From NCBI GenBank assembly GCA_003332265.1, contig QPGA01000005.1:122065-157593 (forward strand): 35,529 nucleotides of DNA, written 5' to 3'. Origin of the DNA: Candidatus Accumulibacter meliphilus. GTDB taxonomy: Bacteria; Pseudomonadota; Gammaproteobacteria; Burkholderiales; Rhodocyclaceae. Under the pieces are notes generated by a model that ran no database searches, was not told where the DNA came from, and saw only the letters and a list, made by a program, of their open reading frames with translations. Of this stretch, positions 1-35,529 are shown piece by piece. The position numbers and the translations under genes are program-made. Numbering within the stretch: the stretch's first letter is position 1; the number at the start of each line of letters is the position of its first letter.

Positions 1-259
1 TCGTCGGCAGAGATATCAGGGATACGGGGTAGTGTCCGAGGGGGCTCCGTGCTCATGCTTGCAATTGAACCACGCTTCGCGAGCTGTGTCCAGCACTACC
101 TGCAAGCAAGAATTCCAGATTCAGCGAACGGCCATGCCCGGGGTTTTTGAGGAGTTACCTATATATACAGCAAACCGTTGGATTAATGTCACTTTCATTC
201 TTCAACCATGCCTTTGTCGTGGATGCCGGAAAAATTATGGCGCAGCGCACAAATAATAC
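1..259. other. Intergenic leader, no gene recognised
   Basis: No open frame here resembles a protein I know, and none has a convincing ribosome binding site. The stretch is visibly richer in A and T than the rest of the window, for example around 160-200 and 225-260. It ends in the promoter of the small RNA described at 295-409. The left edge of the window may cut a transcript that continues from outside. Confidence 0.5.
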
Positions 260-288
260 TTGACCTTTACACTCGGATGGGTCATAAT
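260..288 (+). promoter_or_regulatory. Sigma-70 promoter of the small RNA
   Basis: A -35 box TTGACC at 260-265 and a -10 box CATAAT at 283-288 are separated by exactly 17 bases. This is close to the sigma-70 consensus and unusually clear for this GC-rich window. Transcription would begin near 295, well upstream of rplM, and would end at the terminator at 379-409. Confidence 0.7.
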
Positions 289-294
289 TCTTTC

Positions 295-409
295 ATCGTA
301 AGCAGTAAGCACTTTTGCTGATTCACCTTTTTGGCTTTTTCGGTTGTCTCCTCCACCCTCCTCCTTTGGTGTGGATTTAGCGCGGTTCCAACGAGCCGCG
401 CTTTTTTTT
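295..409 (+). ncRNA. Putative small RNA with anti-Shine-Dalgarno loops
   Basis: A near-consensus promoter and a strong intrinsic terminator bracket about 115 bases with no credible reading frame. The RNA would form a small hairpin near 309-320 (AGCA/TGCT arms). It carries two pyrimidine-rich stretches, CTCCTCC at 348-354 and CCTCCTTT at 360-367. CCTCCTTT is the sequence expected at the 3' end of 16S rRNA, the anti-Shine-Dalgarno. The second stretch lies in a loop that CCAC (353-356) and a downstream GTGG could close. From memory, betaproteobacteria have a toxic small RNA with an exposed anti-SD sequence, and this could be a relative; I cannot confirm homology. It could instead be an attenuated leader of the downstream ribosomal protein operon, but rplM has its own promoter at 571-600. 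Confidence 0.65.
379..409 (+). terminator. Intrinsic terminator of the small RNA
   Basis: AGCGCGG at 379-385 pairs perfectly with CCGCGCT at 396-402 around a 10-base loop. The 3' arm runs straight into eight T residues (402-409). This is a textbook rho-independent terminator. Confidence 0.85.
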
Positions 410-570
410 GCCCTGCGACCGACCGCCAGAGATGGCGACGAGCAGCGCCAGAAACGCGCGCCAGCGACCGGGCACCGGTTGTCGAGTCTCGACTTCGAAA
501 ACACAGTACCGGTGCGCACGGCGAGCACCGGCCCTGAACAAATCTATCGTGCCTGGCGGCCAAACATCGA

Positions 571-600
571 TTGACACCAGCAGGGCACTTGCCATAACAT
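571..600 (+). promoter_or_regulatory. Promoter of rplM-rpsI
   Basis: A perfect -35 hexamer TTGACA at 571-576 is followed 18 bases later by TAACAT at 595-600 (or CATAAC at 593-598 with 16 bases). A start near 607 would leave a leader of about 36 bases before rplM, including the AAGGAC ribosome binding site near 627-632. It lies downstream of the small RNA terminator, so the ribosomal operon has its own start. Confidence 0.6.
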
Positions 601-642
601 GCTGGGCTTTCCGTGATCAGGCAAATAAGGACGGCGTTTTTG

Positions 643-1071
643 ATGAAGACTTTCTCCGCCAAGTCGCATGAAGTGACCCGCGAGTGGCTTGTGGTTGACG
701 CCACCGACAAGGTATTGGGTCGCCTTGCAACCGAAATTGCTCGTCGCTTGCGCGGCAAGCACAAGCCTGAGTTCACGCCGCACGTCGATACAGGTGACTA
801 CATTGTCGTCACCAACGTCGAGAAACTGCGCGTCACCGGCAACAAGGCTGAAGACAAAAAGTACTACCGCCACTCGGGCTACGCTGGCGGTCTCTACGAG
901 ACGAACTTCAGTAAGATGCAGCAGCGCTTTCCAGGCCGCGTCCTTGAAAAAGCGGTCAAGGGTATGCTCCCGAAGGGGCCTCTTGGTTATGCCATGCTGA
1001 AAAAGATGAAGTGCTACGCGGGCACAACCCATCCGCACGCTGCCCAGCAGCCGAAGGTTCTGGAACTCTAA
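643..1071 (+). CDS. rplM: 50S ribosomal protein L13
   Basis: L13 is a primary assembly protein of the large ribosomal subunit that binds 23S rRNA early. The 142-residue product matches the usual bacterial length. It has the family's [10 protein letters not shown] stretch near residues 82-91 and the C-terminal GMLPKGPLG and THPHAAQQP motifs. I chose the ATG at 643 rather than the in-frame ATG at 613 because the protein then begins MKTFSAK as in relatives, with AAGGAC just upstream. rpsI follows after 9 bases, the conserved pairing in nearly all bacteria, so the two are co-transcribed. Confidence 0.97.
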
Positions 1072-1080
1072 GGGGTCACA

Positions 1081-1473
1081 ATGGCTGATAACTATTTCTA
1101 CGGCACCGGCCGACGGAAAAGCGCCGTAGCGCGTGTATTCATGAAGCGCGGCAGCGGCAACTTCGTTGTCAACGGCAAGCCGGTTGATGAATTTTTCTCG
1201 CGCGTCACCGGGCGCATGATCGTCCGCCAGCCGCTGCAACTCATTGAGCAACTGTCAGACTTCGACATTCTGGTCAACGTGCAGGGCGGTGGCGAATCTG
1301 GACAGGCTGGTGCAGTACGGCATGGAATCACCCGCGCCCTCATCGCCTACGATAGCGATCTCAAACCAACGCTTTCCAAGGCCGGCTTCGTAACTCGTGA
1401 CGCGCGTGAAGTCGAGCGCAAGAAAGTCGGTTTCCACAAGGCCCGTCGGCGCAAGCAGTTCTCGAAACGATAA
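1081..1473 (+). CDS. rpsI: 30S ribosomal protein S9
   Basis: S9 sits in the head of the small subunit, and its basic C-terminal tail reaches the P-site tRNA. The 130-residue protein begins with the typical [14 protein letters not shown]-like segment. It ends in the conserved basic tail RRRKQFSKR, whose last arginine contacts tRNA in family members. An AGGGGTCACA stretch directly before the ATG supplies the ribosome binding site. It is the second gene of the rplM operon, which ends at the hairpin at 1547-1571. Confidence 0.97.
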
Positions 1474-1503
1474 GTCTGCGTCTCGAAAAGCGGCTGCGCA
1501 CTC

Positions 1504-1545
1504 GCTACGTACCTGCTACGTACCCGCTACGTGTTTTTTCGTAGC
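1504..1545 (+). repeat. Three 11-bp direct repeats and a hairpin
   Basis: GCTACGTACC occurs at 1504-1513 and 1515-1524, and a partial third copy GCTACGT at 1526-1532, all with an 11-base period. The last copy can pair with CGTAGC at 1540-1545 around a T-rich loop, making a hairpin directly upstream of the terminator. The period of 11 suggests slippage or a helically phased site. Confidence 0.5.
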
Positions 1546-1546
1546 C

Positions 1547-1571
1547 AAAAGCCGCCCCAGGGCGGCTTTTG
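1547..1571 (+). terminator. Terminator hairpin after rpsI
   Basis: AAAAGCCGCC at 1547-1556 pairs perfectly with GGCGGCTTTT at 1561-1570 around a CCAG tetraloop. The A/T-ended stem gives a U-tract on the 3' side, and because of its symmetry it could work in both directions. It separates the ribosomal operon from argC. Confidence 0.8.
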
Positions 1572-1620
1572 TGCTTTGGGGAGCTCGGGACCATGATTGC
1601 TGGCTATCCGGGAGTCTTTC

Positions 1621-2649
1621 ATGATCAAGGTTGGAATCGTCGGCGGCACCGGCTACACCGGTGTCGAACTCTTGCGCTTGCTGGCACAACACCCGCAGGT
1701 GCAACTCATCGCCATCACCTCGCGTGCAGAAGCCGGCACGGCAGTCTCGAGCATGTTTCCCAGTCTGCGACGAAGGCTGGATCTCAAGTTCGCCGATCCA
1801 GCCAGCGCGGATCTGCAGAGTTGTGATGTCGTTTTCTTCGCAACGCCCAACGGCGTCGCGATGGCCCAGGCGCCAGCGTTGCTTGACGCAGGAGTACGGG
1901 TCATTGACCTGGCGGCCGATTTTCGGATCAAGGACGTTGCCGAATGGGAGCGCTGGTACGGGATGTCGCATGCCAGCCCCGCGTGGGTAGCGAAGGCGGT
2001 CTACGGACTCCCCGAGCACGACCGTGCCGGCATCGGTAACGCTCGCCTGGTGGCCAACCCGGGGTGTTATCCAACAGCCGTCCAGCTGGGCTTCATGCCC
2101 CTGGTCGAAGCGGGCTTGGTGGACCTCGACCAGCTGATTGCCGACGCCAAATCGGGTGTCTCGGGGGCCGGGCGCAAGGCCGAGGTAGGCGCACTTTTTT
2201 CCGAAGCCGCCGACAATTTCAAGGCCTACGGCGTCCCTGGGCATCGTCATCTGCCCGAGATCCAGCAGGGCTTGTCGAGCATGGCCGCGCAGCCAGTGGG
2301 GCTGACCTTCGTCCCGCACCTGACGCCGATGATCCGGGGGATCCATGCGACGCTCTACGCGCGCATCAAGAGCGAGGCCGACTTTCAACAGCTCTTCGAA
2401 GAACGCTACAACGGCGAGGCCTTCGTCGACGTCCTGCCGCCCGGATCGCACCCCGACACGCGCTCGGTACGCGCCGCGAACGTCTGCCGCATTGCGCTGC
2501 ATCGACCGCAGCAAGGCAAGGTCCTGGTCGTGCTGTCGGTCATCGACAACCTCGTCAAAGGGGCTGCGGGACAAGCGGTACAGAACATGAACATCATGTT
2601 CGGTCTACCGGAAACTGAAGGCCTGTGGCAGCTGGCGGTGCTTCCCTAA
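1621..2649 (+). CDS. argC: N-acetyl-gamma-glutamyl-phosphate reductase
   Basis: ArgC makes N-acetylglutamate semialdehyde from N-acetylglutamyl phosphate with NADPH, the third step of arginine synthesis in the cytoplasm. The 342-residue product has the Rossmann motif GGTGYTG at residues 8-14. The catalytic cysteine C149 lies in ANPGCYPTA, and the conserved GHRHLPEI stretch with the active-site histidine lies near residues 207-214. I chose ATG 1621 (MIKVGIVGG) over 1597 because a GGGAG ribosome binding site lies just upstream and the Rossmann strand then starts at residue 2. The downstream bactofilin and erpA positions are the usual neighbours in Rhodocyclales. Confidence 0.95.
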
Positions 2650-2758
2650 AACTCGAACGCCTACGCCAACACTTCGGCACCAACGCACCACTGACCGCCC
2701 GCACAGGAGTTCAAGGGAGCGCTCGAGCTCCTGCTCACGGTACGCCAGGAAGGCAAAA

Positions 2759-3019
2759 ATGTTATCATTGAGCGGCTGCTTGCGGGTCGAGGGCAGTATC
2801 GCGGTGTCACACGCGGCGATCAACGGCGCCGTCGTCGGCCCGATCGTGGCCAGAGACGCGCTGGAACTCCTCCCCAATGCGCGTGTCACAGGTGACGTTG
2901 AAGACCGTCAAATTGAATACCGTCAAATCGAAATTCAGCTGGGAGCTGTTGTCGACAGCCGTCTCATGCACCAGGCAGACACCAAGACGCAGGAACTTAA
3001 ACTGGCTTCAAGTAGCTGA
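2759..3019 (+). pseudogene. Truncated bactofilin (decayed)
   Basis: The frame reads like the C-terminal half of a bactofilin, the polymer-forming cytoskeletal beta-helix family (DUF583). It has RVEGSI, INGAVVGP and LELLPNARVTGDV followed by IEIQLGAVVDSRLMH. A complete family member is about 130-150 residues and starts with a conserved segment containing a GAG and GGLRVDG motif. That first part, about 50 residues, is absent here, and the frame upstream to argC shows nothing like it. A short duplication (CCGTCAAAT repeated at about 2908 and 2923) inserts five residues in the last beta-turn. The ATG at 2759 has no clear ribosome binding site. It sits where an intact bactofilin gene lies in relatives, between argC and erpA, so I read it as a remnant; a short functional version cannot be excluded. 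Confidence 0.65.
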
Positions 3020-3064
3020 CTTGGCCGTCAGCAGTCTCAGATATCCGCTTCAGGAGAACCACCC

Positions 3065-3415
3065 ATGAATGCAGCAACTGAAATGCCCATGCCTTTCGTT
3101 TTTACCGACAACGCGGCCGGCAAAGTGAAGGAATTGATCGAGGACGAAGGTAATCCGGATCTGAAACTTCGGGTTTTCGTCACCGGCGGCGGATGCTCCG
3201 GCTTCCAGTACGGTTTCACCTTTGACGAAGTCGCCAACGACGACGATACGGCGCTGCAGAAGAACGGCGTCACCTTGCTGGTCGACCCGATGAGTTATCA
3301 GTATCTGGTGGGCGCCGAAATTGACTACACGGAAGGCCTCGAGGGTTCGCAATTCGTCATCAAGAACCCCAACGCCTCGACTACTTGCGGTTGCGGTTCG
3401 TCATTCTCGGTGTAG
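3065..3415 (+). CDS. erpA: Iron-sulfur cluster insertion protein ErpA
   Basis: ErpA is an A-type carrier that hands [4Fe-4S] clusters to target enzymes, such as those of isoprenoid synthesis and respiration. The 116-residue protein has the three cluster-binding cysteines of the family, C44 in GGGCSGF and C108/C110 in the C-terminal CGCGSSF. AGGAGAACCACC gives a strong ribosome binding site before the ATG. It follows the bactofilin remnant and faces the end of the potassium channel gene on the other strand. Confidence 0.95.
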
Positions 3416-3590
3416 GAAAAGGGCAGCAGAAAAGGCAGCAGGAAAGCCTGCGCAAGCATAGGTTGGCAGCGTTTTCCTGCGCGCTCCACATACCCCGTCC
3501 GTCACGCTCGCAGTTTGCGCTGACGCCCGATCAGCCGGCCCCGTCCGAGGCCGCGACCCAGCGCGAACAAAAGCGGCCTGAGAACAAGCC

Positions 3591-5309
3591 CTAGCGGCTG
3601 TCAGGATCGCCGACTGCCTTCTTTGCATTGAACCAGCGCCACAGCAAGCCCTGTGCATCCTGCCCTGTCAGGACGTATTCGAGGGCATTGCGATTGTCGA
3701 GCGTCAGGTTCTGCGCCGCCTTGGCGGCCCGCGTACCGGCAAACAAAAGTTGGTCACCCGGTCTCAAAGCCGTTTCATCGCCCGGCAACTCCTGATCGCG
3801 TCCGTCGCGCACCAGCAGCAGCGGCAGAAGCGGCAAAAACTCCTGGCGCGCCGCCGGGTCGCGCCGCAAGATTCCCATACTGATCTTCACCTGCTCCATC
3901 ATCAGCAGCTTGTGCGCCGCCGGCGCGTCTGCCGCGTTCAGTCGGACGCTCCAGACCAGGGGTACGCGGTGGATGCAGAGCTCCTCAAGTTGCTTGGCCA
4001 CGGTTGCAGCACGTGCATCTGGCCAGGCGCGGATATGACGCAGAAAACGGGTCAGCAGCGGTGAGGTAATTAGCGCCATGCACTCACGCGCGACGATTCG
4101 TGACGGAACCATGGTGAAATCGGCGTCGTAAGCGTCGAACAAGACCTCATTGGCCACCCGGTTCTGACGCACCACGACAAACAGCTCCGGGTTGATCTCC
4201 TTGGCAGTCATCGCGATCGACAGGTTGTTGGTATCGTTGTCGCCACCGGCGACGATTCCGACAGCGGTCTCGATTCCCGCCTGGCGTAGCGGCTCCGCTT
4301 CCATGCCATGGCCGACGATGTGGCGGACGGTGACCGGCAGATTCTGTTCCGGCGCGATCACTGTCAGGCTCACGCCCTGCCTCTCCAAATTGCGCACCAC
4401 CGCCTGACCAAACAGTCCGTAGCCGCAAACCACCCAGTCGCCAACCGGCGGATCGTGCCGCTCAGGAACTTCCTGGCCGGGCAGCCCGGTGAGCAGGTCG
4501 ACCAGACGGAACCAGCTCGGTGAATGAATCGCCTGCGCCAGATAGTCGGCGAACTTCTCGAAGTGATTGACCACGTAGTGAGTCCCGAAGGACATCATGT
4601 TGCGCTCGACCGCCGGACTGGCGACGCGCGTCACGACCATCAAGCGTGGATTGACCAGCCGGCTGGCAATCGCCACCGCGAGATTGGCTGCATCGTCGTC
4701 GGTGATCGCCAGCACGCCGCGACAACTGCGATGCTTCAAACCGGCGAGCAACAGGTTTTGCGGTTGCGCCGCATCGGCACAGAGCACCAGAATGTCCGCT
4801 GCGAAGTCTTCAAGCTCCACTTCCTGGATGCGCGCATCATTGCGCTCCAGCGCCACCACACGGATGCCGCTGCGATCGAGCGCACGTGCAATCAGCAAAC
4901 CCGTTTCGCCACAGCCACAGACGATATAGAAAGGCTCGCCAAGATGCCTGACCCGGCGCGCGAACTGGCCGCTCCGCAGTACCTCCTGAAAGCCCTTGTC
5001 CTGAACCAGTGCCAGCAAGCTGATGATCGAGTACGACCAGCCGATCACCGAGAGGAAGATACACACCGTGACCCACATCCGCTGGGCGTCGGAAAAGGGC
5101 ACCGGAATTTCGCCAAAGCCAATGGTGCTGGCGGTGTAGCTAACGAAGTAGAAGGCGTGAAAGAAACTCATCGGCGGTGCCGGGTGGCCTTGCTCGTCGA
5201 TGCCGGGAACCAGCGTCAGGCCAAGGGTGGACACCGCATACAGGACGATCAGCACAATCAGCGGCACACGCATCCGCCGCAGGGCCAGGAAGAAGATGCT
5301 GGTATTCAT
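3591..5309 (-). CDS. Two-TM potassium channel with RCK domains
   Basis: This is a likely inner-membrane potassium channel gated by cytoplasmic RCK (TrkA-N/TrkA-C) domains. Residues 13-36 form the first membrane helix and 78-102 the second. Between them lies a pore loop with the filter TIGFGE at 62-67, a variant of TVGYGD. A first RCK Rossmann fold starts at about 127 (CGCGETG at 131-137) and a second at about 291 (CGYGLFG). A TrkA-C-like segment follows near 490-550. At 572 residues it is longer than single-RCK channels, consistent with two RCK units in one chain as in some Gram-negative channels. The DUF6394-like gene lies 13 bases upstream in the same direction, so the two form an operon. 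I assign no gene symbol because kch and trk genes have other architectures. Confidence 0.85.
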   Translation of the reverse strand: MNTSIFFLALRRMRVPLIVLIVLYAVSTLGLTLVPGIDEQGHPAPPMSFFHAFYFVSYTASTIGFGEIPVPFSDAQRMWVTVCIFLSVIGWSYSIISLLALVQDKGFQEVLRSGQFARRVRHLGEPFYIVCGCGETGLLIARALDRSGIRVVALERNDARIQEVELEDFAADILVLCADAAQPQNLLLAGLKHRSCRGVLAITDDDAANLAVAIASRLVNPRLMVVTRVASPAVERNMMSFGTHYVVNHFEKFADYLAQAIHSPSWFRLVDLLTGLPGQEVPERHDPPVGDWVVCGYGLFGQAVVRNLERQGVSLTVIAPEQNLPVTVRHIVGHGMEAEPLRQAGIETAVGIVAGGDNDTNNLSIAMTAKEINPELFVVVRQNRVANEVLFDAYDADFTMVPSRIVARECMALITSPLLTRFLRHIRAWPDARAATVAKQLEELCIHRVPLVWSVRLNAADAPAAHKLLMMEQVKISMGILRRDPAARQEFLPLLPLLLVRDGRDQELPGDETALRPGDQLLFAGTRAAKAAQNLTLDNRNALEYVLTGQDAQGLLWRWFNAKKAVGDPDSR

Positions 5310-5322
5310 TCCGGCGCCGCCA

Positions 5323-5706
5323 TCAGCGTCGCAACATCACCGTTTCCGCGATCAGCAGCACCAGTGAAACGAAGTTTGCCAGCAAGGCTCCGCCACTGAG
5401 CGAAACGACACTGGTGGTGACGTCAGGCGACATTCCCTCGCCTGTGACATGCATGGCGATGGCCCATACGCAGGCTGCGGCCACCAGTTGCAGGTCAGCG
5501 ACCAGGCTGGTCGACAGGTGCACCGCGCCGATCTGCGTGCGGTCGCCGAACTTCAGGACAGTGGCGATCAGGTTGACGACGATCGCGGCAAACAGTTCAT
5601 AGATGTGGTGGTGCCTCGGATTGTCGATATCGCCAATGAAGAAGCCGAAGTTCAGCGTTGCCGCGAGAACGATAAAAAAGCCGAAAATCACCTTCTCGAG
5701 ATTCAT
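5323..5706 (-). CDS. DUF6394-like small membrane protein
   Basis: This 127-residue hydrophobic protein has about four membrane helices, near residues 6-27, 35-55, 67-92 and 99-124. An NLEKVIFGFF start and an HHIYELFAA stretch resemble the DUF6394 family, whose function is unknown to me. I chose the ATG at 5706 rather than 5754 because the protein then begins at the conserved N-terminus and has GAGGGTGCTC upstream as a ribosome binding site. The potassium channel follows after 13 bases. I infer a link to channel function, such as a partner subunit, from this position alone. Confidence 0.75.
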   Translation of the reverse strand: MNLEKVIFGFFIVLAATLNFGFFIGDIDNPRHHHIYELFAAIVVNLIATVLKFGDRTQIGAVHLSTSLVADLQLVAAACVWAIAMHVTGEGMSPDVTTSVVSLSGGALLANFVSLVLLIAETVMLRR

Positions 5707-5880
5707 GAGCACCCTCTCCGCGGCAGACAAAGCCGGCGCACGACCGCCAAGCACTTAGCTTGACAGCATACTCGCCTGCGCTACGAAAGAAAACCGCCGA
5801 GCCGCAGAGCCAGCGACGACGAGAGCGTAAACTCGCGCGACTGACCCGCATGGTCGATCGCCTAGCCCGCCGGCAGAACA

Positions 5881-5973
5881 CGCCCGGCAGTCCACCTCGA
5901 AGAAGCTCAGCGCATCACGCATGCCGTAGCCGGGCGTCAGATTGGCGCTGATGGTCACCGCCCGCCGCTGACC
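5881..5973 (-). pseudogene. Fragment of an RND efflux transporter
   Basis: On the minus strand about 30 codons read GQRRAVTISANLTPGYG followed by MRDALSFFEVDCRA. This closely resembles the RAVTI-A-L-PGY-LGEAL-FLE segment found in the periplasmic part of AcrB-type RND pumps. The similarity stops abruptly on both sides, and frame shifts appear upstream. It is therefore a short relic of a gene that would normally span about 3 kb. The rest of the interval 5707-6163 shows nothing else that I recognise. Confidence 0.5.
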
Positions 5974-6163
5974 GTGGCACCATCCTTGAAGTTGATCGCA
6001 GCGCTACGGCCGGCAATCTCCGACCACCAGTGCTAAAGTTCGGCCTGGAGTTTTCCGTTGACCGATTGTCTGCGGATGGCCCGCAGGCCGCTCGGATTCT
6101 TTGTGTAGCGGTCGCTTGTATGGAGAAACCGCAAAATGAACCGGGATAGGAGAGAGCAGGACA

Positions 6164-6499
6164 ATGAGAATTCCCGCTGAAGTGGTGCCGCCCGTCGCGA
6201 ACATCAGGCGAGAATCCGACGACGTCAGCAAACCGGAACCCGTGACCGGTGCCAAAGGCATCAACAACGAGCTTTCGAGTGCGCTGCCAAAGCAGCCCTG
6301 GCCAGCCCCTGAGCGACCGCGGCGCGAGCCGCACGATGCTCCCGAAAACACGCCGACCGAGGCGGAGAATCGGCCAGCAGCGGTCGAGCGACGGCAGAAG
6401 GAACGGCGCTCGGAAAAGCGCCCCGTCTTGCTCGACACCCGTTCAAAAAGCGGCCGCCGAAAAGCCGGCGGCGACGTCAAGATCAACATCAAGGTCTGA
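6164..6499 (+). CDS. Small basic hypothetical protein
   Basis: The 111-residue product has no signal peptide or membrane segment. It is rich in proline, charged residues and arginine. Its most distinctive part is ERRQKERRSEKRPVLLDTRS near residues 75-94, a pattern I have seen in hypothetical proteins of betaproteobacteria, and it ends in a short beta-like KINIKV. A GGAGAGAGCAGG stretch upstream of the ATG is a good ribosome binding site. It is convergent with purM, whose stop codon is 70 bases away. Function unknown; the N-terminal half looks disordered. Confidence 0.6.
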   Translation: MRIPAEVVPPVANIRRESDDVSKPEPVTGAKGINNELSSALPKQPWPAPERPRREPHDAPENTPTEAENRPAAVERRQKERRSEKRPVLLDTRSKSGRRKAGGDVKINIKV

Positions 6500-6568
6500 T
6501 CGCCAAGCACGCTCGGCCAGCATGGCTCAGCTCATCGATCAGTCAGCACCGAGCACTCACACCAATAC

Positions 6569-7606
6569 TCACGCTACGGTGGTCTGCGCTTCGCCCTCGC
6601 GGCGCGGCTTGATGCTCCCGATGACCAGCGCTGCTTCGCCAGCATCGTTCAGGATCTTGATGGCCTGTGGTGCGTCCTCGCGGGCGACAACAACGACCAT
6701 GCCGATCCCGCAGTTGAAGACACGGTGCATTTCGTCGTCGCTGACGCCGCCTTCCTGCTGCAGCCAGTCGAACAACTTTGGCCGCTGCCATGCCGCCTGA
6801 GCGATCTCGGCGCGAACATTGTCCGGCAGGATGCGCGGCACGTTACCGGTCAAACCACCCCCCGTAATGTGCGCCATGCCCTTGACCGGCAGCGCCTGCA
6901 TCAATGCCAGGAGTGGCTTGACGTAGATTCGCGTGGGCGCCATCGCCGCGTCGGCCAGGGTCTGCTCGCCGTCGAAAAGCGCCGCCAGATCAGCCCCGGA
7001 ACGGGCGATGATCTTGCGTACCAGCGAGTAGCCGTTGGAATGCGCACCCGACGACGGGAGGCCGAGCAGCACGTCACCCGGAATGATGCTCGACCCATCG
7101 ATGATTGCCGATTTTTCGACGACGCCGACCGCAAAACCGGCCAGATCGTATTCGCCTTCGGGATACATCCCCGGCATTTCGGCGGTCTCGCCGCCGATCA
7201 AGGCGCATCCGGCCCGCTCGCAGCCCTCGGCAATGCCCTTGATGACGCGCGCCGCAGTACCGACATCGAGCTTGCCGCAGGCCAGGTAATCGAGGAAGAA
7301 GAGCGGTTCGGCACCTTGTACGAGAATGTCGTTCACACTCATCGCTACCAGGTCGATGCCGATCGTGTCATGCCGCCGCAGCTGGAATGCCAGCTTGAGT
7401 TTGGTGCCGACACCATCGGTACCCGAGACCAGTACCGGCTCGCGATAGCGCTTCGGGACCTCGAACAGTGCACCGAAGCCGCCGATGCCTCCGAGTACCC
7501 CTTCGCGCAGCGTCTTTCTGGCAAAGGGCTTGATACGTTCGACGAGTTCATCACCGGCGTCGATGTCAACACCCGCATCGCGATAGGAGAGAGATTCCAG
7601 AGTCAT
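6569..7606 (-). CDS. purM: Phosphoribosylformylglycinamidine cyclo-ligase
   Basis: PurM (AIR synthetase) closes the imidazole ring in purine synthesis, turning FGAM and ATP into AIR. The 345-residue protein starts [14 protein letters not shown], as family members do. It has the SGTDGVGTK phosphate-binding loop, [11 protein letters not shown], and [16 protein letters not shown], all conserved across PurM. I set the start at 7606 ([10 protein letters not shown]), since the longer frame upstream does not resemble the family; the ribosome binding site there is weak. It diverges from hda across 145 bases, the usual arrangement in betaproteobacteria. Confidence 0.95.
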
Positions 7607-7751
7607 CTTGTAGCGCGTCCCGAGCAAGGCTGGCAGATGCCACGTAGTGGTAGAATGGGCCACTTCGATCTGCCCGATCCCGAATTTTATCCGAAATGAC
7701 CCTCCTGCGTGCTGATCGCACCGCAAACCCGCAAGGCTTGAACTACTCCAG

Positions 7752-8417
7752 ATGCGCCAGTTGATTCTCGACCTGCTGCCGGAAGAGCGACCCAGCTTCG
7801 AGAATTTCGTCGTCGGCAGCAACGGTGAAGCGCTGACCGGATTAGCCTCCTGGCTGGCGCCGGCCAACCGCGAGCCGCTGTTCTTTCTCTGTGGTGAAGC
7901 CGGCGCCGGTAAATCGCACCTGCTCCAGGCCAGCGCCTCCGTGTACACGGATGCGCGCGTGGACCCGGATCTCTCGGGAATGTCGCCATTCGCGCCGAAC
8001 GACAGCGCCTACGCCGTCGACAACGTCGAAGCACTCAGCGCCAGCGGACAGATCAGCCTTTTCAACCTGATCAATCGCCTACGTGCCAGCGACGGACGCC
8101 TTGTCGCAGCGGCCAGCGTGCCGCCGCGACAGCTCGCCTTGCGCGAGGATCTGCGTACGCGGCTCGGTAGCAGCCTGGTCTACCGACTGCAACCCTTGAG
8201 CGACGCCGAGAAACTGGCAGCGCTCGGCGAGCAGGCCCGGGCACGCGGGCTGACCCTGCCGGCGGACGCTCTGGCCTACCTTTTCCTGCGCGCACCGCGC
8301 GACATGCGCAGCCTGAGCACCTTGCTGATGGCCATCGACCGCTACTCGCTGGAACACAAACGCCCGGTCACCCTGAGCTTGCTGCGCGAAGTCCTGCAGG
8401 CGCCACTGCAGCTCTAA
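7752..8417 (+). CDS. hda: DnaA regulatory inactivator Hda
   Basis: Hda binds the DNA-loaded sliding clamp and stimulates ATP hydrolysis by DnaA, which stops over-initiation of replication. The 221-residue AAA+ protein begins RQLILDL, matching the N-terminal clamp-binding motif of the family. It has a Walker A loop GEAGAGKS at residues 48-55 and an arginine-containing [10 protein letters not shown] stretch near 174-183, in the position of the arginine-rich sensor segment. The Walker B region is degenerate (YAVDNVEAL), as is usual in Hda. The HAD phosphatase gene follows after 20 bases. Confidence 0.92.
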
Positions 8418-8437
8418 GCTGCCCGAAAGGCCTACCC

Positions 8438-9103
8438 ATGGATCTTGTTCTTTTTGACCTTGACAATACCCTGATCGCTGGTGACAGCGACTTTGAATGG
8501 GCGCAGTTCCTGATCGCCAAAGGGGTTCTCGACCGCGCCTTGTACGAAGCACGAAACCTGGAATTTTACGAGCAGTACAAGGCCGGCACGCTCGATATCG
8601 AAGTCTTCCTCGATTTCCAGCTGCAGCCGCTGACGCGCTACCCACGCGAAGTACTCGACACCTGGCTCGGCGAGTTCATGAGCCGACACATCCTGCCGAT
8701 CGTCGGTGGCAAGGCACGCGCCCTGGTTCGCCGGCACCTCGACAGCGACGCACTGTGCGCCATCGTCACCGCTACCAACAGTTTCGTCACCGCGCCCCTG
8801 GCCCGCAATCTCGGTATCGCGCACCTGATTGCCACCATTCCTGCCCACGAGAACGGCCGCTTCACCGGCCAGCCTCGCGGCACACCGTCGTTCCGCGAAG
8901 GCAAGATCATTCGTGTCGAGGCCTGGCTTGAAGCGATGGGCCTGTGGTGGGGAAGTTTCGAGCGCAGTTGGTTCTACAGCGACTCGCAGAATGACCTGCC
9001 CTTGCTGTCGAGGGTCAGCAATCCGGTCGCAGTAGACCCTGACCAGACGCTGCGCGCGCACGCCGAATCCGCCGGCTGGCCGGTTGTCAGCCTCCTAGGC
9101 TGA
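8438..9103 (+). CDS. HAD-IB family phosphatase (SerB-like)
   Basis: This is a cytoplasmic haloacid dehalogenase-type phosphatase of the phosphoserine-phosphatase-like subfamily IB. Motif I is FDLDNT with the nucleophile D7 and D9. Motif II is the VTATNSF segment near 110-116, the motif III lysine is likely K156, and motif IV is SDSQND with D182 and D186. At 221 residues it matches this subfamily. The substrate is unknown; the same gene follows hda and precedes pcnB in related genomes, which does not reveal its job. GAAAGG upstream serves as the ribosome binding site. Confidence 0.85.
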   Translation: MDLVLFDLDNTLIAGDSDFEWAQFLIAKGVLDRALYEARNLEFYEQYKAGTLDIEVFLDFQLQPLTRYPREVLDTWLGEFMSRHILPIVGGKARALVRRHLDSDALCAIVTATNSFVTAPLARNLGIAHLIATIPAHENGRFTGQPRGTPSFREGKIIRVEAWLEAMGLWWGSFERSWFYSDSQNDLPLLSRVSNPVAVDPDQTLRAHAESAGWPVVSLLG

Positions 9104-9194
9104 CGCGCAGCACCGATCAATCGCTGATGGCGCCAGCAATATCGGCTATCATGCCGCGCCTGGAGTACCACAACACAGGACCAAGAATCCATCG

Positions 9195-10562
9195 ATGATC
9201 CGCAAGTTCATATCCCGCGTTCTCGGAAGAAAAGGCAGCGACAAGCGCGACGAACCGGCACTGATCGCCGTTGACCAGCACGGCCTGCAGCGGGAGCAGA
9301 TCAGCCGTGGCTGCCGGCAGACTGTCGAGGACTTGCAGCAGAATGGCTACCAGGCCTACATCGTCGGCGGTGCGGTTCGCGACCTGCTTGCCGGATTGAC
9401 GCCGAAAGATTTCGACGTCGCCACCAACGCCACACCGGAGCAGGTCCGCCGCTGCTTCCGTCGCTCGCGGATCATTGGCCGCCGCTTTCAGATCGTGCAC
9501 GTCAACATGGGCGCGGAAACCATCGAAGTGACCACTTTCCGCGGCCATCACGGCGAAGACGGTGCACATGGTGGCAACACGGCACAGACCGACGCGCAGG
9601 GCCGCTTGCTGCGCGACAACGTTTTTGGCAGCCAGTCGGAAGACGCCGCCCGCCGGGATTTTACGGTCAACGCGCTGTACTACGACCCCAGCTCCGAAAC
9701 CATCATCGACTACCACCACGGCGTCGCCGACCTGCAGCAGAAGACCCTGCGCATGATTGGCGATCCCAAGACGCGCTACCGCGAAGACCCGGTGCGCATG
9801 CTGCGGGCAGTGCGTCTGGCGGCCAAGATCGGGCTGGCCATCGACCCGGCGGCACGGCGGCCGATCCGCGAGATGGCTGATCTGCTCGACAACGTGCCGC
9901 CGTCGCGCCTGTTTGACGAGATGCTCAAGCTGCTCACTTGCGGGCATGCGCTGCGCTGCGTCACACGTCTGCGTGAAGAAGGGCTCCATAACGGCGTCCT
10001 GCCCATGCTCGACGTGATCCTCGAACAGCCGCGCGGCGAACGCTTCGTGGTGCTCGCCCTGGAGGCCACCGACCGGCGCGTCGAGGAAGGCAAACCGATC
10101 TCGCCGGGCTTTCTGTTCGCCACGCTGCTCTGGCATCAGGTCCTGGCCACCTGGGAGCCGCTAAAGAACGGCGGCGAACCCGCGATCCCCTCACTTTTCC
10201 TGGCCATGGACAAAGTCCTGCACGTACAGGCCGAAAAGCTCGCCATCACCCGACGCATTGCTGGCGACATCAAGGACATCTGGGCTCTGCAGCCGCGCTT
10301 CGAACAGCGCTCCGGAAAGCGAGCCTACGGCGTGCTGCAGCAGCTTCGTTTCAAGGCCGGCTACGACTTCCTGCTGCTGCGCGTCGAATCCGGCGAAGTC
10401 GAGCAGGAGATCGGCGACTGGTGGACCGAGTTTCTGCATGCCAGCGATGAAGCCCGCGCGGCGATGCTCCTGCCGGCGGCACCGGGGATGGCCAAGAAAC
10501 GCCGTCGCCGGCGCCGTCGCGCCAGCGAGGACACTGGGCAAAACCCCAACGCTGGGGAATGA
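9195..10562 (+). CDS. pcnB: Poly(A) polymerase I
   Basis: PcnB adds 3' poly(A) tails to RNA, which marks it for decay. The 455-residue protein has the nucleotidyltransferase head YIVGGAVRDLL, followed by KDFDVAT with the metal-binding D72 and D74. A long RRDFTVNALYYD segment and the RNA-binding helices follow. It ends in a strongly basic tail (KKRRRRRRRA), as PcnB proteins do. The basic tail and length argue for PcnB rather than the related CCA-adding enzyme. Its last codon overlaps the start of folK by four bases (ATGA), so the two genes are translationally coupled. Confidence 0.92.
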   Translation: MIRKFISRVLGRKGSDKRDEPALIAVDQHGLQREQISRGCRQTVEDLQQNGYQAYIVGGAVRDLLAGLTPKDFDVATNATPEQVRRCFRRSRIIGRRFQIVHVNMGAETIEVTTFRGHHGEDGAHGGNTAQTDAQGRLLRDNVFGSQSEDAARRDFTVNALYYDPSSETIIDYHHGVADLQQKTLRMIGDPKTRYREDPVRMLRAVRLAAKIGLAIDPAARRPIREMADLLDNVPPSRLFDEMLKLLTCGHALRCVTRLREEGLHNGVLPMLDVILEQPRGERFVVLALEATDRRVEEGKPISPGFLFATLLWHQVLATWEPLKNGGEPAIPSLFLAMDKVLHVQAEKLAITRRIAGDIKDIWALQPRFEQRSGKRAYGVLQQLRFKAGYDFLLLRVESGEVEQEIGDWWTEFLHASDEARAAMLLPAAPGMAKKRRRRRRRASEDTGQNPNAGE

Positions 10563-11158
10563 TTCGCGCTGACGCGGCGCTAATGGGCGCTGATCCCGCG
10601 CAGCCGGCAGAAAGAAGCGCCAAAGCCAAGCAACTGCCGCCCGCGTCGCGCACCGACAGCACAGGCGAGCATCTGGCCTACGTCGCCCTGGGCGCCAACC
10701 TGGCGGACCCTCTGGCGCAGGTCCGTGCAGCCGGTCGCGCGCTGGCCGACGTACCCGAATGCCGACTGCTGCGCCTGTCGTCGCTGTACCGCAGCGCGCC
10801 GGTGGGAAACCGCTCGATCCGCGGCCAGGCCGATTTCATCAACGCCGTCGCCGCCCTGCACACTCGCCTGACGCCGTCGCAACTGCTCGACGCCCTGTTC
10901 GCCATCGAACGTCTTTTTGGACGCCGCCGCGAGTATCACCACGCGCCACGCACCCTCGACCTCGACCTCTTGCTTTACGATGACCAGACCGTCGATAGTC
11001 AGCGGCTGCGCGTACCGCACCCGCGCATGCACCTGCGCGCTTTCGTCATCGCACCGCTGCTCGAAATCGCACCGCAGGCGCTGATCCCCGGCCGCGGCAG
11101 CGCTGCCGCCTGGCTACCGGCGGTCAGCATGCAAGGCATCGCGAGGTTGGCTGATTAA
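10559..11158 (+). CDS. folK: HPPK, folate synthesis pyrophosphokinase
   Basis: FolK (6-hydroxymethyl-7,8-dihydropterin pyrophosphokinase) transfers pyrophosphate from ATP to the pterin in folate synthesis. The catalytic core starts near residue 40 with YVALGANLADP. It has RTLDLDLLLYDD with metal ligands D134 and D136, then PHPRMHLRAFVIAPL. At 199 residues it is longer than the usual 160, because of a 38-residue Ala/Pro-rich N-terminal extension. That extension may be real or may reflect a later true start; the ATG overlapping the pcnB stop favours the long form. The stop codon lies in the first bases of repeat copy A. Confidence 0.9.
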   Translation: MIRADAALMGADPAQPAERSAKAKQLPPASRTDSTGEHLAYVALGANLADPLAQVRAAGRALADVPECRLLRLSSLYRSAPVGNRSIRGQADFINAVAALHTRLTPSQLLDALFAIERLFGRRREYHHAPRTLDLDLLLYDDQTVDSQRLRVPHPRMHLRAFVIAPLLEIAPQALIPGRGSAAAWLPAVSMQGIARLAD

Positions 11159-11220
11159 TGTAAAAGTCGCGTACGCGACTCACGAAACTCCCGTCGCCCC
11201 TTGCGCGAGAAGGGCCAGGA
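11155..11220 (-). repeat. Dispersed repeat, truncated copy A
   Basis: This copy covers only the right half of the 125-bp element and lies in the opposite orientation to copies C1, C2 and D. Its TTAA end supplies the folK stop codon. It contains a perfect 16-bp palindrome AGTCGCGTACGCGACT at 11165-11180. The rest of the element is lost where the decayed peroxidase-like fragment begins. Confidence 0.75.
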
Positions 11221-11228
11221 TCAGGCCC

Positions 11229-11369
11229 CTTCGGCAAGCGACTGATCAGGAAGAACTCGTCGTTCGCACGCATCGATGTCATGTTCGCCATGCGGTTCGA
11301 CATCGGGGAAAAGGCAGCCACGGCGCCAATGTCCCAGATGTCCGGATCGGAAAATCCGTGCTCGCGCAG
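11229..11369 (-). pseudogene. Fragment of AhpD/CMD peroxidase-like protein
   Basis: About 47 codons on the minus strand read LREHGFSDPDIWDIGAVAAF followed by SNRMANMTSMRANDEF and LISRLPK. This is the characteristic C-terminal end of peroxidase-related proteins of the carboxymuconolactone decarboxylase (AhpD-like) family. The rest of that protein, including the CxxC-type active site, is absent. Upstream the frame runs into unrelated sequence next to the gabD end, and downstream it enters repeat copy A. I read it as a decayed gene end. Confidence 0.6.
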
Positions 11370-11433
11370 GACAGTGAAATCACCGCAGCCGCCCCCCACC
11401 AGCATCGTCACCGGAGGAATTCCCGCCAACGCG

Positions 11434-12885
11434 TCAAACGGTACTGAAGCAGAGGTACTTGATCTCGAGATACTCATCAAGCCCGTGCTTCGAGCCTTCA
11501 CGGCCCAGCCCGGACTGCTTGACACCACCGAAAGGCGCGACCTCGTTCGAAATCAGGCCGGTATTGATGCCGATCATGCCGTATTCGAGTGCTTCGCCGA
11601 CGCGCAGACAACGCGCGACGTCACGCGAATAAAAGTAAGCGGCAAGGCCGAACTCGGTGTCGTTGGCCATGTGCACGGCCTCCGCCTCGTCGGCAAACCT
11701 GAACACCGGGGCGACCGGGCCAAAGGTTTCTTCTTGCGCAACGCGCATATCGCTGCTCACGTCGGCAAGTACCGTCGGTTCAAAGAAAGTGCCGCCACGT
11801 TGATGACGACTGCCGCCGGTCACCACCCGCGCGCCCTTGCGCAGCGCATCTTCGATATGCGCCTGCACCTTGCTCAAAGCAGCTTCGTCGATCAACGGCC
11901 CCTGCGTGACACCTTCGTCGCTTCCCGGTCCAACGCGCAGTGACTGCACGCGCCTGGCCAGCTTGGCGACAAAAGCGTCATAGACGCCGTCCTGAACCAG
12001 AAAACGGTTGGCGCAGACGCAGGTCTGTCCGGTATTGCGGTACTTGGCGATCAGCGCGCCTTCGACCGCCGCATCGACGTCCGCATCATCGAAAACGATG
12101 AATGGCGCGTTGCCGCCCAACTCGAGCGACAGCTTCTTGATCGTCGGCGCGCTCTGCGCCATCAGCAGGCGACCGACCTCGGTCGAGCCGGTAAACGACA
12201 GCTTGCGAATCACCGGGCTGGCGGTCAGCGTTGCCCCGATGGTCTTCGGGTCACCGGTCAGCACGTTGAACACGCCGGCCGGCAGTTCGGCGTCGTGTGC
12301 CAGCCTGGCCAGCGCCAGCGCCGTCAGCGGCGTCTGCTCGGCCGGTTTGACGACCACCGTACAACCGGCGGCAAGCGCCGGCGCCACCTTGCGGGTGATC
12401 ATCGCCAGGGGGAAGTTCCACGGCGTGATCGCCGCACAGACGCCGATCGGCTGGCGAATGGTCAACAGGCGCCGATCAGCGGCCGGACTTGGAATGCTCT
12501 CGCCATAGGCACGCTTGCCCTCTTCGGCAAACCACTCGACAAACGACGCCCCGTAAGCCACCTCCCCGCGCGCCTCGACAATCGGCTTGCCCGATTCGGC
12601 AGTCATCAACTGCGCCAGGTCCTCGGTGTTTTCAAGGATCAGGTCAAACCAGCGGCGCAAAGCCGCGGCGCGTTCCTTGGCCGTCTTTGCCCGCCACTCC
12701 GGCAGTGCGACGGCAGCCGCATCGATCGCTCGTACCGTCTCGACAGCGGTCATCAACGGCACATCGGCAATGGCTGCACCACTTGCCGGGTCAATGACGG
12801 CCAGCGTTCGGCCATCGTCGGCGGCTTCCCAGCGACCATCGATGTAGCAATCGGAGCGCAACAGGCGCGGATCGTTCAGATGCAT
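11434..12885 (-). CDS. gabD: NAD(P)-dependent succinate-semialdehyde dehydrogenase
   Basis: This aldehyde dehydrogenase most likely oxidises succinate semialdehyde to succinate, the last step of GABA breakdown. The 483-residue protein has the cofactor-binding ITPWNFPLA near 153-161, the FTGSTEVG loop at 231-238, the general base E255 in LELGGNAPF, and the catalytic cysteine C289 in NTGQTCVCANRF with a second cysteine at 291. The CVCANR pattern and overall length fit the SSADH (GabD) subfamily, including the redox-sensitive cysteine pair. Other ALDH substrates remain possible. It diverges from the NlpC/P60 gene, and no gabT or regulator lies beside it. Confidence 0.8.
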   Translation of the reverse strand: MHLNDPRLLRSDCYIDGRWEAADDGRTLAVIDPASGAAIADVPLMTAVETVRAIDAAAVALPEWRAKTAKERAAALRRWFDLILENTEDLAQLMTAESGKPIVEARGEVAYGASFVEWFAEEGKRAYGESIPSPAADRRLLTIRQPIGVCAAITPWNFPLAMITRKVAPALAAGCTVVVKPAEQTPLTALALARLAHDAELPAGVFNVLTGDPKTIGATLTASPVIRKLSFTGSTEVGRLLMAQSAPTIKKLSLELGGNAPFIVFDDADVDAAVEGALIAKYRNTGQTCVCANRFLVQDGVYDAFVAKLARRVQSLRVGPGSDEGVTQGPLIDEAALSKVQAHIEDALRKGARVVTGGSRHQRGGTFFEPTVLADVSSDMRVAQEETFGPVAPVFRFADEAEAVHMANDTEFGLAAYFYSRDVARCLRVGEALEYGMIGINTGLISNEVAPFGGVKQSGLGREGSKHGLDEYLEIKYLCFSTV

Positions 12886-12929
12886 GACAATCTCCGTATT
12901 TCTGAAAACCGCAGTTTATACTGTGCGTC

Positions 12930-13418
12930 ATGCGTGTACTACAGATCCTCGTCGTCAGTGTCCTATCACTGCTGCTTGTGGCATGCGGCAGCGTCCCCGC
13001 GCCAAGAGCGAGCAGCTCGGCGGACAGACCGCTGGCCAGCGAAAAAGGCATGGACGTGGTGATCTTCGCGCTCGGGCTGATCGACACCAACTACCGCTTC
13101 GGCGGCAAGAACCCCGAAGCCGGCTTCGACTGCAGCGGTATGGTCAGCTACATCTACCGACAGGCAGCCGACGTCAGGGTCGCTGGCAGCGCAGCCGACA
13201 TCGCGCGTCACGGCCGCCCGGTGGACCGCGCTGAGCTGCGCCCTGGTGACCTGGTTTTCTTCAACACCCGCAACGCCCCGTATTCGCACGTCGGCATCTA
13301 CATCGGCGATGATCGCTTCGTGCACGCGCCATCGACCCGCGGCCAGGTGCGCATCGATAAACTGGCCGCCAGCTACTACGCACAGCGCTTCCAGACGGCA
13401 CGCAACTACTTCGACTGA
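12930..13418 (+). CDS. NlpC/P60 family lipoprotein
   Basis: This is a likely periplasmic, membrane-anchored cysteine peptidase that cuts cell-wall peptides. The N-terminus is a lipoprotein signal with the lipobox LLVAC and lipidated cysteine C19. The NlpC/P60 domain follows, with catalytic C68 in FDCSGM, H120 in YSHVGIYIG, and H132 in VHAPS. The length of 162 residues fits single-domain members such as Spr. No good ribosome binding site precedes the ATG, and a TATACT box at 12917-12922 lies only seven bases upstream, so translation could be leaderless. The gene converges with the following one. Confidence 0.85.
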   Translation: MRVLQILVVSVLSLLLVACGSVPAPRASSSADRPLASEKGMDVVIFALGLIDTNYRFGGKNPEAGFDCSGMVSYIYRQAADVRVAGSAADIARHGRPVDRAELRPGDLVFFNTRNAPYSHVGIYIGDDRFVHAPSTRGQVRIDKLAASYYAQRFQTARNYFD

Positions 13419-13446
13419 ACGCCACTGAATTCCACTGAACTTGCAG

Positions 13447-13902
13447 CTAGTCGTTGCGTAGCTCGACGCGGCCCTCGACCACCCGCACCCGGTCGCCCTT
13501 ATGCACCGTCGGCTCGTCGCTCTGTTCAAGGAAAGCGAAACTGCCGTCCTCGTAGCGAACGGTAAGCACGTAGATCAGCACCGGCGCCGCCGCCTGGCGC
13601 GCATCCTTGACGGTTGTGCCGGAAGCGAGAACCGGTGTCGTCACCATGTGCGCGGTGGGCGACGCGGGGTTCTGGCGGGCGGCGTTGGCCGGATCGCGAC
13701 GACCCGACGCCTGGCGATTCTCCGAACGTAGCCCGACGACGACACCACAGCGCTCGCAAGGCCCGCCACGTTGCGCTCGCTTCAACTCGCGATAATCATC
13801 CACGCTACTGGGTAACTGTAACTGCGAGTTGCCTTGCGCCAAAGCCAGCGGCGATAAGGCAAGCGCCAGCAACGAGCCGGCGAGAATGTGTTCGTGCTTC
13901 AT
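13447..13902 (-). CDS. Exported protein with CxxC motif
   Basis: The 151-residue product has a classical signal peptide (residues 1-22, ending in ALALAQG). A CERC motif lies at residues 49-52. The C-terminal part (ending in KGDRVRVVEGRVEL) resembles the tail of SlyB-type outer membrane proteins, but there is no glycine zipper. The middle part is polar and probably flexible. The ribosome binding site AGGAGTAG precedes the ATG. I do not recognise the family and assign no function; a redox or metal role for the cysteine pair is possible. Confidence 0.7.
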   Translation of the reverse strand: MKHEHILAGSLLALALSPLALAQGNSQLQLPSSVDDYRELKRAQRGGPCERCGVVVGLRSENRQASGRRDPANAARQNPASPTAHMVTTPVLASGTTVKDARQAAAPVLIYVLTVRYEDGSFAFLEQSDEPTVHKGDRVRVVEGRVELRND

Positions 13903-13982
13903 GACCTGCTACTCCTTCTCAATGCAGTGAGTCTCGACGGCCCGCCCTGCCCGCAGGCGGCAAACCGGCCAAGCGAGTGATC

Positions 13983-14108
13983 TTAATGTGAAAGTCGCGC
14001 AAGCGGCTCACGAATCTCCCTTCTCCCCTCGCGGGAGAAGGGTCGGGGAAGAGGGGAAACGGTCATGACTTTCATGATCCGGGGTATCCCGACATGTCAT
14101 GACCGTTA
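13983..14108 (-). repeat. Dispersed 125-bp repeat, copy B
   Basis: A near-full copy of the element in reverse orientation relative to copies C1, C2 and D. It runs from a TTAA end to a GTTAG end. It includes the CCCTTCTCCC-type hairpin and the inverted arms around GTCATGAC. It fills most of the 292-base gap between the exported protein gene and the antiporter gene. Confidence 0.85.
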
Positions 14109-14194
14109 GCACCACCGGAGCAGGCGCCGGCAGGCCGAAAGCACGTTAGTATTGGGCTCTCGACCCACTTGGCCGAGTTCTCGGACAGCGCACC

Positions 14195-15940
14195 ATGGAC
14201 CCCAAGTCTTTCGTTGACTCCGCAGTGCTCTTGCTGGTCGTCGCCGCGATCGCCGTTACCGTGTTTAGGCATTTCGGCCTCGGTTCAGTGCTTGGCCTGC
14301 TGGTCACCGGAATCATCGTCGGGCCGCATACGGCGGGGCCTTTCGTTACCACCAGCGTCGACGACGTCCGCCAATTCACGGAACTCGGGGTGGTGCTGCT
14401 GCTGTTCCTGATCGGCCTGGAGATGAAACCACGCCATCTGTGGGATCTACGGCGCACCCTCTTCGGCCTCGGTTCGCTGCAGATCGTTCTGTCCGCTTTG
14501 CTGATCGCCGGCTACTTCTGGCTCTTCGAGCACCGCTGGAGCACGGCGCTGCTGATCGGCTTCAGCTTCGCCCTGTCCTCCACAGCCTTCGTGGTGCAGA
14601 TGCTCAGAGATCAGGGCGAAATCGCCAGCCATCACGGTCAGACAGCGTTTGCCGTGCTGCTGATGCAGGATCTGGCGATCGTGCCGCTGCTGGCGCTGGT
14701 GCCGGTCCTCGCCGACGTCGGACCACTGCCCAAAGACATGCCCTTGTGGGAGCAGCTCGGCGTGGCAGCGGCGATGGTCGCCCTGGTAGTCTGCGGCGGT
14801 CGCTATCTGGTGCCGCGGATCCTCGACCATCTGGCGCGCCAGAACAACCGCGAAGCTTTCCTGCTGGCGGCAATGGGCGCTGTGTTCATCGCCGCCTGGG
14901 CGATGCACCATGCCGGCATGTCCATGGCCCTGGGCGCCTTCCTGATGGGGATGATGCTCTCGACCTCGCGCTACAGCCTGCAAATCGAGGCCGGCATGGA
15001 GCCGCACAAGGGGCTGCTGATGAGCCTCTTCTTCGTCGCCGTCGGCATGTCGCTGGACGTGGGAGTGCTGGTCCAGCACCCCTTCAAGTTCGGCCTGCAC
15101 GTGCTGGCGATCATCGTCATCAAAATCCTCGTGCTCTACCTGCTCTGTCTGAGCTTCGGAACCGGGCGTCGCATCGCCTTGAAAGTGTCCTTCCTGCTGG
15201 CGCAGGGCGGCGAGTTCGGCTTCGTGCTCTTCGGCGCCGCCAAAGCGCTGGGAATCATCGACGATCTCGTCTTCGTCATGGCTGCGGCCGTCATTTCACT
15301 CACCATGCTGCTCACCCCGATGCTGGTGAAGCTCGGCAACTGGCTCGCGCAACACACCGCAGTGCCGCCCACCGGCGTTGACCCGAGCTTCCGTTACTCC
15401 GGGCAGGGCGGCGAATCGGCAGTGCGCGTGGTGATCGGCGGCTATGGCCGCGTCGGCCACACCGTCGGGACCATCCTGGCCAGTACCGGCATCTCCTACG
15501 TCGCCTTCGATACCGACGCCGTATTGGTCGCCAAATGGAGTGCCGAAGGTCATCCGGTGTTCTACGGTGACCTCGCCGACCCGCAGTTGCTGATCGCTGC
15601 GTCCTTGCAGAACGTCGACCTGGTCGTGCTGACCATCGACCAGCGGCACACCGCCGTCCGCGCCGCGTCGCTGATCCGCTCGCAACTGCCGCAGGTGAGC
15701 ATCGTCGCCCGCGCGCGCGATCTGGCCAGCTGCGATGCCCTGCTACGCGCCGGCGTCAGCAAGGCCTATCCCGAGACACTCGAAGCCAGCCTGCGCCTGG
15801 CGGCCGAAACCCTGGAATCGCTGGGCATCAGCAACGACGAAACCGATATGCTGTTGCGCGAAGTGCGCAGCGCAGACTATGCACTAGTGCGCTCCGGCCC
15901 GGAAGGGCAAGCACCGTCGCGCCGCGCGCGCAAGAGCTGA
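14195..15940 (+). CDS. KefB-type cation:proton antiporter with RCK domain
   Basis: This 581-residue protein belongs to the CPA2 family (KefB/KefC-like), which moves potassium out in exchange for protons across the inner membrane. The first 385 residues form about 12-13 membrane helices with the conserved QDLAIVPLL segment near 158-166 and the LAQGGEFGFVLF segment near 335-346. A RCK (TrkA-N) domain follows with VVIGGYGRVG at 412-421 and continues to about 540. A glutathione-gated KefB would normally be accompanied by a KefG/KefF partner, but none is present here. The start ATG at 14195 gives the first membrane helix directly. Confidence 0.85.
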   Translation: MDPKSFVDSAVLLLVVAAIAVTVFRHFGLGSVLGLLVTGIIVGPHTAGPFVTTSVDDVRQFTELGVVLLLFLIGLEMKPRHLWDLRRTLFGLGSLQIVLSALLIAGYFWLFEHRWSTALLIGFSFALSSTAFVVQMLRDQGEIASHHGQTAFAVLLMQDLAIVPLLALVPVLADVGPLPKDMPLWEQLGVAAAMVALVVCGGRYLVPRILDHLARQNNREAFLLAAMGAVFIAAWAMHHAGMSMALGAFLMGMMLSTSRYSLQIEAGMEPHKGLLMSLFFVAVGMSLDVGVLVQHPFKFGLHVLAIIVIKILVLYLLCLSFGTGRRIALKVSFLLAQGGEFGFVLFGAAKALGIIDDLVFVMAAAVISLTMLLTPMLVKLGNWLAQHTAVPPTGVDPSFRYSGQGGESAVRVVIGGYGRVGHTVGTILASTGISYVAFDTDAVLVAKWSAEGHPVFYGDLADPQLLIAASLQNVDLVVLTIDQRHTAVRAASLIRSQLPQVSIVARARDLASCDALLRAGVSKAYPETLEASLRLAAETLESLGISNDETDMLLREVRSADYALVRSGPEGQAPSRRARKS

Positions 15941-16039
15941 GACCGCCATCGCCACCTGGCGACCATCACCAAGAGGGCGAAAGCAGGCTAATATGGGCTT
16001 GTTCACTCGCCGCTTGCCGCTCCCGCGCTCCCCGATACC

Positions 16040-16939
16040 ATGCCATCCGTCATCCCGATCCGTTACATCGAACCTGTTTACCGGCCACCCAGCGAAGCCG
16101 AGTCGCTGATCCTGCCGATCACCGACGGCTGTTCGTGGAACCACTGCACGTTCTGCGAAATGTACACCGCGGCGCAGAAACGCTTTCGTGCACGCGACGA
16201 GAGCGAGGTGCTGGAGAGCATACAGCGCAGCGGCGAACGCTTCGGCAGCGAGATCCGGCGCGTCTTCCTGGCCGACGGCGACGCCCTGGTACTTCCCACG
16301 CGCCGCCTGCTCGCCGTCCTCGACGCCATCCGCCAGCACCTGCCGGCCGTGCGCCGCGTATCGAGCTACTGCCTGCCGCGCAATCTGCGCCGCAAATCGG
16401 TCGACGAACTGCGCGAACTGGCCGCCGCGGGCCTGTCGATCGCCTACGTCGGTGCCGAATCCGGCGACGATGAAGTCCTCGAACGGGTCAACAAGGGCGA
16501 GACTTTCGAATCGACGCGCGCCGCACTCGACAAGCTCGGAGCCGCCGGCATCACGCGCTCGGTGATGATTCTCAACGGTCTCGCCGGCCCGGCGCTGTCC
16601 CTGCGCCACGCCGAGAACTCGGCACGCCTGCTCAATGCCACGCAGCCCGAGTATCTGGCAACGCTGGTGGTCAGCTTCCCCCTCGGCGAGGAACGTTTCC
16701 GTGGCGGCTTCCCGGCCTGGCGGCCGCTCAGCCAGCACGAGCTGTTCGTCGAAATGGAAAGTTTTGTCGACCAACTGCAACTCAAACGCACGCTTTTCCG
16801 CAGCGACCACGCGTCGAACTGGCTGGTGCTGAAGGGCACACTGGGCGCCGACAAGCAGCGCTTGCTGCAGCAGCTGCGGCAGGCAATCACCGATCCGCAA
16901 GGCGCGCCACTGCGACCGTCCTGGGCGCGCGGACTGTAA
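16040..16939 (+). CDS. Radical SAM protein with Cx4Cx2C cluster motif
   Basis: This 299-residue protein probably uses a [4Fe-4S] cluster and S-adenosylmethionine for a radical reaction. The cluster cysteines are C31, C36 and C39 in GCSWNHCTFC. The spacing is Cx4Cx2C rather than the common Cx3Cx2C, as in a known group of COG1032-like proteins with GCSxNxCTFC. The AYVGAESGDDEVLERVNKG stretch near residues 135-155 is typical of the radical SAM barrel. No B12 domain precedes it. The substrate is unknown. The next gene starts at the base after its stop codon, so the two are tightly coupled. Confidence 0.8.
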   Translation: MPSVIPIRYIEPVYRPPSEAESLILPITDGCSWNHCTFCEMYTAAQKRFRARDESEVLESIQRSGERFGSEIRRVFLADGDALVLPTRRLLAVLDAIRQHLPAVRRVSSYCLPRNLRRKSVDELRELAAAGLSIAYVGAESGDDEVLERVNKGETFESTRAALDKLGAAGITRSVMILNGLAGPALSLRHAENSARLLNATQPEYLATLVVSFPLGEERFRGGFPAWRPLSQHELFVEMESFVDQLQLKRTLFRSDHASNWLVLKGTLGADKQRLLQQLRQAITDPQGAPLRPSWARGL

Positions 16940-17788
16940 GTGCCTGCCGACTACCAGCGTTGCGCGGAACTGATCGCCCAGGCCGATGGCCTGCTGATCA
17001 CCGCCGGCGCCGGCATCGGTGTCGATTCCGGCCTGCCCGATTTTCGCGGCGCACAGGGTTTCTGGGGCGCCTACCCGGCACTCGGTCGAGCGCGCATCGC
17101 CTTCGAGCAGATTGCCAATCCGGCCGCCTTCGAGCGCCAGCCCCGCCTCGCCTGGGGCTTCTACGGGCATCGCCTGCAGCTCTACCGACGGACCGTTCCC
17201 CAGCAGGGCTTTGCGATCCTGCGCCGGATCGGCGAAAGCTTGGCGCATGGCAGTTTCGTATTCACCAGCAATGTCGACGGGCAATTTCAGAAAGCGGGTT
17301 TTCCCGACGAGCGCATCAGCGAATGCCACGGCTCCATCCATCACCTGCAGTGCAGCGCTGGCTGTAGCGCCGACCGCGACAGCATCTGGCCCGCCGACGA
17401 CTTCGAGCCCGAGCTCGACGAAGAACGGTGCCTGCTGACCGGCGACTTGCCGCTCTGCCCCCGCTGCCGGAAAATCGCCCGCCCGAACATCCTGATGTTC
17501 GGCGACTGGGGATGGCTGGGGCAGCGCAGCGACGCCCAGGATCGCCGCCGGCAAGCCTGGCTGCGGCGCGTCGAGCGCCTGCTGATCATCGAAGTCGGCG
17601 CCGGCACCAACATCCCGACCGTGCGCCTGCTCGGCGAGCGCCTCAAGGGAACTCTGATCCGTATCAACCCCAGCGAAGCGCAACTCCCCGCTGAAAAAAG
17701 CGGCAAAGACGGAAAAGCTGGCCACGGCCTGGCTATCGCTGCCGGCGGTCTGGAAGCGCTGCGCGCCATCGCCGCGAGTCTCGAATAG
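16940..17788 (+). CDS. Sir2-family NAD-dependent deacylase
   Basis: Sirtuins use NAD to remove acyl groups from lysines. The 282-residue protein has the NAD loop TAGAGIGVDSGLPDFRG at residues 21-37, TSNVDGQF at 109-116, catalytic H130 in ECHGS, and a zinc ribbon with C138, C142, C173 and C176. It ends with a Rossmann GAGTN and INPSE segment. TSNVD replaces the common TQNID, and the protein has an extra insert around 150-165, so substrate choice may differ from CobB. The start is a GTG directly after the radical SAM stop; no internal ATG gives a better N-terminus. NAD-glycohydrolase activity instead of deacylation cannot be excluded. Confidence 0.85.
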   Translation: MPADYQRCAELIAQADGLLITAGAGIGVDSGLPDFRGAQGFWGAYPALGRARIAFEQIANPAAFERQPRLAWGFYGHRLQLYRRTVPQQGFAILRRIGESLAHGSFVFTSNVDGQFQKAGFPDERISECHGSIHHLQCSAGCSADRDSIWPADDFEPELDEERCLLTGDLPLCPRCRKIARPNILMFGDWGWLGQRSDAQDRRRQAWLRRVERLLIIEVGAGTNIPTVRLLGERLKGTLIRINPSEAQLPAEKSGKDGKAGHGLAIAAGGLEALRAIAASLE

Positions 17789-17826
17789 CGAGCAGCGCCG
17801 ACCTCCGCTGATGCCGCTTTGCCACG

Positions 17827-19053
17827 TCAGGCGGCTGACGGCGGGCCCAGATCTCGCCGGAACGGCAAGTGCTCGGCCGCCTGCTCGCGGTAATCGGCCA
17901 GCGCCTGGCCCTGCAGCGCCAGATGCCGGCCAAGCAAGGCACGCATTTCCGGATCGCCGATCCAGTGCGCAGAATGCACAGCGGTCGGCGTGAAGCCGCG
18001 TGACAGCTTGTGCTCGCCGCCGGCGCCGGGCTCGAAGCGCGCCAGTCCCTGCCGCAGGCAATAGGCGATGCCCTGGTAGAAGCAGAGTTCGAAGTGCAGG
18101 CTGTGGTAATTGCCGCGGCAACCCCAGTAGCGCCCATAGAGCGCTTCGTCGCTGCGAAAACAGATTGCCACGGCTACCGGCAAGCCGTGATCGCGAGCGA
18201 TGAAAGCGACCATGCGGCGACCCAGCGCCGTCCCCAGAGCGGCGAAACAGGCCGCCGAGAAAACGGCGTGATTGTTGAACTTCTCGAAGGTATCGGCGTA
18301 GAGGGCGTGCAGCAGCGGCCATTCGGCGGGATCGATCTGATCGCCGTGCCTGATTTCGATCGCCAGGCCGCTTTCCTGCACCCGCCGTCTTTCAGCGCGC
18401 ACCTTGCGGCGCTTGGCGGCGCTGAAGCTCGCCAGATAGCCGTCGAAATCGCCACACCCCGGGTTGATCCAGTGGAACTGAACGTCGTGGCTGATCAACA
18501 AGCCCTCGCTCTGCAACATCCTTGCTTCGTCCTCGTCCGGCAAGGCCACGTGCCAGGAAGACAAACCGGCGCTGCTCAGCAGCGTCCTGGCGCCAGCGAG
18601 CAAGGCCTGGCGAACGCCAGCCGCCTGCGGCCCGGCGGCAACCAGCAAGCGTGGCCCGGCCACCGGCGTGTGCGGCAGGCAGCTCATCAACTTCGGGTAG
18701 TACTGCCGGCCAAGCTGCCGATAGGCGGCGGCCCACGACCAGTCGTAGATGAAATCGCCATGCGAATGGGTCTTCAGGTAGAGCGGCAGAATGCCGACGA
18801 CGGCACCGCTTGCGTCGCTGGCCACCAGATGGCGGGCCGCCCATCCCCATGCGCGCGCCGCCGCGCCATACTGCTCGATGATGGTCAGGAAATCGGCGTT
18901 CAGGAAAGGATGACCGGCAGGGCAGAGGCGATCCCACGCCTGGCGCGGAATCGCGCTCGCCGAAAGGGCGGTGCTGATCGAGATGCGAGAAGGCAAGCGG
19001 GTCTCCCGGAGCATGGCGGCAAGGGCCGGCGCGGCGCCAGCCCTTGTCGGCAT
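17827..19053 (-). CDS. COG3146 GNAT/FemAB-like acyltransferase
   Basis: The 408-residue protein belongs to the COG3146 group (DUF482), annotated as peptidoglycan-synthesis-like or GNAT-fold N-acyltransferases. It has the family's HPFLNADFL start near residues 48-56, then PLYLKTHSHGDFIYDWSW, and a C-terminal GAGGEHKLSRGF. No signal peptide is seen, so it is probably cytoplasmic. The true start is uncertain: the first 28 residues are unlike relatives, and M14 at 19014 is another option. The gene begins only seven bases after the acnA stop, so it is co-transcribed with aconitase. Its reaction is not known to me. Confidence 0.75.
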   Translation of the reverse strand: MPTRAGAAPALAAMLRETRLPSRISISTALSASAIPRQAWDRLCPAGHPFLNADFLTIIEQYGAAARAWGWAARHLVASDASGAVVGILPLYLKTHSHGDFIYDWSWAAAYRQLGRQYYPKLMSCLPHTPVAGPRLLVAAGPQAAGVRQALLAGARTLLSSAGLSSWHVALPDEDEARMLQSEGLLISHDVQFHWINPGCGDFDGYLASFSAAKRRKVRAERRRVQESGLAIEIRHGDQIDPAEWPLLHALYADTFEKFNNHAVFSAACFAALGTALGRRMVAFIARDHGLPVAVAICFRSDEALYGRYWGCRGNYHSLHFELCFYQGIAYCLRQGLARFEPGAGGEHKLSRGFTPTAVHSAHWIGDPEMRALLGRHLALQGQALADYREQAAEHLPFRRDLGPPSAA

Positions 19054-19060
19054 CCTGGTT

Positions 19061-21778
<2,718 letters not shown>

Positions 21779-21976
21779 GGAAGACCTCCGCAGGGTTTTG
21801 CACGAGATACAGGAAACAATCGGGCCGACATCGCGCAGCAGGCAATTGCGCAATCGGGCTCGTTGCCGCCGCTGGGCACGCAGCCAACCCGGCCGGCGTG
21901 GCTTGGTGGCTGGCGTGGCCTCCGCAATCGCAGCTGCGGGCGAGTTCTGGTCGGCGACAGCTTCAATAATAGCCGC

Positions 21977-22100
21977 TAACGGTCATGCCACGTGGAGACA
22001 CCTCAAATCATGAAAGTCATGACCGTCCCCCTTCCCCCGGCCCTTCTCCCGCAGGGGGCGAAGGGAGGTTCGTGAGTCGCTTGCGCGACTTTCACATTAA
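21977..22100 (+). repeat. Dispersed 125-bp repeat, copy C1
   Basis: First of two head-to-tail copies in the 610-base gap between acnA and the DJ-1 gene. Its left 40 bases diverge from the others, reading GGTCATGCCACGTGGAGACA where copies C2 and D read GGTCATGACAGTCGAGAT. The right part is almost identical to C2. It ends in TTAA, which is also the start of C2. Confidence 0.85.
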
Positions 22101-22222
22101 CGGTCATGACAGTCGAGATACCCCGGATGATGAAAGTCATGACCGTCCCCCTCTTCCCCCGGCCCTTCTCCCGCAGGGGGCGAAGGGAGGTTCGTGAGTC
22201 GCTTGCGCGACTTTCACATTAA
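22098..22222 (+). repeat. Dispersed 125-bp repeat, copy C2
   Basis: Full copy directly joined to C1 through a shared TTAA (22097-22100). It contains the inverted arms ACGGTCATGAC and GTCATGACCGT, a GC-rich hairpin and an AGTCGC/GCGACT hairpin. Beyond it, 22223-22389 holds the leader of the DJ-1 gene. Confidence 0.9.
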
Positions 22223-22389
22223 TGCAACGCCCTCCCCTTTCTGGGAAAAATGCACGCCGCGCGACGCCGTCCCGGCAACTGGCGCCCGGCAGCGCCTGCG
22301 CATTCGACAGGCTTTGTATACAATCCTTGCGTATCAACTTCGTGACGCTTCTTTCGAGCGCTCGTTTCCCTCACCCCAAGGAGACCCAA

Positions 22390-22971
22390 ATGGCCGCAAA
22401 AATGATTCTGATGATCACCGGTGACTTTACCGAGGACTACGAAACGATGGTTCCCTTCCAGGCCCTGCAGATGGTCGGCCATACCGTGCACGCCGTCTGC
22501 CCGGGCAAAACCGGCGGCGAACAGGTACGCACCGCAATCCACGATTTCGAAGGCGACCAGACCTACAGCGAGAAACCGGGACACCGCTTCACGCTCAACG
22601 CCGAGTTCGCCACCGTGAACGCCGAAGACTACGACGCGCTGGTCATTCCCGGTGGCCGCGCGCCCGAATACCTGCGCCTCGACCCGGCAGTGATCGCCAT
22701 GGTTCAACATTTCGCCAGCGCCGGCAAACCGATTGCCGCCATCTGCCACGGTGCGCAACTGCTGGCTGCCGCCGGTGTGCTGGCGGGACGCTCGTGCTCC
22801 GCCTATCCAGCCTGCGCGCCCGAAGTCCGCGCGGCCGGTGGCAGCTTCGCGGACATCCCGGTCGATGAGGCGCTGGTCGATGGCAATCTGGTCAGCGCAC
22901 CGGCCTGGCCCGCACACGCAGACTGGCTGGCCAAATTCCTGAAGGTTCTGGGAACGCGCATCGAGCCATGA
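22390..22971 (+). CDS. DJ-1/PfpI family protein
   Basis: The 193-residue protein has the flavodoxin-like DJ-1/PfpI fold. The nucleophile is C119 in [10 protein letters not shown] with H120 next to it, and the conserved glutamate is near residue 15 in GDFTEDYE. The pattern fits the PfpI-like branch, with possible roles in protein protection, deglycation or proteolysis. I set the start at ATG 22390, with AAGGAGACCC immediately upstream as a ribosome binding site. The gene is isolated, flanked by repeat copies C2 and D on either side, which may mark a rearrangement. Confidence 0.85.
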
Positions 22972-22976
22972 GGCGC

Positions 22977-23101
22977 TAACGGTCATGACAGTCGAGATAC
23001 CCCGGATGATGAAAGTCATGACCGTCCCCCTCTTCCCCTGACCCTTCTCCCGCGAGGGGAGAAGGGAGTTTCGTGAGTCGCTTGCGCGACCTTCGTATTA
23101 A
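22977..23101 (+). repeat. Dispersed 125-bp repeat, copy D
   Basis: The best-preserved copy. Hairpin 1: ACGGTCATGAC (22979-22989) pairs perfectly with GTCATGACCGT (23015-23025). Hairpin 2: CCCTTCTCCC (23042-23051) pairs with GGGAGAAGGG (23057-23066). Hairpin 3: GTCGC (23077-23081) pairs with GCGAC (23086-23090). The element begins within GCTAACGG and ends in ATTAA. Confidence 0.9.
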
Positions 23102-23123
23102 CCCCCGGCGGGTGAGCCGCGGC

Positions 23124-25094
23124 TCACCACAGCTTGCGCGTATCGAGCCAGCTCACCCGTCCGGTGCGACGCTTGACTTCGTGGTACATGTGCGCGGTTC
23201 CGCCCGGGCCGTCGCCGCCACCGCCATTCCACAGACAGATGAAACGCACCTTGTCGACCCCCCAGGCCAGGGCGGTGTACAGGAGCCAGAGGTTACAGCG
23301 CTCGAAAGCATTCGCCGCTTCGCCACGCAGATCCTTTGGCAGCGTACCGAGTTCCGCCGGCATGATCCGCGGCTCCTCGGCAAGCATGCTGATCAGCGTG
23401 AAGTAGCGCTGCCGCCACTGCTCGCCGTTGCTCGCCGGCAGCACCGAGCGCTCGATGAACTCGGGTTCCTCGAAAGGGAGCATCGCTTGCAGGCGGACGC
23501 CGCGCGCCTGACAGGCTTCCAGAAACAGCAGGTCGCCGCCACTGGCGGCCTGCGCCAGCGCCAGGTCCCCTGGCCCCGCGGCGAGCTGGTCGAGCGCCTC
23601 GGCGATCTTCGCTGCCGCCAGCGCCTCCTTCTCGGCAGCAAAACGCGGCGGTTGGCGGCCGGCGGAATCGATCATGTGACCGCTGAAGAGCAGCACCTGG
23701 CGGGGCTCGAACGGCGGACTGCTGCGCTCGATCTCGCGTTCGACGATGGCCAGCGCCGCAGCCGTCTCGGCTGGCCGGAAGTCGATATCGCGCAGAAGCT
23801 GCAGCGTCTGGCGACTCGAATCGAGCGCGAACCAGTCGCCGTTGGCCGCCGCCACCATGTTCGCGTACTCCTTGCCGATACTCGCCGGCGGATTGACCAG
23901 CAAACAGAGTTCGGCGTAGCTGGCGCGCGCCCAGTAGTCCTTGCGATCGCGCTCCTGGGCAGTCAGGCTGGACCAGAGGACACCACCGACGAGGTTGTCG
24001 ATCACCGTCTGGCTGGTCTCGCCGCCACAATGCCGGCGCAGAAGTTGCAAGGTCAGCGCGTTGATCCCCGAGTAATGATGTGCCGGGTCGGCGATGAAGG
24101 CCTGGTAGTAGGGGTCAATGGCCTCGCCAAGCGCCGCATTCTCATGCTTGGCGGCAGCGTGCATCTCTGCCGGCGTCAGCCCTGGCCGGCGCCAGCGCGC
24201 CAGCCAGTTCTCCTTTTCGACGCGCCCGAGCAGTGCCCAGCATTCGGCATCGCGAGGATAGTCACGCGTCAGTTGCCGCACCCATTCGCGCGCCTCCTCG
24301 AAGCGGCCCAGGCGACCCAGGCAGACCGCTTTCTTCTCCCGGCTGGCCTTGTCGTCAGCGTCGATGGCCAGCGCCAGGTCGAACTGCTCGAGCGCCAGCT
24401 GATACTGCTTGAGCTTGAGCAAGGCGTTGCCGGCGGTATGCCTGGCTTCACGGTGCAGGGCGCGGATCGGCGTCTCGTCGGCGAGCAGCAGAATGTCGCC
24501 GGGACGGTTTTTCTGCCGCGCGATCTCCATTCGCCGATCCCAGCTGGCATGGGCATCGGAAAACTCGTTGTGCTGTTCGAGCAGCAGCTGCCGCCACTGC
24601 GGCTGTTCAAGATTGGGGATGCGCTTAAAAACGGGGCTCACCTTGCGCCGCGTCGAGCTGGCCATGCTGGCGCGCGCCATCGCCGTCAAGGCGGCACAGT
24701 CCGCGGCCAGAGTGGCCGGGTCAGGGGCTCCGTCGCGCAGCGTGTAGCGCAGCTTGCGATCGGTATAGGTGTCGAAGGGCTGGCTGGCCCGTGGCCCCTG
24801 CACCAGCACCACGCCACGCGCGCGCAGCGCGTGCCGGATACCGAGCTCATACCAGACATTGGGATTGTCCAGCGTCAGATCGGCAACCACCAGATCGGCG
24901 AGCAGCAGTTCCTGGAACATGTCATCCAGGATATCGCCGGGACGCTCCTCTTCGTCGGCCTTGAAAACTGCCATCCCGGCCGCCGTCAGGGCCGGCCAGA
25001 TGTACTCGGCGTAGACCCGATTGAAATCGATCAGCTGCCCATCGGGCCCGCGCTTGCTGCCGAAGGGCATGACGACGAAAGCGTGGGCCTTCAT
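23124..25094 (-). CDS. TIR/NDT-like, TPR and SLOG-like multidomain protein
   Basis: The 656-residue protein begins with a fold seen in TIR-like and nucleoside 2-deoxyribosyltransferase-like proteins. It has VVMPFG at 7-12 and NPNVWYELGIRHALR at 78-91, with a candidate catalytic E83. Residues about 205-290 look like TPR helices (ALEQFDLALAI, EEAREWV). The C-terminal part from about 465 resembles SLOG Rossmann domains: LLFSGHMID at 468-476, AASGGDLLFLEACQARGV at 516-533 and LPFEEPEF at 539-546. Such parts occur in bacterial conflict and death-effector systems, where the TIR-like part cleaves nucleotides and the SLOG part senses them. No signal peptide or membrane helix is seen. It is the last of four same-strand genes that include CHAT and metacaspase. 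I infer a signalling or effector role. Confidence 0.7.
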   Translation of the reverse strand: MKAHAFVVMPFGSKRGPDGQLIDFNRVYAEYIWPALTAAGMAVFKADEEERPGDILDDMFQELLLADLVVADLTLDNPNVWYELGIRHALRARGVVLVQGPRASQPFDTYTDRKLRYTLRDGAPDPATLAADCAALTAMARASMASSTRRKVSPVFKRIPNLEQPQWRQLLLEQHNEFSDAHASWDRRMEIARQKNRPGDILLLADETPIRALHREARHTAGNALLKLKQYQLALEQFDLALAIDADDKASREKKAVCLGRLGRFEEAREWVRQLTRDYPRDAECWALLGRVEKENWLARWRRPGLTPAEMHAAAKHENAALGEAIDPYYQAFIADPAHHYSGINALTLQLLRRHCGGETSQTVIDNLVGGVLWSSLTAQERDRKDYWARASYAELCLLVNPPASIGKEYANMVAAANGDWFALDSSRQTLQLLRDIDFRPAETAAALAIVEREIERSSPPFEPRQVLLFSGHMIDSAGRQPPRFAAEKEALAAAKIAEALDQLAAGPGDLALAQAASGGDLLFLEACQARGVRLQAMLPFEEPEFIERSVLPASNGEQWRQRYFTLISMLAEEPRIMPAELGTLPKDLRGEAANAFERCNLWLLYTALAWGVDKVRFICLWNGGGGDGPGGTAHMYHEVKRRTGRVSWLDTRKLW

Positions 25095-25100
25095 GCCCGT

Positions 25101-25129
25101 CTAAGCGTCATAACATGTAGAGACACGCC
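25101..25129 (+). repeat. Dispersed repeat, remnant copy E
   Basis: The first about 29 bases of the element are recognisable, in the C1 version, with roughly 20 identical positions including CTAA and GAGACAC. It lies in the short gap between the lipoprotein and the TIR/SLOG gene. It looks like an old, mutated copy cut after its left end. Confidence 0.5.
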
Positions 25130-25131
25130 AG

Positions 25132-25575
25132 TCAGCGCGCAACGACGCGGGCACCGTCACCGTGGCCCTCGACATAGACGAGCTGTCCCTTGCGCAAACC
25201 CGAGACACCGGCCTGAGTAACTGAAATCAGGACACCACTGCCGGTACGCACGACGATCTGCTGCCCGGCGACCGGTTGCTCATATTTCTTCTCGATCTCA
25301 TTACCGGCGAGCGCGCCGCCGACGCTTCCCAGCACCATCGCCACATCGCGCCCGGTACCCGCACCGATCAGGCTGCCAACCCCCAGACCGGCCAGACCAC
25401 CAACCACCGCGCCGACACCCGGATGATGATTGCTCGGCAACTGGACCTCAAGGATCTGTTCGACGACGCCGCTACGAATCGCCATTTCCCCCGCTTGCCG
25501 GCTGGCGCCGGCACAAGCCGTGAGGAAGCTGACGAGGACAAGGACCGACAGGCAAGACAGGAACTTCTGCATCAT
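25132..25575 (-). CDS. Glycine-zipper lipoprotein, SlyB-like
   Basis: The 147-residue protein has a lipoprotein signal with lipobox FLTAC (C21). A glycine zipper follows at 53-92 (GVGAVVGGLAGLGVGS and GSVGGALAG), then a small beta-like tail. This is the architecture of SlyB/Pcp outer membrane lipoproteins. I chose the first of two adjacent ATGs (25575), with AAAGGA upstream; the second at 25572 differs by one residue. It lies between the giant CHAT gene and the TIR/SLOG gene in the same direction, so it may belong to that operon or be a bystander. SlyB in other bacteria supports envelope stability under stress. Confidence 0.75.
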   Translation of the reverse strand: MMQKFLSCLSVLVLVSFLTACAGASRQAGEMAIRSGVVEQILEVQLPSNHHPGVGAVVGGLAGLGVGSLIGAGTGRDVAMVLGSVGGALAGNEIEKKYEQPVAGQQIVVRTGSGVLISVTQAGVSGLRKGQLVYVEGHGDGARVVAR

Positions 25576-25656
25576 GGCTATCCTTTCTGAACGATGGTTG
25601 ATGGAAAAATGGCTGTACACGTCACTTGCTACAAGCGGCGGAGGCGGCAAACGCCC

Positions 25657-28600
25657 CTAGCGTTTCCGCGTCGCGCGTTGACGCCCGGCACTGGCCGCTG
25701 CCTTCGACGGCAGTGCTTTCGCCAACGCCGCCGCGACCGGCGTCGCACCATGCGGGCGATCGCCTCGCTGGCATGCGCCGGGCCTGAGGCGTTCAGCAAG
25801 AGCGATCAGGCGGTCGGCCGCCAACTGCCAGCCGCCGTCACCGTGATCGTGACTTAGCGAGCGAGCGTCACAGAATCGGGAAAACAGGCAAATCTGAGCG
25901 ACCACCGAGTCGAGCTGCTTCGGCTTGAGGCAAAGAGAGGACAGCGTCTCCTGGAAAGCGCGCGTCACTTCGTCGAACGCCAGTTGGCCAACAGCTCCCG
26001 AGTGCATGAGCCGAGCATCGAGCAGGTGCTCGACGAGCAGCGACTCAGGCTCGCGCATCGCGTCCCAGAAATCGGCACTGCGTGCGTAAGCGTCGCGGGC
26101 CGCGGAACGGCAGTAACGCGCCAGGGCAATGGCCTCGCTGTCGGCGTTGGCCGCGTTGCCCTCCTCTCGCCGCTCGCCATCTGCCGGCACCAACAAAGCC
26201 TCGATCGCCAGCCGGTTGAGCGCGTTGTAGGATCGGAAAGCCGCATCGCCCGGCCGTCCCTCGCCTTGCCGGTAGAAACCAGCGCTGTCGCGCAAAGCCT
26301 GGTCCATCTGCGCCAGCGCGCCTGCACTGTCCACCTGAGCTGCTTTGCTGCCGGCTTCGGTCGCGCTTCCCGTCGCGGCGTCGGCGGCAAGCGCCCGGCG
26401 TGCAAAAACATTGGCCTTGCGCTTGGCAGCACTGCCGCGCAGTGCGCAACGTTCGCTATTGACCTGACCGCTAGCCGCCTCACCCGCCGCATGCGAGACC
26501 AGAGCGTCGAGAGCGCGCAGACGTTCGAGCGCGCTCTCGATCAACTTCAGCGCGCCGCCGTCCTTATCGTCCTTATCGTCACTTTCATCCTTCTCGCCCA
26601 TGCGCGCCTCGATATTGGCCAACTGCTCGATGTCGCGTATCGGCACCTGTCCGTCGCCGTCTTCGGACTGGATCGCGTCGAGGTAAGCCGCCCGCGCCTT
26701 GGCGAATTCACCGAGGTCCGCCCACACGCTCGCCAGCGCCGACTGTAGGGCCGGTAGGCGTAACCAGCCTGGCGGACAACGCTCCCTGAGCAAGGCCTCG
26801 ATGCTGCTCACCTGCGTGTCAAGCTCGCGCCGGGTCTGCCGCTCGCCGGCACGCGACAGCGCCGCACGGCGGCTGGACAGTTCGTCGAGCAATTCGTCCG
26901 GCGAGACATAGGCAACCGCGGCAGCGGCTTGGCCCGACAGGCGCGGTTCGGCCAGCCAACCCGGTTCGCCATAGGCCTGGTAGGCGCCCCAGGTGATGTC
27001 TTCGCGATTGGCCTGCCACACCGCCCGCCTGGCTTCGAAGACCGCCTGCCCGAAGGGGCGGCCTTCGAGCAGCAGGCTCTCGTAGAAAGCTTTGCCGAAG
27101 ATCATCGCTCCCTTGTCGTCCACCGCCCAGCCGGCAACGACCACGCAGCGCACACCGATATTGATCAACTCGCGCGCGACGCTGGCCGCCAACAGGTTGC
27201 CGTCTTGCAGCGTGCGCTCGCCGCTGTTGTCGTTTGCTCCCTTGGCGCTGCCCGTATCGACCTTGCCAAGGTGGCAGCAGCTCAGGAAAACGAGCTCGGG
27301 CACGCTTTCCATGGCGCGGATCTCGGCGGCAGTAATCAACAGACCATCGGAAAGGACGACGCCCGAACGGCGGCGGCCATCGACGTGCTGCTGATCGAAA
27401 ATGCCGTGCGCCGAGATATGCAGCAGCCGATAGGGATGCTGGTAGAGCCGTGTCAGCACGTCGGATGCGTTGCGGTCGCTGCCGATCTCGGCGACTACCT
27501 GGTAGGCAAGGCCCTGCAGGATGGCGGCCACCTGCGTAGCTTCCTCCTCTGCGCCCGGCAGCGGTGGCGGGTCGAGAGCATCGGGATGCCGCGGATCCGG
27601 AAAAGCCGCGACAAAACCTTCAACCGATGGATTGCCGACGACAAAGGCCGTGCGCTCCAGCCCCTGCCGCACCTGACGACGAAACTGCATGGCCGCAAGC
27701 TGCCGTACCACCGGGGTACGCAAGGCCAGTGGCAGTTTTTCCCCCGCACCACGCTGATCGTCGGCAAACATCAATTCCCACGGCAGGTTGGCAGTGTAGT
27801 CGTCGACCACCAGGACGATGCTCTCGAGCTGTCGTGCGGCATCCTTGAAGTCGTGCGGCACCATCAACTGGAAGAGCACGCGGCCGAAGTCCTCGCGCCA
27901 CACCGGCCTCTGGATCTGCTGGCGCACGAGTTTTTCGACCAGGCCCGGTTGCCGCTGGAGAACCACCGACTCGGCGCGCGCACGCTGGCCGACATAGAGA
28001 AAGCGTAGCCGTTCGGCGATCGCCGTGCGCTGTCGCGGCGCGCCTTGCGACGCGCCCCCTTGGCCAGAGTCGCCGGCCTTGGCGTCGTCGCACGCCGGCA
28101 GCCGAACGGCCAGGCCCTGCTCGTGGCGATCCGCGTCGGTGACGATCAGCCGTGGCCAGTAACTCGGGTTGCCGCTGTCGAACAGGCGCCGACGCAGTCC
28201 TTCGCCCTGTTCGAGCTCCGGCCAACAAACCAGCGCCACGTCGTAGCGCCGGGTCAGTTCGGCGAGCCGGTCGGGCATTCGCCGCAGCGCGTAGACGGCG
28301 GTGATCGCCGTATCCTGATAGAGCTCGACGATATCGAGGCGCGCCACGCGAATATCGAGTCGTGTCGTCTCGTAGAAACGTGCGTTGGCTTCCATGACGC
28401 CACGCAACAGCGCCTCGACAGAGGCCGCGACCGAGAGGTTCGCCGAAGAGTTGTAACCGAGCAGCAGCGCCGCCAGTGGCAGTTCGCGTTCGTCCTTGCC
28501 AAGCACGTCGATGACCTGCAGCAGGTAGCGCAGGACGCCGGCGCGCACCGCCTCGATCAGATCGCCAACGCTGAGGTTGCCATCGTAGGCGCCGAGACCG

Positions 28601-31600
28601 GTAACAATCGCGCCAGTGAGGCTGCCGCGGCGGCGCTCCTGCTCGTTGGGAACGCGCAGGACGACGCTCGCCGTGCCGCGCGGACCGGCATAAAGGCCGA
28701 GGTTGTAGCGCTGGGTGAGATCACCATCGAGCAGTTCGCTGTCGATCAGCGCCTCGGCGCCAGCAATCGGATCCTGCTCGTAGTGACCGAGCAGAACGGG
28801 TTGGGCCAGGAAGCGCAGGTCCATGGCCTTGACCTTGACCTCCAGGCGGCGCTTCGGTCGCGCCGCGACGCGACTGCGCGGCGATCCGCCGAGCAGACCG
28901 CGTGCCACGGCCTCGCCGCCGTCGAGCGTCGGCGGTCCGGCGTCGTAGGTCACCGGTAGCGGCTGCTCTTCGCCGCGCACCGCCGGCGGGCTGCTCAGCA
29001 GGGCGCCGGTCCCGCCGCTGCTCAGCAGCTCGCCAAGCGCCGGAAAGTACTCGCTGGTCGACGGCAGATCGCCATGCTTGGCCGGCAGGTAGTAGTGACT
29101 GCCGACATTGCCGATGCGCCCGGAAGCCCAGGTGACGGTGCCGTCACCCTGGCTGGTGCCGACCATTTTCAGGCGCCCTTGCACCTCGCGAATTCCGCAC
29201 GGGGTATTGCGCGCCACACCAAAGACATAGACGGCTTTGCTGGCATAGGCCTCGGGAAGCGCCGGCGTTGCCTCGCCGTCCTGTTGCCAAAGCCAGTTCG
29301 CCGCGTCCAGCTGTGACTGGTCCGGTGTCGCCGAATTGCCGTTTCCGAACCAGAAATCGAAGACTTTCGCCTGGTAGTCGACCCAGGTCTTGGCCAGCCA
29401 GAAATCCTGCTTGTCGTCGCCGCCGTCGGGCTGCCCCTGGAAGGTATCGACAAAGCCGCGCTTGGGCAGCAACTGCAGCGCGCCGCGAAAACCGGAGACG
29501 ATCTGCAGCACTTCCCGCATGTCGTGGCGGACGTCGAGACGCACCAGGGAGCGCAGCGTATCGCCCTTGCCGAGCAGGTTCTCGACCATCGAGTAGGCGC
29601 CCTGATTGGGCGTCCCGAGCATCACCAGGCGCGCACCATCGCGCGCCATCAGCGCGTCGATCACTGCACGGCGCTTGTGGATGCTGGCGCGCACCACCAG
29701 TCCGCCCATGCTGTGCGCAAGCAGGCGCACCGGCTGCGTCGTCTCGCGCAGCAAGCGATCGAGGAATTCGGCAAAGCGCTCGGCGAGCACATCCAGCGGT
29801 TGCCGCCAGTCGTAAGCGAAGGGCTCGACGCGGTGACTGGTCGACAGATACGTGCAAATGTCGCCGTAGAACATATCGAACAGCTTCTCGGCCTCGACGC
29901 CGGACTGCTCCCAGGCGATCTTGCTCAGGCCACCGCTGGCGATATCCAGCGGGTCGAACCACACCCGGTCCTGGCCATTCACCGACAGGTGCGAACCCAT
30001 CACCCCCGGCAGCACGACAAGCACCGGCAAATCGGCACGCGGCGTCTCCGGCGAGCGCGATATGCCACGCGCAGCACGCCTGCGACCGTCGCCCGCAGCC
30101 GCCTCGAGCGCGCTTACCTCGCCATCCGCGAAGGGACCCGGCAAAGCCTGGAAAGCCGTCAGCGGCAAGACCTCGCCGGCCACCAACCAGTCGCGCAGGG
30201 CAAGGCGCGTGTCGATGTTGGTGAAGTAGCGGAAATGCGAGACCTCGGCACCGCGATCGAACAACGCCCGTGCCCGCGCCTGCGGCGCAATGCCGGCAAA
30301 CATCGAGTCGCTATCGACCACCAGGTCGTTGTCGACGTTGTCGAAAAAGAGATAGTCGGTAAGCAGGACGCCGAGACGTTTGAGCAGATTGCCGCCTTCG
30401 ATGTCGCCAGCGATCACCGCCATCTCGATCCCGGCGCGCACCGGTGCGTCGCGCAAGAGACGCGCCATCGGCGAATCCGGCAACATCGCTTCGATGCCGG
30501 GAACCAGATGCGCGTTGGTGCGCTTGTGGGCGATTTCCAGCACCACCCGTTTGAAAGCCGAATAGAAGGGGTTGCCGAAAAAGAACGGCACCTGCCCGAT
30601 CAGGGTCAGCATCCCGGACAGGAAGAGGTCCAGGTTGCCGCTGGCCAGCCGCGTTCCCTGCGCCGGACTGGCCACCCGCACGTAGCGCTGCACGACCAGC
30701 TTCCTGTCCGCCAGCACCCTGGACAGCTGGCGCAGTTGCTCGCGCTGCTCGGCGTGCGCCGAGTCGACTTCGCGACGCACGTCCTGCGCGGCAGCTTCGC
30801 TCTCGTAGGCGTCACCAGTGCCCGGCAGATCGGCTTTGTAGAGCTCGATCAGCGGGTCGAAATCCTGCACGCAGAGCAGGTCGGCAACCAGGCCGCCGCG
30901 CGAGTGCGAGACCAGGTTGAGCTGCAGGCCGTCAGGCAACATCGCCAGCAGCTCCAGGGCGTTCTCGATCGGGCTCGCGGAGAGCGTGCGGTGCTCGTAG
31001 GCGTAGATACCGCCGCTGAAATGGCGCTGCAAGACGCTCCACAGATCGCGCTCGTCGAGCGGCAGGTCGCCAAAACTGCCCACGGTATTGGAACCAGTGC
31101 CATGCACGAAAACCAGCACCGGCAGCTTCTCGGCAGCGGCGCGCTGTAGCTCGCGCTGCGCGCGCGCCAGCGCCTTGCTGTCTTGCGCCTCGGTGGCACG
31201 GCGTCCGCCGTCCCAGCAGTAAACGCCGGTCGGCCGACCCAGCCGCGCCTCGATCGCCCACATCAGCGCCTTGGTGCCCAGCCCGCTGACCCCCAGCTCG
31301 GCGAGTTCACCATCACCGCCACCTTTGCCCAACTCGCCAAGCTTCTTCTTCGCCGCCTCGATGATTTCGTCGCTGGCGGTCCCTACCGCCAGCGCAAAGA
31401 CTTTGCTGATCAGGCCGCCGACCGCGTCCCCGAGCAGCCCGCGCGTGGCTGCTCCTTCGCCGCTCAGCTGATCGAACAGAATCTCCCCGTCGCTACCGAT
31501 CAGCTCGGGTCGGCTGCGCTCCAGGGAAGCCTTGAGCTTGCCGGCCGAAGTGATGAGAACACCGCCGTCGGCGAGTTCGATGACCAGCACCTCATCGCCC

Positions 31601-31809
31601 TGCGCCGCATACTGCTGGGCACTGACGCTGGCCCCGGCAGCGCGCACCGCCGCACCGACTTCAAAGCTCGCCCGCGTCTTCAGGTAGCCGGCCGGCAGGA
31701 AAGGATCCTCCGGCTCACCCGCCGACCGTCGAACGTTCTGCAGCAGTGCCGGCAACTGCTTCTCGTCGCTCTGCCGACCAGTGAAGTTGAGAGTAGTGGT
31801 GTCAGCCAT
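25657..31809 (-). CDS. Giant fusion: two alpha/beta-hydrolases plus CHAT protease
   Basis: The 2050-residue protein has three visible enzyme domains (numbering from the start at 31809). Hydrolase 1 (about 228-540) has FVHGTGSN, nucleophile S303 in SHSRGG, acid D495 and H525. Hydrolase 2 (about 595-920) is LCAT/PGAP1-like with PGVMGS, S700 in AHSMGG, D889 in GDGTV and H912. A linker domain with LLGHYEQDPIAGAEALID lies near 1006-1023. The CHAT caspase-fold domain (about 1260-1620) has H1468 in HISAHG and C1512 in LSCCHLG. A helical, TPR-like tail follows with an acidic DESDDKDDKD linker. I chose ATG 31809 since GGAGG lies five bases before it. No signal peptide is seen. I infer a cytoplasmic protease-lipase effector; the metacaspase gene lies 104 bases upstream. 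Confidence 0.8.
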   Translation of the reverse strand: MADTTTLNFTGRQSDEKQLPALLQNVRRSAGEPEDPFLPAGYLKTRASFEVGAAVRAAGASVSAQQYAAQGDEVLVIELADGGVLITSAGKLKASLERSRPELIGSDGEILFDQLSGEGAATRGLLGDAVGGLISKVFALAVGTASDEIIEAAKKKLGELGKGGGDGELAELGVSGLGTKALMWAIEARLGRPTGVYCWDGGRRATEAQDSKALARAQRELQRAAAEKLPVLVFVHGTGSNTVGSFGDLPLDERDLWSVLQRHFSGGIYAYEHRTLSASPIENALELLAMLPDGLQLNLVSHSRGGLVADLLCVQDFDPLIELYKADLPGTGDAYESEAAAQDVRREVDSAHAEQREQLRQLSRVLADRKLVVQRYVRVASPAQGTRLASGNLDLFLSGMLTLIGQVPFFFGNPFYSAFKRVVLEIAHKRTNAHLVPGIEAMLPDSPMARLLRDAPVRAGIEMAVIAGDIEGGNLLKRLGVLLTDYLFFDNVDNDLVVDSDSMFAGIAPQARARALFDRGAEVSHFRYFTNIDTRLALRDWLVAGEVLPLTAFQALPGPFADGEVSALEAAAGDGRRRAARGISRSPETPRADLPVLVVLPGVMGSHLSVNGQDRVWFDPLDIASGGLSKIAWEQSGVEAEKLFDMFYGDICTYLSTSHRVEPFAYDWRQPLDVLAERFAEFLDRLLRETTQPVRLLAHSMGGLVVRASIHKRRAVIDALMARDGARLVMLGTPNQGAYSMVENLLGKGDTLRSLVRLDVRHDMREVLQIVSGFRGALQLLPKRGFVDTFQGQPDGGDDKQDFWLAKTWVDYQAKVFDFWFGNGNSATPDQSQLDAANWLWQQDGEATPALPEAYASKAVYVFGVARNTPCGIREVQGRLKMVGTSQGDGTVTWASGRIGNVGSHYYLPAKHGDLPSTSEYFPALGELLSSGGTGALLSSPPAVRGEEQPLPVTYDAGPPTLDGGEAVARGLLGGSPRSRVAARPKRRLEVKVKAMDLRFLAQPVLLGHYEQDPIAGAEALIDSELLDGDLTQRYNLGLYAGPRGTASVVLRVPNEQERRRGSLTGAIVTGLGAYDGNLSVGDLIEAVRAGVLRYLLQVIDVLGKDERELPLAALLLGYNSSANLSVAASVEALLRGVMEANARFYETTRLDIRVARLDIVELYQDTAITAVYALRRMPDRLAELTRRYDVALVCWPELEQGEGLRRRLFDSGNPSYWPRLIVTDADRHEQGLAVRLPACDDAKAGDSGQGGASQGAPRQRTAIAERLRFLYVGQRARAESVVLQRQPGLVEKLVRQQIQRPVWREDFGRVLFQLMVPHDFKDAARQLESIVLVVDDYTANLPWELMFADDQRGAGEKLPLALRTPVVRQLAAMQFRRQVRQGLERTAFVVGNPSVEGFVAAFPDPRHPDALDPPPLPGAEEEATQVAAILQGLAYQVVAEIGSDRNASDVLTRLYQHPYRLLHISAHGIFDQQHVDGRRRSGVVLSDGLLITAAEIRAMESVPELVFLSCCHLGKVDTGSAKGANDNSGERTLQDGNLLAASVARELINIGVRCVVVAGWAVDDKGAMIFGKAFYESLLLEGRPFGQAVFEARRAVWQANREDITWGAYQAYGEPGWLAEPRLSGQAAAAVAYVSPDELLDELSSRRAALSRAGERQTRRELDTQVSSIEALLRERCPPGWLRLPALQSALASVWADLGEFAKARAAYLDAIQSEDGDGQVPIRDIEQLANIEARMGEKDESDDKDDKDGGALKLIESALERLRALDALVSHAAGEAASGQVNSERCALRGSAAKRKANVFARRALAADAATGSATEAGSKAAQVDSAGALAQMDQALRDSAGFYRQGEGRPGDAAFRSYNALNRLAIEALLVPADGERREEGNAANADSEAIALARYCRSAARDAYARSADFWDAMREPESLLVEHLLDARLMHSGAVGQLAFDEVTRAFQETLSSLCLKPKQLDSVVAQICLFSRFCDARSLSHDHGDGGWQLAADRLIALAERLRPGACQRGDRPHGATPVAAALAKALPSKAAASAGRQRATRKR

Positions 31810-31913
31810 CATCGCCTCCATCGAGTTCTTGCCACGCCAGATCCTGTAGCGCCCTGGGTCGGCTCAGGCCGGCCTGTCACGCCTGGACATTTGGACTGCC
31901 TACAGAGCGGCCA

Positions 31914-32753
31914 TCAAGTGAAAATCTGGCGCTTGCACGCATCCTCGCTGCCAAAAATCTGCGGGCTTTGCGGATACGACGCCGACGGCAGGTAGGCCGG
32001 GCTGATCGCCGCATGCCACTGCGCGTAAGTGGCGTTGGCTGGCAGCTGTTTGAGCGCCTTCAGCGCGTAATAGCTGAACGCGCCACAAGGACGGCCCGCG
32101 ATGCGTGCATCGTAGCTGAAATTGTTCGGCCCCTCCTTGCAGCCCGCCAGCAGCAGATCGCCCATCATTTGCGACAGCGCGCCGGTAAAAGGAGAGCCTC
32201 CGGTCACCGGCACCGCCGTCAGCGACTGGCCGCTGATGCCGTGCGGCAACTTGTTGGCGGCCAGCCAGTTGCCCATCGGCAAAAACCGGGGACGCGGCGC
32301 ATCGTCGGCGTCCGGATCGGCAGCCGCGGCACGGGTCACGGTACCCGAATGGCAACTGTCGGAGATCAACAGCAAGCGCACACCCGCCTTGCGCGCCGAA
32401 AACAGGGTGTTGATCTCGTCATCGATCAGCGCACCCCCACCGGTCTGAATGTCGTAGGGGCAAAGCGCCTCGTCGAGGCCGTCAATCTCGTCGCCGTTGG
32501 TGTCGGGGACATAGGTCCCGTGTCCGGAATAGGTAATTACCAGCACATCGCCACTGACCCCGCCGGCAATCAGCGACTGGATGGCGTTGAACATCGCTGC
32601 CTTGGTGGCCTGGCTGTCGATCAGCTTGCTGACCGCAAAGCCACGCCCCGCGAGCTCGGCAGCCCAATCGTTGGCATCGTTGACACAACCACTGAGATCC
32701 ATGTGAGTACCGGGGTAGTTGTTGATCCCCATACAAAGCGCGCGCTTGCTCAT
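31914..32753 (-). CDS. Type I-like metacaspase (peptidase C14)
   Basis: This 279-residue protein consists almost only of a caspase-like p20 domain. It has the start ALCMGINNYPG, histidine H78 in TYSGHGTYV, and the catalytic cysteine C134 in ISDSCHSGTV. An acidic GDEIDGLDEALCPYD lies between them, as in calcium-dependent metacaspases that cut after Arg or Lys. There is no death-fold or transmembrane partner in the chain, so targeting may come from another protein. GGAGGCAGTC precedes the ATG as a ribosome binding site. It is the first of four genes on this strand and probably drives the operon from the region with heptamer repeats upstream (32805-32846). Confidence 0.88.
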   Translation of the reverse strand: MSKRALCMGINNYPGTHMDLSGCVNDANDWAAELAGRGFAVSKLIDSQATKAAMFNAIQSLIAGGVSGDVLVITYSGHGTYVPDTNGDEIDGLDEALCPYDIQTGGGALIDDEINTLFSARKAGVRLLLISDSCHSGTVTRAAAADPDADDAPRPRFLPMGNWLAANKLPHGISGQSLTAVPVTGGSPFTGALSQMMGDLLLAGCKEGPNNFSYDARIAGRPCGAFSYYALKALKQLPANATYAQWHAAISPAYLPSASYPQSPQIFGSEDACKRQIFT

Positions 32754-33255
32754 GACTGCCTCCTGTCGATTGATCGGTGATGGTTGATCGCGGACTGCGG
32801 CTACGGACTACGGACTACGGACTACGGACTACTGACTACTGACTACGGACCTCAGTCTAGCAAGCGCCAAGGCAATAGCAACCCTCGCCATTTCTCTCGC
32901 CCGGGCGACTCCTCAAGGCACTCGGCAACGCGCTGCTCGCTGATCCACGCCGGGGAGTTCTGCCAGCGGCTTGCCGCAGGCATCGGCACGGGCGCGCCGA
33001 CGACGCGTCGGCGATCGGTACACCACCCGCGACGCTGTCCAGGACCGTGACCCCTACTGCCGACAAGCCTGGCCTATGCGGTGCATGATCTGAAACTACT
33101 CAGCAGGCATTGGTGTGGGGGGAAAGCGTTTGCCGAGAGGAAATTTCCTTGCCAGTTTCACGCTGTGCGCAGCGGCCTTGCCCGTACTGGCACCATCGTC
33201 GAAGGACCTCGTTAGGCGCGCCAAGCCCCCTGGGCCTGGCTGCGAGTACAGACCA
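32754..33255. other. Intergenic region, repeats but no gene
   Basis: No convincing gene is present between the metacaspase start and the RTX gene end. The left part holds the heptamer tandem array (32805-32846) and the presumed metacaspase promoter. The rest is GC-rich, with only short open frames lacking recognisable motifs or ribosome binding sites. A clear intrinsic terminator for the RTX gene was not found; the weak self-complementary stretch near 33221-33243 is not convincing. Confidence 0.5.
32805..32846 (+). repeat. Heptamer tandem repeat upstream of the metacaspase
   Basis: Six units of seven bases in a row: GGACTAC four times (32805-32832), then TGACTAC twice (32833-32846). Imperfect units flank it on both sides. 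It begins about 52 bases upstream of the metacaspase start codon. Such short arrays slip easily during replication and could vary promoter spacing between cells. Confidence 0.85.
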
Positions 33256-35529
33256 TCAGGTCACCATGAAGTCGAGGTTGCTCAGCGCCAGTCCGCCGCT
33301 CAGGGTGGCGAACTGCACCGCAACGCCCGCTCCGTTGCCGTCGGCGTCGTAGTACAGCGCCCCTGAGCTGCTGTTGTAGATCAGGTAGTCGTCGGCATCG
33401 GCGGCGCTGATGACGCCCGCGCCAGAGCGGAACGAGCCGGCCGCCAGGGTGCCGGAAGTGATCAGCGAAGTGAAGATCGCGTTCTCCAGCTCGACGGTGT
33501 CGTCGAACACGTTGTAGTCGCTGATCGTGTCGCGGTTGGCGAGGGCGTCGAACAGGGTGTCGAAGCGGAATCGGTCGGCGCCCGCGCCGCCGCTCAGCGT
33601 GTCGTTACCGAGCCCACCGACCACAAGGTCGTTGCCTGCCCCGCCACTGAGGCGGTTGTCGCCGACGTTGCCACTCAGACTGTCGTTGTAGTTGCTGCCG
33701 GTCAGCCTTTCGATACTGATCAGGGTATCGGAACCCGAGCCGCCGGTGGCCTGGTCACCGGCGATGGCGAGGCTGACGGTCACGCCGGCAGTGGCATAGG
33801 CGTAGGAAACGGTGTCCGCACCGCTGCCGCCATCGAGTAAGTTGTTGCCAGCGCCTGCATAGAGCGTGTTGGCCAGGGAATTGCCAGTAGCATTGGCCGC
33901 TGCGCTCGACAGGATGCGCAGGTTCTCGACGTTGTCCGGCAGCGTATAGGCAGAAAGGTAGCTGTAAACCGTGTCGTTGCCACCGGCCATCGGCTCGGTG
34001 TTGGTTTCACTCACCAGGTCAGCGACGTTGTCGACGTAGTAGGTGTCGGAGCCATCGCCACCGATCAGCGTATCGACACCGGCACCTCCGTTGAGGACGT
34101 TGGCCAGACTGTCGCCCGTCAGGCGATCATTGTAGTTGCTCCCGGTGAGTCGTTCGATATTGAGCAGAGTGTCGAAACCGGAACCGCCGGTGGCCTGCGC
34201 AAGACTGCTGGCCAGGCTGACGGCAACGCCGGCTGCCGCGTAAGCGTAGGACACGGTATCGGTGCCACCGCCGCCGTCGAGAACGTTGTCCCCAGCGCCG
34301 GCATAGAGCGTGTTGGCGAGAGCATTCCCCGAACCGTTGGCAGTCCCCACGGCAAGAATGCGCAGGTTCTCGACGTTGGCCGGCAGCGCGTAGTCAGCCA
34401 GAGTGCTGTACACAGTGTCGTTGCCCCCGGCGGTCAGGTCGGCGTTGGTTTCGCTCACCAGATCACTGAGGTTGTCGACGTAGTAGCTATCCGAGCCGTC
34501 GCCGCCGATCAGGGTATCGGCCCCCGCACCACCATCCAGCGTATCGTTACCGGCGCCACCGTCCAGCCAATTGGCGACACCGTCGCCGGTGAGGCGGTCG
34601 TTATACGCGCTGCCCACGAGATTCTCAATGCTGATCAGGGTGTCGGACCCGGAACCGCCGGTCGCGTGCGCCGCGTTGCTGGCAAGATTGACCGCCACGG
34701 CGGCCGTGGCAAGGGCGTAAGACACGGTGTCAAGGCCCGCGCCACCATCCAGCACGTTGTTGCCCGCACTGGCGAAAAGCGTGTTGTCGAGGCTGTTTCC
34801 GGTACCATCAGCCGCGCCGGTGGCAACGAGGCGCAGGGTCTCCACGTTGGCGGTCAGGGTGTAGGCGGCGAGACTGCTGTAGACGGTGTCAGCGCCACCG
34901 CTCGCCAGAAGCGCGTTGGTCTCAATGACGAGGTCGCCAGCGTTGTCGACGTAGTAGGTGTCGGAGCCGTCGCCGCCGACCAGGGTATCGGCTCCGGCAC
35001 TGCCGTCCAGGAGGTTGGCGGCGCTGTTGCCGGTGAGGCTGTCGTTATGGCTGCTGCCGGTGAGGTTCTCGATGCCGATCAGGGTGTCGGTGCCAGCACC
35101 GCCGGTCGCCTGCGCCGCGCCAGAAGCAAGACTGACAGTTACTCCGGAAGGGGCATTGGTGTAGGAAGCTGTGTCGTCGCCGCTACCGCCGTTGAGCGTG
35201 TCACTGCCCGGACCTCCGCTCAGCAGGTCGTTGCCGACGCCACCGTTCAGAACGTCGTCACCCGCACCGCCGTCGAGCGTGTCGTTGCCTTCGTTGCCAC
35301 TGATGGTGTCGTTGCCGCCGTCACCATAGACCTTGTCGTCCCATTTGCTGAAGCTGCCAAAACTGTTCGCGCCGTCACCCAGGTGCACGCCGAGCGTGGC
35401 GATCAGTTGCTGCGCACCCATGACCTGGGCGTCGCCAAAGGTGATCTGGCTGACGATCTGGTCGTTGTAGTACTGCGCGCGGTAGAAGTAGTCGGCGAGT
35501 GTCAGGACGTCGCCACCCGCAAACTGCAG
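33256..35529 (-). CDS. RTX calcium-binding repeat protein, C-terminal part
   Basis: This is the C-terminal part of a large secreted RTX protein; the frame stays open to the right edge, so the start lies outside. An in-frame ATG at 35421 is probably internal, since codons upstream read like RTX-linked sequence (GDVLTLADYFYRAQYYNDQ). Counting from that ATG, residues 30-72 are classical GGxGxDxLx nonapeptides that bind calcium. Three long modules follow from residue 153, each starting SDxYYVDN and ending in a nonapeptide pair. The last about 110 residues (DRFRFDT to LSNLDFMVT) match the type I secretion C-terminal signal. No protease or lipase part lies inside the window. Secretion genes (ABC, MFP, TolC) are not present here. 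Confidence 0.85.
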   Translation of the reverse strand: MQFAGGDVLTLADYFYRAQYYNDQIVSQITFGDAQVMGAQQLIATLGVHLGDGANSFGSFSKWDDKVYGDGGNDTISGNEGNDTLDGGAGDDVLNGGVGNDLLSGGPGSDTLNGGSGDDTASYTNAPSGVTVSLASGAAQATGGAGTDTLIGIENLTGSSHNDSLTGNSAANLLDGSAGADTLVGGDGSDTYYVDNAGDLVIETNALLASGGADTVYSSLAAYTLTANVETLRLVATGAADGTGNSLDNTLFASAGNNVLDGGAGLDTVSYALATAAVAVNLASNAAHATGGSGSDTLISIENLVGSAYNDRLTGDGVANWLDGGAGNDTLDGGAGADTLIGGDGSDSYYVDNLSDLVSETNADLTAGGNDTVYSTLADYALPANVENLRILAVGTANGSGNALANTLYAGAGDNVLDGGGGTDTVSYAYAAAGVAVSLASSLAQATGGSGFDTLLNIERLTGSNYNDRLTGDSLANVLNGGAGVDTLIGGDGSDTYYVDNVADLVSETNTEPMAGGNDTVYSYLSAYTLPDNVENLRILSSAAANATGNSLANTLYAGAGNNLLDGGSGADTVSYAYATAGVTVSLAIAGDQATGGSGSDTLISIERLTGSNYNDSLSGNVGDNRLSGGAGNDLVVGGLGNDTLSGGAGADRFRFDTLFDALANRDTISDYNVFDDTVELENAIFTSLITSGTLAAGSFRSGAGVISAADADDYLIYNSSSGALYYDADGNGAGVAVQFATLSGGLALSNLDFMVT
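33633..34965 (-). repeat. Three long modules inside the RTX gene
   Basis: The modules start at 34965, 34494 and 34050 (reading on the minus strand). Module 1 is 157 codons, module 2 is 148, and module 3 covers about 140 before it changes. Module 1 has one extra nine-residue RTX unit. Each contains ENLRIL-like, NxLDGGxGxDTVSYA and NIExLTGSxYNDxLTG segments. The identity between modules points to duplication or recombination. Confidence 0.8.

Follow-up and report, generated by a model that had tools for sequence, protein, structure and literature searches.

What are two caspase-fold proteases, two lipase-like hydrolases and a protein with possible nucleotide-cleaving and nucleotide-binding domains doing side by side in a sludge bacterium, Candidatus Accumulibacter? 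The four genes concerned lie on one strand of a stretch of 35,529 nucleotides (the window), and a preliminary description proposed a conflict system: nucleotide change or NAD breakdown, sensed or produced by the TIR/SLOG protein, would lead to activation of a protease and then to hydrolases acting on membranes or lipids. In its makeup the cluster resembles known bacterial systems of self-destruction or immunity, of which it would be a variant with a putative antiphage role. The recurring unit, as judged from gene content, is three genes, for a metacaspase, a 2054-aa giant and a TPR-S protein, and is conserved in Accumulibacter.

Composition of the cluster

All four open reading frames open on the minus strand with the borders that the preliminary description gave them, and both of its caspase-fold proteases are borne out. 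The metacaspase (31914..32753, minus strand, as for all features below) matches Peptidase_C14 at 6.3e-21, its closest solved relative by sequence is 3bij (4.6e-29), and the His of its His78/Cys134 dyad is present in 26 of 27 aligned rows (one gap) and the Cys in 27 of 27. (Seven loci duplicating others were left out of the residue-conservation alignments.) The other is the CHAT protease (26968..27888; Pfam 1.7e-32) within the giant (25657..31821), with His1472 and Cys1516 both in 40 of 45 rows and gaps in the other five. The pair of lipase-like domains, also in the giant, stands too, as alpha/beta-hydrolases with approximate borders. The first (30142..31134) matches DUF7379 at 8.2e-31 and has Ser307 (SHSRGG) kept in 41/45 rows, the rest being three gaps and one Gly; the second (28987..30030) is LCAT/PGAP1-like (LCAT 3e-5) with Ser704 (AHSMGG), Asp893 (GDGTV) and His916, the last two in 42/45 rows with three gaps.

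Two further parts of the giant had been overlooked. One, at 28222..28851, is a domain that shows homology in its first part to Peptidase_M17_N, of the macro clan: a PDB profile match (3jru) reaches 5e-5, Pfam M17_N is found at E<=1 in 9 of 33 giant members (best 1.7e-4), and hhalign against M17_N gives 88% across 79 residues, as against 0.1-0.2% for three control profiles. By these comparisons the giant carries a leucine-aminopeptidase N-domain, and carries it as an orphan, with no aminopeptidase catalytic domain recognizable. The other is a TPR-S-like tail (26206..26706), which at 20.7 bits is under the 27.6 cut-off in the window and above it in relatives (29.8 bits in L073, 35.0 in L070). 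Of the three core proteins, two have TPR-S or TPR-S-like scaffolds.

The 656-aa TPR-S protein (23124..25094) has a deoxyribohydrolase (DRHyd), TPR-S and SLOG-like architecture, and its AlphaFold2 model has a mean pLDDT of 89.8. The TPR-S core (24048..24407) matches PF20308 at 1e-20, with 74.6 bits against the cut-off of 27.6. A MAP3K_TRAF_bd match (1.1e-5) relates the putative sensor region to animal ASK kinases. For the N-terminal deoxyribohydrolase/TIR-like domain (24600..25094), the 12 sequences matched at E<=1 in PDB profiles are all of the DNPH1/Rcl family, each weakly (best 0.034). Its Glu83 (in NVWYELG) falls in a column aligned with DNPH1/Rcl in the three alignments shown, and is kept in 23 of 32 rows, with nine gaps, many rows being fragments. 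On these uniform but weak matches the domain is closest to DNPH1 and is a predicted deoxyribohydrolase. The domain is the one first named as TIR/deoxyribosyltransferase-like; no Pfam TIR is detected at E<=1 in the window's four proteins. YAcAr/SLOG is matched at E<=1 by the C-terminal domain (23127..23723) in four of 14 members (best 1.8e-4), and the domain also occurs as a stand-alone gene in relatives, but the window's own copy alone has no SLOG match, and a PDB profile search with the domain gave unrelated proteins (best E 0.054). In Foldseek lists for two models (best 50 of each listed), TPR superhelices predominated, and the folds at the two ends of the 656-aa protein were not resolved. 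From an enzymatic perspective, the predicted catalytic residues are conserved in the metacaspase, the CHAT domain, both alpha/beta-hydrolases and the DRHyd domain.

Between the giant and TPR-S genes is a glycine-zipper lipoprotein frame, 25132-25650, whose likely true start is 25575 (thus 25132..25575), with AGAAAGGA immediately upstream. It is present in only five other genomes (G001, G009, G012, G017 and, partly, G015), on which ground it was rejected as a system component; it is probably an incidental passenger. Of the four genes proposed as a set, three recur. A promoter search gave no Sigma-70-like promoters against 0.9 expected, and four terminators are predicted against 6.6 expected.

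Co-occurrence and neighboring genes

The preliminary description had staked its reading beforehand on co-occurrence elsewhere, and this is found. The close-type Accumulibacter genomes number 18 with the window; the caspase is next to the giant in 16 of the 17 that are testable, and the TPR-S gene in 13 of 14, with the cluster in several flank settings. (Aconitase, next to the cluster in the window, is separated from the giant by about 1.6 Mb in single-contig G016.) When the caspase of the window is the query, 27 of the 45 giant loci in relatives, loci that are related to one another and not independent, show a caspase on the giant's strand no more than 6 kb away; control segments (20, each 14 kb long, drawn from as many of the genomes with giant loci) show none. 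Caspase-giant proximity is more than chance. (Relatives' genes were picked by GC-by-codon-position, the DNA being GC-rich; the method reproduces the genes of the window from 15 kb onward.)

Beside some distant giants there are genes for TIR, patatin, stand-alone SLOG or STAND proteins. A TIR gene is 174 bp from the giant in L071, 53 bp in L074 and -4 bp in L081; a patatin gene is beside it in L073; on an Ensifer plasmid an nSTAND1 NTPase gene is two upstream; and on an Azotobacter plasmid the giant is beside restriction-modification, Fic and recombinase genes. Counted against the conflict reading are 14 of the 45 giant loci having no recognized partner within 6 kb (one is a short contig and four are plasmid loci), the failure to find a caspase match anywhere at E<=1e-30 in G012 (88% complete) or a TPR-S-gene match in G003 (72% complete) at the same threshold, and the lack of an identified invader sensor. 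Also counted against it, the enrichment in defense islands that the preliminary description proposed to test for is not seen. Giant neighbors (a random 130 of 156 proteins from 20 loci, with caspase, giant, TPR-S and lipoprotein genes left out and TIR genes kept) matched 13 PADLOC families at 1e-10 and the control set, 130 proteins drawn at random from the 185 in 20 segments of the same genomes, matched 63, a comparison that counts families rather than distinct proteins, with many of the 25 control families listed being redundant Jet models. The four proteins themselves match no defined PADLOC defense system, giving just a generic caspase match and a weak TIR match (2.8e-5).

Relation to known systems

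TPR-S conflict systems couple a nucleotide- or NAD-cleaving domain to effector genes alongside, with TPR-S predicted to bind an NAD-derived signal. The family PF20308 reportedly comes from Burroughs & Aravind 2020 (J Bacteriol 202:e00365-20), where conflict systems of this type, including some with peptidase and lipase effectors, are reportedly described. Likeness is in the predicted DRHyd/TIR, TPR-S and SLOG-like architecture with an ASK/MAP3K-like region, and in peptidase and lipase effectors; the 656-aa protein is above the curated PF20308 cut-off (the window's giant is below it) and the CHAT/hydrolase giant and caspase are in the row of the TPR-S gene. What may set the cluster apart from those systems is a single 2054-aa effector with two hydrolases, M17-N, CHAT and a TPR-S-like tail, and its metacaspase partner. 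A literature search, which did not extend to the text of Burroughs & Aravind 2020, found neither the term TPR-S in the papers it listed nor a paper joining TPR-S, TIR and phage.

In type IV Thoeris a TIR signal activates a caspase-like protease (PMC12847820). Here too the gene for a nucleotide-cleaving enzyme (a predicted one) adjoins a caspase, and a TIR gene is beside the giant in L071, L074 and L081, but the window has a DRHyd domain in place of a canonical TIR, and extra CHAT and lipase domains. The Thoeris effector is caspase-like and activated by N7-cADPR; the window has a caspase gene. Caspase and alpha/beta-hydrolase are also paired in VMAP/EACC1 conflict systems (PMC7159879), a pairing shared here, though the scanned window proteins match neither MoxR nor vWA, with the metacaspase scoring 30.8 bits against the EACC1-caspase model NF047832, under its cut-off of 140. 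With that pairing already published and TPR-S a named Pfam family, the claim that no such system had been described may have been too strong.

Craspase TPR-CHAT (Csx29, of type III-E CRISPR) shares a CHAT protease with TPR. Foldseek ranks 7y84_C fourth (E 1.2e-3) and 8d9f_A tenth (2.5e-3), at low TM-scores, but the giant has its TPR after CHAT and TPR-CHAT has the reverse order. As for a Cas7-11 (gRAMP) partner, which exceeds 1000 aa, no window frame other than the giant is over 930 aa, and no CRISPR-associated Pfam match was found in the 16 window proteins scanned or among the scanned proteins of relatives' loci.

Inheritance and alternative readings

Giant divergence follows that of aconitase (Spearman 0.92, n=16), and inheritance within the close type is therefore largely vertical, which counts against the conflict reading. 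(Rank correlations took in close-type giants and the caspase or TPR-S values of genomes having one, leaving out the fragmentary giant of G003 (65%), giants of other types, distant caspase paralogues, TPR-S values of G004, G010, G012 and G026, and caspase values of G010, G018, G022 and G026.) A lineage-level module of Accumulibacter for programmed death or floc regulation, with unchanged chemistry and metabolic stress rather than phage as trigger, would accord with this inheritance, with purifying selection (dN/dS 0.07-0.17, values that also speak for the conflict reading), with the presence of one type of giant or another in 24 of 27 congeners (the close type in 17), with its rarity outside the genus (in 3 genomes among 397 further ones sampled across the phylum), and with the window's remaining Pfam-matching genes being housekeeping, itself counted against a conflict system. 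Such a module is possible but unlikely: outside the genus the giant is sporadic and partly plasmid-borne (8 matching records among 72,556 for plasmids, in each of which less than 80% of the query is covered), and TIR, STAND or patatin genes accompany some distant giants, spread and company of a kind typical of conflict systems.

A different objection is that the unit is the caspase-giant pair, with the TPR-S gene an independent system often landing alongside. The latter tracks aconitase poorly (0.39, n=14, p=0.17), as it does giant identity (0.48), and in five of 20 testable genomes (L126-L130) it is away from the giant, near a TIR gene in two; the aconitase value and the separate location are both counted against the conflict reading. 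Independence is nevertheless rather doubtful given that L056 and L052 show a 4-bp overlap between the end of the giant gene and the start of the TPR-S gene, and that distant L073 and L077 have the gene in the giant's row in a different order. Allorecognition or kin discrimination within dense flocs would suit a host that forms aggregates, and PMC10907252 raises this alternative for related, diversified conflict systems of multicellular bacteria. (Accumulibacter appears there among dense-microcolony hosts with multiple related DGRs, a parallel for the conflict reading.) Allorecognition is improbable, as the three core proteins match no secretion or hypervariable recognition domain in Pfam. Likewise improbable are constitutive envelope-lipid or protein-processing enzymes with no immune role, for which the position of the lipoprotein between the window's genes and the two hydrolases with kept catalytic residues could be cited; conservation of the cluster does not extend to the lipoprotein, the distribution is accessory, and DRHyd, TPR-S, SLOG and CHAT content is against it.

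Proposed mechanism and implications

The cluster is, with moderate probability, a TPR-S-type system for conflict or regulated death, whose combined protease-lipase effector would be released by a signal derived from a nucleotide or NAD. When the cell is invaded or severely stressed, a nucleotide or NAD would be cleaved by the DRHyd domain (TIR in some relatives). Binding of the product would fall to the SLOG and TPR-S parts of the 656-aa protein and to the TPR-S-like tail of the giant, whose macro-clan M17-N domain may take part as well. The metacaspase and CHAT proteases would then be turned on and proteolysis would free the two lipase-like domains, with damage to, or death of, the cell protecting its neighbors in the floc. 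The scheme first outlined keeps its fit to the domains, to the conserved active sites and to the company of some distant giants, but neither defense-island enrichment nor the lipoprotein as a component is supported.

The best new lead of the cluster is the macro-clan domain. A tentative extension, on balance unlikely, makes the giant itself the receptor: its orphan M17-N domain and TPR-S-like tail would bind an ADP-ribose- or deoxyribose-phosphate-type product of the DRHyd/TIR enzyme, with one polypeptide giving both CHAT proteolysis (with the metacaspase) and lipid hydrolysis. Were that so, type II Thoeris macro-type receptor logic and type IV caspase output would be joined in one multi-weapon protein. 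If the TPR-S-type reading is right, aminopeptidase M17-N domains may have a use outside peptidases, as candidate ligand receptors, and a single locus would link nucleotide-signal production, an ASK-related sensor region, two caspase-fold proteases and two lipases, and would provide a compact, testable model for the coupling of proteolytic and membrane-lipid death outputs.

The gene cluster and its setting

All four minus-strand genes that the preliminary description had put forward as a candidate conflict system were confirmed as open reading frames. They encode a metacaspase (31914-32753; Pfam Peptidase_C14, 6.3e-21), a giant protein (25657-31821; Pfam CHAT, DUF7379 and LCAT, plus TPR-S below threshold towards its end), a lipoprotein matching a glycine-zipper model, whose gene lies between those of the giant and the TPR-S protein, and a 656-aa TPR-S protein (23124-25094; TPR-S 1e-20 and MAP3K_TRAF_bd, 25.1 bits with a cut-off of 24.1). 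With the four proteins NCBIfam gave sub-threshold matches only, and the sole PADLOC matches were to a generic caspase and, weakly, to TIR. No promoter was recognised in a search at the cluster. In a Pfam scan of ten surrounding ORFs, two were without a match and the matching genes are housekeeping ones (aconitase, FemAB-like, Na/H exchanger, aldehyde dehydrogenase, poly(A) polymerase, Hda, TrkA-type channel and semialdehyde dehydrogenase), as is a nearby DJ-1/PfpI gene. Upstream of the caspase gene, an RTX calcium-binding repeat protein (33256-35529) has its frame still open at the window end.

Distribution and linkage

A giant is present in 40 of 121 genomes (the window's own and relatives). 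Of 27 congeners 24 carry one, which in 17 is of the close type (like the window's); a phylum-wide sample of 398 genomes that includes the window's own has it in 4. The window lies in a Candidatus Accumulibacter genome: Accumulibacter accounts for 8 of the 11 named loci retrieved with the giant, and a giant on NZ_SPMY01000053 is 96% identical. Among the 18 close-type Accumulibacter genomes, window included, 17 could be tested for a caspase gene adjoining the giant and 16 have one; for an adjoining TPR-S gene the figures are 14 and 13. Genome G005 is the sole exception for both. Left out of the caspase count was G012, whose contig begins inside the giant and whose assembly (88% complete) yielded no caspase match at E<=1e-30; left out of the TPR-S count were G001, G012 and G023, with contigs ending at, in or just past the giant, and G003, with a fragment, in whose 72% complete assembly a TPR-S gene match was not found. 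A near-full-length TPR-S gene (E<=1e-30; matches to the N-terminal part or SLOG alone excluded) occurs in 22 genomes, adjoining a giant in 15 of 20 testable (contig ends leave G001 and G023 untestable) and lying elsewhere in G004, G010, G021, G026 and G088. The TPR-S match of G009 (L048:13240-14853) is split in two pieces, its deoxyribohydrolase (DRHyd) part incomplete.

Across 45 giant loci of relatives (window excluded, many closely related, 4 plasmid-borne), a caspase gene lies within 6 kb in 27, on the giant's strand every time, and a caspase, TPR-S, SLOG or TIR partner was found in 31; of the 14 without any, one is on a short contig. The TIR queries came from L069, L071 and L074, themselves among the 45, and the TIR of L081 is the only one in a locus that supplied no query. 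The same searches matched none of 20 control segments (280 kb in total). Gaps between cluster genes are mostly short. Between the giant and the TPR-S gene, stop and start overlap by 4 bp in L056 and L052; a gap of 1.8 kb is seen in L051. The flanking DNA forms several groups between which similarity was not detected; aconitase, adjoining the cluster in the window, is on a different contig in three genomes (G019, G011, G013), and in single-contig G016 some 1.6 Mb separate the two.

For the three genes dN/dS is 0.07-0.17 (six comparisons); aconitase has a value of 0.08 and the lipoprotein one of 0.18. Identity of close-type giants tracks that of aconitase (Spearman 0.92, n=16), more strongly than does caspase identity (0.77, n=15). 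The TPR-S gene follows aconitase poorly (0.39, n=14, p=0.17), and may therefore have had a more mobile history.

Neighbours of distant giants and other TPR-S loci

Canonical TIR genes lie by distant giants in L071, L074 and L081, and 4 kb off in L069; a patatin phospholipase gene adjoins the giant in L073, with a second, by similarity, in L077; stand-alone SLOG-like genes occur near giants, up to 4.5 kb off, in L069, L074, L075 and L137. In L173:2410-12815, from an Ensifer plasmid, three consecutive genes encode an nSTAND1 NTPase (propeller-like matches), a periplasmic-binding protein and the giant; the plasmid table lists no gene there. An Azotobacter plasmid giant is surrounded by restriction-modification, Fic, recombinase and transposase genes, surroundings absent from the two Paracoccus plasmid regions viewed. 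In the latter, Pfam at 0.01 finds nothing in the proteins of about 1,090 aa encoded directly upstream of the giants (L171:4276-7521, L172:4169-7453), apart from a solute-binding match in L172.

The window's genome encodes two more TPR-S proteins above cut-off. One is an 866-aa patatin fusion, whose neighbour is a 571-aa protein that combines TPR with a DRHyd-like N-part (both in L086:7524-11873); the other has a strong MAP3K TRAF-binding match (1.3e-46) and an 801-aa neighbour with a weak AAA match (both in L085:4819-8790). Elsewhere, a full-length TPR-S gene and a TIR gene are separated by 1.0-1.2 kb, the fetched 17 kb lacking a giant (L127:7599-12280, L128:7066-11496), and SLOG-like stand-alone, patatin and TPR-S/patatin-like genes are consecutive in L136:6964-10416, a giant match being absent from the fetched 15 kb.

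Domains and active sites

On sequence comparison, the first stretch of a giant domain spanning residues 991 to about 1200 is homologous to Peptidase_M17_N. Only two PDB sequences matched at E<=1, both cytosol/leucyl aminopeptidases (3jru, 5e-5; 7y1s, 0.32); Pfam M17_N matched 9 of 33 members at that threshold (best 1.7e-4; the window's copy not among them); and hhalign gave 88% over 79 residues with a profile of 16 aminopeptidase N-domains, against 0.1-0.2% with three control profiles. The M17 catalytic domain was not matched in the giant by Pfam at E<=1. According to PeerJ 2019 (PMC6500376), the N-terminal domains of M17 aminopeptidases belong to Pfam's Macro clan. In a Foldseek search with the model of residues 991-2054 (mean pLDDT 82.9, pTM 0.64), Craspase TPR-CHAT chains came at ranks 4 and 10 (E 1.2e-3 and 2.5e-3) with low TM-scores. 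The giant's TPR-S match exceeds the curated cut-off in L073 (29.8 bits) and L070 (35.0) and falls below it in the window (20.7).

For the 656-aa protein, an AlphaFold2 model (mean pLDDT 89.8) has a helical middle flanked by alpha/beta ends. All 12 PDB sequences matching its N-domain profile (11 sequences) at E<=1 are DNPH1/Rcl-family 2'-deoxynucleoside 5'-phosphate N-hydrolases, a uniform set though each match is weak (best 0.034). In three alignments the Glu of its NVWYELG aligns with that of the DNPH1/Rcl YELG, a residue that is catalytic there. Of 14 members of the C-domain, 4 matched the SLOG family related to YspA/cpYpsA at E<=1 (best 1.8e-4); the window's own copy searched alone gave no match.

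Putative active-site residues are conserved in alignments whose rows include fragments: all 27 caspase rows have the Cys and 26 the His (1 gap); of 45 giant rows, 41 keep the Ser of the first hydrolase (3 gaps, 1 Gly), 42 the Asp and the His of the second (3 gaps) and 40 the CHAT His and Cys (5 gaps); and the DRHyd Glu is present in 23 of 32 rows (9 gaps). At the second-hydrolase Ser704, 46 rows (window included) read AHSMGG (39), AHSAGG (2), VHSMGG (1), AHGAGG (1) or a gap (3).

Relation to defence and to published systems

The enrichment in defence islands that had been suggested as a check did not emerge: there is no sign of excess defence genes among the giant's neighbours. One gene neighbouring the G015 cluster (L047:1375-2547) matches the PADLOC LmuA, Avs1a and RTasMBL models. 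By title and abstract start no published description of this gene set was found, most subscription journals being outside coverage. In eLife 2021 (PMC8195603) the domains listed as fused to a single adaptor domain include TIR, caspase and alpha/beta-hydrolase; eLife 2020 (PMC7159879) reports, for VMAP proteins, an alpha/beta-hydrolase encoded by the adjacent gene wherever a caspase is present. For the present cluster, a conflict-system role with restriction of phage is a prediction from its genes.
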